A DNA stretch of 64,000 nucleotides from assembly GCF_022271405.1 (NCBI RefSeq), contig NZ_JAJNAL010000012.1:1-64000 (forward strand), read 5' to 3'. Made by a program: the position numbers and the translations under genes. Below, piece by piece: positions 1 through 64,000 of this stretch (positions are counted from its first letter, which is position 1; each line of letters opens with the position of its first letter). This DNA is from Rhodopseudomonas infernalis (GTDB taxonomy: Bacteria > Pseudomonadota > Alphaproteobacteria > Rhizobiales > Xanthobacteraceae). A model generated the notes under the pieces. It worked only from the letters and a program-made list of their open reading frames with translations, was not told the origin of the DNA and did no database searches.

Positions 1-22
1 CGGAGGCGCCCCCTCACCCCAC

Positions 23-48
23 CCCTCTCCCCGCACGCGGGGAGAGGG
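23..48. repeat. GC-rich perfect inverted repeat upstream of cysT
   Basis: A 12-bp perfect inverted repeat (CCCTCTCCCCGC and its complement) around a 2-base spacer, in the short stretch before cysT. It looks like the dispersed C/G-rich hairpins common between genes in Bradyrhizobium and Rhodopseudomonas. It has no T tract on either side, so it is a poor terminator. Confidence 0.6.
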
Positions 49-93
49 AGCCTGCCGCGCTCGCGGTGACCTCATCAATCCATAAGGCATCCC

Positions 94-920
94 TTGCGAC
101 GCAGCGTCATTCCCGGTTTTGGCCTCAGCCTCGGCATCACGTTGCTGTATCTCGGCACGATCGTGTTGCTGCCGCTGGCTGCGCTGATCCTGAAGGCGTC
201 GGATATCGGCGCGGCGCAGCTCTGGGCGATCCTGTCGTCGCCGCGGACGCTGGCGGCGATAAGGCTCACGGTGACGATGGCGCTGGCGGCCACGATCTTC
301 AACGCGATCTACGGCACGCTGCTCGCCTGGGTGCTGGCGCGCTATCAGTTTCCGGGAAAGCGGGTGCTCGACGCACTGGTCGACGTGCCGTTCGCGCTGC
401 CGACCGCCGTCGCCGGCCTCGCCCTCACGGCGCTGTTCTCCAAGACCGGCTGGTTCGGCTCCGTACTCGAGCCGCTCGGGCTCAGCGTGGTCTACACGCC
501 GCTCGGTATCGGCATCGCGATGGCGTTCACCAGCATTCCGTTCGTGGTCCGCACCGTTCAGCCGGTGATCGAGGATCTCGGCACCGACGTCGAGGAAGCG
601 AGCCGCTCGCTCGGCGCCAGTGATCTGCAGATCCTGGCAAAGATCATCTTCCCGTCGATCTTCCCGGCGCTGCTCGCCGGCTGCTCGCTGTCCTTCGCGC
701 GCAGTCTCGGCGAGTTCGGCGCGGTGATCTTCATCGCCGGTAATCAGCCGATGAAGACCGAGATCGTCGCCCTGCTCGCCTTCATCCGGCTCGAGGAATA
801 CGACTATCCGGCCGCCGCCACGATCGCGGTGGTGATGCTGGCGATGGCGTTCACGATGCTGCTGGTCACCAACGCGGTGCAGGCCTGGCAGCTGCGCTAT
901 CTCGGACGCGGAGGCGTGTG

Positions 921-921
<1 letters not shown>
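94..921 (+). CDS. cysT: Sulfate/thiosulfate ABC transporter permease CysT
   Basis: Inner-membrane permease of the sulfate/thiosulfate ABC importer, forming the channel with CysW. The 275-aa product has about six membrane segments. It carries the cytoplasmic EAA loop that docks the ATPase (EEASRSLGASDLQ, near residues 168-180), and the start PGFGLSLG is typical of CysT. The start is a TTG at 94; an in-frame stop at 67-69 leaves little room for an earlier one. The next gene, cysW, starts inside this stop codon, so the two are translationally coupled. The binding protein gene is presumably upstream, outside the window. Confidence 0.9.
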
Positions 922-4123
<3,202 letters not shown>

Positions 4124-4158
4124 CCCGCGCGTCGTATATCTGGATTTGATTTCGATGA

Positions 4159-4187
4159 ACCTCCCCGTGCGCGGGGAGGTTTTTCTT
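4159..4187 (+). terminator. Rho-independent terminator after glcB
   Basis: A 9-bp perfect stem (ACCTCCCCG / CGGGGAGGT) with a 4-base loop, followed directly by a T-rich run (TTTTTCTTT when the last stem T is counted). It lies 35 bp after the glcB stop. Confidence 0.85.
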
Positions 4188-4226
4188 TGCCGTATCGGCT
4201 CCATGGGACGATCGCCCGACTCGTGA

Positions 4227-4260
4227 AAAAGGGCGCACGTCGCACGACGCGCGCCCTTTT
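4227..4260. terminator. Bidirectional hairpin terminator
   Basis: A 10-bp perfect stem, AAAAGGGCGC / GCGCCCTTTT, flanked by A-rich and T-rich arms so it can work in both directions. On the minus strand it closes the 51-aa membrane protein gene that ends at 4282; on the plus strand it backs up the glcB terminator. Confidence 0.75.
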
Positions 4261-4281
4261 GTCTGGTCCTCGCTGAAGCGC

Positions 4282-4437
4282 TTAGAACACCGCAAGATAT
4301 TTCAGCAGCGAGATGATGCCGATGATGATCACCACCACTCGGGCGATCTGCTTTGCCCGCCCATCGAGCGGCAGCAGATTTATGAGGTAAAGCACCAGAA
4401 TAACGACCAGGAAAGTAACCAGAATACCGATCAGCAT
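4282..4437 (-). CDS. 51-aa two-helix membrane protein, putative stress-induced
   Basis: Too short for a long-ORF list but convincing. The product is 51 aa with two hydrophobic helices (residues about 2-21 and 32-50) joined by a short polar turn LPLDGRAKQ. This pattern resembles the small Thivi_2564-type membrane proteins of proteobacteria, from memory; the function of that family is unknown. A perfect EcfG-type promoter (GGAAC-N16-CGTT) lies at 4478-4502, about 40 bp upstream of the ATG, and a bidirectional terminator lies just after the stop. It is therefore a single-gene unit, most likely part of the general stress response regulon. Confidence 0.75.
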   Translation of the reverse strand: MLIGILVTFLVVILVLYLINLLPLDGRAKQIARVVVIIIGIISLLKYLAVF

Positions 4438-4477
4438 CGCAAATCCCTTTCAGCCCGCGGCCCACCCGCCCCGCAAC

Positions 4478-4502
4478 AACGATTAGAGCGCGACGGAGTT
4501 CC
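4478..4502 (-). promoter_or_regulatory. EcfG-type promoter for the 51-aa membrane protein
   Basis: On the minus strand GGAAC (4498-4502), a 16-base spacer, then CGTT (4478-4481). This matches the alphaproteobacterial EcfG consensus exactly. Transcription should begin near 4468, about 30 bases before the ATG at 4437. Confidence 0.8.
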
Positions 4503-4619
4503 AGAACCGGAACTGAACTGATGCCGCGCCCGGCGTATCGCCTTCGCCTCACCAGCCGAAACGAAAAACCGATAGCGGTGTGAAGCCGGCCATCGGCTAT
4601 GTCGTGTCAGGTTTGCCGT

Positions 4620-5273
4620 TCAGTTTGACGCGACGACCGGAACTTTACCGAAAGCGGCCCGCATCGATGCTGCCGAGACAGGCGAATAATTCACGGCGCC
4701 GTCGCGGCGGTCGATGCGGCTTGCGACCTTCAGGCCGTCTTCGTTCGCGACGATATCGCCGCGGCGCAAGGTCGGATCGTCTTCAAGTTTGATCTTCGCC
4801 AAACCGAAATGATCCTTTCCGTTGCAGGTGCACCCGTCAACAATCTCGGCCCGGAATTTAAAGGCATTCGGCAACTCGGAATACGGCTTCCCCCCCGACG
4901 TGCGGGCGGCATCGATCGTCGAGCCGTAGACGACCTTGGTTTCGCTGGCCGGGCAGAAGCTGTTGCAGGTCACTTCTTTGGTTGCATCGCCGGTCGCCGA
5001 TATTGGAAAATAACGACCATCGCAGGTGCGCACGCAGAATGCCTGACCGCCCCCGCTGGCGTAGGAGCGCTGAATCGGGCGCGCACGCCGCGGCGCATAA
5101 TCGCCTTCACTTGCGAATGGAAACGCACGTTCGGGTGCATAGGCGCGCGCCTGGGGCTGATAGCCGTGAAACAGCGCAGAGAAGAAATCCTGGGCGGAAG
5201 CCGCGGAGCTGATGCCAAGTGCAGCCACCAGAGTGACGGCGGCTGCGGTGAGATTGCCTGCAGGGCGGATCAT
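4620..5273 (-). CDS. DUF2865 domain-containing exported protein
   Basis: A 217-aa protein with a signal peptide (hydrophobic residues 9-27, cleavage expected after ASA before QDF). Its cysteine-rich core, CVRTCDGRYFPIS then CNSFCPAS and DGCTCNGKDH, is what I recognise as the DUF2865 family of Bradyrhizobium and Rhodopseudomonas. The paired cysteines suggest disulfides in the periplasm; function is unknown. It follows the L,D-transpeptidase gene by 21 bp on the same strand, so it probably shares that gene's EcfG promoter and acts in the stressed cell envelope. Confidence 0.85.
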   Translation of the reverse strand: MIRPAGNLTAAAVTLVAALGISSAASAQDFFSALFHGYQPQARAYAPERAFPFASEGDYAPRRARPIQRSYASGGGQAFCVRTCDGRYFPISATGDATKEVTCNSFCPASETKVVYGSTIDAARTSGGKPYSELPNAFKFRAEIVDGCTCNGKDHFGLAKIKLEDDPTLRRGDIVANEDGLKVASRIDRRDGAVNYSPVSAASMRAAFGKVPVVASN

Positions 5274-5294
5274 TGAGACCTCCGTCGTCCGGGA

Positions 5295-6047
5295 TTAGTC
5301 GACCGAGGAGACCGAGAGGTTCATCGCCTGCCGCTGCGTCCGGCTGCTGCGAGCCTCCAAATTTGGGGACGATTTCGGCAACACCACAACGCGGCTGCCA
5401 ATTCGGGTTCGGCTGAACAGATCCTCGACATCTTCATTGGTCAATCGGATGCAGCCCGAAGATACGAACTTCCCGATCGTGGAGGGATCGTTGGTGCCGT
5501 GAATGCGATATTCGGTCGAACCGAGATACATCGCGCGTGCGCCAAGGGGATTACCGGGACCGCCTGCCATGAAGCGCGGCAGATAAGGCTGGCGCGCGAT
5601 CATCTGCGCCGGCGGATGCCAATCCGGCCATTCGGCCTTGCGCGTGATCGTCTGGGTGCCGGCCCAAGTGAAACCTTCCCTGCCGACGCCGACGCCGTAT
5701 CGGATCGCACGACCTCCACCGATTACGTAGTAGAGATAGGTATTCGCTGTATCGATCACGATGGTGCCGGCCGGCTCGTTGCTGTCATACCGGACAACTT
5801 GGCGGCGCAGCCGATCGGACAATTGTGAATCTTCATCAGAGCCAGATGCGTCGAGCTGGGCGGCGGGCGGCGTTGCCAGTACCTCGTCATCGGCCCCGAA
5901 CGGACCCGTTTGCGGCGCCGCGGCGTAGCCCATCATCTGGGCCGACGCTGCGCCAGGCAGAGCGGTCGTCAGCAGGAGAGCCGCGGCGATGGCCAGCAGT
6001 GGCCGCGTCATCGATTTGCACCGCGATGAGATCCTAGTATTAATCAT
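5295..6047 (-). CDS. L,D-transpeptidase (YkuD family), exported
   Basis: Periplasmic enzyme that forms 3-3 cross-links in peptidoglycan or anchors proteins to it. The YkuD catalytic motif is clear: HGTNDPSTIG then SSGCIRLTNEDVEDLF, with His183 and the nucleophile Cys199 in a 250-aa product. An N-terminal signal segment ends near PGAASAQ. I start at the ATG at 6047, preceded by GGGGA, rather than 30 bases further upstream. It is first in a two-gene unit with the DUF2865 gene. A perfect EcfG promoter lies at 6095-6119, so wall remodelling under general stress is the likely role. Confidence 0.92.
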   Translation of the reverse strand: MINTRISSRCKSMTRPLLAIAAALLLTTALPGAASAQMMGYAAAPQTGPFGADDEVLATPPAAQLDASGSDEDSQLSDRLRRQVVRYDSNEPAGTIVIDTANTYLYYVIGGGRAIRYGVGVGREGFTWAGTQTITRKAEWPDWHPPAQMIARQPYLPRFMAGGPGNPLGARAMYLGSTEYRIHGTNDPSTIGKFVSSGCIRLTNEDVEDLFSRTRIGSRVVVLPKSSPNLEARSSRTQRQAMNLSVSSVD

Positions 6048-6094
6048 CTTGATGTCCCCGCCTGGTCGCCGCATCATCTGAGACGCTGCTGAGC

Positions 6095-6119
6095 AACGCG
6101 ATCGCCTGCTAACTGTTCC
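6095..6119 (-). promoter_or_regulatory. EcfG-type promoter for the L,D-transpeptidase unit
   Basis: Minus-strand GGAAC (6115-6119), a 16-base spacer, then CGTT (6095-6098), a perfect match. It lies about 50 bp ahead of the chosen start at 6047. Confidence 0.82.
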
Positions 6120-6172
6120 TGCCTTTCAGCAGATCGCGGTTGCACCAAGCCCTTTTGACGCCGCCCCCCTCC

Positions 6173-6197
6173 GGAACTTTCGATCGAACTTACTGTT
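6173..6197 (+). promoter_or_regulatory. EcfG-type promoter for the AI-2E-type permease
   Basis: Plus-strand GGAAC (6173-6177), a 16-base spacer, then TGTT (6194-6197), one base from the consensus CGTT. It is back to back with the perfect EcfG promoter of the L,D-transpeptidase unit, 53 bp apart. Transcription from here would begin near 6206, which favours a start codon later than 6216. Confidence 0.65.
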
Positions 6198-6293
6198 GAA
6201 GCCGCAAGCTGCCGTGTGTTTAGCCGCACGCGCAACCGGCGCGGAGCGCCGCTTTCAACGCGATCTCGAACGCAGAAGCTGGGTGGGTCTCTC

Positions 6294-7406
6294 GTGCGTA
6301 TTATTCCCGTCGAGCCTGCCGGCACGCCGATTCCCGACAGCACAGAAGAAAGGCCGCCGCTGATCAGGCGGACCGAAGTCGTCGCCTTCGCATTGGTGGC
6401 CCTGCTGATCATCGTCACGACCGGTCTGCTCTACGTCGCCAAGCCCTTCTTTCTCCCGATCGTCACCGCGTTCGTGATCGGAACGATGCTGTCGCCCGCA
6501 GCCACCTTCCTGGAGCGCTGGCGGCTGCCGCGCCCGGTCTGCGCCGTCTTGATTGTCGGCCTCGCCTTGGTCACCGTCGGCTTTATGGTCGCACTGATCT
6601 CGGTACCTGTGATCGAATGGAGCAGCCGCCTGCCCGAACTGGGTGGGCTGCTACGGGACAAGCTGAGCTTCATGGAAAAGCCACTAGGTTTGTGGCGGCA
6701 ATTGCAGGCGTCCGTTGGCGGCTCCGAGGCTACGCCGTCCGCTCCGATCCAGATGCCACAGATAGAGTGGATGCAGCCTACTCTGGAATTCGTGTCACCA
6801 ACCCTGACGGAATTCCTGCTGTTTCTGGTGACGCTGGTGTTGTTCGTCGCCAGTTGGAAGGACTTACGCCGTGCGCTGGTGATGAACTTCGGCGACCGCG
6901 ACGCGCGGCTTCGAACGCTGCGGATCCTCAACGAACTCGAGATGAGCCTCGGCGGCTACCTGCTCACGGTGACGACGATCAATTTGTGCTATGGCGCCGC
7001 CACAGGCGTAGTCTGTGCGCTGGCCGGGATGCCGAACCCTGCCGCCCTTGGGGCGCTGGCGGCGATCCTCAACTTCATCCCGATCATCGGTCCATCGGTG
7101 ATGTTCATCATTCTGACGCTGGTCGGCATTGTCTCAATGCCAACGCTCGGCGCAGCCTTGATTGGACCGCTTGGCTTCGCGCTGCTGACCTTCGTCGAGG
7201 GCCATTTCATTACGCCGACCATCATCGGCCGCCGGTTGGAGCTCAACGCGCTCGCCGTCTTTATCGCGCTCGCGTTCTGGACCTGGTTGTGGGGACCGAT
7301 GGGCGGCTTCCTGGCGTCGCCGCTGCTCATCGTCGGGCTGGTGCTGAAGGAGCACCTGATGCCGGCCGACGCGCCGCACCTTCCCGGCACAAAAGACCGG
7401 GGCTAG
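6294..7406 (+). CDS. AI-2E family transporter-like membrane protein
   Basis: A member of the AI-2E exporter/PerM family (formerly UPF0118): seven to eight membrane segments and a central soluble stretch. Typical family segments are visible, such as LNFIPIIGPSVMFII and FVEGHFITPTIIGRRLELN near the C-terminus. Family substrates are poorly defined; some members move autoinducer-2 or Na+/H+. I start at a GTG at 6294 (preceded by GGGTGGG), giving 370 aa; an in-frame GTG at 6216 would add 26 residues. The EcfG-like promoter at 6173-6197 places it in the stress regulon. Confidence 0.85.
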   Translation: MRIIPVEPAGTPIPDSTEERPPLIRRTEVVAFALVALLIIVTTGLLYVAKPFFLPIVTAFVIGTMLSPAATFLERWRLPRPVCAVLIVGLALVTVGFMVALISVPVIEWSSRLPELGGLLRDKLSFMEKPLGLWRQLQASVGGSEATPSAPIQMPQIEWMQPTLEFVSPTLTEFLLFLVTLVLFVASWKDLRRALVMNFGDRDARLRTLRILNELEMSLGGYLLTVTTINLCYGAATGVVCALAGMPNPAALGALAAILNFIPIIGPSVMFIILTLVGIVSMPTLGAALIGPLGFALLTFVEGHFITPTIIGRRLELNALAVFIALAFWTWLWGPMGGFLASPLLIVGLVLKEHLMPADAPHLPGTKDRG

Positions 7407-7601
7407 GCTGCTCCGCGTCGCGATCTACCCTGCTTTTACCGCGTCAATCAGAGGCGACAGTGCAGGATTCAGATGTCGTAGATTCGCCACAAGGCTGAAC
7501 GGAAAGCCTCAAGCGCAAAAAATTGCCCAGCCTGTACGGCCGGGCGACGTGTTCGATAAGTATGAGATTGCTTGAGCGAGCTTGACGCGATCACTGTTGG
7601 A

Positions 7602-7985
7602 TCAGGTCACACACCGGCCGGGTTCGAGATTCTTCGCGACCTCGGTGAGCACACTCACCACTGGCTCGCATGCCACGATCCGACGCGGGGCAACTGTTGG
7701 GCGCTGGGCAGAAGGGCGAGTGGCCTGGCCGAGCTGTGCGTCGGGGACGCGGACCAGCACCGACTGCCCAACCAGCGTCACGCCATAGGTCTGGCTCGCC
7801 ACAGCCGATTGAAATGTTGCGCCGCGATCGGTCTTGCTGCCCCGATTGACGCTTTGGACCGTGGCGTGGCTATTATTCTGGAAGTTGGCCTGCTGACTGA
7901 GGTCGCCCCCCACTGCCAACTGGGCAACACCCAACGAACCCGCGACCGCAAGAACGCCGAAAATTCCCCGCACGATATGTGACAT
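7602..7985 (-). CDS. Small exported protein of unknown function
   Basis: A 127-aa product starting MSHIVRGIFGVLAVAG, with a clear signal peptide (about 27 residues) and a polar remainder rich in Gln, Asn, Ser and Val. I do not recognise a domain. It has no cysteine before the signal peptide end, so it is not an obvious lipoprotein; its two cysteines lie near the C-terminus. It sits between the AI-2E gene and the small RNA within the stress island. No EcfG promoter was found directly upstream. A longer reading frame to 8051 exists, but the signal peptide marks the ATG at 7985 as the start. A competing plus-strand frame over the same bases lacks protein-like features. Confidence 0.6.
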   Translation of the reverse strand: MSHIVRGIFGVLAVAGSLGVAQLAVGGDLSQQANFQNNSHATVQSVNRGSKTDRGATFQSAVASQTYGVTLVGQSVLVRVPDAQLGQATRPSAQRPTVAPRRIVACEPVVSVLTEVAKNLEPGRCVT

Positions 7986-8141
7986 GGCAACCGCCGCTGA
8001 TTTGCACGCCCGCGGCACGATCGCCGCATCCAATTTTCGACGGCTTGTCAAGAGCCGTCGTACAAATTAATCGCTCTGGCGCCCATTCGGTTCGAAATTG
8101 GTTGATCAACTAAGTGTGTGAGAAAATGTCCCTTAACCGTC

Positions 8142-8167
8142 GGAACGAAATTCTGCGCATGCACGTT
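8142..8167 (+). promoter_or_regulatory. EcfG-type promoter driving the small RNA
   Basis: GGAAC (8142-8146), a 17-base spacer and CGTT (8164-8167), a perfect EcfG consensus. No reading frame with a start follows; instead an RNA with two hairpins begins about 7-10 bases later. Confidence 0.85.
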
Positions 8168-8173
8168 GGATGA

Positions 8174-8256
8174 GCGCCGGTTAGTCCCCCCTGCCCCAAT
8201 TAACCGGCGATGCAGGGCGCAGCTGTGGTGATGCCAGCTGCGCCCTGTTCTTTTTT
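8174..8256 (+). ncRNA. gsrN: Putative GsrN-like general-stress small RNA
   Basis: A transcript of about 83 nt bounded by a perfect EcfG promoter and an intrinsic terminator, lying between two minus-strand genes. Its 5' half folds as a 9-bp perfect stem (8175-8183 with 8201-8209) that exposes a 17-base C-rich loop (GUCCCCCCUGCCCCAAU). Such a loop could pair with G-rich Shine-Dalgarno regions. Its 3' half is a 13-bp terminator stem plus a T tract. Caulobacter GsrN, a sigma-T-controlled RNA, has the same plan of an exposed C-rich 5' loop, a 3' hairpin and stress-sigma control. The name is by this resemblance and by the position beside phyR; ends are estimates. Confidence 0.75.
8213..8256 (+). 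terminator. Intrinsic terminator of the small RNA
   Basis: A 13-bp perfect stem (8213-8225 with 8235-8247), a 9-base loop and the tract TTCTTTTTT. Its T tract is on the plus strand only, whereas both flanking protein genes are on the minus strand. It must therefore end a plus-strand transcript. Confidence 0.88.
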
Positions 8257-8339
8257 GCGGGCCGTCCCACTACATGCAGCGCACGAAAAAGCCGCCTGCA
8301 CCATGCTGGCGCAAGCGGCTTGATGATTGGGCGGTGGGC

Positions 8340-9146
8340 CTAGGAGACGGCCGCGTTCGGCGCCCGATTACGCGAATTCCGCTGGAAGAAGAGTGCCTGA
8401 CTGGCGACGGCCGAAACCATCGCAGGCTGGAAGGGCTTCGAGATCAGGAACGCCGGCTCCGGACGCTCGCCGGTCAGGAAGCGCTCTGGATAAGCCGTAA
8501 TGAACACCACCGGCACTTCGAAGGTCTTTAGCAGCTCGTTAACAGCATCGAGACCCGAGCTTCCGTCCGCAAGCTGGATGTCGGCCAGGATCAGACCCGG
8601 CTTCTGGGTCCGTGCCAGCGCAATCGCATCCGAGTGCGTCCGCGCGACACCGATCACGTTGTGCCCAAGGTTCTTCACCAGGCTCTCGAGGTCCATCGCT
8701 ATGAAGGTCTCATCTTCAATGATGAGGACGTCGGTGGCGATCTCTTCCGCCATCTCTCGACCGGCCGAGTCGGCGAGCTGACGAACCTCGTTAACGTCGG
8801 TGTTGAGGACGAACGCCACCTCTTCCTCGGAAAAACCTTCGAGCGAAAGCAACAAGAAAGCCTGACGCGGCAGCGGCGTGATCGCAGACAGTCGACGCTC
8901 GGACGGCATCGGCAATGATCTGACCTCGGAGTCGTCGTTCAGCGCCACCGAATTCCAGATCTGGGCAAACAGTCGAAAAAGCGCGGCGCGCGGTCCATTT
9001 CGCTCGTCCAGCAGGCTTGGGTCCTGCAGAAGCGCTTCAAGCATTGCCGCCACATAGGCATCACCGGAAGCCTGACTTCCGGTCAGCGCGCGCGCATAAC
9101 GGCGCAGCAACGGTAAATGCTCAGCAACCAATTGCGATCTCGACAT
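8340..9146 (-). CDS. phyR: PhyR, anti-anti-sigma response regulator of the general stress response
   Basis: Controls EcfG by partner switching: when phosphorylated it binds NepR and frees the sigma factor. The 268-aa product has the hallmark layout, an N-terminal sigma-factor-like domain (residues about 5-130) that mimics EcfG, then a C-terminal receiver domain (about 140-258) starting at DVLIIEDETFIAMD. The phospho-acceptor Asp is in LILADIQLADG, and the receiver Lys is in LISKPFQP. I start at the ATG at 9146, after GGAGTGGGG. It is divergent from nepR-ecfG, the standard arrangement. Confidence 0.96.
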   Translation of the reverse strand: MSRSQLVAEHLPLLRRYARALTGSQASGDAYVAAMLEALLQDPSLLDERNGPRAALFRLFAQIWNSVALNDDSEVRSLPMPSERRLSAITPLPRQAFLLLSLEGFSEEEVAFVLNTDVNEVRQLADSAGREMAEEIATDVLIIEDETFIAMDLESLVKNLGHNVIGVARTHSDAIALARTQKPGLILADIQLADGSSGLDAVNELLKTFEVPVVFITAYPERFLTGERPEPAFLISKPFQPAMVSAVASQALFFQRNSRNRAPNAAVS

Positions 9147-9218
9147 CCCCACTCCAATCTCGAAGCTTGTCTCGGCCGACGATCACTCGGGGCGGCCGGC
9201 CTCCCCTGCAGGTTTGAC

Positions 9219-9243
9219 TACGCCGAAGCGATCTTAAAGTTCC
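9219..9243 (-). promoter_or_regulatory. EcfG-type promoter for phyR
   Basis: Minus-strand GGAAC (9239-9243), a 16-base spacer and CGTA (9219-9222), one base off consensus. It lies 73 bp before the phyR ATG and would make phyR autoregulated. Confidence 0.65.
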
Positions 9244-9253
9244 ATCGTATCCG

Positions 9254-9278
9254 GGAACTTTGGCGGCGCTGCCGAATT
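9254..9278 (+). promoter_or_regulatory. Candidate EcfG promoter for nepR-ecfG
   Basis: Plus-strand GGAAC (9254-9258), a 16-base spacer and AATT (9275-9278), which keeps only the TT of the -10 consensus. It lies 92 bp before the nepR start and is oriented opposite to the phyR promoter 10 bp away. Confidence 0.45.
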
Positions 9279-9369
9279 AGGCTCCCAAGTGAGACGACAC
9301 ACCTTCAAAAATCAAGCAAAACCCTAGAGATTCAGGGGACTTGACCATGGGGAAAACATTGGATCAGTC

Positions 9370-9588
9370 ATGGCAGAATTCAAGGCGAACACCATGAAGA
9401 AGTCGGCGCCTGGCAGTAAAGGCGGGTTGAACCAAGAGATCCAGGCCCGGATCGGCCACCAGCTGCGTGCCATGTACGACGATGTCGTTCGGCAGGGGGT
9501 GCCTGATCGTTTTGCGGACCTGATCAAGCGGCTAGATGAGGCAGAGCAACCGAGCGCCGCATCGGCTGACAGCGAGGGGAGGGACTAA
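9370..9588 (+). CDS. nepR: NepR anti-sigma factor
   Basis: Small protein that holds EcfG inactive in unstressed cells and is captured by phosphorylated PhyR. At 72 aa it has the NepR core: IQARIGHQLRAMYDDVVRQG followed by VPDRFADLIKRLDE, two helices that grip either partner. The tails are disordered and polar. Its stop codon overlaps the ecfG start by one base (TAATG), which couples their translation and keeps sigma and anti-sigma in proportion. Confidence 0.93.
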   Translation: MAEFKANTMKKSAPGSKGGLNQEIQARIGHQLRAMYDDVVRQGVPDRFADLIKRLDEAEQPSAASADSEGRD

Positions 9589-10133
9589 TGCCTCTCACCG
9601 ACTCACTCCGGGACGACATTCTGGCAGCAGTGCCAAGTTTGCGCGCTTTCGCGATTTCACTGAGCGGAAATGGTGACCGAGCCGACGACCTCGTTCAGGA
9701 AACGCTTTTACGCGCGCTGGCCAACATCGACTCCTTCCAACCGGGATCGAACCTGCCGGCCTGGCTTTTTACCATCCTGCGGAATTTATTTCGGTCCGAT
9801 TACCGGAAACGGCGGCGCGAGGTTGAGGATGCAGACGGCAGCTACGCCAAGACGCTGAAGTCACAGCCGGGTCAAAATGCGCATCTCGAATTCGAGGAGT
9901 TTCGCACGGCGCTCGACAAGCTTCCTCAGGATCAGCGGGAAGCCCTCATCCTTGTGGGCGCCTCCGGATTCTCGTACGAGGACGCCGCGGCGATTTGCGG
10001 TTGCGCGGTCGGTACGATCAAGAGCCGCGTGAACCGGGCTCGATCCAAGCTGAGCGCCCTGCTCTATGTCGACGGTGCCGAAGATTTCGGTCCGGACGAC
10101 ACCGTTCGGGCCGTGATCGGTAGCAACGGCTGA
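9588..10133 (+). CDS. ecfG: EcfG general-stress sigma factor
   Basis: An ECF-type sigma factor (181 aa) that directs RNA polymerase to GGAAC...CGTT promoters in the alphaproteobacterial general stress response. Region 2 runs from about residue 15 to 75 (DRADDLVQETLLRALANID, RNLFRSDYRKRRRE), and region 4 from about 110 to 160 (LPQDQREALILVGASGFS, then CAVGTIKSRVNRARSKL). Its placement after nepR and opposite phyR makes the assignment firm. Seven candidate target promoters lie within 8 kb of it. Confidence 0.95.
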   Translation: MPLTDSLRDDILAAVPSLRAFAISLSGNGDRADDLVQETLLRALANIDSFQPGSNLPAWLFTILRNLFRSDYRKRRREVEDADGSYAKTLKSQPGQNAHLEFEEFRTALDKLPQDQREALILVGASGFSYEDAAAICGCAVGTIKSRVNRARSKLSALLYVDGAEDFGPDDTVRAVIGSNG

Positions 10134-10159
10134 TCTGGAAGCGATATCGGAAGCAAGAC

Positions 10160-10188
10160 AAGAAGCGGCCCCCGGGCCGCTTCTTTAT
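10160..10188 (+). terminator. Terminator after ecfG
   Basis: A 12-bp inverted repeat (AAGAAGCGGCCC and its complement) followed by TTATTATA, 27 bp after the ecfG stop. Its A-rich left arm may also let it work for the leftward kinase gene. Confidence 0.75.
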
Positions 10189-10348
10189 TATATGGGGCGC
10201 ACCCATGGGCGATCTCGAATTTTTGCTGGCCCGATGTTTGTTATCCATCGGACCGCCTCGTCGAGTTGATACGCCGACAATGGCGGATCAAGGCGCCTAG
10301 CGCAGCCGCCCTGTTTTCAACCCGCTTGAGACAACCCGCCGGGTCCTA

Positions 10349-12079
10349 TCAGCCGCCTCGCAGCGGCGCCGAAATTTGGCCGGTGCGGTCGCGCTCGTTC
10401 ATATCGACGACTGTCACCATTGGTGCGGTGAGTTCGTAGACGTAGCTGACATCGGTGAAATAGCGCTTGGCCGTACCACCAAGGGCCTCCGGTGCCACAC
10501 GGTCCAGCAGAATCACTCCGAAGTCGCTCTCCGCCCGCCGCGTCGCTTCGCTGGTGTTGAACTCCTCCCAGCGGAAATTGAAGATGGACTCCGCTCCCTC
10601 GCCCGTGACCTCCCACGTCGCGACGATGTGCGGATGCTTACCGACCAATGACAACCCCTCGTCGGAATGCGATGCCAGCTCAAAAAACAACAGCGACAGG
10701 CTTTGCGCAGCACGCGCGCTGACCGCGATATCCGGCCCGTTCACCGAGATCCGATCGGCATGCGGAATGGCCCGCGCCTCGAACAGCCCCTTCAGCATCA
10801 CGCCCTGCCACTGACTCTCGCTCAACAGCGAGACCACGTTGGACATCGCGTGAATCCGCCCGATCAAAAGCTCGCGTGCAATGTCGACGTCCGAGCCATG
10901 CCGCAACGTGCGCGTCACGATGGACTGGATCACCGCCAGAATGTTCTTCACCCGGTGGTTCAGCTCGTCGATCACGGCCGTCAGCCGGCGTTCGAAACCG
11001 ATCCGCATTTCGATCTCGCGGCGAAGCCGGACGTTGCTGTTGCTGACGTAGCCGAACAAGCCGCATATGATGAAGGTCAGCGCCAGCCCGGTCGCAGCCA
11101 CGATCGCCGCCACCTGCTGAGCTCGAACATACGGGCTCACCTTGGCATAATAAGCCAGCGACCAATCTCGATCGCCGAACGTCACGGTTCTGACGATCGT
11201 CGGCGGCTCCCGGTCGCGACCGACGGTCCGTTCGCTGACCTTGCCACGATCGTCAGCAACAAGCTCGACATCCGGCTGTCGGGGGTCTTTCAGCACCACC
11301 GAGAACATCGACATGTCGTCGTTGGTCAGCATCAACGCGGAGAGATCATATGAAAAGGTGACAAAGCCGATGGCCTTCGAATTGTCCTCGTTCATCACCG
11401 GAGCTGCCAGAACGATACCGATCGGACTTCCCGGCACCTGCAGGCGAGCCGGATCGGATGCCTCTGGCTTGCCGTCTGCAAGCGAGCGAGCAAACATCTG
11501 GCCGAGCACCGGATGATCGTCCAGAGAGCGTCCGAGCAGCGCAGTGGTCTCGGAATTCCGCGGCTCGAGATCCAGCACCACATCGAGCGGCTCGGTCTGC
11601 GTCGCTGGATCGATCAGGCTGCCATCCGAATGCCGGATCTTGATATCGGCATAGCCGGCGCTTGCGAGTTCCGCTTCGGCGGCGGCAAACTCGCTGCCTT
11701 TCAACCGTACGACCCAGCTCGCCAGTAAGAAATCCGTCTTGAAGGCGTAAATCGACGAGCGCAGCGGCTTCAGCATGTTGGCCTTGATCACTTCGGGAGT
11801 CCGAAACAACCCCGACGCGACACGGCCCAGCAGTTCGCGCTCTGTCAGACGATCTTGAACCTGGCTTGCATGAACGTCGATGGCGCGGCCAAGAGCGATC
11901 CGCTCGACTGCCGCCTCCTGGTCGTAGATGCGAAAGGCCGCAAAGCCGGAAAGCAAAATTCCGACAATCGCCACCAGCGCGATGATGAAACCCAGCCGTA
12001 TCAACGCTTTTACTCGATCAACGAAGGAGGCATCGTCGCCCCGTCCGACATTGTAAATAGCTGCGACCAACGTGAACAA
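10349..12079 (-). CDS. Membrane-bound HWE-family histidine kinase with degenerate N-box
   Basis: Likely stress sensor feeding PhyR. The 576-aa product has a membrane helix at about 30-50, a periplasmic sensor of about 270 residues, a second helix at about 322-345, then an HWE/HisKA_2 kinase core. The phospho-acceptor His375 is in DELNHRVKNILAVIQS. The ATP-binding N-box, usually HELATNA, reads FELASHS, so both the His and the metal-binding Asn (position 471) are replaced; the later RWEEF keeps the W-x-E element. It may therefore be a weak kinase, a phosphatase or a partner subunit. The start is an uncertain TTG at 12079. It has its own perfect EcfG promoter. Confidence 0.85.
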   Translation of the reverse strand: MFTLVAAIYNVGRGDDASFVDRVKALIRLGFIIALVAIVGILLSGFAAFRIYDQEAAVERIALGRAIDVHASQVQDRLTERELLGRVASGLFRTPEVIKANMLKPLRSSIYAFKTDFLLASWVVRLKGSEFAAAEAELASAGYADIKIRHSDGSLIDPATQTEPLDVVLDLEPRNSETTALLGRSLDDHPVLGQMFARSLADGKPEASDPARLQVPGSPIGIVLAAPVMNEDNSKAIGFVTFSYDLSALMLTNDDMSMFSVVLKDPRQPDVELVADDRGKVSERTVGRDREPPTIVRTVTFGDRDWSLAYYAKVSPYVRAQQVAAIVAATGLALTFIICGLFGYVSNSNVRLRREIEMRIGFERRLTAVIDELNHRVKNILAVIQSIVTRTLRHGSDVDIARELLIGRIHAMSNVVSLLSESQWQGVMLKGLFEARAIPHADRISVNGPDIAVSARAAQSLSLLFFELASHSDEGLSLVGKHPHIVATWEVTGEGAESIFNFRWEEFNTSEATRRAESDFGVILLDRVAPEALGGTAKRYFTDVSYVYELTAPMVTVVDMNERDRTGQISAPLRGG

Positions 12080-12156
12080 ACAGAGATCGCAAACCCCGGG
12101 ACCGTTGCTGATGACATGCTAACTTTACAGTAGATTGTCTAGGTCCGAAGAGGTGC

Positions 12157-12181
12157 AACGGGATGATCTGCGTATAGTTCC
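12157..12181 (-). promoter_or_regulatory. EcfG-type promoter for the HWE kinase
   Basis: Minus-strand GGAAC (12177-12181), a 16-base spacer and CGTT (12157-12160), a perfect match about 78 bp before the kinase start. It puts the kinase under feedback control by EcfG. Confidence 0.8.
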
Positions 12182-12219
12182 GGCTCGGGCTGATTTCGGC
12201 GAAAAGCCAACAAGTTAGA

Positions 12220-12858
12220 TCAGTTCTGGCCAACCGCCGAGCTCGGCGTCAAACCACCCTTGGTTTCGATGAAGCTGATGATGCGATCCAGGCCCTGCCG
12301 GGCCTTCAGATTGGTCATGACGAAGGGCCGCTCGCCACGCATTCGGCGCGCATCGGTGTCCATCTTCTCCAGCGAGGCACCAACGTATGGCGCCAGATCG
12401 ATCTTATTGATCACGAGCAGGTCCGAACGGGTGATACCGGGACCACCTTTAGAGGGAATCTTGTCTCCGGCCGACACGTCGATGACGTAGATCGTCAGGT
12501 CGGCGAGTTCGGGTGAAAATGTCGCCGCCAGATTGTCGCCGCCAGATTCGATCAGCACCAGATCGAGCCCAGGAAATTTACTGCGCATATCCGCGACAGC
12601 AGCGAGGTTCATCGAAGCGTCTTCGCGGATTGCAGTGTGAGGACAGCCGCCGGTTTCGACGCCGGCAATGCGATCCGGCGTGAGAGACCCCGATCGCACC
12701 AGAAACTCGGCGTCCCATTTGGTGTAGATGTCGTTGGTGATCGCCGCGATGTCGTAGCGCTCGCGCATCGACTTGCAAAGCAGATCCATCAACGCCGTCT
12801 TGCCAGAGCCCACCGGGCCGCCAATGCCGACACGAAGAGGACCGTGATGAGCTGACAT
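12220..12858 (-). CDS. ureG: Urease accessory GTPase UreG
   Basis: GTPase that drives nickel insertion into urease. The 212-aa product carries the P-loop GGPVGSGKT (residues 13-21), the metal-binding Cys-Pro-His of [14 protein letters not shown], the segment [15 protein letters not shown], and [13 protein letters not shown] (guanine-recognition NKxD). I start at MSAHHGPL (12858); the frame is open for about 320 bases upstream, but that part does not look like protein. No other ure gene is in the window, so this is a stand-alone copy. It could serve a urease encoded elsewhere or be a second nickel chaperone. Confidence 0.92.
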
Positions 12859-13332
12859 GGTGTTTCCCGATACACGAACTGGTCGACAGAAGAGCTGCGT
12901 CAAGGGAAGCTGACACTGCCAAGGCAGATGCGAATAAGAACGATGCAGCAGGAGATTGCAAGTCGCAGGTTGTTCGAAGAGGGGACCAACTGGCGTCGTT
13001 GATCCGCCATGGACAACTGCGTGACTGATCAGGCCGCCCTGGCCGGTCGCGCTTTGTTGGATCATCTTCCCAGGGAAAGCCGGCTTCCGCACATCCTGCG
13101 AAACGCTGTTGCGTTTGCCCGAACGCTCCTCCCTCCGTCCCTCATCCCGCCCCGTTCGCTTCCCCTTGTTCCCCATCCTACAAAGCCGCCGACAGGGCCG
13201 AGTGATCGGCTGCGGATACGGCTTTTAACTGCTCGCGATTGGTAGGACTTATCCACTGTTGCGAGAAATGCGCACTCAATTCGGGTTGACGCCCGGTCCA
13301 CACCGGACTGAAAGAGGCCGTCGAGGATCTTG
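12859..13332. other. Intergenic stretch with no supported gene
   Basis: About 470 bases between ureG and the next plus-strand gene. Reading frames run through it on both strands, but none shows a ribosome site, a domain or a plausible amino-acid pattern. Promoters for the divergent flanking genes must lie here; I could not identify them. Confidence 0.5.
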
Positions 13333-13719
13333 ATGACGATAACAAAGCCGCAAAACAACCAACTCACACCGCATCTGGCGCAAACCGAAGCTCAACCGGT
13401 CGTTTCAAAGCCTCCAAATCAGCTTGAGCAGCCGCCAATCAAGCTAACAGGCGATCTTTCGCGCATTGCAGGGCTTGCCGCGGGTGCACCAGCATCATCG
13501 AGCCCATCACCGGCCGCTGCCGCTCAATTGGAGCCCGCGGGGCACACCACGACAGAGAATTCGTCGCGCGCCGAAGCCGAACGGCAGGAAATTGTCCAAC
13601 GCATTGCTGCATTCCGGAAATTGCAGGTCAGACTGCGGCAAGAGCGCGAAAAGTACTACGATGCCGAACTCGACCGCGCACGGTCGCTGCTGTCGAAGTC
13701 GCTGACGCCGCGCCGCTGA
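13333..13719 (+). CDS. Small Pro/Gln/Ala-rich protein with C-terminal coiled coil
   Basis: A 128-aa product without a recognised domain. Residues 1-75 are low-complexity (Pro, Gln, Ala, Ser) and probably disordered. Residues about 78-120 (RAEAERQEIVQRIAAFRKLQ onward) form a charged helix likely to be a coiled coil. I use the ATG at 13333, preceded by GAGG. It is cytosolic by composition and stands alone between ureG and the histone-like gene. Confidence 0.55.
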   Translation: MTITKPQNNQLTPHLAQTEAQPVVSKPPNQLEQPPIKLTGDLSRIAGLAAGAPASSSPSPAAAAQLEPAGHTTTENSSRAEAERQEIVQRIAAFRKLQVRLRQEREKYYDAELDRARSLLSKSLTPRR

Positions 13720-14071
13720 CGAATGCCCGCCCCTCGCCATTAGTCGCACTACGTCTTTGGTTGGACGAATATCCCGCATTGCGGGCGTTCAGCTGCGCTC
13801 GAAATGTTATCTGCACGCGATCGTGACGAATCAGCGCACCTGGAGCAGCGGACAGCCATCGAGCGCTCCAATCGTAGCTTTTGGGCTTCCTATCAACCCC
13901 TGCAGGCCAGTATTTACTACCTGAGCAGCGCTCATTTTCGCCAAAATCCCAACTAAGCAGACTTAAGCGATTGATAACCGCCGCCTCATGGTGAGTTAGA
14001 TTTCGTGAAATTCAGAATTGTCGGCACGAAATGAGTGTAGTAGAAGGGCGCTTCACTAAAGGAGCCTACGC
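13720..14071. other. Intergenic stretch upstream of the histone-like gene
   Basis: About 350 bases, more AT-rich than the surroundings, with no supported reading frame. It probably holds the promoter of the Lys/Ala-rich protein gene; no consensus site was recognised. Confidence 0.5.
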
Positions 14072-14353
14072 GTGGCAAAGAAAGCTAAAGCCAAGACGGC
14101 AAAGACTGCCAAGACTGCAAAGACTGCAGTAAAGGCGAAGAAGGCGAAGACCGTAGCGAAGACCGCTGCGAAGCCCGCCAAAAAGACGAAGATCACCCGG
14201 CGCGAATATACCAAGGAAGACATCAAGGAGTTGCGCGCGCACTCGAAGGCGCGGACCCCTGTCTCTGAGATCGCCAAGCTGACCAAGCGGACCGTCGGCT
14301 CGCTGCGTCAGAAGGCGCTGAAGCTCGGTATCGGCCTCGGCCACCAGCGCTGA
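14072..14353 (+). CDS. Lys/Ala-rich histone H1-like DNA-binding protein
   Basis: A 93-aa basic protein. The first 40 residues are almost only Lys, Ala, Thr and Val in repeats of the type KTAKTAKTA, like the tails of histone H1 and of bacterial nucleoid proteins. Residues about 42-93 (REYTKEDIKELRAHSKA, then VSEIAKLTKRTVGSLRQKA) look like a Myb/SANT-like helix-turn-helix found in small rhizobial proteins. The start is a GTG preceded by GGAG at a good distance. The likely role is binding or compacting DNA. No promoter motif was recognised. Confidence 0.8.
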   Translation: MAKKAKAKTAKTAKTAKTAVKAKKAKTVAKTAAKPAKKTKITRREYTKEDIKELRAHSKARTPVSEIAKLTKRTVGSLRQKALKLGIGLGHQR

Positions 14354-14422
14354 GACTGCGACAACCGCCTCGCGAAGTGCATAATGACTGCCGATCAGCG
14401 GCTCGTGCCGCCGTTTCGGACC

Positions 14423-16534
14423 TCAGTCGCGCTTCGCGAGCGGCTGTAACGCCTTCTTGGCCCACACTTTATTGTCGTGAAACGCCGCGCCACCGTGCGG
14501 CGCGACGGAATCCGCGCTGGTCAGCACGTTGATTCCGCGCCCCCCGGCATGCGCGTGGTTTGGAAACACCGATTCTGCAATCAGCACACCGCGACGCAGC
14601 CCGGGATCAATCCTGGCCGTCAGCATGGTTTCGCCGCGCTCGTTACCGAGTGTGACCAGATCCCCCTCTGCGATCTCGATCGACGCCGCATCCGCCGGAT
14701 GGATCAGCACCGTCGGCGCGCCTTCGCGCGCGCGTGACGATGGTGTCTCGTTGAAGGTGGTATTCAGAAAGCTTCGGGCTGGGCTGGTCGCCAGTCGAAA
14801 CGGGTGCTCGTCGTCGACCTGTTCGGTGATAGCCCAGTGATCAGGCAGGCTCGGCATCTCCTGCCAGGGACCGAACTTCAACTGGCGCGGTACCTGTACG
14901 TTGCCCCAATCCGCCCGGAAGTGGAACTTGCCATCGGGATGGCCGAAGCCGTCGAGGAAATGCGCGGTCCTGAAATCAGGCTGTAGATCGCGCCACAGAT
15001 CTGCTTCGAGCTGTTCGATCGGACCGCGGCCACTCTTCTTCAGCGTCGCATCGATCACTTCGCGCGGCGTCATCGCGAACGCCGGATGGGTAATTCCCAG
15101 CCGCGCCGCAAGCCCCTGAAGCACCTCGTGGTTGGAGCGGCATTCGCCCGGCGGATCGATCAGTTTGGCGCCCACCGAAATATGCTGATGTCCGCCGCCG
15201 TAATACACGTCGTCGTGCTCGAGAAACATCGTGGCCGGCAGCACCAGATCGGCCATCAGTGCAGTTTCGGTCATGAACTGCTCATGGACCGCGACGAACA
15301 GATCCTCGCGGGCAAAACCGGCTCGGACCCGCTCCTGCTCCGGCGCGACTGTCATCGGATTGGTGTTCTGGATCAGCATCGCCTTGACGGCCGGTCCGCC
15401 GCTGAGCGCCTCGACATCCCCCGTCAAGATACGTCCGATCTTGGACTGATCGAGTACCCTGGTCGCGGGATCGAGCGTATCGAGACCTTCGATCAGCGTC
15501 TTGTCGAAGCCGAAAATCGCCCCGTTATTGAAGAAAGCACCGCCGCCTTCGTGCTGCCAGGCTCCGGTCACCGCTGGAATACACAGCGCGGCATGCATCT
15601 GAGCGGCGCCGTTGCGGCTCCTGGTGAAGCCGTATCCGAGACGGAAGAAGCTGCGCTTGGTTTCACCGACCGCACGCGCAAAGGCCTCGATCTCCGGCAC
15701 CGGCACACCGCAGATCTCTGACGCCCACTCCGGCGTGCGGGCCGCAAGGTGTGCCTCAAGCTCGGCCGGGCAGTCGGTGTAGCGATCGAGGTAAGCACGG
15801 TCGGCGTAGCCCTCGCGAAACAGCACATGCATGACGCCGCAGGCGAAGGCGCCGTCGGTGCCCGGCCGCACGATGATCCGGATATCCGCCTGCTTCATCG
15901 TTTCGTTGTCGTAGATGTCGACCGCCGCGATCCGCGCACCGCGCTCCTTGCGGGCGCGGGCGGCGTGAGTCATGACGTTGACCTGCGTCGAAACCGGATT
16001 GGTGCCCCAGATCACGATCAGGTCGGATTTCGTCATCTCACGCGGATCGACGCCAGCGACCTTACCGGTGCCTGCCGCATAGCCCGACCATGCGACGTTG
16101 GAGCAGATCGTCGAGTAGAAGCGCGAGTACTTCTTGACGTTGGCGAGCCGGTTGATGCCGTCGCGCATCACCAGCCCCATCGTGCCAGCGTAGTAATAAG
16201 GCCAGACAGACTCTGCGCCGAACTTCGCCTCGGCGGCGTTGAAGCGAGCGGCAATTTCGTCCAGCGCCTCATCCCAGCCGATCCGCACGAATTGAGCAGA
16301 GCCCTTGGGACCGGACCGGCGCATCGGATAGATCAATCGGTCCGGATGGTGGATACGCTCGGCGTAGCGCGCGACCTTGGCGCAGATAACGCCGGCCGTG
16401 TAAGTCTGCTGCTTCGAGCCCCGCAGTCGCCCGATGGTCGAGCCGTCGATCACTTCGACGTCGAGGGCGCAGGCCGACGGGCAATCGTGTGGGCACGTCG
16501 AGTGACGGACGGCGATGTCAACAGGCGAGTTCAT
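14423..16534 (-). CDS. Molybdopterin-dependent oxidoreductase with N-terminal [4Fe-4S] site
   Basis: A 703-aa member of the DMSO-reductase superfamily (bis-molybdopterin guanine dinucleotide enzymes). The N-terminal iron-sulfur motif is complete: Cys14, Cys18 and Cys22 in STCPHDCPSACAL, with Cys51 in GVICAKVARYAE. The segment FYSTICSNVAWSGYAAGTGK probably supplies the molybdenum ligand, though I cannot say which residue. The C-terminal cofactor domain has SPARSFLNTTF and NERGETMLTARI. There is no Tat signal, no electron-transfer subunit and no anchor gene beside it, so it is a single-subunit cytoplasmic enzyme of unknown substrate. The start at 16534 follows an Asn/Ser-type N-terminus without a strong ribosome site. 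Confidence 0.88.
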   Translation of the reverse strand: MNSPVDIAVRHSTCPHDCPSACALDVEVIDGSTIGRLRGSKQQTYTAGVICAKVARYAERIHHPDRLIYPMRRSGPKGSAQFVRIGWDEALDEIAARFNAAEAKFGAESVWPYYYAGTMGLVMRDGINRLANVKKYSRFYSTICSNVAWSGYAAGTGKVAGVDPREMTKSDLIVIWGTNPVSTQVNVMTHAARARKERGARIAAVDIYDNETMKQADIRIIVRPGTDGAFACGVMHVLFREGYADRAYLDRYTDCPAELEAHLAARTPEWASEICGVPVPEIEAFARAVGETKRSFFRLGYGFTRSRNGAAQMHAALCIPAVTGAWQHEGGGAFFNNGAIFGFDKTLIEGLDTLDPATRVLDQSKIGRILTGDVEALSGGPAVKAMLIQNTNPMTVAPEQERVRAGFAREDLFVAVHEQFMTETALMADLVLPATMFLEHDDVYYGGGHQHISVGAKLIDPPGECRSNHEVLQGLAARLGITHPAFAMTPREVIDATLKKSGRGPIEQLEADLWRDLQPDFRTAHFLDGFGHPDGKFHFRADWGNVQVPRQLKFGPWQEMPSLPDHWAITEQVDDEHPFRLATSPARSFLNTTFNETPSSRAREGAPTVLIHPADAASIEIAEGDLVTLGNERGETMLTARIDPGLRRGVLIAESVFPNHAHAGGRGINVLTSADSVAPHGGAAFHDNKVWAKKALQPLAKRD

Positions 16535-16681
16535 TTGCGAACCATTATCACGTAAGATCTCCTTTGAGAACGACCCGTCCCGCCGCAACCATCATTCTCT
16601 GTGCCCAACCGATCTCGTCCATCACGTGCAACTTCTCAGCTGCTGCGAGGTTACGCCTGCAACGAGAGATCGGGGCATCGC

Positions 16682-17017
16682 GTGGATTCGGCAAAGCTGT
16701 TCGAGGTTGAACGCCTCGCGAAAGAATTTGGCGCTTGGCGGGCCGTTCCCGGGGACGACCGGGCGCCGGCTGCTGCCTGGTGGTGGAGCACTGCGCTGGC
16801 GTTGCGGACCGAGACCCAGCCTCTCCCCGGTGATCTACGGGAAGCATTCGGTCTGCCGGATGGCAGTTCCTACGCGGATGTCGCGGGCCAGTTGATGGAT
16901 GCCATCGCCTGTCAAAAATTTCTGGCTACGCCGACCGGGTTCCCGCTGAAACCGAAGACCCGCGACCCCGCCCTCCAGCTTGGCGAAGTTGGGCCTCCAT
17001 CATCAGACCGTTCGTGA
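16682..17017 (+). CDS. Hypothetical protein, about 111 aa
   Basis: A 111-aa product from a GTG at 16682 (an in-frame GTG at 16601 would give 138 aa). It contains a Trp-rich segment, AAAWWWSTALALRTE, and a plausible mixed helix pattern (DLREAFGLPDGSSYADVAGQ), with no recognised domain or signal peptide. It is divergent from the molybdopterin enzyme and ends 43 bp before the convergent channel gene. The start and even the existence are moderately uncertain. Confidence 0.45.
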   Translation: MDSAKLFEVERLAKEFGAWRAVPGDDRAPAAAWWWSTALALRTETQPLPGDLREAFGLPDGSSYADVAGQLMDAIACQKFLATPTGFPLKPKTRDPALQLGEVGPPSSDRS

Positions 17018-17059
17018 TGTTCCGCCGTACGAACGTCGCCTCGCCTCGGTGGTGTCTGC

Positions 17060-18295
17060 TCAGTCGATCTTTTCCAGCGTGACGTCCTGCCCGTCCAAAT
17101 CGGCGATCTCAAGGTTGAGGTTCCGGCCGGTGCGGCCTTCGACGATCTCGCTGATTTTGCGTGCGATCTCCGGTTCGCGACTGATCAGCGACCGCAAGTC
17201 CGCGCCGTCCAGCACCAACAGCCGGGCGCGCGACACCGCCTTCACCGTAGCGGAACGCTCGGCCCGCTTCAGAACGGCGATCTCGCCGAAAAAATGACCC
17301 GCCCCGAGCCGGATCTGGCGCCCCCTGTCTTCAGGGCCAAGTTCGATCTCGACGTCGCCTTCGGCGATAAAGTACATCGCGGTCGCAGGCTCGCCGCGGC
17401 GGAAGATCACGTCGCCGCGCTCGATCTGCCGCGCCTGAAGCAACTGCATGATATGGGCGATGTCCCCCGCCGTCAGGTGCGAGAACAGCGGCACACGCGC
17501 CACCATGCTCCAATTGACGATGAAGTCGCGGCGGTGGATCACCTCGGAGAAGGCGTTGGCCACAATGCCGACCGGCAGCGCAATCATGATCAGTCCAACC
17601 ACGATGGTGACCGAAGCGATCATCCGGCCGAAGCCGGTTGCCGGCACGACATCGCCATAACCGATGGTGGTCAAGGTGACGATCGCCCACCACATCGCGT
17701 CGGGGATCGTGCCGAATTTATCAGGCTGGACGTTGCCCTCGACGATATGCATCGCGGTGGCCGACACCAGCGTCGCGCAGCCAAGGATAACCAAACACGC
17801 CAGCAGCGCGCGCCGCTCCGCTTCCAACACTTCGAGGAGCGAGCGCATCCCGGACGAATAGCGCGCGAACTTCAGCACGCGCAGAATACGCAGGATGATC
17901 AGCACCCGCAGATCGTCGAAGCCGAGCATCGCGACCCACAGCGGCATCACCGCGAGGCAGTCGACGATGCCCTGGGCGCTGATCATGTAGGCCCAGCCGG
18001 CCCGCAGCGCACTTATCTCGCGGTAAGGTACATGCTCCGGGGCGATCCAGATCCGGATGTAATATTCGATCGAGAAGAACACGAGGCAGACGAATTCGAG
18101 CGTGCGGAACAGATCGCCGTAGTCGTCGCGGAAACGCGGCACCGACTCCAGCACCGTAATGCCGATGCTGAGGATGATGAACAACACGATGACGCGGTTG
18201 ACGAACACGCCCAACCGCGTGCTCTGCGAATGGGATTCCAGGATTTCGTAGAAGTATTGCCGTGCTCGAAGATATGGCGGCCGGTCGTGGCGCAT
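17060..18295 (-). CDS. Cyclic-nucleotide-gated potassium channel
   Basis: A six-helix channel of 411 aa with a C-terminal cyclic-nucleotide-binding domain, like Mesorhizobium MlotiK1. The S4-like helix is basic (RVLIILRILRVLKFAR, 130-145), the selectivity filter is TTIGYGD (209-215), and the cNMP cassette is HFFGEIAVLKRAERSATVK (about 323-341), keeping the Glu and Arg that hold the phosphate and ribose. It should pass K+ in response to cAMP. It follows aadR on the same strand with a 50-bp gap and may be co-transcribed with it. Confidence 0.93.
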   Translation of the reverse strand: MRHDRPPYLRARQYFYEILESHSQSTRLGVFVNRVIVLFIILSIGITVLESVPRFRDDYGDLFRTLEFVCLVFFSIEYYIRIWIAPEHVPYREISALRAGWAYMISAQGIVDCLAVMPLWVAMLGFDDLRVLIILRILRVLKFARYSSGMRSLLEVLEAERRALLACLVILGCATLVSATAMHIVEGNVQPDKFGTIPDAMWWAIVTLTTIGYGDVVPATGFGRMIASVTIVVGLIMIALPVGIVANAFSEVIHRRDFIVNWSMVARVPLFSHLTAGDIAHIMQLLQARQIERGDVIFRRGEPATAMYFIAEGDVEIELGPEDRGRQIRLGAGHFFGEIAVLKRAERSATVKAVSRARLLVLDGADLRSLISREPEIARKISEIVEGRTGRNLNLEIADLDGQDVTLEKID

Positions 18296-18345
18296 CGTTG
18301 GGCCTCGAATGGGTCCCGGGCGAACGCGCAGTCAGACGAACCGGA

Positions 18346-19065
18346 TCAGGCGGCAGCGAGCGCGTCGAAACGCTTCGGATCCAGCACACGGACTCCGTCA
18401 GGGACGATCACGATCAGTTTCTCCCGCTCCAGCTTGGTGAAGGTGCGGCTGACGGTTTCGATGGTCAGGCCAAGGAAGTCGGCGATGTCTTGCCGGCCCA
18501 TCGGTAGGCTGACAGTTTTGGTCACGCCTTCAAGCCGGGCCAGGCGATCGCGCCAGCCGACCAGAAAGGCCGCAACCTTCTCTTCAGCGGAGCGGCGGCC
18601 GAGCAGCAGCATCTGATCCTGCGCCAGACTGAGCTCGCGGGTCGCGAACCCATTCATCCGCATCAGCATCTGCGGCCGGTTTTCGATGAAGCGCAGGAAC
18701 GGACCGCGGAAGAATTTGCAGACCGTGACGCCGCCGATCGAGTCGGCTGAAAACGAGTAGCGCGGCGACGGCGCCATGCCGAGGAAATCGCCCGGAAGCG
18801 CAAACCCGATGATCTGACGACGACCGTCGGGCAGCAGCTTGTAGAGCCGCGCAATGCCTTCGACGAGGCTGTAGACGGCGTCGGCGACTTCATCTTCCGA
18901 GAACAGCGCCTCTTTCGGCCCATAGCGGACGTGCTGAGCGAGCCGTTCGAACTCCTCGTGCTCGAGCTGCTCCAACTCGCCGCAAATCGCGAGGGGACGG
19001 ACCGAACAATGCGTCGCGCAACGAAAACCGTCGCAGGTCGAGCTCGGAAAGGCGAGGTGCGGCAT
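18346..19065 (-). CDS. aadR: AadR, Fnr-type oxygen-sensing regulator of anaerobic aromatic degradation
   Basis: A 239-aa Crp/Fnr regulator with the cysteines needed for an oxygen-sensitive [4Fe-4S] cluster: a cluster at Cys11, Cys16, Cys20 and Cys28 (CDGFRCATHCSVRPLAIC), and Cys116 in GGVTVCKFF. The helix-turn-helix is MGRQDIADFLGLTIETVSR. Length and sequence agree with my memory of R. palustris AadR, needed for anaerobic growth on benzoate and 4-hydroxybenzoate. A perfect Fnr box lies 106 bp upstream between it and a cytochrome c gene, so self-regulation and control of that gene are likely. Confidence 0.85.
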   Translation of the reverse strand: MPHLAFPSSTCDGFRCATHCSVRPLAICGELEQLEHEEFERLAQHVRYGPKEALFSEDEVADAVYSLVEGIARLYKLLPDGRRQIIGFALPGDFLGMAPSPRYSFSADSIGGVTVCKFFRGPFLRFIENRPQMLMRMNGFATRELSLAQDQMLLLGRRSAEEKVAAFLVGWRDRLARLEGVTKTVSLPMGRQDIADFLGLTIETVSRTFTKLEREKLIVIVPDGVRVLDPKRFDALAAA

Positions 19066-19170
19066 CCATCACTCCATGCGTCGTCGGGTCTACCCAATGG
19101 CCGCGCACTGCCGTCGATTGATCGCGTACGATGCCGAAAAGTGAATATGTCGCCAAATCGTCAAGGCAGC

Positions 19171-19184
19171 TTGACACAGATCAA
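19171..19184. promoter_or_regulatory. FixK/Fnr box between aadR and cytochrome c
   Basis: TTGACACAGATCAA, a perfect TTGA-N6-TCAA palindrome. It is 64 bp before the cytochrome c ATG and 106 bp before aadR, and could serve either divergent gene. Confidence 0.8.
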
Positions 19185-19248
19185 GGCCGCGCGGCGCCGC
19201 ACAGCGAAAGGTCAATGACTAGTCGCCCCCCTCCTGATCGAACCTCCG

Positions 19249-19563
19249 ATGCGAATCATATCCGTTTGTGTATTGGCGACGCTTCTGTTGACCAGCTCAG
19301 CGTCCGCGCTGACACGCGCCGAGCACCGCGGGCTCGCCTTCGCTAAGGCGCACTGCGCACGGTGTCATGCTATCGGCCGCAGCGGTGGCAGCCGATTCAA
19401 GCAAGCCCCGCCGTTTCGGACGTTGCACACTCGCTATGCGATCGAGACTCTCGCCGAAGCCTTTGCAGAGGGAATCTACACCGGCCATCCGAAAATGCCG
19501 GCGTTCGAGCTCGACCCCGATCAGATCAACGACCTTTTGTCGTACCTGAAGAGCCTGAACTGA
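19249..19563 (+). CDS. Small periplasmic c-type cytochrome
   Basis: A 104-aa protein with a signal peptide (hydrophobic core LATLLLTSSASA) and one heme c motif, CARCH. The likely axial Met is in HPKMPAFELDPDQINDLL, a typical ending of monoheme class I cytochromes. It would carry electrons in the periplasm. It is divergent from aadR with an Fnr/FixK box in between, so low-oxygen induction is expected. Its 3' end overlaps the convergent MCE gene by 38 bases. Confidence 0.9.
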   Translation: MRIISVCVLATLLLTSSASALTRAEHRGLAFAKAHCARCHAIGRSGGSRFKQAPPFRTLHTRYAIETLAEAFAEGIYTGHPKMPAFELDPDQINDLLSYLKSLN

Positions 19564-20695
19564 TCGGCTTCGCCTCGCTGGCGCCGCCGGACAGGCTCCT
19601 CACGGTCCATGGAACAAGCTCCTTGGCCACTGCGTCGAACGATGCGTCGAATGCCGTCACGGCTGCCGCCGGCTCAGGCTTGCCGAGCTTCGACGCGTGT
19701 TGGAACAGCCGCGCCGCGACGATCTTGCCGCCCTTGTCGATGATCTTCGCACCGAAACTCACGTCGGCAGCCAGATCGGTCTCGCCCGTGATCTGGAAAT
19801 TACGGATGTCGATGAGAAGCTGGTAGTCCGGCGTCACCGCATCGTTCGGCCGCAGCGGCGGGTGCGCGATGTCATAATTCTCGAAGCTCTGGATCAGCTT
19901 TTCCTGCACCAGCTTTGGGATGCTGTCGCTCCACTGCGCGCCGGCGAAAGCCGGCAGATCCAGGTTCGGTGCGACCAGCATCTTCTGGCTGTCGAACAGC
20001 ACCACCGTGGTCGGCTCGGGAATGGTGAGTTGGCCCTTCGGCGCACCGGCAGGCGCCGGGAAGCCTGACGCGGGCTGCAGATCGTACACCACCTTCTTCA
20101 CCACCGGCTCGTTGGCGCCGGTCATGCGTTCGACGCCGCCGAGAATACCGTCCAGCGCCCCGGTCTTGCTGGAGAGCCATTCCGAGAAGGTCTTCAGGTT
20201 GCCGATGGTTTCCTTGAGCGGCTGGGCGTTCTCGCCCAGCACGGTGTCGACCTTGCGCAGCGCCTCGCGCGCCGCCTGGGTCATGCTCAGGCCCGCTCCC
20301 GGCTCGGCGACCAGCGTGGTCGCAATGGCAGAGCCGGTCAGATCCTTGCCCCCCTCCAGCGCCACCACCGGCACACCGGTGAGGCCCTGGAAGTCGAGGC
20401 CGACCTTGGTGTCCGGCCGGACCGGCGTGTCGGTCGCGACGGCGATCGTCGCATTCACCCGGCGCGGATCGTCGGTGGCCAGGCTAAGCGCCGTGACTTC
20501 GCCAACCCGGATGCCGTTGAACAGCACGGCAGCGCCGACCAGCAGGCCCGGCACCGGATCGCGAAACGCGATATGATAGCTGGTGCGCGCCCCGACGCCG
20601 CTGGTGTTGTGCAGCCAGAACACAAAGCCGAACACCGCCAGGATGGCCGCGAGCACGAACGCACCGACGACGACGAAGGGAGCACGGGTTTCCAT
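19526..20695 (-). CDS. MlaD-type MCE protein fused to a transport auxiliary lipoprotein-like domain
   Basis: Lipid-shuttle component of an Mla-type system. In this 389-aa product, residues 1-27 form a membrane anchor and residues about 38-120 are the MCE domain (GLLVGAAVLFNGIRVGEV). The C-terminal 170 residues resemble the ABC-type transport auxiliary lipoprotein (PqiC/DUF330) fold (LFDSQKMLVAPNLDLPAF, YQLLIDIRNFQI). Two normally separate parts are thus in one chain. It is third in the mlaE-mlaF-mlaD order, 7 bp after the ATPase gene. Its tail overlaps the convergent cytochrome gene. Confidence 0.85.
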   Translation of the reverse strand: METRAPFVVVGAFVLAAILAVFGFVFWLHNTSGVGARTSYHIAFRDPVPGLLVGAAVLFNGIRVGEVTALSLATDDPRRVNATIAVATDTPVRPDTKVGLDFQGLTGVPVVALEGGKDLTGSAIATTLVAEPGAGLSMTQAAREALRKVDTVLGENAQPLKETIGNLKTFSEWLSSKTGALDGILGGVERMTGANEPVVKKVVYDLQPASGFPAPAGAPKGQLTIPEPTTVVLFDSQKMLVAPNLDLPAFAGAQWSDSIPKLVQEKLIQSFENYDIAHPPLRPNDAVTPDYQLLIDIRNFQITGETDLAADVSFGAKIIDKGGKIVAARLFQHASKLGKPEPAAAVTAFDASFDAVAKELVPWTVRSLSGGASEAKPISSGSSGTTKGR

Positions 20696-20702
20696 GGGCG
20701 TC

Positions 20703-21479
20703 CTAGTCCTGTTTGGGCTGCAGCATCGAAGAGCGCTTGCCGTGGAAATAAGCGTGCACCCAGGGATGTTCGGATTGCAGCAGATCGTGCATCGGGCCAA
20801 TCGCGACGATCTTGCCGTCGGCCAGTGCCGCAACGCGGTCGCAGACCACGTTGAGACTGGCGAGATCGTGCGTCACCATGAATACGGTGAGTCCCAGCGT
20901 GGTCTGCAGCGTCTTGATCAGTTGATCGAAGTCGCCCGCCGCGATCGGGTCGAGGCCGGACGTCGGCTCGTCCAGAAACACGATCCCTGGATCGAGTGCC
21001 AGCGCCCGCGCCAGTGCCACACGCTTTGTCATGCCGCCGGATAGCTGGGCCGGATATTTGTCCCAGTCATCAGGGCCGATGCCGACCATCTCGAGCTTGG
21101 CGGTGGCGATCTCGTCCTGCAGCTTCTCCGACATGGTGAGCATCTCGCGCAGCGGAAACTGCACGTTCTGCCGCGCGGTGAGCGACGAGAACAACGCGCC
21201 CTGCTGGAACAGGATGCCCCAGGTGGCGGCGACCGTCGTGCCCGGGCCGAGGCCGCGCTCGCTGTCACGTCCCATCACTTCGATGTGGCCGCTCTGCTTT
21301 GGGATCAGGCCGATGATGGTGCGCATCAGCACCGACTTGCCGCCGCCGGACGCGCCCACCAGCCCGAGAATCTCGCCGCGACGGACGTCGAGCGACAGAT
21401 GATCGAGCACGACCTGACGGCCGAAACCGACAACGAGGTCGGAAACGCGGATGGCGTGGAGTTCGGCGAGCGCGTCCAT
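20703..21479 (-). CDS. Mla-type ABC transporter ATPase
   Basis: ATPase of a phospholipid (MlaFEDB-like) ABC system at the inner membrane. The 258-aa product has Walker A GASGGGKS, signature LSGGMTKRVALARAL, Walker B GIVFLDEPTSGLD and the H-loop MVTHD. The long loop FQQGALFSSLTARQNV is usual in MlaF. The ATG at 21479 lies 2 bases after the stop of the permease gene, so expression is coupled. Confidence 0.92.
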   Translation of the reverse strand: MDALAELHAIRVSDLVVGFGRQVVLDHLSLDVRRGEILGLVGASGGGKSVLMRTIIGLIPKQSGHIEVMGRDSERGLGPGTTVAATWGILFQQGALFSSLTARQNVQFPLREMLTMSEKLQDEIATAKLEMVGIGPDDWDKYPAQLSGGMTKRVALARALALDPGIVFLDEPTSGLDPIAAGDFDQLIKTLQTTLGLTVFMVTHDLASLNVVCDRVAALADGKIVAIGPMHDLLQSEHPWVHAYFHGKRSSMLQPKQD

Positions 21480-21481
21480 CG

Positions 21482-22624
21482 TCACATCCCGATCGAGGCA
21501 AAGAATACGGCGAACAAGCCGTCGAGCACGATCACCAGGAAGATGGACTTCACCACCGACGTGGTGGTCTGCAGGCCGAGCGACTCCGCACTGCCCTGCA
21601 CGCGCAGGCCTTCGCTGCAGGCGACGATGCCGATCACCAGCGCCATGAACGGCGCCTTCCACATCCCGACCTCGAAGCTGTTAATCGACACCGCCTCCTG
21701 CAACCGCGCTATGTACACCTCCGGCATCATGCCGCCGTAGAACCACGCTGTCAGCAGACCGCCGTACAGCGCCGCCATCGATCCGATGAAGGTCAGGATC
21801 GGCAGCGCGATCACCAGCGCGATGATGCGCGGCAGGATCAGCACCTCGACCGGATCGAGTCCCATCGTGGACAGAGCGTCGATCTCCTCGCGCATCTTCA
21901 TCGAGCCGAGCTCGGCCGTGTAGGCGCTGCCGGAGCGGCCTGCCACCATGATGGCGACGATCAAGACGCCAAGTTCGCGCAGCACCAGGATGCCGACCAT
22001 GTCGACCACGTAAGACTCCGCACCGAATTTGCGGAAGTGGAAGATCCCCTGCTGTGCGATGATGGCGCCGATCAGAAAGGTGATCAGCACGACGATCGGG
22101 ATCGCCTGCCAGCCGACGCGATAGACTTGGTAGGTCAGCGAGGTCAGCCGCAGCGAGCGCGGACGCCTCAGCACACGGAGCAGCGTGACACCGAGCGCGC
22201 CGAGCATATCGAGAAAGGCCGAGACGTCCTGTGTGGCGCTGTAGGCGGAGCGACCGAGCTGGTCGAGGCGCGCGATGATCGGATTGACCTTGGGGCGCGG
22301 CGTCGGGTCGCGGCGGTTGACCTGACGCACTTCCTCGATCAGCCCGGCATAGCGCTCGCTGACGCCGACAAACAACGCGGTGCGGCCCGCCTGCGCGGCC
22401 TCGCGCGACACCTTCTCCAGCAGCCAAGCGCCGATGGTGTCGATCTCGGCGACATCGCTCATATCGATCTTGAGCGACCTTGCGGCGGCAACCTGAGGCG
22501 CGATCCCCGCGAACAGATGCTCCAGCGCGGCCGAATGGGTCGCAATCCAGGCGCCGCCCGGATGCAGTTCGAGCACATCGCCATCGGCCACGGTATTCAA
22601 CACGGGCGCAGAATTCACGGCCAT
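21482..22624 (-). CDS. MlaE-type permease with N-terminal STAS domain
   Basis: Permease of the lipid-transport system with an extra N-terminal STAS domain. In the 380-aa product, residues about 10-110 are STAS-like (LKIDMSDVAEIDTIGAWLL), which in E. coli is a separate protein, MlaB. Residues about 150-380 are the MlaE permease (VLRELGVLIVAIMVAGRSGS, then MREEIDALSTMGLDPVEVL). The ATG at 22624 follows GGGGCGG. It heads the operon mlaE-mlaF-mlaD; no mlaC or mlaA is adjacent. A FixK box lies about 100 bp upstream, shared with the divergent gene. Confidence 0.9.
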   Translation of the reverse strand: MAVNSAPVLNTVADGDVLELHPGGAWIATHSAALEHLFAGIAPQVAAARSLKIDMSDVAEIDTIGAWLLEKVSREAAQAGRTALFVGVSERYAGLIEEVRQVNRRDPTPRPKVNPIIARLDQLGRSAYSATQDVSAFLDMLGALGVTLLRVLRRPRSLRLTSLTYQVYRVGWQAIPIVVLITFLIGAIIAQQGIFHFRKFGAESYVVDMVGILVLRELGVLIVAIMVAGRSGSAYTAELGSMKMREEIDALSTMGLDPVEVLILPRIIALVIALPILTFIGSMAALYGGLLTAWFYGGMMPEVYIARLQEAVSINSFEVGMWKAPFMALVIGIVACSEGLRVQGSAESLGLQTTTSVVKSIFLVIVLDGLFAVFFASIGM

Positions 22625-22721
22625 TCCGCCCCGATCTCCAACGCCGTCATGTTGTGCTCCGATACGAATCGACCGTCGCCGTGCGGTCCTTCGGGCCGAC
22701 AGCTTGCGTCGCGATCGGCGA

Positions 22722-22735
22722 TTGATGCAAATCAA
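22722..22735. promoter_or_regulatory. FixK/Fnr box ahead of the 22794 gene and the Mla operon
   Basis: TTGATGCAAATCAA, a perfect TTGA-N6-TCAA site. It is 59 bp before the plus-strand start and 98 bp before the permease start; the closer gene is the better candidate target. Confidence 0.75.
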
Positions 22736-22793
22736 TTATGGCATCTGAGCGCTGCGTAAGCTTTACGTTATCGAGGACGACAGGATCGATCCG

Positions 22794-23204
22794 ATGACCA
22801 AGGGCTCTCCGTCCGCTATTCTCAACTCGTCGCTGCCGGCGCGCTTCCGTCAAATTCGACTCGAACTTGCACGCGAACCCGGTCACCCGGAAGGTGCGTC
22901 GCAGATCGCCTATGTGCTGGTCGCGCCGCTGGACGAGAACGACCACATCGATGCGGTGACTTGGCGCAGCCATCGCGACGCCTGCCGTGTCGCACGGCAG
23001 CGGCCGCAGCAGGCCGACAGCCTCGGCCATCTGGTCCATCGCCCCGGCGGCTCTTGGGCGTTTCAGTACGATGCGGAAGCAGCAATCCCTGCTGAAGCCG
23101 GATATCACTTCGGCGACGAGCGTTTCGTGCAGGGCGAGTACGTGTCGATCCGGGAAGAAGGCGACATGCATACGTTCCGCGTCGTGTCGGTCAGCCGGCT
23201 CTAG
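22794..23204 (+). CDS. Conserved hypothetical protein, low-oxygen candidate
   Basis: A 136-aa soluble protein with no signal peptide or membrane segment. Its central pattern (FRQIRLELAREPGHPEG, IAYVLVAPLDENDHIDA, then ETG-like GYHFGDERFVQGEYVSIRE) looks like a compact alpha/beta family that I believe is shared by many Rhizobiales and Rhodospirillales, but I have no function for it. A FixK/Fnr box stands 59 bp upstream, so it should respond to oxygen. Confidence 0.75.
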   Translation: MTKGSPSAILNSSLPARFRQIRLELAREPGHPEGASQIAYVLVAPLDENDHIDAVTWRSHRDACRVARQRPQQADSLGHLVHRPGGSWAFQYDAEAAIPAEAGYHFGDERFVQGEYVSIREEGDMHTFRVVSVSRL

Positions 23205-23248
23205 GCCCCTCCCGCGCGAACCATATCACATTCGAACGATCGCCCTGT

Positions 23249-25972
23249 TCACGCCTGCGCCGCGGCGCGGGCCGACTCCTCGGTCAGAGCCAGCGTCACG
23301 TTGAGAATGTCCGGCTCGGAGTGATCCGCTTTGGCCTCGAAGCCGAGGTGGCGGCACATCCGCAGCATCGCCACATTCTCGCGCAGCACTTGGCCGCAGA
23401 CGTACTTCAACCCCTCGGCGCGCGCGTATTCGATGATCAGCTTCATCAGCGCCCACCCGAGGCCTTTGCCCTTCAGATCCGAACGCAGCAGGATCGCGTA
23501 CTCGCCGCTCTCGTAGATCGAATCGGAATGGATGCGCACCACGCCGAGCGTTTCGCCGGTGGCTTCGTCGATCGCGATGAAGGCCATTGCGCGGGCGTAG
23601 TCGATTTGGGTCAACCGGGCGATGAAAGCGTGGCTGAACTCCTTCATTGCCGCGAAGAATCGCAACCTCAGATCCTCCGGCGTGACATGCTTGAGGAATG
23701 CGTGAATTGCCGGCTCGTCGTCGGGCCGGAGCGGCCGCGCCAAGACCCGCCAGCCGTCCTTGACCTGCAGATGCCGTTCCCATTGCGACGGATAGGGCTT
23801 CACCGCGAAGGTGGTGTTGCCAAGGCCGGCGAATTTGCGCTGCGCCGGCCGCACCATCACCCGGGCGTCGATGACGACGGCGCCGTTCTCGTCGGCAAGC
23901 AGCGGATTGATGTCGAGTTCGTGGATTTCCGGAAAGTCCGCGGCCATCTGCGACAGCTTCACCAGCGTCAGCGCTACTGCGCCGTCCTTGACGGCTGGCA
24001 CGTCGCGATAGGCCTGGAGCAATTTCGAGACGCGGGTACGCGCGATCAACGAATTTGCAAGCGGCAGGTCGAGCGGCGGCAGCGCCAGCGAGCGGTCGTC
24101 GATGATCTCGACACCGGTGCCGCCATGACCGAACGCGATCACCGGCCCAAAGGTCGGATCGTCCACGATGCCGACGGTGAGTTCGCGCGCCTTCCGGCGC
24201 ATGATCATCGGCTGCACGATGACACCATCGAGCTGAGCGGTCGGACGCAGTTTCGCCGCGCGGCTAAGGATCTCGACCACGGCGGAGCGTACTGCCTCCA
24301 CGCTGGTGAGATTCAGCACCACGCCGCCCACGTCGGATTTGTGCGTGATGTCGCGCGACATGACCTTGACCACCACAGTCACGCCCTGCGCCAGGAACGG
24401 TTCGGCCCACGCCACCGCGGCGTCGGCGTTAGGCGCGGCCAGCGTCGGGACCATCGGGATCTGATACGCAGCCAGCAGTGCGCCGACCTCGATCGGGTCC
24501 AGCCATGACCGTCCTTCCCGCAGCGCTTTCTCGATCACCAGCCGCGCTGCCTCGGTGTCGGGGTCGAACTCCTTCGGGAGGCTGGGCGGCACTTCGGTGA
24601 GAAGTTGCGCCGCCTCACGGTAGCGCACCAAATTCATGATGCTACGGACGGCGTCGTCCTCGGTCGGATAGTTCGGGATCCCGGCCGCGTCGAACGCGTG
24701 GGCGATGGATTCTTCGGCGCCAACCCAAACGGCGAACACCGGCTTGAAGAAGGTGCGGCGCAGCCGCTCTTCCCCAGCCAACCGGATCACCGCCTCGGCG
24801 ATCTCACTTGGGGACGCCATCGCGGTGTGGACGTTCATCACCAGCACAGCGTCATTGTCCGGATCGGCAAGCAGCGTCGACAGTGCCGTCGCATAGCGCT
24901 CGGGATCGGCGTCGCCCATGATATCGACCGGGTTGGAGCCCGACCAGCTCGGCGGCATCGTGGCGTTGAGCCGGTCGCACACTTCCTTCGACAGCGTCGC
25001 CGGGATGCCGCCAAGCTCGGCAAGCCGATCGACGGCCAACACGCCGATGCCGCCGCCGTTGGTCAGGATCGCGACGCGCTTGCCGCGCGGGGCGCTGACG
25101 CGTCCGAGCGTCTCGGCGCAGTCGAACAGTTCGCGCAGGTCGAACACCCGCAGCATGCCAGCGCGGCGAAACGCAGCGTCGTACACCGCATCCGCTCCGG
25201 CAAACGCGCCTGTATGGGTCGCAGCGGCCTGGGCGCCGTGCGCCAGGCGGCCGGACTTCACCACCACCACCGGTTTGACGCGAGCCGCGGCGCGTGCCGC
25301 CGACATGAACTTGCGGGCGTCGGTGATCGCCTCGATATAGAGCAGGATCGCACGGGTCTCGAAATCGGCCGCGTAGTAGTCGAGCATGTCGGCGATGTCG
25401 ACGTCGAGCTGATCGCCAATCGACACGATACCGGAAAAGCCAATGTCCTTCACGGCTGCCCAGTCGACCATGCCGGCCGCAATCGCGCCGGACTGCGAGA
25501 TCAGCGCCAGATGACCTCGCCGCGGCATATGAGCGGCGAAGCTGGCGTTGAGGTTGGAAGATGGAACCATCAGACCCAGGCAGTTCGGGCCGATCAGCCG
25601 GATGCCGGATTTACGCGCCGCAACATTAGCGGCCTCCGCATAGGAACCCTTGCCCCGACCCATCTCGGCACTGATGATGATTGCGCCGGCAACCCCACGC
25701 TCGCCGGCGTCCGCGATGATCCTGGATACGAAGCGCGACGGCGCGGTGACGACGATCAGGTCCGGCACGAATGGCAGATCCGCAAAGGTGCGGACGGTCT
25801 TGAACCCGCCGATCTCTGGGTAGCGCGGATTGACGACGCCGATCTCGCCCTTGAAGCCGGCTTTGCGTAGATTTTCGAGGACGGCGCGACCGACCGACGC
25901 AGGTCGCGGGCTGGCGCCGATCACCGCCACAGCAGAAGGCGCCAGCAGACTGCTCAATCGGTAAATCGACAT
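23249..25972 (-). CDS. pat: Pat protein lysine acetyltransferase (ADP-forming acyl-CoA synthetase-like with GNAT domain)
   Basis: Acetylates and thereby switches off acyl-CoA synthetases; in R. palustris the homologue acts on enzymes of anaerobic benzoate use. The 907-aa length and layout fit the family. A large N-terminal NDP-forming acyl-CoA synthetase-like part (about 1-700) includes the CoA-binding start AVIGASPRPASVGRAV and the ATP-grasp region VVVKVMSRDITHKSDVGGV. A C-terminal GNAT domain (about 750-900) includes RSDLKGKGLGWALMKLIIE, the acetyl-CoA loop. It is monocistronic. The link to AadR, 4 kb away, is suggestive since both touch aromatic catabolism. Confidence 0.9.
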   Translation of the reverse strand: MSIYRLSSLLAPSAVAVIGASPRPASVGRAVLENLRKAGFKGEIGVVNPRYPEIGGFKTVRTFADLPFVPDLIVVTAPSRFVSRIIADAGERGVAGAIIISAEMGRGKGSYAEAANVAARKSGIRLIGPNCLGLMVPSSNLNASFAAHMPRRGHLALISQSGAIAAGMVDWAAVKDIGFSGIVSIGDQLDVDIADMLDYYAADFETRAILLYIEAITDARKFMSAARAAARVKPVVVVKSGRLAHGAQAAATHTGAFAGADAVYDAAFRRAGMLRVFDLRELFDCAETLGRVSAPRGKRVAILTNGGGIGVLAVDRLAELGGIPATLSKEVCDRLNATMPPSWSGSNPVDIMGDADPERYATALSTLLADPDNDAVLVMNVHTAMASPSEIAEAVIRLAGEERLRRTFFKPVFAVWVGAEESIAHAFDAAGIPNYPTEDDAVRSIMNLVRYREAAQLLTEVPPSLPKEFDPDTEAARLVIEKALREGRSWLDPIEVGALLAAYQIPMVPTLAAPNADAAVAWAEPFLAQGVTVVVKVMSRDITHKSDVGGVVLNLTSVEAVRSAVVEILSRAAKLRPTAQLDGVIVQPMIMRRKARELTVGIVDDPTFGPVIAFGHGGTGVEIIDDRSLALPPLDLPLANSLIARTRVSKLLQAYRDVPAVKDGAVALTLVKLSQMAADFPEIHELDINPLLADENGAVVIDARVMVRPAQRKFAGLGNTTFAVKPYPSQWERHLQVKDGWRVLARPLRPDDEPAIHAFLKHVTPEDLRLRFFAAMKEFSHAFIARLTQIDYARAMAFIAIDEATGETLGVVRIHSDSIYESGEYAILLRSDLKGKGLGWALMKLIIEYARAEGLKYVCGQVLRENVAMLRMCRHLGFEAKADHSEPDILNVTLALTEESARAAAQA

Positions 25973-26095
25973 TTCACCTCGGCACCGGGCGCCGGAGGCC
26001 TGTATCTGCGGATCGTTCGAATCCGACGCCCGCAGACTATGTAGTACAGATACGAGCAGGTTGCCATTTTTGCTCGCCGCGGCTGAGCGCCGCGA

Positions 26096-26527
26096 CTACG
26101 GCGCCACCTTGGTGAAGCTGGCCAGCGCCTTGATGACGTCCTCGCGGGAGATAATGCCATCGAGCTTCCGGTCGTCTTCCAACACTGGAATGCTGCGCGT
26201 CTGGTGCTCAACCATCAACTGAAGCACCCTCGTCAGCTTGGTATCGGCACGAACATAGATGAAGTCCGGAGTCATGATGTCGCCGACGGTGCGGTTCATC
26301 AGGTCGTCGTAATGCGGCAGCATTTGCGTCGGATGAAACGCAAAGCAGCGTAAAAAATCGTATTTAGTCACCAAGCCGATCGCGCGAGCGTTTTCCACGA
26401 CCGGATAGGCATTGTAGTCGTCGCGCTCGAACTGATCTTCAAGCTCGCGCATCGTCGTGTCCCTGGACACGGATTTTACCGAGCGCGTCATGTGGTCGGC
26501 AACGGTTGCCTCGAGAAATTTGTACAA
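26096..26527 (-). CDS. CBS-domain pair protein
   Basis: A 143-aa cytosolic protein made of two CBS motifs (residues about 8-65 and 80-140), each with the pattern seen in VADHMTRSVKSVSRDTTMRE and VGDIMTPDFIYVRADTKLTR. Such pairs bind adenine nucleotides and act as energy or redox sensors. Its partner is unknown. It is divergent from the aminoglycoside phosphotransferase-like gene, with a FixK/Fnr box midway between the two. Confidence 0.9.
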   Translation of the reverse strand: MYKFLEATVADHMTRSVKSVSRDTTMRELEDQFERDDYNAYPVVENARAIGLVTKYDFLRCFAFHPTQMLPHYDDLMNRTVGDIMTPDFIYVRADTKLTRVLQLMVEHQTRSIPVLEDDRKLDGIISREDVIKALASFTKVAP

Positions 26528-26635
26528 GAGCAGATTCCAATCGCCTGCGCGTCACGTCCAAGGGAGGCAAGAGTGTATGAGGACACCTGCTACTCGCCCT
26601 TGCGGGCAAATTGACCGCAGCTTTGCCGAATTGAA

Positions 26636-26649
26636 TTGATCAAGGTCAA
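26636..26649. promoter_or_regulatory. FixK/Fnr box between the CBS gene and the kinase-like gene
   Basis: TTGATCAAGGTCAA, a perfect TTGA-N6-TCAA site. It is 108 bp from the CBS start and 106 bp from the 26756 start, almost exactly midway, so it may drive both genes. Confidence 0.8.
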
Positions 26650-26755
26650 TCCACCGCTGTTTTCCCGAATGTCTTGTGGACCCTACGAGAACGCGCACAC
26701 TATGGACACGCTAGACTGATCCAGTTTCGAACACTTCGATGGTCTTCGGTTCCAG

Positions 26756-28312
26756 ATGGACGAGAAAATCCCCGCGTCCGAGCACGCACGACAGCAAGAT
26801 GTATTCCGGTTCGTCGCTGCGCCGGCGAGCCACGGTGGCGCGAAGGTCAGGCAAATTGATACGCATGGTGCGGCCGTTTTTCTCGCAGGCGACAGGGCGC
26901 TGAAAATCAAGCGGGCGGTGCGGTTCCCGTTCCTCGACTATTCGACGTTGGAACGACGAAAGGCGGCCTGCGAGCGGGAACTCGAAGTCAATCGCCGCTT
27001 CGCGCCACAAATCTATCGCCGCGTCGTACCGATCACGCGCTCTGCCGCGGGCGAGCTTCAGATCGGCGGCGAAGGGGAACCGCTCGAGTGGGCGGTCGAG
27101 ATGAAACGCTTCGACGAAAGCCTCACGATCGACCAGTTGGCAAGCGACCAACCGCTTTCGCCGGTGCTGATCGATGCCATCTCGGACGCCATCGCCGCGT
27201 CGCATGGTGCCGCACCCAGAGCCAAAACTGCGACGTGGATCGCGAGCCTCCTGCCGATCATCGCCGACAATACGGCATCTTTCGTCGCCGCAGGCTTTTC
27301 GGCGGGCGCGGTCGCGGCGCTCGATGGCAACACCCGAGCCGCGTTCGAACGCGTCCGTCCCCTCCTCGAACAACGCGGCGCGCTGGGCTACGTGCGCTGG
27401 TGCCATGGCGACCTGCACCTTGCCAATATCGTGCTGATCGATGGCAAGCCCGTGCTGTTCGACGCAATCGAATTCGATCCGGCCATCGCCTCGGTCGATC
27501 TACTCTACGACCTCGCATTTCCCATGATGGATCTGATCCAGCACGGCCGCACCCAGGCCGCAGCGGAATTGCTGAACCGCTACCTCGCCACGGGCGACGA
27601 CGCGCATGTCGACGCTCTCGGCGCCCTTCCATTGCTGATGTCACTCAGGGCGGCCGTCCGTGCCAAGGTGACGTTGTCACGCGCGAGCGAGGATCCCGAA
27701 GCGGCACGCGTCAATCGACAAACCGCGGCGTCGTATTTCGCTCTCGCAGGCCGACTGATCGATCCGCCGCCGGCGCGGTTGATTGCCGTCGGCGGTGTGT
27801 CCGGCACCGGCAAGTCGGTGTTGGCGCGGGCGCTTGCAGGCTCGGTTCTGCCGCTGCCCGGCGCGGTCGTGCTGCGCTCGGATGTGATCCGCAAGAAACT
27901 GTTTGGTGCCGTCGAAACCGAACGACTGCCCGCCGCGGCCTATGAGCCCAAAGCCACCGCTGAGGTCTATCGCAACCTCGGTGAGCGCGCCGCTCACGTC
28001 GTGGCGCAGGGGCATTCGGCGATCGTAGACGCGGTGTTTGCGAAAGCGGACGAGCGCGCGGCAGTCGAAGCCGTGGCACGCGCAATCGGTGTCGATGTCA
28101 GCGGGCTCTATCTGGTCGCAGATTTGCACATTCGGATCGCCCGCGTCGCCCACCGCGTCGGCGACGCGTCCGACGCGACGCCGGAGATTGTCCGACAGCA
28201 ACAAGCCTACGAAACCGGCACGATCGCGTGGACCACGATCGACGCCTCCGGATCACCAGAAGAGTCGCTGAACCGCGCCGTCACAGCGCTGAAGCTCGGC
28301 GATCAGGGTTGA
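26756..28312 (+). CDS. Bifunctional phosphotransferase-like / P-loop kinase protein
   Basis: A 518-aa two-domain protein. The first domain (about 1-310) resembles aminoglycoside/choline phosphotransferases, with the catalytic loop CHGDLHLANIVL and the metal-binding FDAIEFDPAIASVDLLYDLA. The second (about 335-515) is a P-loop kinase with GGVSGTGKSVLARAL (Walker A). This fusion is known in many proteobacteria next to universal stress genes, but its substrate is unknown. Its end overlaps the convergent PHA synthase gene by 10 bases. A FixK/Fnr box lies upstream. Confidence 0.9.
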   Translation: MDEKIPASEHARQQDVFRFVAAPASHGGAKVRQIDTHGAAVFLAGDRALKIKRAVRFPFLDYSTLERRKAACERELEVNRRFAPQIYRRVVPITRSAAGELQIGGEGEPLEWAVEMKRFDESLTIDQLASDQPLSPVLIDAISDAIAASHGAAPRAKTATWIASLLPIIADNTASFVAAGFSAGAVAALDGNTRAAFERVRPLLEQRGALGYVRWCHGDLHLANIVLIDGKPVLFDAIEFDPAIASVDLLYDLAFPMMDLIQHGRTQAAAELLNRYLATGDDAHVDALGALPLLMSLRAAVRAKVTLSRASEDPEAARVNRQTAASYFALAGRLIDPPPARLIAVGGVSGTGKSVLARALAGSVLPLPGAVVLRSDVIRKKLFGAVETERLPAAAYEPKATAEVYRNLGERAAHVVAQGHSAIVDAVFAKADERAAVEAVARAIGVDVSGLYLVADLHIRIARVAHRVGDASDATPEIVRQQQAYETGTIAWTTIDASGSPEESLNRAVTALKLGDQG

Positions 28313-30069
28313 AGCACGTAGCTCCCTGGCGCATCCGGCAGCGAGGCGACATCGGCATCGGGCAGTCCCATACGGGGCGGCGGCACCATGGCGCCAGATC
28401 TCGTCGTTAGCCAGTGCACCCATTCCGTCCACCACGAGCCCTCGGCATGCGGCGCTTCCTCGAGCCAAACATCCGGTCCGACGTAAGGACCATCGGCCTG
28501 CTTCACCATGACCTGATACCCGTGCGCCTTAGGCGACGGCGGCGCCACGATGCCGGCATTGTGGCCGCCGCCGGTGAGGCAGAAAGTGATCTCGGCGTCT
28601 GCGAGCAGGTGGATCTTATACGTTGAGCGCCACGGCGCGACATGGTCGCGCGTGGTTCCGACCACGAACATCGGCGTATGGATGTCCGACAGCGCGATCG
28701 CCTTGCCGTCGACGATATATCGGCCCTCGGCGAGGTCGTTGTCGAGGAACAGTTTGCGCAGATACTCGGAATGCATCAGGTACGGCATCCGGGTGGCATC
28801 CGCATTCCACGCCATCAGATCGTTGGGTGTGGAGCGTTCGCCCATCAGATATTCCCGCACCATCCGCGACCACACCAGGTCGTTTGACCGCAGGATCTGG
28901 AACGCACCGGCCATTTGGGTGGTATCGAGCACGCCGCGCTTCCACATCACGTCTTCCAGGAACGCCACCTGGCTCTCGTTGATGAACAAGGTGAGCTCGC
29001 CGGCTTCGGTGAAATCCGTCTGCGCCGCGAACAGGGTGATCGACTTCAGCCGCTCATCGCCATCGCGCGACATCGCGGCCGCTGCGATCGACAGCAGCGT
29101 CCCGCCGAGGCAATAGCCGGTCGCGTGAACCCGCTGGCCCGGCACGATCGCGCCGACTGCGTCCAGCGCCGCCATCACTCCCTGTCGCCGATAATCCTCC
29201 AAAGAGACGTCGCGCTGTTTTGGCGTCGGATTGCGCCACGACACCATGAACACGGTGAAGCCGTGCTCGGTGAGATATTTGACCAGCGAGTTATGCGGCG
29301 ACAGATCGAGGATATAGTATTTCATGATCCAGGCCGGAACGATCAGGACCGGTTCCGGTCGGACCTCGCTGATCACCGGAGCGTACTGGATCAGCTCGAT
29401 CAGATCGTTGCTGTAAACCACCTTGCCCGGCGTCACCGCGACATCATGACCGACCTGGAAGTCCGGGTTCGGCTCGACCTCGTTCGACACCGTATGCAGT
29501 AGATCTTCCCACCAATTATGCACTCCGGCCGCGACATTGCGGCCACCCGTGGTCAATGTCCGCTTGATCACTTCCGGATTGGTGCCGGCGAAGTTCGATG
29601 GGGCGAACACGTCGAGCATCTGACGAGTGGAGAATTCGACGATCTTCTCATTCTGCCTCGATACGCCACGATTGCCGGTCGTGGCGCCGTGCCACCACTC
29701 CTCGGCCAGCAGGAAGCTCTGCGCCATCAAGTTGAATGGCGGCTGCTGCCATTCGGGCGCGTTGAAGCGGTGATCTTGCGGCTGAGGGGCAATCAGGGAC
29801 CACGGCGCCGCCGGAAACAGCGCTGCTTCCGTCACGCGCGACGCGCGTCCCAACGCATCATGCGCGAGCTCCAGCCGCCGTGCCGGCGACCAGAACAAGT
29901 GCGACAGCCAGTCGGCATAGGCCAGCGATAGCGCGGTCGGTGACAGCCCCCCTGTCAGCGGCGCCAGGGTCGCATGCAAAGCGCGATCGCTGTCACGCGC
30001 GTGGGATGGCCTAACCGACCGTAACGAAGGCCCTTCGATAGAGACCCCTTGGACCTGTTTCTGCAGCAT
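28303..30069 (-). CDS. phaC: Poly(3-hydroxyalkanoate) synthase
   Basis: Polymerises 3-hydroxyacyl-CoA into storage polyester. The alpha/beta hydrolase part carries the lipase-like box with cysteine, GYCLGG, and the catalytic Asp/His region (TTRDHVAPWRSTYK, then GGGHNAGIV). The N-terminal PhaC domain has FSTRQMLDVFAPSNFAGTNP. I start at the ATG at 30069 because GAGG lies just upstream, giving 588 aa; an ATG at 30165 would add 32 residues. No phaAB or phasin gene is adjacent. It is convergent with the kinase-like gene, sharing 10 bases. Confidence 0.93.
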   Translation of the reverse strand: MLQKQVQGVSIEGPSLRSVRPSHARDSDRALHATLAPLTGGLSPTALSLAYADWLSHLFWSPARRLELAHDALGRASRVTEAALFPAAPWSLIAPQPQDHRFNAPEWQQPPFNLMAQSFLLAEEWWHGATTGNRGVSRQNEKIVEFSTRQMLDVFAPSNFAGTNPEVIKRTLTTGGRNVAAGVHNWWEDLLHTVSNEVEPNPDFQVGHDVAVTPGKVVYSNDLIELIQYAPVISEVRPEPVLIVPAWIMKYYILDLSPHNSLVKYLTEHGFTVFMVSWRNPTPKQRDVSLEDYRRQGVMAALDAVGAIVPGQRVHATGYCLGGTLLSIAAAAMSRDGDERLKSITLFAAQTDFTEAGELTLFINESQVAFLEDVMWKRGVLDTTQMAGAFQILRSNDLVWSRMVREYLMGERSTPNDLMAWNADATRMPYLMHSEYLRKLFLDNDLAEGRYIVDGKAIALSDIHTPMFVVGTTRDHVAPWRSTYKIHLLADAEITFCLTGGGHNAGIVAPPSPKAHGYQVMVKQADGPYVGPDVWLEEAPHAEGSWWTEWVHWLTTRSGAMVPPPRMGLPDADVASLPDAPGSYVLQP

Positions 30070-30314
30070 CTTCGCCTCATGTCGTTGCACGTCGGGTCGA
30101 CGTGGAAGCAGTACCGGCGCTGGCGGCGTTTCGCCGTCGATAGATAGGATGACGGCAATCGTCATCTCAGTGTCATGGATCAGTGAAAATGCCGCCGGCG
30201 TTGCTGGATGGTTAAGCTGGTGGGCTTGAGTGAAGTGCACCGTCCGTGGACTCGGGCTGATCGTGCATCGGCCGCAATCAATGCGGAATTCTACGAGGCA
30301 ATCAGGCTCTCCGA

Positions 30315-31145
30315 TCAACGGGCCAGGAACGCGCATTGCTCCGTCTGTTCGAGCAGGTGCTGAGTGACGCCGCCGAGAATCCATTCCCGGAACCGTGAAT
30401 GACCGTAAGCACCCGCGACGACGGCGCCCGCGCCGACGTGGCCTGCGACCCGCTCGAGCTGCATTGCGACATGGCCGGTCTCTGCGGGTACTTCGGCAGA
30501 GGCGTGGATATGATGTCGCGACAGCCAGCCGACGACGTCATGCACACCGGCCAGGGCTTCGGCGCGGTTGCCGTCCTCCTCGACAATCTCGACGACGGTC
30601 ACGCGGCTCGCCTGACGCAGCAGCGGCAGCGCATCGACCACGACACGGCGGGCTTCGGGATTATCTTTCCAGGCCACCATCACGCTCGACAGATCGACTC
30701 GCGAGATGCCCGTGGGCACCACCAGCAACGGCCGCCCGACACGCATCACAAGGTCGGCAGGGTCGGTTGCCGTAAAGGGATCAGTGAGCCCCCCGGCGTC
30801 GGCCCCACCGGTGACCACTACGTCGGCGGCGCGCGCCTGCTGCACGATGTATTTCGTCGGTTGGGCGATCGAGGAGCGCCAATGCAGCTCTCGGGATCGG
30901 CCACGCATCGCGTCCCGGAACTCCATCTCCAACTCCGCAAGTCGGTGCCGGACAGCCTCCCGGCCTTTGTCGAGCTGCCGCTCGGCGACGTCACCCGACG
31001 TATAGTAAAGAGGCGGACTGAGATCGGACGCAGCCACCCCGATCAGCCGCGATTCGAACCGCTCGGCAAGCTCCGCCGCGACTCCCAGGGGGCCCGCATT
31101 CGGCTGATCGCACGACAGGGTGACCATCACGGTCGAATACGTCAT
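30315..31145 (-). CDS. Universal stress protein, tandem Usp domains
   Basis: A 276-aa protein made of two Usp-like halves. The C-terminal half ends with the ATP-binding type loop GAGAVVAGAYGHSRFREWILGG. Start at 31145 (MTYSTVMV) is supported by the ribosome site GGGGAGA. Paired Usp proteins of this size are often induced in low oxygen or stationary phase. It is divergent from a second Usp gene 177 bp away, suggesting a shared control region. Confidence 0.9.
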   Translation of the reverse strand: MTYSTVMVTLSCDQPNAGPLGVAAELAERFESRLIGVAASDLSPPLYYTSGDVAERQLDKGREAVRHRLAELEMEFRDAMRGRSRELHWRSSIAQPTKYIVQQARAADVVVTGGADAGGLTDPFTATDPADLVMRVGRPLLVVPTGISRVDLSSVMVAWKDNPEARRVVVDALPLLRQASRVTVVEIVEEDGNRAEALAGVHDVVGWLSRHHIHASAEVPAETGHVAMQLERVAGHVGAGAVVAGAYGHSRFREWILGGVTQHLLEQTEQCAFLAR

Positions 31146-31243
31146 CGGGATCTCCCCTGTGTATGGCGCCCCGACGTCAGGCCAGTTCGGGGCCCCTTGT
31201 TGCTGCAAGGAGCCATGTTTGTGCGACACAACGGCGCAGCACG

Positions 31244-31257
31244 ATGAGCTAGATCAA
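31244..31257. promoter_or_regulatory. Imperfect FixK/Fnr box between the two usp genes
   Basis: ATGAGCTAGATCAA, one base off TTGA-N6-TCAA. It lies 65 bp before the plus-strand usp gene and 98 bp before the minus-strand usp gene. Confidence 0.4.
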
Positions 31258-31322
31258 GGCATCTCGGCTGGAGCTGGATAAATTCTACGACACCGCACCA
31301 AGCGTGATCCGGAGCTTCTGCC

Positions 31323-32156
31323 ATGCTGAACGATGTCGTCGTGCACATTCCAGCGGATCGGCCGGCAGACGGGCTGGTCGACTGCGCCGTTTCGGTCGCT
31401 CAGGCGTTCGATGCCCATCTGGACGGCTTCGTCTGCACCTATCAGCCGATCAACCCGGCGATCGTCGTCGGCGCCTCGACCGCGTACTACGCCGCCGTCA
31501 ACCAGTACAACACCGACAACGACGAAGCCGCCGCGCGGCTCGACCAGTTCGAGATCGCGGCGCGCGCAGCGGCGATCACTCACGGCGCCCGCAGCGTCTG
31601 CGATACACCGGTGCTGGCCAACGAGTCGCTATCCGAAATTTCGCGGCTGTACGATCTCAGCATCGTGCCGCAGCCCGATCGCGCCAAGCCGGGGCACCAG
31701 GATCCGCTGCCGGAAAGCATCCTGTTCAATTCTGGCAAGCCGATGCTGATGGTGCCTCACATCCACAAGGGACCGCTCCATCTGAACCGCGTGCTGATCT
31801 GCTGGGACGGCGGCCGCCCCGCCGCGCGCGCCGTCCACGACGCGATGCCGTTCCTGCGCCGGGCCCAGACGATCGACGTATTGGCGGTGAATGAAGACGC
31901 CGAGGAGACCGGCCAGGCCACCACTGCCGCGCTGCTGGCTCATCTGCTGCGCCACGATCTGGCCGCCGCCGCCCACCACTTCACCGCGCCGCCCGGCAAC
32001 ATCCACAACACCATCCTGTCGATGGCCGCAGACAGCGGCGCTGACCTGCTGGTGATGGGCGGCTACGGCCATTCCCGATTGCGCGAATTCATTCTGGGCG
32101 GCGTCACTCGTGGCATCTTCAAGTCCCTGACGTTGCCGGCCCTGATCTCGCACTGA
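31323..32156 (+). CDS. Universal stress protein, tandem Usp domains
   Basis: A 277-aa two-domain Usp protein. Its second half carries the nucleotide loop GADLLVMGGYGHSRLREFILG, while the first half is more diverged. It resembles the divergent Usp gene in length and in ending, so the two may be old duplicates. A CBS-BON gene follows 66 bp later on the same strand and may be co-transcribed. Confidence 0.9.
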   Translation: MLNDVVVHIPADRPADGLVDCAVSVAQAFDAHLDGFVCTYQPINPAIVVGASTAYYAAVNQYNTDNDEAAARLDQFEIAARAAAITHGARSVCDTPVLANESLSEISRLYDLSIVPQPDRAKPGHQDPLPESILFNSGKPMLMVPHIHKGPLHLNRVLICWDGGRPAARAVHDAMPFLRRAQTIDVLAVNEDAEETGQATTAALLAHLLRHDLAAAAHHFTAPPGNIHNTILSMAADSGADLLVMGGYGHSRLREFILGGVTRGIFKSLTLPALISH

Positions 32157-32222
32157 AGACAGCTTTCCGCCTCGCGGACGGATCAAACGAAGGCGGCACC
32201 GATGTGCCGGAGGGGTAGCGAC

Positions 32223-32954
32223 ATGCGTGCAAGCCAGATCATGACATCACCAGTGGTGACGATCAGCCCGGAAGCCTCGATCGTCGAGGCGGCCAATGCC
32301 ATGCTCGATCATCATGTCAGCGGGCTGCCGGTCGTGGACGGCGACGATCGACTGGTCGGGATCATCTCGGAAGGCGACTTCATCCGCCGCGCCGAGCTCG
32401 GCACCCAGCACAAGCGCGGCCGCTGGCTGCGGATGCTGCTCGGCCCCAGCACCTGCGCGGACGATTTCGTGCACGAGCACGGCCGCAGGGTCGGTGAGGT
32501 CATGACCCATCACCCGCACACGATCACCGAGGACACATCGGTGGAGACGATCGTCCGGACAATGGAAAAGCACCACGTCAAACGGCTGCCCGTGATGCAG
32601 GGCGATCGGCTTGTCGGCATCGTGACCCGCAAGAACCTGCTGCGCGCGGTCGCTCAGCTCGCCCGGGAAATCCCGGACTCGACCGCGGCCGATGATAAGA
32701 TCAGAGATAGGATCATTGCGGAGATCGAACGCAACGATTGGCGTCCGTTCGGGCTGAGTGTCGTGGTGCGCGACGGCGTGGTGCATCTCAACGGCGTGAT
32801 CACCGAGGAAAGCTCGCGCCAGGCGGTCATCGTTGTCGCCGAGAATATCTGCGGCGTCAAAGAGGTGCACGATCACCTGTGCTGGGTCGACACCATGTCG
32901 GGGTTCTACCTCAACTCGCCCGAGGATGACCGTTCGGCCACGAAGACGACCTGA
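32223..32954 (+). CDS. CBS-domain pair with C-terminal BON domain
   Basis: A 243-aa protein with two CBS motifs (MRASQIMTSPVVTISPEAS and VGEVMTHHPHTITEDTS) followed by a BON domain (about 160-230, LSVVVRDGVVHLNGVI). CBS pairs sense adenylates; BON domains are usually membrane- or lipid-associated, but no signal peptide is present here. It is preceded by the ribosome site GGAGGGG. A hairpin terminator follows it. Confidence 0.9.
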   Translation: MRASQIMTSPVVTISPEASIVEAANAMLDHHVSGLPVVDGDDRLVGIISEGDFIRRAELGTQHKRGRWLRMLLGPSTCADDFVHEHGRRVGEVMTHHPHTITEDTSVETIVRTMEKHHVKRLPVMQGDRLVGIVTRKNLLRAVAQLAREIPDSTAADDKIRDRIIAEIERNDWRPFGLSVVVRDGVVHLNGVITEESSRQAVIVVAENICGVKEVHDHLCWVDTMSGFYLNSPEDDRSATKTT

Positions 32955-33003
32955 GCCCCGCGCGCCGCCGGCGCGCCGGACTTGACACCAAAAAACGATG
33001 CGG

Positions 33004-33036
33004 CAAACCGATGGCGTTGCGCATCGGTTTTTTGTT
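33004..33036 (+). terminator. Terminator after the CBS-BON gene
   Basis: An AAACCGAT / ATCGGTTT stem with a 10-base loop, running into TTTTTTG. It separates the usp/CBS unit from fixL. Confidence 0.75.
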
Positions 33037-33108
33037 GCCCCACCGCGTCCGTTGCGGATTGGAACACCTATATGATAAGACCAATTCCATGACTTCTGAA
33101 GGTAACGC

Positions 33109-34635
33109 GTGACCGATCCAGCCCATCAATCGGAGGCCCTTGCGCGCGACCGGCGGCTGCAGCAGGGCATCGATCAATACGGCGTGGGGAGTTGGGAGCT
33201 CAATCTCGCCACCTGGGAACTGTCCTGGTCGGTTACGGCCCGGCGTTTGTTCGGTTTCGCACCGGATGCCCCGGTTAACTTCGAGACGTTTCTGTCGTTG
33301 ATCGATCCGGAGGATCGTGATCGCGTCGCGCAGGCGATGCGGCGCGCAAGCGATCACGGTGACAACCTCGATATCATGTACCGGGTAGCTGACCGGCAGC
33401 CAAGCCACTGGCTGCGCTCGCGCGGCGGCTTGGTGAAGGAGCCCGGCAGCGCCGGCTATCTCTGCGGCATCGTGCTCGACATCGATCAGCAGAAGGTGCT
33501 CGAACAGGAACTGCGGCTGCAGCAGAATCAGTTGCGGTCGATCCTCGACACCGTACCGGACGCGATGATCCTGATCGACGGCCGCGGCATCATGCGGTTT
33601 TTCTCGAGCGCAGCAGAGCGGATGTTCGGGCTCACCGAGAAAGAAGCGATCGGCCAGAACATCAGCATCCTGATGCCCCGCCCGGATGCGACCCGCCACG
33701 ACAACTACATCACCCGCTACAACTCCACCGGCGAGCGCCACATCATCGGCATCGGCCGCATCGTGACCGGCCAGCGCAAGGACGGTACGACGTTTCCGAT
33801 CCATCTTTCGATCGGCGAAATGGAATCCGGCGGCGAGCGTTACTTCACCGGCTTCATCCGGGATCTCACCGAGTATCAGCAGACCCAGGCGCGGCTGCAC
33901 GAGTTGCAGGCCGAGCTGGTCCACGTCTCGCGGCTGACCGCGATGGGCGAAATGGCCTCGGCGCTCGCGCACGAGCTCAATCAGCCGCTGTCGGCGATCA
34001 GCAACTACATGAAAGGGTCGCGCCGCCTGCTCGCCGGCAGCCGCGATCCCAATACGCCGAAGATCGAAAACGCGATGGAGCGAGCCGCCGAGCAAGCCCT
34101 TCGTGCGGGCCAGATCATCCGCCGGCTGCGCGACTTCGTCGCCCGCGGCGAGTCGGAAAAACGCGTCGAGAGCCTCGCCAAACTGGTCGAGGAAGCCGGT
34201 GCGCTCGGACTCACCGGCGCCCGCGAGCAGGGCGTCGTGTTGCGATTTCAGATGGACCCATCGAACGACTCAGTACTTGTCGATCGCGTGCAGATCCAAC
34301 AGGTGATGGTCAATCTGTTCCGCAATGCGCTCGAGGCCATGTCGAACGCGCCGCGTAAGGAACTGTCGGTCTCTAACGCACGGGTCGCCGACGACATGAT
34401 CGAAGTGACGGTCTCGGACACCGGCAGCGGCATCCCGGCCGATATCAGCGCAAAGCTGTTTCAAACCTTTTTCACCACCAAGGACACCGGAATGGGCGTT
34501 GGACTGTCGATCAGTCGCTCGATCATCGAAGCCCATGGCGGGCGGATGTGGGCGGAGACCAACAGCGCGGGCGGCGCGACTTTTCGATTCACGCTGCCGA
34601 TCGCGCCCGGCGAGGACCTTAACTATGGCGCCTAA
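33109..34635 (+). CDS. fixL: FixL oxygen-sensing heme histidine kinase
   Basis: Heme-PAS sensor that phosphorylates FixJ when oxygen is low. The 508-aa product has an N-terminal PAS (about 20-125) and the heme PAS (about 140-255), with the heme ligand His197 in RHDNYITRY and Arg217 in GIGRIVTG, the arginine that senses bound oxygen. The kinase core has His288 in SALAHELNQPLSAISNY, an N-box NLFRNALEAM and the G2 stretch KDTGMGVGLSISRS. It has no membrane segment, like Bradyrhizobium FixL. It starts at a GTG and overlaps fixJ by 11 bases. Confidence 0.96.
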   Translation: MTDPAHQSEALARDRRLQQGIDQYGVGSWELNLATWELSWSVTARRLFGFAPDAPVNFETFLSLIDPEDRDRVAQAMRRASDHGDNLDIMYRVADRQPSHWLRSRGGLVKEPGSAGYLCGIVLDIDQQKVLEQELRLQQNQLRSILDTVPDAMILIDGRGIMRFFSSAAERMFGLTEKEAIGQNISILMPRPDATRHDNYITRYNSTGERHIIGIGRIVTGQRKDGTTFPIHLSIGEMESGGERYFTGFIRDLTEYQQTQARLHELQAELVHVSRLTAMGEMASALAHELNQPLSAISNYMKGSRRLLAGSRDPNTPKIENAMERAAEQALRAGQIIRRLRDFVARGESEKRVESLAKLVEEAGALGLTGAREQGVVLRFQMDPSNDSVLVDRVQIQQVMVNLFRNALEAMSNAPRKELSVSNARVADDMIEVTVSDTGSGIPADISAKLFQTFFTTKDTGMGVGLSISRSIIEAHGGRMWAETNSAGGATFRFTLPIAPGEDLNYGA

Positions 34636-35242
34636 AGGCATTGTCTATGTGATCGACGATGATCAGGCGATGCGGGAGTCGATCGATTTCCTGCTTTCGG
34701 CCGCCGATTACGATGTCCGCTTGTACGAGTCCGCAGCGTCCTTTCTCGACGCGCTGAACGAGATCACGTTCGGCTGCGTGCTGTCCGACGTGCGGATGCC
34801 GGGCATCGACGGGCTCGATCTGCTGAAACGGCTGAAGGCTGGGCGCAGCCGGCTGCCGGTGGTGATCATGACCGGCCATGGCGATGTGCCGCTGGCGGTC
34901 GAAGCGATGAAGCTCGGAGCGATCGACTTCATCGAAAAGCCGTTCGACGACGACAGGTTGATCGGCCTGATCGAAACCGCGTTGAAGCAGGCCGTCGACG
35001 AGGCCCGCACCGAGGCGGTGTCGCAGGACATCGTCGCGCGCATCCAGTCGCTCAGCCCGCGCGAACGCCAGGTGATGGACGGGCTGATTGCCGGCATGTC
35101 GAACAAAGTGATCGCGCGCGAGTTCGATATCAGCCCGCGCACCATCGAGGTCTATCGCGCCAACGTGATGACCAAGATGCAGGCCTCGAGCCTGTCGGAA
35201 CTGGTTCGCATGGCGATGCGCGGCGGCGTCATCAAGGATTGA
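34625..35242 (+). CDS. fixJ: FixJ response regulator
   Basis: LuxR-type response regulator of 205 aa, phosphorylated by FixL and activating fixK and other targets. The receiver domain (1-120) has Asp55 in CVLSDVRMPGIDG and Lys in FIEKPFDD. The C-terminal helix-turn-helix (about 145-200) reads LSPRERQVMDGLIAG and SPRTIEVYRANVMTK. Its ATG lies inside the end of fixL, so the two are coupled. Confidence 0.95.
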   Translation: MAPKGIVYVIDDDQAMRESIDFLLSAADYDVRLYESAASFLDALNEITFGCVLSDVRMPGIDGLDLLKRLKAGRSRLPVVIMTGHGDVPLAVEAMKLGAIDFIEKPFDDDRLIGLIETALKQAVDEARTEAVSQDIVARIQSLSPRERQVMDGLIAGMSNKVIAREFDISPRTIEVYRANVMTKMQASSLSELVRMAMRGGVIKD

Positions 35243-35252
35243 GGCAAATCAA
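35239..35252. promoter_or_regulatory. FixK/Fnr box in front of rrr
   Basis: TTGAGGCAAATCAA, a perfect TTGA-N6-TCAA palindrome overlapping the fixJ stop codon. It is 71 bp before the single-domain receiver gene, so that gene is likely FixK-activated rather than simply read through from fixJ. Confidence 0.85.
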
Positions 35253-35323
35253 TCTGCCCTTGGTGATCGCAGCTATCATGCACACATGAAGGAACTGCAG
35301 CCGGGCCGGGTGCGTAGGAGCAA

Positions 35324-35734
35324 ATGATGAGCTGCGCGCCCGCAAAAATTGTTGTTTGCGTCGTTGACGACGATCAGGGCGTGCTCGGATCGCTGCGGTT
35401 CCTGCTGGAAACCGACGGCTTCGAGGTTCGTACTTTTCGCAGTGGCCCCGCCCTGCTCGATTCTTTGGACGACGGGCGCGCTGATTGCATCGTGATCGAC
35501 TACAAGATGCCGGGCATGAACGGCGTCGATCTCGCGCAACGGTTGCAGGACCTGAAGATCAAAAGCCCGGTGCTGATGATAACCGGCTACCCGGATGAGA
35601 GCATCTCCATCCGCGCTGCCGCCGTCGGTGTCCAGTGCGTGGTGCTGAAGCCGCATCTGGAAGAAAGCCTCGCGCTTCACATCCGTGGCGCGCTCCAGAA
35701 TGCCGAACCGTCGATTTGCACTCAAATCGCCTGA
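35324..35734 (+). CDS. rrr: Stand-alone receiver domain protein (Rrr-like)
   Basis: A 136-aa single receiver domain with no output domain. It keeps the phospho-acceptor Asp59 (CIVIDYKMPGMNG) and a C-terminal Lys in VVLKPHLEES. A receiver alone between fixJ and fixK may act as a phosphate sink for FixL or compete with FixJ. It starts after TAGGAG. The FixK box upstream would make it a feedback element of the cascade. Confidence 0.85.
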   Translation: MMSCAPAKIVVCVVDDDQGVLGSLRFLLETDGFEVRTFRSGPALLDSLDDGRADCIVIDYKMPGMNGVDLAQRLQDLKIKSPVLMITGYPDESISIRAAAVGVQCVVLKPHLEESLALHIRGALQNAEPSICTQIA

Positions 35735-35810
35735 TTCCCCAAACCTCTGAATTCATTGAATTATGCCTGGACGCACCGGAGGCCGAGCGACGGCGAGCTC
35801 CGTAAAACCC

Positions 35811-35830
35811 CTTAGGGAACCCACCCTAAG
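35811..35830. promoter_or_regulatory. Inverted repeat upstream of fixK, candidate FixJ site
   Basis: CTTAGGG and CCCTAAG, a perfect 7-bp inverted repeat with a 6-base spacer, about 80 bp before the fixK ATG. FixK genes in this group are activated by phosphorylated FixJ. The position fits but the sequence is not a textbook FixJ site, so this is a candidate. Confidence 0.5.
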
Positions 35831-35910
35831 ATAAGGGGCGAAATATTCGGCCTCGGAGTTCTTCACTAAAACACCGCCATCCGATCCCGATACCCGCAGG
35901 AGATGGCAAG

Positions 35911-36600
35911 ATGCTGAACCAGTCGCTCAGGGCCCCGACCGTCGCCAAGGCTCCGGTTGACCCTTCTCGCACCCCGGCTGATCAGTTCTTTGCAACCACC
36001 GGTCATGCCGGACTGATCGCCTCTGAATTCACCTACAAGAAGGAAGAGGAGATCTACGGCGAGGACGAGCCGTCCGAGTACGTCTACCAGGTCGTGTCCG
36101 GCGCCGTCCGCAGCTACAAGCTGCTCTCCGATGGCCGCCGCCAGATCGGCGCCTTCTATCTCCCCGGTGACGTGTTCGGGCTGGAGTCGGGACCGACCCA
36201 TCGCCTCACCGCCGAAGCCATCGTCGACACCACCGTTCGCCTGCTGAAGCGCCGCAGCCTGGAACAGGCCGCCGGGACCGACGTCCACGTCGCCCGCAGC
36301 CTGTGGTCGATGACCGCCGGCGAACTGCGCCACGCCGAAGATCACATGCTGCTGCTCGGCCGCAAGAACGCGATGGAGCGGGTCGCCAACTTCCTGCTCG
36401 AAATGGATCGCCGCCTCGCGGTCGCCGGCATGATGGCGCTGCCGATGTGCCGCCGCGACATCGGCGACTATCTCGGCCTGACCCTCGAGACCGTGTCGCG
36501 CGCGCTGTCGCAGCTGCAGAGCCAGGGCATCCTCGGCTTCTCCGGCGCCCGTCAGATCGAGCTGCGCAACCGCCAGCAGCTCCGCAATCTCGACGCATAA
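35911..36600 (+). CDS. fixK: FixK, Crp/Fnr regulator of microaerobic genes
   Basis: A 229-aa Crp/Fnr regulator without the N-terminal iron-sulfur cysteines, so it does not sense oxygen directly but is made under FixLJ control. The helix-turn-helix is CRRDIGDYLGLTLETVSRAL. Cys180 just before it matches the redox-sensitive Cys183 of Bradyrhizobium FixK2. It should bind TTGA-N6-TCAA sites; five perfect ones lie in this window. A terminator follows. Confidence 0.95.
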   Translation: MLNQSLRAPTVAKAPVDPSRTPADQFFATTGHAGLIASEFTYKKEEEIYGEDEPSEYVYQVVSGAVRSYKLLSDGRRQIGAFYLPGDVFGLESGPTHRLTAEAIVDTTVRLLKRRSLEQAAGTDVHVARSLWSMTAGELRHAEDHMLLLGRKNAMERVANFLLEMDRRLAVAGMMALPMCRRDIGDYLGLTLETVSRALSQLQSQGILGFSGARQIELRNRQQLRNLDA

Positions 36601-36625
36601 CGCCCCTCCTCGATCGGATTGGATC

Positions 36626-36664
36626 AAGAGTGCCGGCCCTCACGGGTCGGCACTCTTCGTTTTG
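36626..36664 (+). terminator. Terminator after fixK
   Basis: A long stem, AAGAGTGCCGGCCC with CGGGTCGGCACTCTT (one mismatch), followed by CGTTTT. It lies 25 bp after the fixK stop. Confidence 0.75.
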
Positions 36665-36697
36665 GGTAGTTGGACGCGTGAGATGAGCTTGTAGCTC

Positions 36698-36783
36698 GTA
36701 GGGTGGGCGGAGCGGAGCGAAGCCCACGCGCCGCGCGGACGAGCCCGCGTGGGCACGGCGCTACGCGCCTTTGCCCACCCTAA
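36698..36783. repeat. Palindromic repeat of the GTAGGGTGGG family
   Basis: An element that begins GTAGGGTGGGC and ends with the complement GCCCACCCTAA, with internal CCCACGCG/CGCGTGGG arms. It is one dispersed copy of the element present four times at 38658-39194. It lies between fixK and the metY-type gene. Confidence 0.8.
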
Positions 36784-36981
36784 GAAGTCGAAAAATTTTT
36801 CTCTCAATAATCCATTTCGTCGGAGAAAGAACGCATCGCAGCGTGCATTTGTTCAGTTCGGAGATTTTTATTTCTTCGGCTTGATTGACTTGGCCACCCC
36901 TGCCCGACCTGATGGGCGTCCCGGCGAACCTCTGTGCAGAGACGCTGCAGCGCTTCGCCATCACCGTCGCAGGATTTTGTC

Positions 36982-38289
36982 ATGACCGATAAGCTTCATC
37001 CCGAGACTCTGGCACTGCACGCCGGCTGGCGCGCCGATCCGACGACCGGCTCGGTCGCGGTGCCGATTTTCCAGACCACCTCGTATCAATTCAACAACAC
37101 CGAGCACGCCGCGAACCTGTTCGCGCTGAAGGAGCTCGGCAACATCTACACCCGCATCGGCAACCCGACGACCGACGTGCTGGAGAAGCGCGTCGCCGCG
37201 CTCGAAGGCGGCGTCGCGGCGCTCGCTGTCGCATCCGGCCAGGCCGCCTCCGCGCTGTCGCTGCAAAATCTCGCCCGCGCCGGCGACAACGTGGTCAGTT
37301 CGACGGACCTCTATGGCGGCACATGGAATCTGTTCGCCAACACGCTGAAGGACCAGGGCATCGAGGTGCGCTTCGTCGATCCGTCCGATCCGGAAGCGTT
37401 CGAGCGCGCCACCGACGATCGCACCCGCGCCTACTACGCCGAGACATTGCCGAATCCGAAGCTGGCGGTGTTTCCGATCGCCGAGGTCGCTGAGATCGGC
37501 CGCAAGCACGGCATTCCGCTGATCGTCGACAACACCGCAGCGCCGCTGCTGGTGAAGCCGCTCGAGCACGGCGCGGCGGTCGTGGTCTACTCGGCGACCA
37601 AATATCTCGGCGGCCACGGCACCTCGATCGGCGGCCTGATCGTCGACGGCGGCAATTTCGACTGGGAGAAATTCCCGCAGCGCCAGCCCGCGTTGAACAC
37701 ACCCGACGCCAGCTATCACGGCGCCGTCTGGGTCGAGGCGGTGAAGCCGCTCGGGCCGATCGCCTACATCATCAAGGCCCGCACCACGCTGCTGCGTGAT
37801 CTCGGCGCAGCGCTGTCGCCGTTCAACGCCTTCCAGATTCTGCAGGGACTGGAGACGCTGCCGCTGCGGATCGAGCGCCACGTGCAGAACGCCCAGGAGG
37901 TCGCCGACTATCTGGAAAAGCGGCCGGAGGTCACCAAGGTGATCCACCCGTCGAAGCAGACCGGCGTTGCCCGCGAACGCGCCGACAAATATCTCAAGGG
38001 CAAGTTCGGCGGCCTGGTCGGCTTCGAACTCGCCGGCGGTCTCGACGCCGGCCGCAAGTTCATCGACGCGCTGCAGCTTTTGTATCACGTCGCCAACATC
38101 GGCGACGCCCGCAGCCTGGCGATTCATCCGGCCACGACCACACACTCGCAATTGTCGGCCGAAGACCAACTCGCGACCGGCGTGTCGGACGGCTATGTGC
38201 GCCTGTCGATCGGCCTCGAACATATCGACGATATCCTCGTCGATCTGGAACGCGGCCTTGCGGCCGGACGCCTCGCCAGAGCCGCGTAA
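36982..38289 (+). CDS. metY: O-acetylhomoserine sulfhydrylase (aminocarboxypropyltransferase)
   Basis: PLP enzyme that makes homocysteine from O-acetylhomoserine and sulfide, or methionine with methanethiol. The 435-aa product belongs to the Cys/Met metabolism family. The PLP lysine is in YSATKYLGGHGTSIGG; the N-terminus FQTTSYQFNN and NIYTRIGNPTTDVLE are typical of MetY. The ATG at 36982 follows AGGA. About 380 bases lie upstream, holding the palindromic repeat and an AT-rich stretch; I looked for a SAM-II riboswitch there and did not find its core. Confidence 0.92.
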   Translation: MTDKLHPETLALHAGWRADPTTGSVAVPIFQTTSYQFNNTEHAANLFALKELGNIYTRIGNPTTDVLEKRVAALEGGVAALAVASGQAASALSLQNLARAGDNVVSSTDLYGGTWNLFANTLKDQGIEVRFVDPSDPEAFERATDDRTRAYYAETLPNPKLAVFPIAEVAEIGRKHGIPLIVDNTAAPLLVKPLEHGAAVVVYSATKYLGGHGTSIGGLIVDGGNFDWEKFPQRQPALNTPDASYHGAVWVEAVKPLGPIAYIIKARTTLLRDLGAALSPFNAFQILQGLETLPLRIERHVQNAQEVADYLEKRPEVTKVIHPSKQTGVARERADKYLKGKFGGLVGFELAGGLDAGRKFIDALQLLYHVANIGDARSLAIHPATTTHSQLSAEDQLATGVSDGYVRLSIGLEHIDDILVDLERGLAAGRLARAA

Positions 38290-38353
38290 CGGAACCTCGC
38301 TGCCCGCCTCCGGTTGTCGCTCGACAACATGCAAACGGCAATCCGGAGGCGAC

Positions 38354-38647
38354 ATGCAGCAGAAAATCACCGGCGAGTTTTCCACCCGACGTGCCGCCGA
38401 ACTGGCGGTCGAACGCCTGGTGCAGGAACACGGCGTCGATCGTAAGCAGGTCGCCGTGCAGGCGCGCGGCCGCGACAACAGCGCCGGCACCAAAGCCGCT
38501 GGCGCCGACACGCAGAGCGGCCATCCGGGCGAGGAGAAGCACGGCGATCCGGAATTGAACGACGTGATCGAAGTCTCGGTGGCCGGCGGCGATTCCAGCG
38601 TCATCAAGGCCGCGATGATGGATGCCGGCGCCAGATCCGTTAACTGA
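38354..38647 (+). CDS. Small charged cytosolic protein
   Basis: A 97-aa product preceded by GGAGG at the right distance. It starts MQQKITGEFSTRRAAELAVE and has a Gly/Ala/Asp-rich middle. The first and last parts (ELAVERLVQEHGVDRKQV; VIEVSVAGGDSSVIKAAMM) look like a small alpha/beta ferredoxin-like fold split by a loop. I do not recognise the family. It follows metY by 64 bp and may be read with it. Confidence 0.75.
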   Translation: MQQKITGEFSTRRAAELAVERLVQEHGVDRKQVAVQARGRDNSAGTKAAGADTQSGHPGEEKHGDPELNDVIEVSVAGGDSSVIKAAMMDAGARSVN

Positions 38648-38657
38648 TGATCCCTCG

Positions 38658-39194
38658 TAGGGTGGGCAAAGGCGCGCAGCGCTGTGCCCACGCGTTCAGT
38701 TCGGGCCACGCGTGAGTTCGACGCGTGGGCTGCGCTGCGCTCCGCCCACCCTACGGGCTTGGTGCGGGTAGCAGCGCCATAAAACAATCAGTCTGTAGGG
38801 TGGGCAAAGGCGCGTAGCGCCGTGCCCACGCGTTCAGTTCGGGCCACGCGTGAGTTCGACGCGTGGGCTGCGCTGCGCTTCGCCCACCCTACGGGGTTGT
38901 CGTGGGTAGTAGCGCCATAAAAAAATCAGTCTGTAGGGTGGGCAAAGGCGCGTAGCGCTGTGCCCACGCGTTGGTACGGACCCACGCGTGAGTTCGACGC
39001 GTGGGCTGCGCTTCGTTCCGCCCACCCTACGGGGTTGTCGTGGGTAGTAGCGCCATAAAACAATCAGTCTTTAGGGTGGGCAAAGGCGCGTAGCGCCGTG
39101 CCCACGCGTTCAGTTCGGGCCACGCGTGAGTTCGACGCGCGGGCTGCGCTGCGCTTCGCCCACCCTACGGGGTTGTCGTGGGTAGTAGCGCCAT
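38658..39194. repeat. Tandem array of a 137-138 bp unit containing the nuoN 3' end
   Basis: Copies begin at 38658, 38795, 38933 and 39071. Each has a palindrome of about 100 bp (GTAGGGTGGGC ... GCCCACCCTACGG) followed by a 25-30 base tail, GTCGTGGGTAGTAGCGCCAT in most copies. Copies one to three then have AAAACAATCAGTCT or a close variant before the next copy; the fourth tail is the actual end of nuoN. Copies are nearly identical, with copy one's tail and part of copy three diverged. No spacers as in a CRISPR and no cas genes. Confidence 0.9.
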
Positions 39195-40526
39195 CAGCGT
39201 CATGGGGGCGACACCGAACAAAACGATCAGCACACAGCACACGATAAGCAGACCGCGATCGAGCGCGGGGATCGGCTCGGCTTGCAGGTGGCTTTGTCCG
39301 ATCATCGGCGCGGTGAAGAACTTCGCGTAGTAAAAGAAGCCCAGCGACGAGCCGGCGACGACGATCGCCAGCAGCGTCCACAGCCCACCGTCGATCAGCA
39401 CCCGCAGCAGATACAGCTTGGCGATGAAGCCGCCCGCCGCCGGCAGGCCGGCGAGCGACAGCATCGACAGCGACAGCGCGATCGCTTCCAGCGGCCGCCG
39501 CTTCACCAGCCCGTGCAGGTCCGGCAGCGTCGGGGCGCGGCCGAGCAGGCCGGCGACGCACAGCGCAGCGAGCATCGCCGGCGCATAGACGCCGAGATAG
39601 AACAGCACCGCCTCGCCGGCCAGCGGCGAGCCCGACGCCAGGATCAGCGCGACGTAGCCGGAATGCGCGATGGTCGAGTAGCCGATCATCCGCGGCAATT
39701 GCGGCTGGCGCAGCGCGAGCAGATTGCCGACCAGCACCGAGGCGGCGCCGAGCGCCGCGAGACCGCTGCTCCACACCGGCTCGGGCAGATGCGCGGTCTG
39801 CACCAGTCGCAGGATCACGATCGCGATCGCGGCTTTCGACACGACGCCGGCCAATGCCGCCGCGCTCGCGGGCGACGCTTCGAAGGCGTCGGGCGTCCAC
39901 ATGTGAAACGGCGCCAGCGAGAACTTGAAGCCGAGGCCGGCGAGCAGCAGCGCGGTGCCGAGCGCCGCCAGCGTGCCGTGGCCGGTCCAGCCGGCGAAAT
40001 CCAGCGCGCCGGTCTCGGCATAGATGAGCGCGACGCCGAGCAGCAGCGCCGACGAGGCGAGCCCGCTCATCACCAGAAACTTGTAGGCCGCTTCGAGCCC
40101 CTGCCGCGACAGCCGAAACGCGAACAGCGCGATCAGCGACAGGCTGACGATCTCGATGCCGAGAAACAGCGTCGCCGCATGGCCCGCGCCCGCGAGCGTC
40201 ACCGCACCGATCGCCACCAGCACCAGCAGCGACGGCGCCTCCTTGGCCGGATGACCTGTGCGCAGAAAGACCAGCGCGCCGAGCGAGGCGAGACAGATGT
40301 AGACGATGCCGAACCGCGCGATCGCATCGTCGGTGAATAGCGCGCCGAGCGGCGCGGCCGGAGCGCCCATGCGCAGCATAGCCAGCGCGGCAGCCGCACC
40401 AAGGCCGGCGGCCGCCGCAGCCTGCGCGGCTTCGATGCGCGCGAACGGCACCAGCATCATCGCCGCGATGGCGGCAACGGCCAGCACGACGAGTGGCGAG
40501 AGCGCGGCGAATTGGGCGAGGGTCAT
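39165..40526 (-). CDS. nuoN: NADH-quinone oxidoreductase subunit N
   Basis: Antiporter-like membrane subunit of complex I, last gene of the operon. The 453-aa product has about 14 membrane segments, with typical YKFLVMSGLASSALLL and SLAPFHMWTPDAFEASP (the proton-channel lysine and the conserved MWxPD). It starts 10 bases after nuoM. Its last ten codons fall inside the final copy of the tandem repeat, so the C-terminus PTTTP may be a recent change. Confidence 0.95.
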   Translation of the reverse strand: MTLAQFAALSPLVVLAVAAIAAMMLVPFARIEAAQAAAAAGLGAAAALAMLRMGAPAAPLGALFTDDAIARFGIVYICLASLGALVFLRTGHPAKEAPSLLVLVAIGAVTLAGAGHAATLFLGIEIVSLSLIALFAFRLSRQGLEAAYKFLVMSGLASSALLLGVALIYAETGALDFAGWTGHGTLAALGTALLLAGLGFKFSLAPFHMWTPDAFEASPASAAALAGVVSKAAIAIVILRLVQTAHLPEPVWSSGLAALGAASVLVGNLLALRQPQLPRMIGYSTIAHSGYVALILASGSPLAGEAVLFYLGVYAPAMLAALCVAGLLGRAPTLPDLHGLVKRRPLEAIALSLSMLSLAGLPAAGGFIAKLYLLRVLIDGGLWTLLAIVVAGSSLGFFYYAKFFTAPMIGQSHLQAEPIPALDRGLLIVCCVLIVLFGVAPMTLMALLPTTTP

Positions 40527-40536
40527 GGCGCGGCGA

Positions 40537-41979
40537 TCACGGCGTCTGGATCAGCGCGGCCTTGACCGCCGGCTCCAGCAACGCCAGCAGGCTCTGCGGA
40601 TACAGGCCGATCAGCAGCGTGGCGAGGCCCATCACCACCACCGGCACGTATTCCCGCCAACTCAGATCGGCGAGCGGGCCGGCCGGCTTGGGCAGGCCGA
40701 ACACCAGCCCCTTCAGCAGCCGCGTCGCATAGATCACCGAGACGATCAGCGTCGACAGCGCCAGCAGTGCAAACACCCAATTGACCTGGAAGATGCCGAC
40801 CACCACCAGCGCCTCGCCGACGAAATTTGCCGTGCCGGGCAGTGCCAGCAGCGCCGAACAGAACAGCGCGAACGCCGCGGCAAAGCGCGGCGCGACCTGC
40901 TGCAGGCCGCCGAGTTGCCGCAGATCGCGGGTGTGGGTGCGCTCATACAGCGCGCCGATCAGCAGGAACAGCGCCGAGGCCGAGAACGAATGCGCGATCA
41001 TCTCGACCGCGGCGCCGGCCACCGCATAGTGCACGCCGGCCGAAATGCCCATCAGCACGATCGCCATGTGGGCAATCGAGGTGTAGGCGACCAGCCGCTT
41101 GGCGTCGTTCTGGCCGCAGGCCACGAGGCCACCATACAGCGCGCCGGCGGCGCCGAGCGCGATGCCGTAAGGCGCCACGGCGGCCAGCCCTTCCGGAAAC
41201 AGCATCGGGGCGAAGCGGAACAGGCCGTAGGCACCGGTCTTCAGCAGGATGCCGGCGAGCAGGATCGAGCCTGCGGTCGGCGCCAGCGTGTGCGCCTCCG
41301 GCAGCCAGGCATGGAACGGCGGCACCGACAGCTTGACCATGAAGGCGAGCGAGAAGCCGAGCAGCATCCAGACCTGCGTGCTGGTGCTGAGTTTCATGTC
41401 GGCGAGTTCGAACGCGCTGAACGTCATGTGATCGGACATTGCCGCCAGCGCGAACGACGCCGCGAGCAGACCGAAGCCGGCGACCGCGTTGAAGATCAGG
41501 AATTTCAGCGCCGCGCCTTCCTTGTCACCATGCCCCCACACGGCGATCAGCATGAAGGCCGGCACCAGCATCGCTTCCCAGAAGAACGCGAAGATCAAGA
41601 GGTCGAACGAGATGAAGACCCCGACGGTGGCCGACACCGTCCAGCACAGGCTGGCGTGAAACAGCCCCGACTGGGTGCGGATCTCCGTCCACGACGCCAT
41701 CACCGAAATGATGCCGAGGCCGGCGGCGATCGCGATCAGCGCGGCGGACAGGCCGTCGAGCGCGAAGTCGAGCGCGATGCCGAACGACGGCACCCATGGA
41801 TAGCTGACCTTGGCGTACCAGCGCCCCTCCGGCGCGCCTGCCACGATGGCAACCAGCAGCACCAGCATCAGCGCAAAGGTCGCGATCGTGACCCAGCGCT
41901 CGCGTTCGCCTTTGCCGGCGACGAGAAATGCGATGAGGCCGCCGATGGCCGGCAGCAGAATGAGCGCGATCAGCGCCAT
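40537..41979 (-). CDS. nuoM: NADH-quinone oxidoreductase subunit M
   Basis: Antiporter-like membrane subunit of complex I, 480 aa. Recognisable parts are FFWEAMLVPAFMLI, the channel region VKLSVPPFHAWLPEAHTLAP, and AYTSIAHMAIVLMGIS. The reading frame stays open across nuoL, but the protein begins at MALIALILLPAIG (41979), overlapping the end of nuoL by 10 bases. Confidence 0.96.
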   Translation of the reverse strand: MALIALILLPAIGGLIAFLVAGKGERERWVTIATFALMLVLLVAIVAGAPEGRWYAKVSYPWVPSFGIALDFALDGLSAALIAIAAGLGIISVMASWTEIRTQSGLFHASLCWTVSATVGVFISFDLLIFAFFWEAMLVPAFMLIAVWGHGDKEGAALKFLIFNAVAGFGLLAASFALAAMSDHMTFSAFELADMKLSTSTQVWMLLGFSLAFMVKLSVPPFHAWLPEAHTLAPTAGSILLAGILLKTGAYGLFRFAPMLFPEGLAAVAPYGIALGAAGALYGGLVACGQNDAKRLVAYTSIAHMAIVLMGISAGVHYAVAGAAVEMIAHSFSASALFLLIGALYERTHTRDLRQLGGLQQVAPRFAAAFALFCSALLALPGTANFVGEALVVVGIFQVNWVFALLALSTLIVSVIYATRLLKGLVFGLPKPAGPLADLSWREYVPVVVMGLATLLIGLYPQSLLALLEPAVKAALIQTP

Positions 41980-44039
41980 GATGTCCCCCAGGCAAATAAC
42001 AGAAGCGCGGCACAGCCGAGCGCTATCCAGAGTGAATGGTCGCGGACCCGGCCGGTCTGCGCCCGGCGCGCCTGAGCCCAGGCGACGCCGAAGCTGCCGG
42101 CAAAGCCCATCCAGGCGCGATCGATCCGATCGGGGTTGAAGCGCGCGACGAAGCTGCCGACGAACAGCCGTGCCGCGAGGACCACGATCCGCCCGACGGG
42201 ATCGCCGGAGACCAGGCGCACCACCGGCGTCTGGCCTTCGGTGGCGCGGGTGATGAAATCCGGCTGCACGGCGTCGGCGCCGACTCGGGCCAGCGGATCG
42301 TCGGTCGGCAGCCCCGGCACCTCGATGCCTTGCCGGCGCAGCTCCGCCGCGCGCGAGAAGGCTTCGGTGCCCTCGGCATTGCCGAGCGACGCGGCGACGC
42401 GGCGGAAGCGGCGGACGAAGTAGTAATAATAGAGGATCTCGATCCGGAAGGCGCGGACATGGCGCAGCCGCTGCGCCACGCGCTCCAGTTCGCGCGGATG
42501 CCGCACGATCTGCCGCGCCAGCAGCACACCGAGGATCGGTGCCGCGGCGCCGAGCAGCGTCGGCACCAACGGGATGTGATCCGGCGTGCCGCCGGCGAAG
42601 CCGATCAGCGCACCGACCGACAGGCCGCCGGCGACCGCGACCGTGGTGAGCACGACGAGCGGGATCATCACCGCCGCTCCGCCCCAGGGCGGCGCGGCGA
42701 GGTCGGCGGACTGGCTGCCGGCGACGAACACGACACGGAACGCATAGGCGCCGGTCAGCATCGCGGCGGTCGCGGCGAGCAGCCACAGCGGCACGCCCCA
42801 CGGTCCGCTGCTCCACACCGCGGCGAGCACCGCCTCTTTCGAGTACCAGCCCGCCGTGATGACCGGCAGACCGGCGAGCGACGCGGCACCGATCGAGAAC
42901 GCCCAGAACGCCCAAGGCTGGCGATAGCGCGCGCCGCGGAGCGCCTCGATCGCGGTGGAGCCGCCCGAGGCGTGGCTCATCACGCCCGCGCTGAGGAACA
43001 GCAGCGACTTGAACGCCGCGTGGATGGCAAAATGCGCCAGCGCCACCGCAGGCGCGCCGAGCCCGAGCGCCAGCACCATGAAGCCGATCTGGCTCATGGT
43101 CGAGAACGCCAGCAGCTTCTTGACGTCGGTCTGGATCACCGCGATCAGCGCGCCGAACGCAGCGGTCAGGATGCCGAGCATCGCCACCATGGCGGAGATC
43201 TCTGGCGCGGCGGCGAACAGCGGAGCGAGCCGCGCCAGCAGGATCACGCCGGCGGCGACCATCGTGGCGGAATGCAGCAGCGCTGACACCGGCGTCGGAC
43301 CCGCCATCGCGCTCGGCAGCCAGGTGTGAAACGGGATCTGCGCCGACTTGCCGAGCGCGCCCAGCGCGATCAGGCCGGCGATCGGCGCCAGCCGCCATGG
43401 ATCGATCGATGGCACTGCGGCCAGCATGCCGTCGAGCCGTGTGGTGCCGGCGGACAGGAACAGCATCATCAGGCCGGCGAGCAGCAGGCTGTCGGCGATA
43501 CGCGTGGTGATCAGCGCCTTGCGACCGGCCGACACCGCCTTCGGCAGCCGATCGTAGAACGCGATCAGCATGAAGCTGCACAGGCCGATGGTTTCCCAGC
43601 CGAGGAACAGCAGGATGACGTCGGCGGCGAACACCACCGCGAGCATGCCGGCGAGAAACAGGTTCATCACCGCGAAGAAGCGGCGCAGATCCGGCACCGG
43701 CTCGGACGCCATGTAGGCGCCGGAATAGATCAGCACCAGCGCCGCCACGACGGTGACGGTGCCGCCGGTGACCATGCTGAGCGGATCGAGCGACATCGCG
43801 ATCTGCGCGACAAATACGCCGGTGTCGATCGACAGGATCGGCACCACCGCGCCCGCCACGCAGGCGCCATCGAGGCACGACAGCGCCACCGGCGCGAACA
43901 GGATCGCCGGCAGCACCGCGGCGCCGACGCCGATGGCGATCACCGCGGCACGCGGCAGCGCGATCGGCAGCAAGGCCAACACCAGGAAGCCGAGCAGCGC
44001 CGGCACCGGAACGAAGGGAAGCAGCTGCGCCATGCTCAT
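41970..44039 (-). CDS. nuoL: NADH-quinone oxidoreductase subunit L
   Basis: Largest antiporter-like subunit of complex I, 689 aa, with about 16 membrane segments and a long C-terminal amphipathic helix. Typical motifs are LFLGWETIGLCSFMLI, AQIPFHTWLPSAMAGPTPV and VKKLLAFSTMSQIGFMV. The start overlaps the nuoK stop (ATGA-type); an ATG two codons later is equally possible. Confidence 0.96.
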   Translation of the reverse strand: MSMAQLLPFVPVPALLGFLVLALLPIALPRAAVIAIGVGAAVLPAILFAPVALSCLDGACVAGAVVPILSIDTGVFVAQIAMSLDPLSMVTGGTVTVVAALVLIYSGAYMASEPVPDLRRFFAVMNLFLAGMLAVVFAADVILLFLGWETIGLCSFMLIAFYDRLPKAVSAGRKALITTRIADSLLLAGLMMLFLSAGTTRLDGMLAAVPSIDPWRLAPIAGLIALGALGKSAQIPFHTWLPSAMAGPTPVSALLHSATMVAAGVILLARLAPLFAAAPEISAMVAMLGILTAAFGALIAVIQTDVKKLLAFSTMSQIGFMVLALGLGAPAVALAHFAIHAAFKSLLFLSAGVMSHASGGSTAIEALRGARYRQPWAFWAFSIGAASLAGLPVITAGWYSKEAVLAAVWSSGPWGVPLWLLAATAAMLTGAYAFRVVFVAGSQSADLAAPPWGGAAVMIPLVVLTTVAVAGGLSVGALIGFAGGTPDHIPLVPTLLGAAAPILGVLLARQIVRHPRELERVAQRLRHVRAFRIEILYYYYFVRRFRRVAASLGNAEGTEAFSRAAELRRQGIEVPGLPTDDPLARVGADAVQPDFITRATEGQTPVVRLVSGDPVGRIVVLAARLFVGSFVARFNPDRIDRAWMGFAGSFGVAWAQARRAQTGRVRDHSLWIALGCAALLLFAWGTSWR

Positions 44040-44344
44040 CCCTTCATGCCGCTGATGGCGTCGCTGTCGTCGCTTCCGGCGGTGCGGCGGATGCGTAGCA
44101 GCAACGCCAGCCCGACTGCGACTTCGGCGGCCGCGAGCGTCAGCACCAGGATGAACATGCCCTGCCCTTGCGGATCGGCGTGATAGGCGCCGGCCGCCAC
44201 GAAGGCGAGCGCCGGCCCGCTGAGCGCGACTTCCAGCGCGACGAGCTGAAACATGATGCCGCGGCGCGCCAGCACGCCGAACAGGCCGGTCGCGAACAGG
44301 CCGGCGGCGAGGATCATCAGGCCGATGAGCTCAGAGCCGGTCAT
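44036..44344 (-). CDS. nuoK: NADH-quinone oxidoreductase subunit K
   Basis: Small three-helix membrane subunit of complex I, 102 aa, the usual length. The conserved glutamates for proton transfer are in FQLVALEVALSG and LTLAAAEVAVGLAL. It overlaps nuoJ by 4 bases. Confidence 0.95.
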   Translation of the reverse strand: MTGSELIGLMILAAGLFATGLFGVLARRGIMFQLVALEVALSGPALAFVAAGAYHADPQGQGMFILVLTLAAAEVAVGLALLLRIRRTAGSDDSDAISGMKG

Positions 44345-44847
44345 GGCCGCTTCCCCGATGCGCGGTCGCTGCGGCCGATATGGCGGACGCCGATCAGGCC
44401 GGCGAGCAGCAGCAGCGAGGCCAGCTCGATCGCCACCGCCCATGGCCCGAACAGCAGCCGCCCGACCTCCTGGGCCGACACCGGCGCCGCGACGGTGTTG
44501 GCCGAGATGCCGAACTGCCCGAACACGAACGGCGCGACCACCAGGGCGGACATCAGCAGCGGCAACGGCCACGCCCCGCGCAGCGTCAGCCGCTCGCGCG
44601 CCGAGGCTTCCGGCGAGGTCGGCAGCGTCATCACCACGAACACGAACAGCACGACGATTGCGCCGGCATAGATCATGATCAGCAGCACCGCCGCGAACGC
44701 CGCGCCGAGCGCGAAGAAGCACACCGAGAGCGCCAGCAGCATCACCACGAGATACAGCAGCGCGTGCACCGCGTTGGGGCGGGTCACGGCGAGCGCGGCT
44801 GAGACGAGCGCGAAGGCACCGGCATAGAGCGCGAGCGAGAGGCTCAT
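44341..44847 (-). CDS. nuoJ: NADH-quinone oxidoreductase subunit J
   Basis: Five-helix membrane subunit of complex I, 168 aa. The conserved tract [18 protein letters not shown], with the pi-bulge tyrosine/glycine region, is present. It overlaps nuoI and nuoK by 4 bases each. Confidence 0.95.
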
Positions 44848-45359
44848 GGCAGCAGCCCCTTCAGATCGACCGGCGGGGATTCATGCTCGGCCTCGCCCTT
44901 GTCCTTGCCGTTGATCGCCTTGCCGGCCACCGACCAGTAGCGATAGCCGCGCACCTTGCCCTCCCCGGCAATCAGCAGATCGTGCTTCTCGTAGACCAGC
45001 GCGTCGCGGCGCCATTCGCCGAGTTCGAAATCCGGCGTCAGCTGGATCGCCGCGGTCGGGCACGCCTCCTCGCAGAAGCCGCAGAAGATGCAGCGCGCGA
45101 AATTGATGCGGAAATGTTCCGGGTACCAACGGCCGTCCTCGGCCACGGCCTTGGACAGATCGATGCAGCCGACCGGACACACCGCCGCGCATAGATTGCA
45201 GGCGACGCAGCGCTCTTGGCCGTCGGGATCGCGCGTCAGCACGATGCGGCCGCGGCTGCGCGGATACAGATGCGGCTTCTCTTCCGGATAGAGTTGCGTC
45301 TCCGGCTTGACGAACAGCTTGCGGCCGACCCGCAGCAGGGCTTCGAGCCATCCGATCAT
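44844..45359 (-). CDS. nuoI: NADH-quinone oxidoreductase subunit I
   Basis: Peripheral-arm subunit that carries two [4Fe-4S] clusters (N6a and N6b). The 171-aa product has both ferredoxin motifs: [16 protein letters not shown] and [16 protein letters not shown]. It begins [16 protein letters not shown] and overlaps nuoH by 4 bases. Confidence 0.96.
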
Positions 45360-46315
45360 GACGCGCTCCTCGCCACCACGACGATGCCGGTCAGCAGCAG
45401 ATTGAGCAGCGACAGTGGCAGCGCGATCTTCCAGGCGAAGCCGAGCAACTGATCGTAGCGCGGCCGCGGCAGCGTCGCGCGCAGCCAGACGAATACGACG
45501 GCGATCACCGCGGTCTTGAGGCCGAACCACACCGGGCCCGGCAGCCACGGTCCGAGCCAGCCGCCGAAGAACAGCGTCACCGCCAGCGCCGACACCAGTA
45601 GCACCGCGAGATACTCACCGAGGAAGAACAGGCCGAACGACATGCCGGTGTATTCGGTGATGAAGCCGGCGACGAGATCGTTTTCGGATTCCGGCAGGTC
45701 GAACGGCAGCCGGTGCGCGGCGGCGACGCCCGCGATGGTGAACAACGCCGCGCCGAACGGCTGCAGCACCACGAACCAGACGCCGCGCTGCGCCTCGACG
45801 ATCTCGGTCATCGACAGCGAGCCGGCGAGCATCACCACGCCCATCAGGGAGAGCCCGAGGAACACCTCGTAGGCCAGCATCTGCGCGGCGCCGCGCATGC
45901 CGCCCATCAGCGAGAAACGGTTGTGCGAGGCCCAGGCGCCGAGCAGCACGGCGTAGGCCGTCAGCCCCATCATGCCGAGCAGGAACAGCACGCCGACATC
46001 GACCGGCGCCAGCGCCACGCCATCGCCGATCGCCACCACGCCGAAGCCGATCAGCACCGGCGTCGCCGCGACCGCAGGCGCCAGGATGTAGGTGAACTTG
46101 TCGGCGCCGGGCGGCGGCACGTCTTCCTTGGTGAGGATCTTCACCGTGTCGGCGACCCATTGCAGCGAGCCGAACGGCCCGACGCGGTTGGGCCCGTAGC
46201 GCTCCTGCACGAAGCCGAGCAGCCGCCGCTCCACCCAGGTGAAGGTGCCGGCGATCACCAGCAGCGCCATGATCAGCGCGACCGAGATCGTCGCCGTGAT
46301 CAGCATCCCGATCAT
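45356..46315 (-). CDS. nuoH: NADH-quinone oxidoreductase subunit H
   Basis: Eight-helix subunit at the junction of the two arms that shapes the quinone site. The 319-aa product includes [40 protein letters not shown] and [18 protein letters not shown]. The start is [11 protein letters not shown]; the frame is open for 38 codons upstream inside nuoG, but those are not typical residues. Confidence 0.96.
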
Positions 46316-48930
46316 GACGCGCCCTCCACGCGCACGCGGCGCAGCGGCCCGCGCGGCACGACAAGTCCGACGCTGATGGCGACGCAGCCGCGCACCAGCG
46401 ACGCATCGAGCGACAGCGTCGCGGAGCAAGGCTGCCCGTCGATCAGAACGGCGGCGCCGGCGACGAGGCCATGCAGCGCAGCGTCGTCGGGATGAAGCAG
46501 CACGCGCGGCGCTGGCCGGCGTGCGGTCAGCAGCGCACTGGCGCGGCTGAGATCGAAGCCGGTGAAGGCGTCATGCAGCGGGATCAGCAGAAGCCCGTCG
46601 CCGTCGACCGGCACCGGCGCGGCCGCATCGTGCAGCGACGCCTCGCCGGCCTTCAGCAGCATCGCCCCCGGATCGCCGCCGCGCAGCGGGCCGCCGATTT
46701 CCTCGACGAAACGCGTGACGTTGTTGGCCGAATGCTGGCCCGAGGTCTTGTAGCTGGTGATCAGCGCCGGTGGCACGGCGGTGCCGCGCGCGCCCTTGAT
46801 GCCGAAGGTGAGCGGCGAATCCGGATCGATCGGCGGTGCGGCGTCGGCGAACTGGCCGGCGCGGTCGTCCGCGGTGCGGCCCGAATAAGGCCGCGGCGCG
46901 CGCGTGACCTGCCCGTCAGCCATCATATAGTCGGCATCCGGCGCCGCATCAGCAACACCGACGAGATCGGCGCGCTCGACGATCAGGTCGCCGATCAGCG
47001 CATCGAGGCTGTGCCAATCGCCGGCGCCGAACGCGTCGAGCCGGCGCCACGACGCCGGCGCCGTGTCCGATGGCGGCAGCGCCGCGATGAAGCGTTGGGC
47101 GCGGCCTTCGTAGTTGACGAAGGTGCCGGTGCATTCGGTGAAGGCCGCGACCGGCAGCGCGACGCTCGACCGCGCGGTGGTTTCGCTCGCCATCGCGTCC
47201 AGTGCGACCACGGCTTTGGCCGCAGCAAACAGCCGCTCGACACTGGCGCGCGGGGCGCCCTCGAACAGATCGCTCTCGAGCACGATCGCGGTTTTGGCGG
47301 CGCCGCGCTCCAGCAGTGCGGCGGCGCTGTCGATGCCGTCGCCGCCGAGCAGCGCCAGGCCGATACTGTTGGCTTCCGGCGGCAGCAACGCGATCCGCGC
47401 CTTGGCGCCGAGCGCAGTGGCCAACGCCGCAGCCGCCTCGACGATCTCGGTAGCGCCGAGCGAACAGCCGGCGATGATCAGCGGACGCTGTGCGACCGCA
47501 AGGATCTCGGCCACCCGGTTCGCCTCGACATCCGCGCTCGTTGTGCCGCCAACGGCAGCCGCAACGTTCGCACCAAACGCCGCAACGCCCTGCGGATCGC
47601 GGCGCAGCGACAGGGTGGCGATGTCGTCGAGCGGATCGGCCAGCGGCGTCGCCAGCACGATGGGCGAGCGGCGGCCTCCACCCGCGGTGCGCACGGCGGG
47701 ATCGAGCCATTGCGGCACGCCCTTCTGCGCGGCGAGCTCGCGCTCCGCGCCGCGCACGGTCTGGCGCAGAGCGAGCGCCAGCCGCGGCGACGAATTGGTC
47801 AGATCCTCACCGAGCACCAGCACCGCATCGGCCTGTTCGACGTCGGCCAGCGAAGCGATTTTCGCCGGGCCGGCCCGCAGGATCGCAACGATGCGGCGAA
47901 CCATCGCGGCTTCGGCATCCGACACGCCAGCGAAGAACCGCTCCGGCCCGACCAGCCGCTGCAACGCGTAGTTCGCCTCCAGCGACGCGCGCGGCGAGCC
48001 GATGCCGATCGCGCCTTCAGCCACCGCGGCATGCGCGGCCGCGCAGGCGTCGTGCAGGCTCGCCGGTTCGCCGCTCAGCAACGGTTCGCGCAGCCGCTGA
48101 TCCGAGACGACGTGCAGCGGGCCGTAGCGGCCGCGATCGCAGATGAAATAGCCGTTGAGCGCGCCGTGGTAGCGGTTCTGCACCCGCCGAACCCGGCCGC
48201 CGCGCTGGTCGACCAGGATGTTGCAGCCGACCGAACAATGCGGGCAGACCGACGGGGTCGCCCGCATGTCCCATTTGCGGGCGTAGTCCTGCGACCAGCC
48301 CTTGTCGTTGAACACGCCGGTCGGACACACTTCGGCGAGATTGCCGGCGAACGGGCTGTCCAGCGGCCCGTCTTCGGCGCGGCCGAAATACACGTTGTTG
48401 TGCGCCCCGAACGCGTCGAGATCGCGCCCGCCGGCGTAGTCGCGATAGAACCGCGTGCAGCGATAGCAGGCGATGCAGCGGTTCATCTCGTGGGTGAGCA
48501 GCGGGCCGAGATTCTGGTTGCGATGGGTGCGCTTGTCGAAGCGATAACGGCGGTCGTGATGACCGGTGGCGATGGTCATGTCCTGCAGATGGCAGGAGCC
48601 GGCCTCCTCGCACACCGGGCAATCGTGCGGATGGTTGACCATCAGCCATTCGATCACCTGGGCGCGGAATGCCGTGGCTTCCGGATCGCTGACCGAGACC
48701 CGCTCGACATCTGCGACCGGCGTCATGCAGCTCATCACGATGCGGCCTTCGGTATCGTCGGGGCCGTCATACACTTTCACCGCGCATTGCCGGCACGCGC
48801 CGACCGAGCCGAGCGCGCCGTGCCAGCAAAAATACGGCACGTCGATGCCATGGGTGAGGCACGCCGACAGCAGATCCTCGCCGTCCTTCGCTTCGATGAT
48901 GCGGCCGTCGATGTCGAGCTTCTTGGTCAT
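46312..48930 (-). CDS. nuoG: NADH-quinone oxidoreductase subunit G
   Basis: Iron-sulfur subunit of the NADH module, 872 aa. It carries the [2Fe-2S] motif (FCWHGALGSVGACRQCAV), the His-ligated cluster (HPHDCPVCEEAGSCHLQD), the [4Fe-4S] CIACYRCTRF with CPTGV, and the extra N7-type motif CPHCSVGC with a distant Cys in FICDRGRYG, as in E. coli NuoG. The molybdopterin-oxidoreductase-like part follows. It overlaps nuoF by 4 bases. Confidence 0.95.
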   Translation of the reverse strand: MTKKLDIDGRIIEAKDGEDLLSACLTHGIDVPYFCWHGALGSVGACRQCAVKVYDGPDDTEGRIVMSCMTPVADVERVSVSDPEATAFRAQVIEWLMVNHPHDCPVCEEAGSCHLQDMTIATGHHDRRYRFDKRTHRNQNLGPLLTHEMNRCIACYRCTRFYRDYAGGRDLDAFGAHNNVYFGRAEDGPLDSPFAGNLAEVCPTGVFNDKGWSQDYARKWDMRATPSVCPHCSVGCNILVDQRGGRVRRVQNRYHGALNGYFICDRGRYGPLHVVSDQRLREPLLSGEPASLHDACAAAHAAVAEGAIGIGSPRASLEANYALQRLVGPERFFAGVSDAEAAMVRRIVAILRAGPAKIASLADVEQADAVLVLGEDLTNSSPRLALALRQTVRGAERELAAQKGVPQWLDPAVRTAGGGRRSPIVLATPLADPLDDIATLSLRRDPQGVAAFGANVAAAVGGTTSADVEANRVAEILAVAQRPLIIAGCSLGATEIVEAAAALATALGAKARIALLPPEANSIGLALLGGDGIDSAAALLERGAAKTAIVLESDLFEGAPRASVERLFAAAKAVVALDAMASETTARSSVALPVAAFTECTGTFVNYEGRAQRFIAALPPSDTAPASWRRLDAFGAGDWHSLDALIGDLIVERADLVGVADAAPDADYMMADGQVTRAPRPYSGRTADDRAGQFADAAPPIDPDSPLTFGIKGARGTAVPPALITSYKTSGQHSANNVTRFVEEIGGPLRGGDPGAMLLKAGEASLHDAAAPVPVDGDGLLLIPLHDAFTGFDLSRASALLTARRPAPRVLLHPDDAALHGLVAGAAVLIDGQPCSATLSLDASLVRGCVAISVGLVVPRGPLRRVRVEGAS

Positions 48931-50213
48931 GCGCGGCCCACCGGACAATGGCCCGCGAGGTGGGCAGTGAAGATATCGCCGAAGCGTTCGAGCCCGCTAC
49001 GCAGCGGCGTCAGCGCCCCGGTGTTGAGATCGCAATAGGAGCGGCCCGAGGGGCCGGACAGCGCGACGTGCTGATGCAGCAGATCGATGTCCTGGCGCGT
49101 GCCCTTGCCGGCTTCGAGCGTGTCGAGCAGCTTCGCCACCCACGGCAAACCGTCACGGCAGGGCGTGCACAGCCCGCAGCTCTCGCGGGCGTAGAAACGC
49201 ATGTGCCGCCCGATCGCCGCGACCGGACAGGCATGATCGTCGAGCACGATCATCGCGCCGGTGCCGAGCGAACTGCCGGCCTTCTTGGTGTGGGCGAAGT
49301 CGAGCGGAACGTCGAGATCGGCGCTTTCGAGAAACGCAGTCGCGCCGCCGCCGGGCTGGAACGCCAGCAGTGCGCGTCCATTGCGGATGCCGCCGCACAG
49401 TTCGATCAGTTCGCGCGCGGTCGTGCCCATCGGCGCTTCGATCAGTTGCGGCCGCGTCACGCAGCCGGAAACGCCGTACAGCTTGGTGCCGCCTTCGTCC
49501 GTGCGCGACAACGACTGATACCAATCCGTACCGTTCTCGATAATGGAAGGCACCGCCGACAGCGTCTCCACGTTGTTGACGGTGGTCGGCCGGCCCCACA
49601 GCCCGCTGACCGCCGGATAAGGCGGCCGATGCCGCGGCACCGGGCGCTCGCCTTCGAGCGCAGCGATCAGCGCCGTCTCCTCGCCGACGATGTAGCGACC
49701 GGCAGAGGCGTGCACCCGCATCGCAAGATCGAAGCCCGAGCCGAGGATGTCGCGGCCGAGCAGGCCTGCGCCTTCGGCCTCGGCGATCGCGCGGGTCAGC
49801 GCCGCCGCGGCGGATCTGTATTCGTCGCGCACCAGGATGATCACCTCGGTCGCGCCGATCGCATAGGCCGCGATGATCGCGCCCTCGACCAGCTGATGCG
49901 ACAGCGCCTCCATCAGCAGCCGATCCTTGAACGAACCCGGTTCGGTCTCGTCGCCGTTGACGCAGAGATAGCGCGGACCCGGCCCGGCCTTTTCGGCGCC
50001 GCTGCGCATGAAGCGCCATTTGTTGGCGGTCGGGAATCCCGCGCCGCCGCGGCCGCGCAGGCCCGCAGCCTCGACCATCGCGATGATCGCCTCGGGGCTG
50101 TGGCGCTTCAGCGCCTGCGTGAGCGCCGCGTAGCCGCCGAGCCCGCGCCAGACGGCGAGGCTGTGCGGCTTGCGGTCGGCACGCGCGCGGCCGGTGAGCG
50201 GCTTGTCGCTCAT
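48927..50213 (-). CDS. nuoF: NADH-quinone oxidoreductase subunit F
   Basis: NADH- and FMN-binding subunit, 428 aa. GLRGRGGAGFPTANKW forms the FMN/NADH site, and ESCGLCTPCRDG binds the [4Fe-4S] cluster N3 together with a distal Cys in YCDLNTGA. It overlaps nuoE by 4 bases. Confidence 0.96.
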   Translation of the reverse strand: MSDKPLTGRARADRKPHSLAVWRGLGGYAALTQALKRHSPEAIIAMVEAAGLRGRGGAGFPTANKWRFMRSGAEKAGPGPRYLCVNGDETEPGSFKDRLLMEALSHQLVEGAIIAAYAIGATEVIILVRDEYRSAAAALTRAIAEAEGAGLLGRDILGSGFDLAMRVHASAGRYIVGEETALIAALEGERPVPRHRPPYPAVSGLWGRPTTVNNVETLSAVPSIIENGTDWYQSLSRTDEGGTKLYGVSGCVTRPQLIEAPMGTTARELIELCGGIRNGRALLAFQPGGGATAFLESADLDVPLDFAHTKKAGSSLGTGAMIVLDDHACPVAAIGRHMRFYARESCGLCTPCRDGLPWVAKLLDTLEAGKGTRQDIDLLHQHVALSGPSGRSYCDLNTGALTPLRSGLERFGDIFTAHLAGHCPVGRA

Positions 50214-50698
50214 CGCGCAACTCCGATTGTCTTGCCGCCGATCAGGGCATCGAGATCGTCCGGCGTCAGCGGCCCGACCAGCGTGCGCTCGGGACCAACC
50301 AGCGCCACCGGCGCGCGGTCGCAGCCGCCGACGCAGCAGATGTTGATCAGCGTGAATTTGCCGTCCGGCGTGGTCTCGCCGAAACCGATGCCGAGCCTGC
50401 TCATCACCGCGTCGCGCACGGTATCGCCGCCGCACAGATAGCAGCTGAGGCCGTCGCAGAGCAGGATCACGGTGTCGCCGACCGGACGGCGGAAGATCTG
50501 GCTGTAGAACGTCGCGAGGCTCTCGATCTCGGCGGTGGTGACGCCGAGCGTGCGCGCCGCCTCGGCGAGGTTCTCGTCCGACACCCAGCCTTCGGCTTCC
50601 TGCACCAGCTTCAGCGCTTCGAGCATCGCGGCCTTCGGCCCGCCGTGATGGGCAGCGGCCTGCGCGATCGCGGTCTTGATGGCGGGGCTGAGGCTCAT
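50210..50698 (-). CDS. nuoE: NADH-quinone oxidoreductase subunit E
   Basis: Thioredoxin-like [2Fe-2S] subunit (N1a), 162 aa. The cluster ligands are in [13 protein letters not shown] and [13 protein letters not shown]. The N-terminal helical region [16 protein letters not shown] is typical. It overlaps nuoCD by 4 bases. Confidence 0.95.
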
Positions 50699-52440
50699 CG
50701 GTCGACGTCCGACATTACGTAGTCGATGCTGCCGAGATAGGCGACGAGGTCGGCCACCATCATGCCGGGCGCCACCGCCGAGATCATCTGCAGATGCGGG
50801 AACGACGGCGTGCGGATGCGGGTGCGATAGCTCGACGGCTCGCCGTCGGAAATCAGCGCGAACTGAGTCAGCCCGCGCACCGTCTCGACCTGCCCGGTGG
50901 TTTCGCCGGCGGGCAGCGCCGGCCCCCAGCTCGCGCCGACGAAATGATGGATCATGGTCTCGATGTCATGCAGCATCCGCTCGCGCGGCGGCGGCGTGGT
51001 CGACGGATGGTCGGCCTTGATCGGGCCGGACGGCATGTTGTCGACGCACTGCCGGATGATCTTCAGCGACTGCCGGATCTCCTCGACGCGGACAATTGTG
51101 CGATCGAAGCAGTCGCCGTTGTGGCCGACCGGAATCTCGAAATCGAAATTCTGAAAGCCCGAATACGGCCGCGCCTTGCGCACGTCCCAGGCATAGCCGG
51201 TGGCGCGCAGGCCTGGGCCGGTGACGCCCCACTCCATCGCCATCGCGGTGTCGTACGCCGCGACGCCCTTGGTACGCGCGCGAAAGATCTCGTTGCGCAA
51301 CACCATGCCTTCGTAGTCGGCGAGTCGTGGCGGCATCCAGTCGAGGAATTCGCGGACGAGCTTGTCCCACCCCTCCGGCAGGTCCATCGACAGACCGCCG
51401 ATGCGGAAGTAACCGGGGTGCATCCGCGCGCCGGTGATCGACTCGATCACTCGGTAGCCGCGCTCGCGATCGACGAACATGTAGAACACCGGCGACATCG
51501 CCCCGGTGTCCTGCGCCATGGTGCCGTAGAACAACAGATGGTTCATGATGCGGAACATCTCCGACAGCATGATCCGCACCGTCTGCGCGCGGTCCGGCAC
51601 GGTGATGCCGCAGGCCTTCTCGACCGCCTGCAAGTAGGGCATCTCGCCCATCACGCCGCCGAGATAATCGACGCGATCGGTATAGGGCAGGAAGTTGTGC
51701 CAGGTCTGACGTTCGGCCATCTTCTCGGCGCCGCGGTGATGGAAGCCGATATCCGGCCGCGCCGCGACGATCTCCTCGCCGTCGAGCGCCAGCACGATGC
51801 GGAACACGCCGTGGGTCGCCATCGAGTGCGGCCCGTAATTCAGGATCATCAGCTCGACGCCGTCGCGATGCGTCGGCAGCCCGAATTTTTCCGGATCCGC
51901 GGCGAGCGCGTGCTCCTTGGCGTCGAACAGCGCCGCCGTCATGTTGAACAGCGGCCGCTCGGTGGCGCGACCCGGCTGGGTCTTGCGCATCGGATGGCCT
52001 TCCCATCCGGGCGGCAGCAGGATGCGGTTCGAGTGCGGCTGCAGCTCGAACTCGACGCCGAACATGTCGTAGGCTTCGCGCTCGTACCACAGCGCGTTGG
52101 CAAACACGCTGCCGATCGATTTGGCGCGTGGATACTCCGCGTCGAGCGGCGTCTTGATCCGGATGTCGGCGTTGCGGTCGTGCGACAGCAGATGGCTGGC
52201 GATGGTGATGCCGCTCGGCGGCTGCCCCTCGCGATGCTTGCGCGCCGTCTCATCGATCGCCCACAGGTCGACCAGCATCCTGAACGGACGCTCGATCTCG
52301 TGCTTGAGAAATCGATGCACCTCGATCGTCGCTTCCGGCCGGATCCACACCGTCGGAAAGCTATCGCGCGTGATCTGCTCGCCCAGCACCGCGTCTCCAA
52401 ACCGCGCGCTGAGCTCGCCGACGAGTTCGGACGTGCTCAC
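50695..52440 (-). CDS. nuoCD: NADH-quinone oxidoreductase fused subunit C/D
   Basis: Fused C and D subunits, 581 aa. The C part (about 1-175) contains [15 protein letters not shown] and [10 protein letters not shown]. The D part (about 190-581) has [20 protein letters not shown] and [13 protein letters not shown], and ends in [11 protein letters not shown], the conserved -DxDR end. The fusion is the form seen in E. coli and other gamma-type operons. It overlaps nuoB and nuoE by 4 bases. Confidence 0.96.
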
Positions 52441-53063
52441 AATTTCTCCGGAGGATCGAGAAGGGTCTGCGCCATACGTTCGTCGCGGCGCTGATCGCGC
52501 CGGCGCGGTGCATCGAAGCCGAGCCCGGCGGTGTTGCCGACGGTGACGCCGAGCGGGCGCCGCTCGCTGCCGATCTGCTGCTGCAGCATGATCAGCGCAT
52601 CGAGCATCGCTTCCGGACGCGGCGGGCAGCCGGGGATGTAGACGTCCACCGGGATGAAGCGGTCAACGCCCTGCACCACCGAATAAATGTCGTACATGCC
52701 GCCCGAACAGGCGCAGGCGCCCATCGCGATCACCCAGCGCGGCGCGCGCATCTGCTCGTAGAGCCGCAGCAGTGGCGCGGCCATCTTGTGAAACACGGTG
52801 CCGGAGACCACCAGCAGGTCCGCCTGCCGCGGCGAGGCGCGGATCACTTCGGCGCCGAACCGGGCCTGGTCATAGACCGGCGTCAGCGCCGTCACCTGCT
52901 CGACGTAGCAACACGACAGGCCGAAGTTGAACGGCCACAGGCTGTGCTTGCGCGACCAGGCGGTGAGATCCTCGAGCGTGGTGAACAGGCTCGACAGCGC
53001 CATGTGTTCTTCGACCGAGACGGGCTCGACCGGCTGAAGCGGATTCGGCGGCTGCAATGTCAT
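52437..53063 (-). CDS. nuoB: NADH-quinone oxidoreductase subunit B
   Basis: Subunit holding cluster N2, the last iron-sulfur centre before quinone. The 208-aa product has the double cysteine in [21 protein letters not shown] and [14 protein letters not shown]. It has a C-terminal basic tail ([11 protein letters not shown]). It overlaps nuoA by 4 bases. Confidence 0.96.
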
Positions 53064-53449
53064 GGCTTGCGCTCCTTATGCCAGTCGAGCGCGCCGTCGG
53101 CCCACAGATAGACCAGCGCCAGCAGCAACACGCCGATGAACACAGCCGCCTCGATCAGCCCGAGCCAGCCGGTGTCGCGCGCCGCCACCGCCCAGGCGAA
53201 CAGGATCGCGGCTTCCATGTCGAAAATCACGAACAGCGCGGCGATCAGGAAGTAAGGCGCATTGACAGGGCCCTGCTGCGGCGCCGCCGGCAGCACGCCG
53301 CCCTCGTAAGGCACGTCGGCGCGCGCCCCGGAGCGCTTCTCGCGCAGCCAGGCGGCGACCAGCATGATCGCAGCGACCATGCCAGCCGACAGCGCAACGT
53401 GGATGGCGAGTGCGGCACCCGGATTGATCGGGAAGATCAGGTCGCTCAC
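53060..53449 (-). CDS. nuoA: NADH-quinone oxidoreductase subunit A
   Basis: First gene of the operon: a 129-aa, three-helix membrane subunit with [20 protein letters not shown] and the cytosolic loop containing [20 protein letters not shown] (slightly unlike the classical PYECG; the usual Cys is replaced by Gly). A FixK/Fnr box lies 106 bp upstream. Confidence 0.94.
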
Positions 53450-53555
53450 CGGCGGAGCTCCTTGGGACGACAGAAAGCACGCGCGCTCCGGAGCCCGTCA
53501 GGCTGCTGGAACGTTCAATGCATCGTCACCATGTCATTTGGGGCGTCAAGGACCG

Positions 53556-53569
53556 TTGACGCCGATCAA
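53556..53569. promoter_or_regulatory. FixK/Fnr box in front of the nuo operon
   Basis: TTGACGCCGATCAA, a perfect TTGA-N6-TCAA palindrome, 106 bp before the nuoA start. Its location fits an activator site with a leader of about 65 bases. Confidence 0.85.
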
Positions 53570-53865
53570 GGTCCGGCCTCGCATTGGGGGGAAATCCCAA
53601 TTCGATTTCCGCGAGTTGGCCGGCGGTAAAAATCGATGAAATGCTCGCCGTGACGGCGTTTCCCAAAGCCTCGGGCAGCCTACCGGCCTCCGCGATTCGA
53701 AACGATGGGCCTCAACTGCGGCACCATGCCGCCCTTCGATCGCCTCGGGCGTCTCGCGGCGCGGACTCGATCCGTCAGCGCCGCCCCACGGCTTCGTTCG
53801 CAACGTACATTTCGCTCTGCCGGCAAATCATCTAATCCTACGACTCCATCGTTCGGGGGCGGTCG
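53570..53865. other. Intergenic stretch between nuo and the ABC exporter
   Basis: About 300 bases with no supported reading frame apart from the FixK box at its left end. It must contain the promoter of the divergent ndvA-like gene, which I could not pinpoint. Confidence 0.5.
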
Positions 53866-55674
53866 ATGTCATTGCCACGTCTCTACACCCGCGTGCTCGG
53901 GCTGCTCGGCAAGGAGGCGCGGCTCGGCTGGATGCTCGCCGTCGCCAACCTGCTGCTGGCGATCGCGCAATTCGCCGAGCCGGTGCTGTTCGGCCGCATC
54001 GTCGACGTGATGAGCGGCAATCTCGCCACCGGCGCGCTGGTTCCCAAGACGCGCTCGCCCTGGCCCCTGCTCGCCGCCTGGGCCTCTTTCGGCCTGTTCA
54101 CCATCATCTGCTCCGCCGCCGTCGCGCTCAATGCCGACCGCCTGGCGCATCGCCAGCGACAGGTGATCCTCACCAGCTATTTCGAACACATCCTGCAACT
54201 GCCGCTGACGTTTCATACCGGGACGCATTCGGGCCGGCTGATGAAGGTGATGCTGCAGGGCACCGACGCGCTGTGGCGGGTCTGGCTCGGCTTCTTCCGC
54301 GAGCACTTCGCCGCGGTGCTGTCGCTGCTCGTGCTGCTGCCGCTGTCGCTGTACGTCAACTGGCGGCTGGCGCTGCTGCTGTTCGTGCTGTGCGGCGTGT
54401 TCACGGTGCTGACCGCGCTCGTGGTCCGCAAGACCTACGGCATGCAGAACGAGGTCGAGGAGCAATACAGCGACCTCTCCGCCCGCGCCTCCGACGCGCT
54501 CGGCAACGTCGCGCTGGTGCAGAGCTTCGTGCGGATCGACGCCGAGGTCCAGGGGCTGCGCTTCGTCGCCGACAAGCTGCTCGCGGCGCAGATGCCGGTG
54601 CTGTCGTGGTGGGCGCTGGTGACGGTGATCACCAAGGCTTCGACCACCATCACGGTGCTGGCGATCTTCGCGCTCGGCATCTGGCTCAATCAGCAGGGCC
54701 TCACCAGCGTCGGCGAAATCGTGATGTTCGTGTCGTTTGCGACGCTGCTGATCCAGCGGCTCGAGCAGGTGGTGAGCTTCGTCAACACGCTGATGATGGA
54801 AGCGCCGCGGCTGCAGGAGTTCATCACGGTGTTCGATGCCGTGCCGGCGGTGCGCGACCGGCCCGACGCGATCGATCCCGGCCGCCTCACTGGCCTCGTC
54901 GAGTTCGACAACGTGTCGTTCTCCTACGACGGCAAGCGGCCGGCGGTCGAAGACCTGACGCTCACCGCGCTGCCGGGCCAGACCATCGCGCTGGTCGGCG
55001 CCACTGGGGCCGGCAAGTCCACCGCGATCGCGCTGCTGCATCGCGCGTTCGATCCGCAATCCGGCACGGTCAAGATCGACGGCATGGACGTGCGCGGCCT
55101 GACGCTCGCCGGGCTTCGCCGCAACATCGGCGTGGTGTTTCAGGAGGCGCTGCTGTTCAACCGGACCATCGCCGACAATTTGCGGGTCGGTAAGCCGGAC
55201 GCCACCGACGCGGAGCTGCGCCAGGCCGCCGAGCGTGCCCAGGCGCTGCAGTTCATCGAGCGCAGCGAGCGCGGCTTCGACACCAATGCGGGCGAGCGCG
55301 GCCGGATGCTGTCCGGCGGCGAACGGCAGCGGCTGTCCATCGCCCGTGCGCTGCTGAAGGACCCGCCGATCCTGATCCTCGACGAGGCGACCTCGGCGCT
55401 CGACGCCGTGACCGAGGCGAAGGTCAATCTGGCACTCGACGAGCTGATGAAAGGCCGCACCACCTTCGTGATCGCGCATCGGCTGTCGACCATCCGGCAC
55501 GCGACCCGCATCCTCGTATTCGACAACGGAAAGGTGATCGAAAGCGGAACTTTCGATGAACTCGTCGCGCAGCGCGGCCATTTCGCTGAGCTCGCGCGGG
55601 CACAGTTCATGGTGCAGGAGGATGCGCGCGCCGCGGTCGCGACAGCAGCCGGCGACACGGTCGCGCAGCCCTGA
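53866..55674 (+). CDS. ndvA: ABC exporter, beta-1,2-glucan type (NdvA-like)
   Basis: Half-size ABC exporter with permease (about 1-320) and ATPase (about 340-570) in one 602-aa chain. Motifs are Walker [10 protein letters not shown], signature [17 protein letters not shown], Walker [14 protein letters not shown] and the H-loop [11 protein letters not shown]. The opening [20 protein letters not shown] resembles NdvA/ChvA, which export cyclic beta-1,2-glucan. Rhodopseudomonas glucans may differ, so the substrate is by analogy. Confidence 0.82.
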
Positions 55675-55843
55675 GCACCGCCGAATTTCGGCCCCTTTCA
55701 TCCCCGAATAACCGCGGCCTAGCTCTGTTCGAGGAGCACAAGCCGGTATAGGGTCGGGTCTGCTGGGCCAACGCCTGAAACCCGAACGTCAACCCGTAAA
55801 GACCTCGTCCTTCGGACGGATCTCAAAGGACCGGAATCGGATA

Positions 55844-57286
55844 GTGCACTTGTTCACCGCGCAGCCTCGCAAATCGCCAATTATCTGGACGTTCGTCGCC
55901 GCTCTGATCGCCCTGACGGCGTTGCCGCGGCTGGCGTCCGCCGAGGCGCTGCTGCTGATCGAGGCCGACAGCGGCAAGGTGCTCCAGGCAGAGAACGCCA
56001 CCTATCCGTGGCACCCGGCGTCGGTTACCAAGATCATGACCGCCTACGTCACGCTGAAGGCGGTGAAGGAAGGCAAGCTGACACTCGACAGCCTGCTGAC
56101 GGTCTCGCCGACCGCCGCCGCGCAGTCGCCGTCGAAGATGGGCTTCCGCCCTGGCACCCAGATCACCGTCGACAATGCGCTGAAGATGATGATGGTGAAG
56201 TCGGCCAACGACATGGCGGTCGTGCTGGCCGAAGGCGTCGGCGGCTCGATCGACGGCTTCTCCGAGATGATGAACGCGAATGCGCAGCGGCTGGGCATGA
56301 CCCAGACGCGCTACGTCAATCCGAACGGACTACCGGCCGACGAACAAGTGACATCGGCGCGCGACCTCGCGATCCTGGCGCGCGCGGTGATCCGCGACCT
56401 GCCGGAATACGAGTACTTCGTTCACATCCCGGCGATCCGCTTCGGCAAACGTGTAACTCACAATTTCAACAAGCTGATCGGCCGCTACCCGGGTGCCGAC
56501 GGCTTCAAGACCGGCTTCATCTGCGCCTCGGGCTACAATTTGGTCGCCAGCGCCACCCGCAACGGCCGCCGGCTGATCGCGGTCGTGCTCGGCGCCAATT
56601 CCGGCCAGGATCGTGCCGTCAAGGCCGCGCAGCTGCTGGAGCGCGGCTTCTCGGCCAACACGCTGGCATGGCTGACGCCGTCGCTCGGCACTGTCGATAA
56701 TCTCGCGCCGATCGATGCCACGCCGCCGAACCTGCGCGACGAGATGTGTGGCCCGAAGCGCAAGCGCCCGGCCAGCGACGAGGACGAGCAGGTCGCCAGC
56801 GTGATTGCAAACGGCGAAACCGCGCTGTCGATGTTTTCGCCGCCGGTGCTGCGCCCGGTCGACATGATCGCGGCGGCGCCAGCGCCGACCGAGCCGGTGA
56901 TCGTCTACACCGGCCCGACCCGCACCGGCGCGGCGCTGATCGCAGCCGCCGCGCAGGAGGCCGAGCAGCAGGCAGCCGAAGGCAAGAAGAAAAAGACCGC
57001 GAAGAAAAAGGGCACCAAGTCCAAGGACGATACCAAGGAAGCCGTCGCGACCGATAAATCCAACGGCCGGACCTCGGTGACGATCGACACCACGGCCAAG
57101 CCCAAGGCCAAGTCCCAGACGGCCGCCAAGCCGGCCGCAGCCAAATCTGCAGCCCCCAAACATTCCGCCGCCAAGCCGGACGCCGCCGACAAGCCGAGTG
57201 CTGCGGCGAAGCCGAAGCCGAAGGCCGCCGCCAAGCCCGCCGCCAATGCGGCCAGCGAAGCCAAGCCGGCCAAGCCGGGCACCTGA
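55844..57286 (+). CDS. D-alanyl-D-alanine carboxypeptidase with a long Lys/Ala/Pro tail
   Basis: Penicillin-binding protein (DacA/PBP5 family) that trims peptidoglycan stem peptides. Its 480 residues include a signal peptide, then SxxK in ASVTKIMTAY, SxN in KSANDMAVV and KTG in GFKTGFICASGY. The last 110 residues are a low-complexity run of Ala, Lys and Pro (KPAAAKSAAPKHSAAKPD), with no obvious C-terminal membrane helix; such a tail may bind the anionic wall or membrane. The start is a GTG at 55844. Confidence 0.92.
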   Translation: MHLFTAQPRKSPIIWTFVAALIALTALPRLASAEALLLIEADSGKVLQAENATYPWHPASVTKIMTAYVTLKAVKEGKLTLDSLLTVSPTAAAQSPSKMGFRPGTQITVDNALKMMMVKSANDMAVVLAEGVGGSIDGFSEMMNANAQRLGMTQTRYVNPNGLPADEQVTSARDLAILARAVIRDLPEYEYFVHIPAIRFGKRVTHNFNKLIGRYPGADGFKTGFICASGYNLVASATRNGRRLIAVVLGANSGQDRAVKAAQLLERGFSANTLAWLTPSLGTVDNLAPIDATPPNLRDEMCGPKRKRPASDEDEQVASVIANGETALSMFSPPVLRPVDMIAAAPAPTEPVIVYTGPTRTGAALIAAAAQEAEQQAAEGKKKKTAKKKGTKSKDDTKEAVATDKSNGRTSVTIDTTAKPKAKSQTAAKPAAAKSAAPKHSAAKPDAADKPSAAAKPKPKAAAKPAANAASEAKPAKPGT

Positions 57287-57520
57287 CACCTGACCACCTG
57301 ACACCTGCGTCGACGGCGCCTCCTGCCGCGGTGTTAACTGAGCTTGACGGCCGCTCTGCGGCGGCCCGTCAGCTTGCGTTCGGCCGCGGCTTCCCTCAAT
57401 ACTCCGTCCGACATCGGACCCTTGACCTGCGCGCCTTTCGACGAATTCGCCGCGGCCAAACGGTGTGCGACAATCAACAATGCGGAGCTGAGCGCTCCCC
57501 GGCGATGTGAGGAAAACACC

Positions 57521-59209
57521 ATGGAGCGGATCTGGCTCAAGCACTACCCGCCTGGCGTGCCGGCAGACATCGACGTGACGAGATATCCCTCGCTGGTCGA
57601 GCTGTTCGAGGAAAGCTTCAAGAGCTTCGGTGACCGCAAAGCCTTCATCTGCATGGACAAGGCCATCACCTATCGCGAGCTCGACGAAATGTCGGTCGCG
57701 CTCGGCGCCTACCTGCAGGGCAAAGGTCTGAAGAAGGGCGCGCGCGTCGCGCTGATGATGCCGAACGTGCTGCAATATCCGGTGGCGATCGCAGCGGTGC
57801 TGCGCGCCGGCTTCGCGGTCGTCAACGTCAACCCGCTGTACACGCCGCGCGAGCTCGAGCATCAGCTCAAGGACTCCGGCGCCGAAGCCATCATCGTGCT
57901 GGAGAACTTCGCCAGCACGGTCGCCCAGGTGATCGGCAAGACCGCCGTCAAGCACGTGGTCGTCGCCACGATGGGCGATCTGCTCGGCCTCAAGGGCGTC
58001 ATCGTCAATCTGGTGGTCCGCAAGATCAAGAAGATGGTGCCGGCTTTTTCGCTGCCGGGCGCCGTCAGCTACAACGACGCTGTCGCGGCCGGACGCGGCC
58101 AGAAACTCACCAAGCCGGTGATCGGCCCGGACGACGTTGCCTTCCTGCAATACACCGGCGGCACGACCGGCGTGTCCAAGGGCGCCACGCTGCTGCACAG
58201 CAACGTGGTCGCCAACGTGCTGCAGAACGACGCCTGGCTGCAGCCGGCGCTGGACAAGCCGCCGAAGGTCGATCAGCTGTTCATCGTCTGCGCGCTGCCG
58301 CTGTATCACATCTTCGCGCTGACGGCCTGCTACCTGCTCGGCCTGCGCGCCGGCGGCGTCAATCTGCTGATCCCGAACCCGCGCGACATGCCGGGGTTCA
58401 TCAAGGAACTGTCGAAGTATCAGGTCAACAGCTTCCCCGCGGTCAACACGCTGTACAACGGCCTGCTGCATTCGCCGGGGTTCGACAAGCTCGACTTCTC
58501 CAAGCTGAAAATCTCGAACGGCGGCGGCATGGCGGTGCAACGTCCGGTCGCCGAATCCTGGCTGAAGATGACCGGCTGCCCGATCGCCGAAGGCTACGGC
58601 CTGTCGGAAACCGCGCCGGTGCTGACCTGCAATCCGGCGACCGTCACCGAGTTCAACGGCACCATCGGAATCCCGGTGCCGTCGACCTATCTGTCGATCC
58701 GCGACGACGACGGCAACGAAGTGCCGTTCGGCACCGCCGGCGAAATCTGCGCCAAGGGCCCGCAGGTGATGTCGGGTTATTGGAATCGCCCGGACGAGAC
58801 CGCTCTGGTGATGACCGCCGACGGATATTTCCGCACCGGCGACGTCGGCATCATGACCCCGGACGGCTTCACCAAGATCGTCGACCGCAAGAAGGATATG
58901 ATCCTGGTCTCCGGCTTCAACGTCTATCCGAACGAAGTCGAGGAAGTGATCGCCAGCCACCCCGGCGTGCTGGAATGCGCGGTGATCGGCATTCCCGATC
59001 AGCGCACGGGCGAGTCCGTCAAGGCGTTCGTGGTCAAGAAGGACCCCGATGTCACCGCCGAGGACATCATCAAGTTCTGTCACACCGAGCTGACGAACTA
59101 CAAGGTGCCGCGCAAGATCGAATTCCGCACCACGCTGCCCAAGACCAATGTGGGCAAGATCCTGCGCCGCGAACTGCGCGACGAGAAGAAGGGCCAGGCA
59201 GCGGCCTGA
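57521..59209 (+). CDS. fadD: Long-chain fatty-acid-CoA ligase
   Basis: Activates long-chain fatty acids by adenylation and thioesterification. The 562-aa product has the AMP-binding motif QYTGGTTGVSKGATLLHSN, the YGLSETAP motif, YFRTGDVGIM and the C-terminal lysine region PKTNVGKILRRELRDE. The ATG at 57521 follows GAGGA. It stands alone. Confidence 0.93.
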   Translation: MERIWLKHYPPGVPADIDVTRYPSLVELFEESFKSFGDRKAFICMDKAITYRELDEMSVALGAYLQGKGLKKGARVALMMPNVLQYPVAIAAVLRAGFAVVNVNPLYTPRELEHQLKDSGAEAIIVLENFASTVAQVIGKTAVKHVVVATMGDLLGLKGVIVNLVVRKIKKMVPAFSLPGAVSYNDAVAAGRGQKLTKPVIGPDDVAFLQYTGGTTGVSKGATLLHSNVVANVLQNDAWLQPALDKPPKVDQLFIVCALPLYHIFALTACYLLGLRAGGVNLLIPNPRDMPGFIKELSKYQVNSFPAVNTLYNGLLHSPGFDKLDFSKLKISNGGGMAVQRPVAESWLKMTGCPIAEGYGLSETAPVLTCNPATVTEFNGTIGIPVPSTYLSIRDDDGNEVPFGTAGEICAKGPQVMSGYWNRPDETALVMTADGYFRTGDVGIMTPDGFTKIVDRKKDMILVSGFNVYPNEVEEVIASHPGVLECAVIGIPDQRTGESVKAFVVKKDPDVTAEDIIKFCHTELTNYKVPRKIEFRTTLPKTNVGKILRRELRDEKKGQAAA

Positions 59210-59224
59210 CGCCTGCCTCGCACC

Positions 59225-59322
59225 GTCATTCCGGGGCGCGCGCAGCGCGAACCCGGAATCCAGACGTGCAAGCCGATCGCGATTAGGGGTTCGCTCGCGA
59301 GGTGCGAGCGCCCCGGAATGAC
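59225..59322. repeat. Palindromic repeat, GTCATTCCGGGGCGC family
   Basis: A 98-base element with complementary ends (GTCATTCCGGGGCGC and GCGCCCCGGAATGAC) and a smaller internal stem. It is the intergenic palindrome type seen widely in this bacterial group. It lies between fadD and the peroxiredoxin gene. Confidence 0.85.
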
Positions 59323-59461
59323 TGCATTTGAGGCAGCGCACCTAATCTCGATGCATGATCGCTTGTGATGCGCGTCATCGCACGCTCGCGATCGGCCGAA
59401 GATTGTCAGTGCCCCGTCCGCAGGCTAGAACCACTCGCATCTTTTCAGGGAGAGACTGCAG

Positions 59462-59947
59462 ATGACCATCAAGGTTGGCGACCGTGTGCCCGGCGCGATG
59501 TTTCGCGTCATGACCGAGGACGGAGTTCAGACCAAGACCACCGACGACATCTTCAAGGGCAAGAAGGTCGCAGTGTTCGCGGTGCCCGGCGCTTACACCG
59601 GAACCTGCCACAAGATGCACCTGCCGAGCATCTTCCTCAACGCCTACGCGATCAAGGACAAGGGCGTCGACACCATCGCGATCGTCTCGGTCAACGACGC
59701 CTTCGTGATGAACGCCTGGAAGCGCGACACCGACCAGCGCGACGAAGCGATCTTCCTCGCCGACGGCAATGCCGAGTTCACCAAGGCGATCGGCATGGAA
59801 ATGGACGGCTCGGGTTTCGGCCTCGGCACCCGCTCGCTGCGCTACTCGATGCTGGTCGAAGACGGCGTGGTGAAGACTCTCAACCTCGAGCCGACCCCCG
59901 GCAAGGTCGAAGTCTCCGGCGGCGACACGCTGCTCGGGCAGCTGTGA
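59462..59947 (+). CDS. Peroxiredoxin, Prx5-type
   Basis: Thiol peroxidase of 161 aa that reduces H2O2 and organic hydroperoxides. The catalytic Cys49 is in VPGAYTGTCHKMHLPS; Thr46 is kept, but the usual Pro between it and the Cys is a Gly (TGTC where TPTC is common). The segments DTIAIVSVNDAFVMNAWK and GLGTRSLRYSMLVEDGVV confirm the Prx5 family. The ribosome site is AGGGAGAG. Confidence 0.93.
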   Translation: MTIKVGDRVPGAMFRVMTEDGVQTKTTDDIFKGKKVAVFAVPGAYTGTCHKMHLPSIFLNAYAIKDKGVDTIAIVSVNDAFVMNAWKRDTDQRDEAIFLADGNAEFTKAIGMEMDGSGFGLGTRSLRYSMLVEDGVVKTLNLEPTPGKVEVSGGDTLLGQL

Positions 59948-59966
59948 GCTGACAGACGCCTAAGCC

Positions 59967-60088
59967 CGTCATTGCGAGGAGCACTCGGATCGCCGCTTCG
60001 CGGCGTCCGAGCACAGGCTCCGCGACGAAGCAATCCAGCGGCCTCGTCCACGACGCTTCTGGATTGCTTCGCTTCGCTCGCAATGACG
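59967..60088. repeat. Palindromic repeat, CGTCATTGCGAGG family
   Basis: Ends CCCGTCATTGCGAGGAGC and CTCGCAATGACG are complementary; the interior repeats GAAGCAATCCAG and CTGGATTGCTTC, also complementary. It is a common composite palindrome in Bradyrhizobiaceae. Confidence 0.85.
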
Positions 60089-60095
60089 CTCAGCG

Positions 60096-60198
60096 GTCAT
60101 CGCCCGGCTTGACCGGGCGACCCAGTATTGCAGAGAGTTTTGTTGTTAGTAATGAACGCTCTGGATTACTGGATCAACCGCATTCGCGGGTGATGACG
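60096..60198. repeat. Palindromic repeat, GTCATCGCCCG family
   Basis: It starts GTCATCGCCCGGCTTGACC, has an inner CGGGCGACCCAGTA motif, and ends CGCGGGTGATGACGG, complementary to its start. It follows 8 bases after the previous element, giving two tandem but unrelated repeat families. The same family recurs at 63887-63989. Confidence 0.8.
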
Positions 60199-60242
60199 GT
60201 TAGTTGCTGGGGAGACGCCGCGGTCTCCTACAAGACCCGCGA

Positions 60243-60728
60243 TTACTTCACCCGCGCCTTCATCCGATTTTCCGCCAAGCCATCCCGTGCCAGTTGATCG
60301 GCTCGCTCATTTTCCGCGTGGCCGGCGTGGCCTTTGACCCAGTGCCAACGGATCGTGTGGCTCTTGAGCGCGGCGTCGAGGCGCTGCCACAGGTCGACGT
60401 TTTTCACCGGCTTCTTGTCGGCGGTCTTCCAGCCGTTGCGCTTCCAGTTGTGAATCCAGCTGCCGATGCCGTTCTTGACGTATTGGCTGTCGGTATAGAG
60501 ATCCACCGTGCACGGCTTCTTCAGCGCTTCCAGCGCCGAGATCGCCGCGAGCAGCTCCATGCGATTGTTGGTCGTTGGCGACTCGCCGCCTTTGAGCTCT
60601 TTTTCGACGTCGCCGAACTTCAGGATGGCCCCCCACCCCCCGGGTCCAGGGTTGCCGGAGCAGGCGCCGTCGGTGTGGATCACCACCGGGCGGGGGGCGT
60701 CCCCGGCTTCGCTCAGGGCCTCGCTCAC
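60243..60728 (-). CDS. rnhA: Ribonuclease HI
   Basis: Cleaves RNA in RNA-DNA hybrids. The 161-aa product has the catalytic residues: Asp in [17 protein letters not shown], Glu in [12 protein letters not shown], Asp in [11 protein letters not shown] and the final His/Asp region [16 protein letters not shown]. It starts at a GTG that overlaps the thrB stop by 4 bases (GTGA), so the two genes are coupled. Confidence 0.96.
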
Positions 60729-61705
60729 GCCACCGCTCCCACAGCTTCGACCCCATAATCCCGGATGGTGACAACACTTTGCTGGAAGCGCAGTTTGCGG
60801 ACGTATTCCAGCGGGTCCTTCGGCTTGACCAGTGCGCCTTCCGGCACGTTCAGGACATCGACCAGCCGGGTCAGCAGAAAGCGCAGCGCGGCGCCGCGCG
60901 CCAGCAGCGGCAGCGCGGCCTGCTCGGCCTCGCTGAGCGGCCGCGCGCGCTGATACGCGCTGAGCAGCGCCCGGGCCTTGGTGGCGTTGAACGACAGGTC
61001 CGGCTCGAAGCACCAGGCGTTCAGGCAGATCGCCACGTCGTAGGCCAGAATGTCGTTACACGAGAACGGAAAGTCGATCAGCCCGGACAGCTCGTCGCCG
61101 ATGAAGAACACGTTATCGGGAAACAGATCGGCGTGGATCACACCGGTCGGCAGCTGCTGCGGCCAGCAGGCTTCGAGATAGCCGAGCTCGGCGGCGATGA
61201 AATCGCGCAGGCCGGGCTGGATCTCGTCGGCGCGGGCCTTGGCGAGATCGAACAGCGGCCGCCAGCCGCCGACCGACAGCGGATTGTCCCGATGCTGGGG
61301 AAAATCGAGGCCGGCCAGATGCATTCGGGCCAGCGCCTCGCCGACGCCGGCGCAGTGCACGACGCTGGGACGGCGCGGCCAGACGCCTTCGAGGAAATTG
61401 ATGATCACCGCAGGCCGGCCCGACAGCGTGCCGCAGATCGTGCCGTCGCGGGTCTTGGCCGGCTGCGGGCAGCTGACACCGCGCGCGGCCAGATGCGCCA
61501 TCAGAGCCAGGAAATACGGCAGGTCATCCTCGGCGACGCGCTTTTCGTACAACGTCAGGATGAAATTGCCGCGCGAGGTATGCAGCAGGAAATTGGAGTT
61601 CTCGACGCCCTCGGCGATGCCCTTGTAGGACAGCAGGTCGCCGATGTCGTATGCGCTCAGAAAATCGGCGAGGTCGTCGGCGGCGACGTCGGTGTAGACC
61701 GCCAT
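60725..61705 (-). CDS. thrB: Homoserine kinase (ThrB, aminoglycoside phosphotransferase type)
   Basis: Phosphorylates homoserine in threonine synthesis. The 326-aa protein is of the APH-fold type common in alphaproteobacteria. The catalytic loop is [13 protein letters not shown] with metal-binding [13 protein letters not shown]-terminal [15 protein letters not shown] is typical. The order thrB-rnhA, with ispH upstream, is the usual alphaproteobacterial arrangement. Confidence 0.94.
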
Positions 61706-61789
61706 GGCGTGTCCCGGTCAGCGAGGAATCGTGGCGGCTTCCTAGACCAATGCGGCCGGCAATGAAAGGCCGGGCCGCCCCTCGCGCCG

Positions 61790-62755
61790 CTACTCGGCGG
61801 CGGCGTCCGGGCGCAGCACGCGCGGCAGGGGGAAGAACTCATTTTCCTCCGCGGCCGAGACCGTCTCGACGCTGAGTTCGAAACGTTCGGCGAAGGCGCC
61901 CATGATTTCCTCGACGATGACCTCGGGCGCCGAGGCACCCGCGGTCAGGCCGAGGCTGGTGATGCCCTCGAACTGCGACCAGTCGATATCGGAGGCGCGC
62001 TGCGCCAGCACCGCCACCCTGCACCCCTCGCGCTCGGCGACTTCACGCAGCCGCTGCGAATTCGATGAATTCGGCGCGCCGACCACGATCATGGCGTCGA
62101 CCACGGGCGCCACCTTCTTCACCGCCGCCTGGCGGTTGGTGGTGGCGTAGCAGATGTCTTCCTTGTGCGGCCCGGAGATGTTCGGGAAGCGCTCGCGCAG
62201 GATCGCCACGATCCCGGCGGTGTCGTCGATCGACAGCGTGGTCTGGGTGACGAAGGCGAGATTGTTCGGGTCCTTCGGCGTGAAGGTCGCGGCGTCGGCG
62301 GCGGTCTCGATCAGCGTCACCGCGCCGACCGGCAGCTGGCCGACCGTGCCGACCACCTCCGGATGGTGCGAATGACCGATCAGCAGAATCTCACGGCCGC
62401 GCTTGAAATGGATCGCCGCCTCGCGGTGCACCTTGGTGACCAGCGGACAGGTGGCGTCGACCGAGAAGAAATTCCGCTTGATGGCATCTTCCGGGACCGA
62501 TTTCGGCACCCCGTGGGCCGAGAACACCACCGGGGCGGACGTCACCGGGATCTCCTCGAGTTCCTCGACGAAGATCGCGCCCTTGGCGCGCAGGCTGTCC
62601 ACCACATATTTATTGTGCACGATCTCGTGGCGGACATAGACCGGGGCGCCGTACAGCGCCAGCGCGCGCTCGACGGTATCGATCGCCCGCACCACGCCGG
62701 CACAGAAGCCACGCGGCGAGCAAAGGACGATCTTGAGAGGCGGTTTGGCCAGCAT
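61790..62755 (-). CDS. ispH: 4-hydroxy-3-methylbut-2-enyl diphosphate reductase
   Basis: Last step of the MEP isoprenoid pathway, making IPP and DMAPP. The 321-aa product has the three cluster cysteines: [13 protein letters not shown] (Cys18), [11 protein letters not shown] and [12 protein letters not shown], and the conserved [12 protein letters not shown]. It is 84 bp upstream of thrB on the same strand. In a phototroph this pathway feeds carotenoids and bacteriochlorophyll. Confidence 0.96.
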
Positions 62756-63024
62756 ATTTGCGCGTTCCGGGAAGCTTGCCCACAGGCCGAAAAACGGCGG
62801 CGACGAACGACGACCTGGCAGCCCCAGGGGGCCTTACGAGTGGTTCGTCCTGACCTTAGGAATTGGGACGGCATTGCGGCTCTGTCAAGGCCGCCCATCG
62901 CTGCACTTTAGCAGACCATTGCGTGGCAACGCCCGAACGGCATATATAAACGCCAATTCCCGTCATCACCGATGACCCGCCTTGCCTCAGAAGTCCCAGG
63001 GGCAAGGGATAAAGGAGATTTGCC

Positions 63025-63729
63025 ATGAGCAACGCACCGCTGATGCCGAAGGCCACCGCCGTCTGGCTGCTCGACAACACGGCGTTGTCGTTCGACCAGG
63101 TCGCCGACTTCACCAAGATGCATCCGCTCGAAATCCAGGCGATCGCCGATGGCGACTCCGCCCAGGGCATCAAGGGCATGGACCCGATTTCGTCCGGCCA
63201 GCTCACCCGCGACGAGATCGAAAAGGGTGAGAACGACCCCGACCACCGCCTCAGGCTCGCCGAGAGCAAGGTGATTCTGCCGCAGGCCAGCAAGAAGAAG
63301 GGTCCGCGCTATACCCCCGTGTCTCGCCGCCACGAGCGCCCGAGCGCGATCCTGTGGCTGGTGCGCAACCATCCGGAACTCAAGGACGCGCAGATCATGC
63401 GCCTGGTCGGGACCACCAAGACCACGATCGCCAGCGTCCGCGACCGCACCCATTGGAACGCCGCGACGCTGACCCCGATGGACCCGGTGACGCTCGGCCT
63501 GTGCTCGCAGCTCGACCTCGACTTCGAGGTGCAGCGCGCCGCCAAGGAAAAGCCGACCGACACGCAATACGGCGGCGCCACCCTGCTGCCGGCCTCCGAA
63601 ACCACCCGCAAGGACGAATACGAACCCGCCTCCGGCAAGAGCGAAGACGACCTCAACCTCGACGCGGTGTTCGCCAAGCTCAAGACCATCGGCGGCAAGA
63701 AGGCCGAGGACGAAGACGAAGACATCTGA
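63025..63729 (+). CDS. trcR: TrcR-like cell-cycle regulator (DUF1013)
   Basis: A 234-aa alphaproteobacterial protein of the DUF1013 family, now described as cell-cycle transcriptional regulator TrcR. Typical stretches are MPKATAVWLLDNTALSFDQV and the helix-turn-helix-like QIMRLVGTTKTTIASVRDR. The C-terminal 60 residues are acidic and Lys-rich (KKAEDEDEDI). The ribosome site is AAAGGAGA. It is divergent from ispH. Confidence 0.9.
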   Translation: MSNAPLMPKATAVWLLDNTALSFDQVADFTKMHPLEIQAIADGDSAQGIKGMDPISSGQLTRDEIEKGENDPDHRLRLAESKVILPQASKKKGPRYTPVSRRHERPSAILWLVRNHPELKDAQIMRLVGTTKTTIASVRDRTHWNAATLTPMDPVTLGLCSQLDLDFEVQRAAKEKPTDTQYGGATLLPASETTRKDEYEPASGKSEDDLNLDAVFAKLKTIGGKKAEDEDEDI

Positions 63730-63784
63730 GCCGGGCCGCGGCGCGATCCGTCGCGCCGCGCCCGCTTCGAAGCGCCGACGCTTC

Positions 63785-63830
63785 GCGTAGGATGGGTCGA
63801 GCGCAGCGAAACCCATCGCCGACGAAACCC
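63785..63830. repeat. Short palindromic repeat related to GTAGGATGGG
   Basis: GTAGGATGGGTCGAGCGCAG followed by GCGAAACCCATC twice. It is a diverged relative of the GTAGGGTGGG elements at 36.7 and 38.7 kb. Confidence 0.6.
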
Positions 63831-63886
63831 ATCGCTGCCTCGTGTCGACGCTCGCGCCCTGCGCGCGGTACCCTTCCCACCCCCAC

Positions 63887-63989
63887 CGTCATCGCCCGCG
63901 CAGGCGGGCGACCCAGTATCCCAGGGCGCTCGTTGCTGAACGCCGGCGCCCCGCCATACTGTATCCTCCGCCTTCGCAGAGGATGACGG
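63887..63989. repeat. Palindromic repeat, GTCATCGCCCG family, second copy
   Basis: It starts CCGTCATCGCCCGCGCAGG, contains CGGGCGACCCAGTATCCC, and ends GAGGATGACGG. It matches the 60096-60198 element in design and in the GACCCAGTAT core. Confidence 0.75.
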
Positions 63990-64000
63990 ACACGGAGAGT

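Follow-up and report, generated by a model that had tools for sequence, protein, structure and literature searches.

In the general stress response (GSR), PhyR sequesters NepR and so frees the EcfG sigma factor. The small RNA GsrN of Caulobacter raises KatG by pairing with katG, is processed to a stable 5' isoform and is stabilised by Hfq (Tien et al. 2018, PMC5869019). The same paper predicts gsrN homologues in R. palustris and B. diazoefficiens, in both cases at the GSR locus, with proximity and promoter as its only two criteria. Predicted homologues are typically found near the GSR locus, with C. crescentus as an exception, and the criteria for GsrN-like RNAs include intergenic transcription (PMC5869019). 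The loop of putative GsrN-like RNAs from Rhizobiaceae is cytosine-rich according to the text and G-rich according to the legend of Figure 9C (PMC5869019).

Our analysis concerns a window of 64,000 nucleotides from Rhodopseudomonas infernalis (contig NZ_JAJNAL010000012.1), in which a preliminary description had noted an RNA gene embedded in the PhyR-NepR-EcfG locus. Pfam confirms the three proteins beside the RNA: phyR (8340–9152, minus strand; PhyR_sigma2, PhyR_sigma-like, Response_reg), nepR (9370–9588, plus strand; NepR) and a sigma factor gene of the ecfG type (9588–10133, plus strand; Sigma70_r2, Sigma70_r4_2), named EcfG from its place after nepR. The locus also holds a gene for an HWE-family histidine kinase (10349–12079, minus strand; HWE_HK, CHASE). 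Proximity to ecfG-nepR-phyR is one of the features by which GsrN-like RNAs are recognised. As originally stated, the RNA on the plus strand is opposite to both neighbours, the convergent phyR and a divergent ORF on the minus strand. This ORF matches no Pfam family and is read here as 127 amino acids from an ATG at 7985 (7602–7985); a longer reading from a TTG gives 149 amino acids (7602–8051). Upstream of the RNA promoter, at 8067–8119, stand the conserved blocks TTAATCG, GGTTCGA and GATCAACTNAGYGTGT, which are missing from several other genera and perhaps form the promoter region of the divergent gene.

The putative transcript (8172–8256, plus strand) would be approximately 80–85 nt long if its start is placed by the -10 box, and the match to our covariance model spans 8171–8258. 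The preliminary description had read a perfect EcfG promoter, a 9-bp hairpin with a 17-base C-rich loop and a strong intrinsic terminator, and all three parts were recovered. The EcfG-type promoter comprises the -35 box GGAAC (8142–8146) and the -10 box CGTT (8164–8167) separated by 17 nt (GGAAC-N17-CGTT); a near-consensus promoter of this type at the RNA start is what Tien et al. 2018 ask of a GsrN-like RNA. Seven nucleotides after CGTT begins the first stem, CGCCGGTTA/TAACCGGCG, with nine perfect pairs (8175–8183/8201–8209) around the 17-nt loop GTCCCCCCTGCCCCAAT, so that the 5' hairpin (8175–8209) exposes a C-rich loop at 8184–8200 (GUCCCCCCUGCCCCAAU), as is also asked of a GsrN-like RNA. 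The terminator (8213–8256) follows with a stem of 13 pairs (8213–8225/8235–8247), the loop TGGTGATGC (8226–8234) and the T-rich tail TTCTTTTTT, which corresponds to a U tail at 8248–8256. This strand folds with a minimum free energy of -46.5 kcal/mol (z -7.0), and none of 200 shuffles is equally stable. With a C content of 0.59 the RNA loop ranks highest among 40 listed perfect 9-bp hairpins (both strands of the window, loops of 10–21 nt, many listings nested); the runner-up has 0.47. A simple terminator scan of the window does not report this terminator, probably because its loop of 9 exceeds the limit of 8 set by the tool. Rfam 15 gave no match at the gathering score in the whole window.

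The promoter motif alone does not stand above chance. It occurs four times in the window against an expectation of 1.66 ± 1.28, and 9 of 100 shuffles reach four; genome-wide, 64 occurrences compare with 75 of the reversed pattern, which is no excess. We therefore rejected the motif alone as evidence; it is conservation in genus and family that lifts the compound feature above chance. The other three sites in the window, all GGAAC-N16-CGTT on the minus strand, each lie approximately 17–77 nt before a correctly oriented ORF: 4478–4502 precedes a hydrophobic protein of 51 amino acids (4282–4437), 6095–6119 precedes ORF 5295–6077, which we take to be an L,D-transpeptidase by resemblance, and 12157–12181 precedes the HWE kinase gene. 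Their placement suggests that these genes are GSR members, with a number of sites that is near chance.

The RNA is found in all 16 genomes of the genus, and in each of them GGAAC stands approximately 40 nt before the loop sequence GUCCCC. In these genomes the mean fraction of the majority base is 0.52 upstream, 1.00 in the -35 box (invariant in 16/16), 0.53 in the spacer, 0.86 in the -10 box and 0.50 in the 5' leader; it rises to 0.90 and 0.85 in the two arms of the first stem and 0.88 in the C-rich loop, amounts to 0.91 and 0.90 in the terminator stem, 0.95 in the terminator loop and 0.76 in the tail, and falls to 0.48 downstream. As judged from this alignment, the conservation footprint is that of a promoter plus an RNA. 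Base pairs are exchanged in a concerted manner: in the 16 sequences, aligned with MAFFT and free of any model, 10 of 20 stem pairs changed on both sides, and four of five covariation measures were reached by none of 500 shuffles while the remaining one, further pair types, was reached by 20. The preliminary description had named a lack of conservation of loop and stem in relatives as one of its refuting outcomes, and both are conserved. Among 48 sequences picked from the strong family matches (E < 1e-7), 15 of 20 pairs changed on both sides and the paired cells amount to 99.2%; no measure of the five was reached in any of 500 shuffles. This alignment was fitted to the model and leans towards structure. 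When the partner is slid by 1–3 columns, the paired cells fall to 26–52%. In the terminator stem, 11 of 13 pairs show changes on both sides in these 48 sequences.

We also examined 71 copies of the RNA, which remain when 18 opposite-strand readings and three terminators without the C-rich hairpin (the second match of L062, L085 and L086) are removed from 92 rows over 73 loci. The -35 box is present in 69 copies (missing in L063 and L081). Of these, 63 carry NGTT or NGTC as the -10 box, at a spacing of 16 nt in 54 and of 17 nt in nine, and six lack it. The C-loop motif CCCC[CT]GCCC occurs in 62 of 71 copies, with a variable length of the C run; four copies lack this motif only (L015, L031, L044, L055), and the diverged L080–L084 lack both it and the terminator-loop element GTGATGCC. 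Taken as sequence evidence, these data argue strongly that the RNA gene is real and under selection. A second copy of the terminator hairpin of the RNA, with the same GTGGTGATGCC loop but without the 5' hairpin, was seen in a genome of another genus (L062, 3575–3650; G148, g25), approximately 1.6 kb downstream of the RNA.

The surroundings of the RNA are kept as well. phyR lies on the downstream side in convergent orientation in 54 of 71 copies and is not found in the fetched stretch for the other 17, and the divergent gene is upstream in 66 copies and missing in five. In one genome (G039, g25) the RNA and phyR are approximately 15.5 kb apart and the divergent gene still adjoins the RNA; in a Bradyrhizobium (L047) an ORF of 224 amino acids is inserted between the RNA and phyR. 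Since the divergent gene is kept in so many copies, including cases where phyR is distant, the linkage of the RNA to this gene is no looser than its linkage to phyR.

A covariance-model search across the family, as proposed in the preliminary description, returned 93 of 296 family genomes from 11 of 47 genera at E < 1e-7 with a model built from 16 sequences. At E <= 0.01 the same-family matches extend to 108 of 296 genomes and 15 of 47 genera; the 15 additional, weak matches fall in g3, g5, g20, g27, g32 and g41, those that were read are diverged, and the match in G106 (g41) consists of the terminator only. A second model, R2, from 48 sequences was run against 347 genomes of the order; of the 25 that matched at E <= 0.01, 16 belong to the family of the window and nine are weak matches elsewhere. 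These nine (L214–L222) were rejected: within 1.5 kb, the length fetched for this screen, they have no PhyR, NepR, EcfG or divergent gene, a positive control (L018) having worked, and we take them to be terminators or other C-rich RNAs. Against 330 genomes of the class, R2 gave four matches at E <= 0.001, two from the family and two marginal. Outside the family, none of the matches of the covariance model in these 347 order genomes and 330 class genomes is a convincing copy. A pattern that requires both loops exactly occurs in at least 119 stretches of named genomes; the 80 matches listed are mostly from Bradyrhizobium, with others from Rhodopseudomonas, Afipia and Tardiphaga, and the scattered titles among them (Streptomyces, Corallococcus, Caballeronia, Chelatococcus) may be due to chance or mislabelling.

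C-rich loops are also known from the cuckoo RNAs, including CcsR, of alphaproteobacteria, in which hairpin loops resembling an anti-Shine-Dalgarno sequence are combined with an intrinsic terminator. Cuckoo RNAs carry CCUCCUCCC motifs, often in series, and are under other sigma factors, whereas the RNA described here has a single hairpin under an EcfG-type promoter. Two of the rejected matches (L214 and L215, approximately 1480–1580; another family, no GSR genes within 1.5 kb) show two hairpins with C-rich loops in series before a terminator and presumably resemble cuckoo RNAs.

Inspection by eye of the phyR flanks in other families (26 loci, that is 30 phyR loci minus four of the window's family) revealed an EcfG-type promoter with a C-rich hairpin and a terminator in five loci from three families: L239 (f39), L238 (f15) and L245–L247 (f26, one genus). 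The loop of the last three, ...UUCCCCCCUUUGCCCCAGC..., is close to CCCCCCUGCCCCA of the window; for L239, the hairpin is absent from the best fold computed on a longer stretch. No such RNA was seen by eye in the other 21 of these 26 loci. The five look-alikes are analogues by plan and place.

How does this RNA relate to those already described? It is not a new kind: by the printed criteria of promoter, locus and hairpin it is GsrN-like, and it almost certainly belongs to the same gene family as the R. palustris and Bradyrhizobium predictions, with which it shares genera, locus and promoter criterion. With Caulobacter GsrN (PMC5869019) it has in common a promoter for the GSR sigma factor, a 5' hairpin with an exposed C-rich loop, a 3' intrinsic terminator and a length of approximately 80–100 nt. 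Unlike GsrN, it contains two C blocks (CCCC[CT]GCCC) and a conserved terminator loop, which the portions of PMC5869019 drawn on here do not describe for GsrN, and the katG leader of this genome lacks a matching G tract. A pattern for the Caulobacter gsrN loop, derived from the target strings in Table 1 of PMC5869019, found four unconvincing places in three of 340 genomes. The claim of a GsrN plan in the preliminary description therefore stands for plan, position and promoter; as to homology, descent from Caulobacter GsrN is unproven, since the covariance model gave no convincing copy outside the family. The Rhizobiaceae RNAs share the GSR locus, the EcfG promoter and the C-rich loop (PMC5869019), but R2 finds no convincing copy of our RNA outside the window's family in the 347 order genomes. 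A search of the open-licence literature returned no further study of this RNA, which is weak evidence of absence. To the predictions in PMC5869019 the present analysis adds the structure with its covariation, the range, the element in the terminator loop, the linkage to the divergent gene and the look-alikes beside phyR in three other families.

We consider it probable that this gene encodes a small RNA that is induced by stress and acts in trans, in the manner of GsrN. EcfG, once freed, would transcribe it from the promoter at 8142–8167; conservation of this promoter is observed, and dependence on EcfG is what GSR biology leads us to expect. The transcript of approximately 80 nt would adopt the 5' hairpin with the C-rich loop and the intrinsic terminator, as fold and covariation indicate. 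By analogy to GsrN, the C-rich loop may pair with G-rich stretches in mRNA leaders and alter translation or stability, and Hfq would probably bind to the U tail. The terminator loop GUGAUGCC, to judge from its conservation, may also be functional, as a further site at which the RNA pairs or a protein binds.

The preliminary description had proposed that the C loop could target G-rich ribosome sites, which is possible but finds no support in predicted pairing: the katG and phyR leaders pair at background level, and those of nepR and ecfG only slightly better than shuffles. A katG-type gene is present in this genome. The 200 nt upstream of it, taken here to include its leader, contain no G run longer than three, and the predicted duplex between katG and the RNA is no better than shuffles (80 of 100 are as good). 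For the GSR genes we tested leaders at 37 loci, of which L015, L074, L075 and L078 yielded no loop, L011 a wrong loop and two no ecfG leader; beyond the genus, the start of nepR could in several cases be placed only approximately. The 14 usable rows from the genus gave z values from -1.7 to 1.2 for nepR (mean approximately -0.6), from -1.2 to 1.3 for phyR (approximately +0.3) and from -2.8 to 0.9 for ecfG (approximately -0.8). Pairing thus slightly favours the nepR-ecfG message, in rows that are related and with mostly small single values. The complement TGGGGCAGGGG occurs at 73 places in the 16 genomes; in the 30 places that were read, gene starts show no conserved copy of it. Leaving aside the locus of the RNA itself (L266, L272, L293), the only sites that recur between loci fall within coding sequence or in non-coding DNA of a repeat-like character (L276, L290, L292). 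The coding sites belong to a gene that we take to be dehydrogenase-like, in five genomes, and to another of this type in two. A stretch of the nepR leader, CAGGGGACTTGACCATGGGGAA..CATTGGATCAGTC (9333–9369), is conserved in the genus, its first 14 bases being exact in 9 of 16 genomes; a short ORF from 9347 in this leader is not kept, its ATG being ACG in L006 and L007.

Termination depends on the stem and the run of U, and the loop sequence need not be fixed. The element GTGATGCC in the terminator loop (8228–8235, plus strand; its last C closes the stem) is nevertheless present in 16 of 16 genus genomes, in 48 of 48 sequences and in 66 of 71 copies. Because GUGAUGCC is fixed although the terminator stem around it covaries, we regard it as a second conserved element. 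GTGGTGATGCC occurs at 30 places in the genome, and among the 12 that were folded only the one at the RNA locus forms a terminator hairpin. A search for the loop complement as AGG-N4-9-ATGGCATCAC led to the start of a gene that, from its sequence (L353–L382), we take to encode an SDR-type oxidoreductase. The start ATG GCA TCA C is found in 11 of 15 readable genus genomes (G013, cut at a contig end, was left out) and not in G007, G010, G011 and G012; the complement is kept in G060 (g46) and nearly so in G064 (g6). None of eight starts read in g25 and none of eight in g26 has it, though most of those genomes hold the RNA. We therefore rejected this gene start as the reason for the conservation of the terminator loop; a role of such pairing within the genus is not excluded.

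The idea that no functional RNA exists here, only a promoter-like sequence and the terminator of a neighbour that are conserved by chance or for another reason, could appeal to the chance frequency of the promoter motif. However, phyR has its own inverted repeat and T run on its strand at approximately 8286–8321, the 5' hairpin shows covariation and a conserved loop, neither of which a terminator needs, and in all 16 genomes the -35 box contrasts with a spacer that is not conserved. We judge this explanation very improbable, and we give still less credence to a short translated ORF in place of a non-coding RNA. The preliminary description had maintained that no protein frame fits, which has to be qualified: six ORFs of 29–38 amino acids overlap the stretch. 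One of these, of 37 amino acids, is readable from an ATG at 8210 that has an equivalent at about the same place in three of the 16 rows from the genus and 18 of the 48 from the family, but is absent from the other 13 and 30, and conservation tracks pairs and loops and ends after the U tail.

Two other alternatives accept the RNA and differ in what it does. By pairing with the nepR-ecfG mRNA, or that of phyR, it could tune the stress switch itself. The sequence CAGGGGACTTGACC, which can pair with GUCCCC..UG, is found in nepR leaders of the genus (nine of 16 have it exactly, the rest with variations), and z is at or below 0 in 12 of 14 rows for nepR and below 0 in 12 of 14 for ecfG, down to -2.8. 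These values are small, though, and come from related rows; those for phyR leaders scatter around 0, and a G-rich Shine-Dalgarno sequence could explain the result for ecfG. nepR and sigT mRNAs co-purified with Caulobacter GsrN, yet Tien et al. found no evidence of feedback on sigT in that species (PMC5869019). Feedback is on balance unlikely. Alternatively, the RNA could act mainly through the terminator loop GUGAUGCC, as an RNA sponge or a protein-binding hairpin, with a secondary role for the C-rich loop. In support of this view, GUGAUGCC is found in 66 of 71 copies and CCCC[CT]GCCC, with its variable C run, in 62, although these copies were collected with a model that contains the terminator loop and are biased towards it; covariation of the surrounding pairs and the single terminator hairpin among the 12 folded GTGGTGATGCC sites point in the same direction. 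No partner was found, however, the best start-codon complement being that of the SDR-type gene with 0 of 8 starts in each of g25 and g26, and the 3' part of GsrN is dispensable for survival of peroxide in Caulobacter (PMC5869019). We think a main role of this loop quite unlikely.

Within our preferred reading of a trans-acting RNA of the GsrN kind, we tentatively entertain a two-headed stress RNA, which would recognise its partners not only by the C-rich loop but also by the nearly invariant terminator loop GUGAUGCC. If this were true, the terminator would double as a targeting or protein-docking element that Caulobacter GsrN can do without for peroxide survival, and the conserved loop is a precise thing to mutate. 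With the present data, a printed prediction from two criteria becomes an RNA family that is backed by covariation and described by a covariance model. The family ranges over Rhodopseudomonas, Bradyrhizobium, Afipia and Tardiphaga, where the general stress response matters for phototrophs and for symbionts of legumes. Our findings suggest that the stress switch of alphaproteobacteria repeatedly includes an RNA with a C-rich loop next to phyR.
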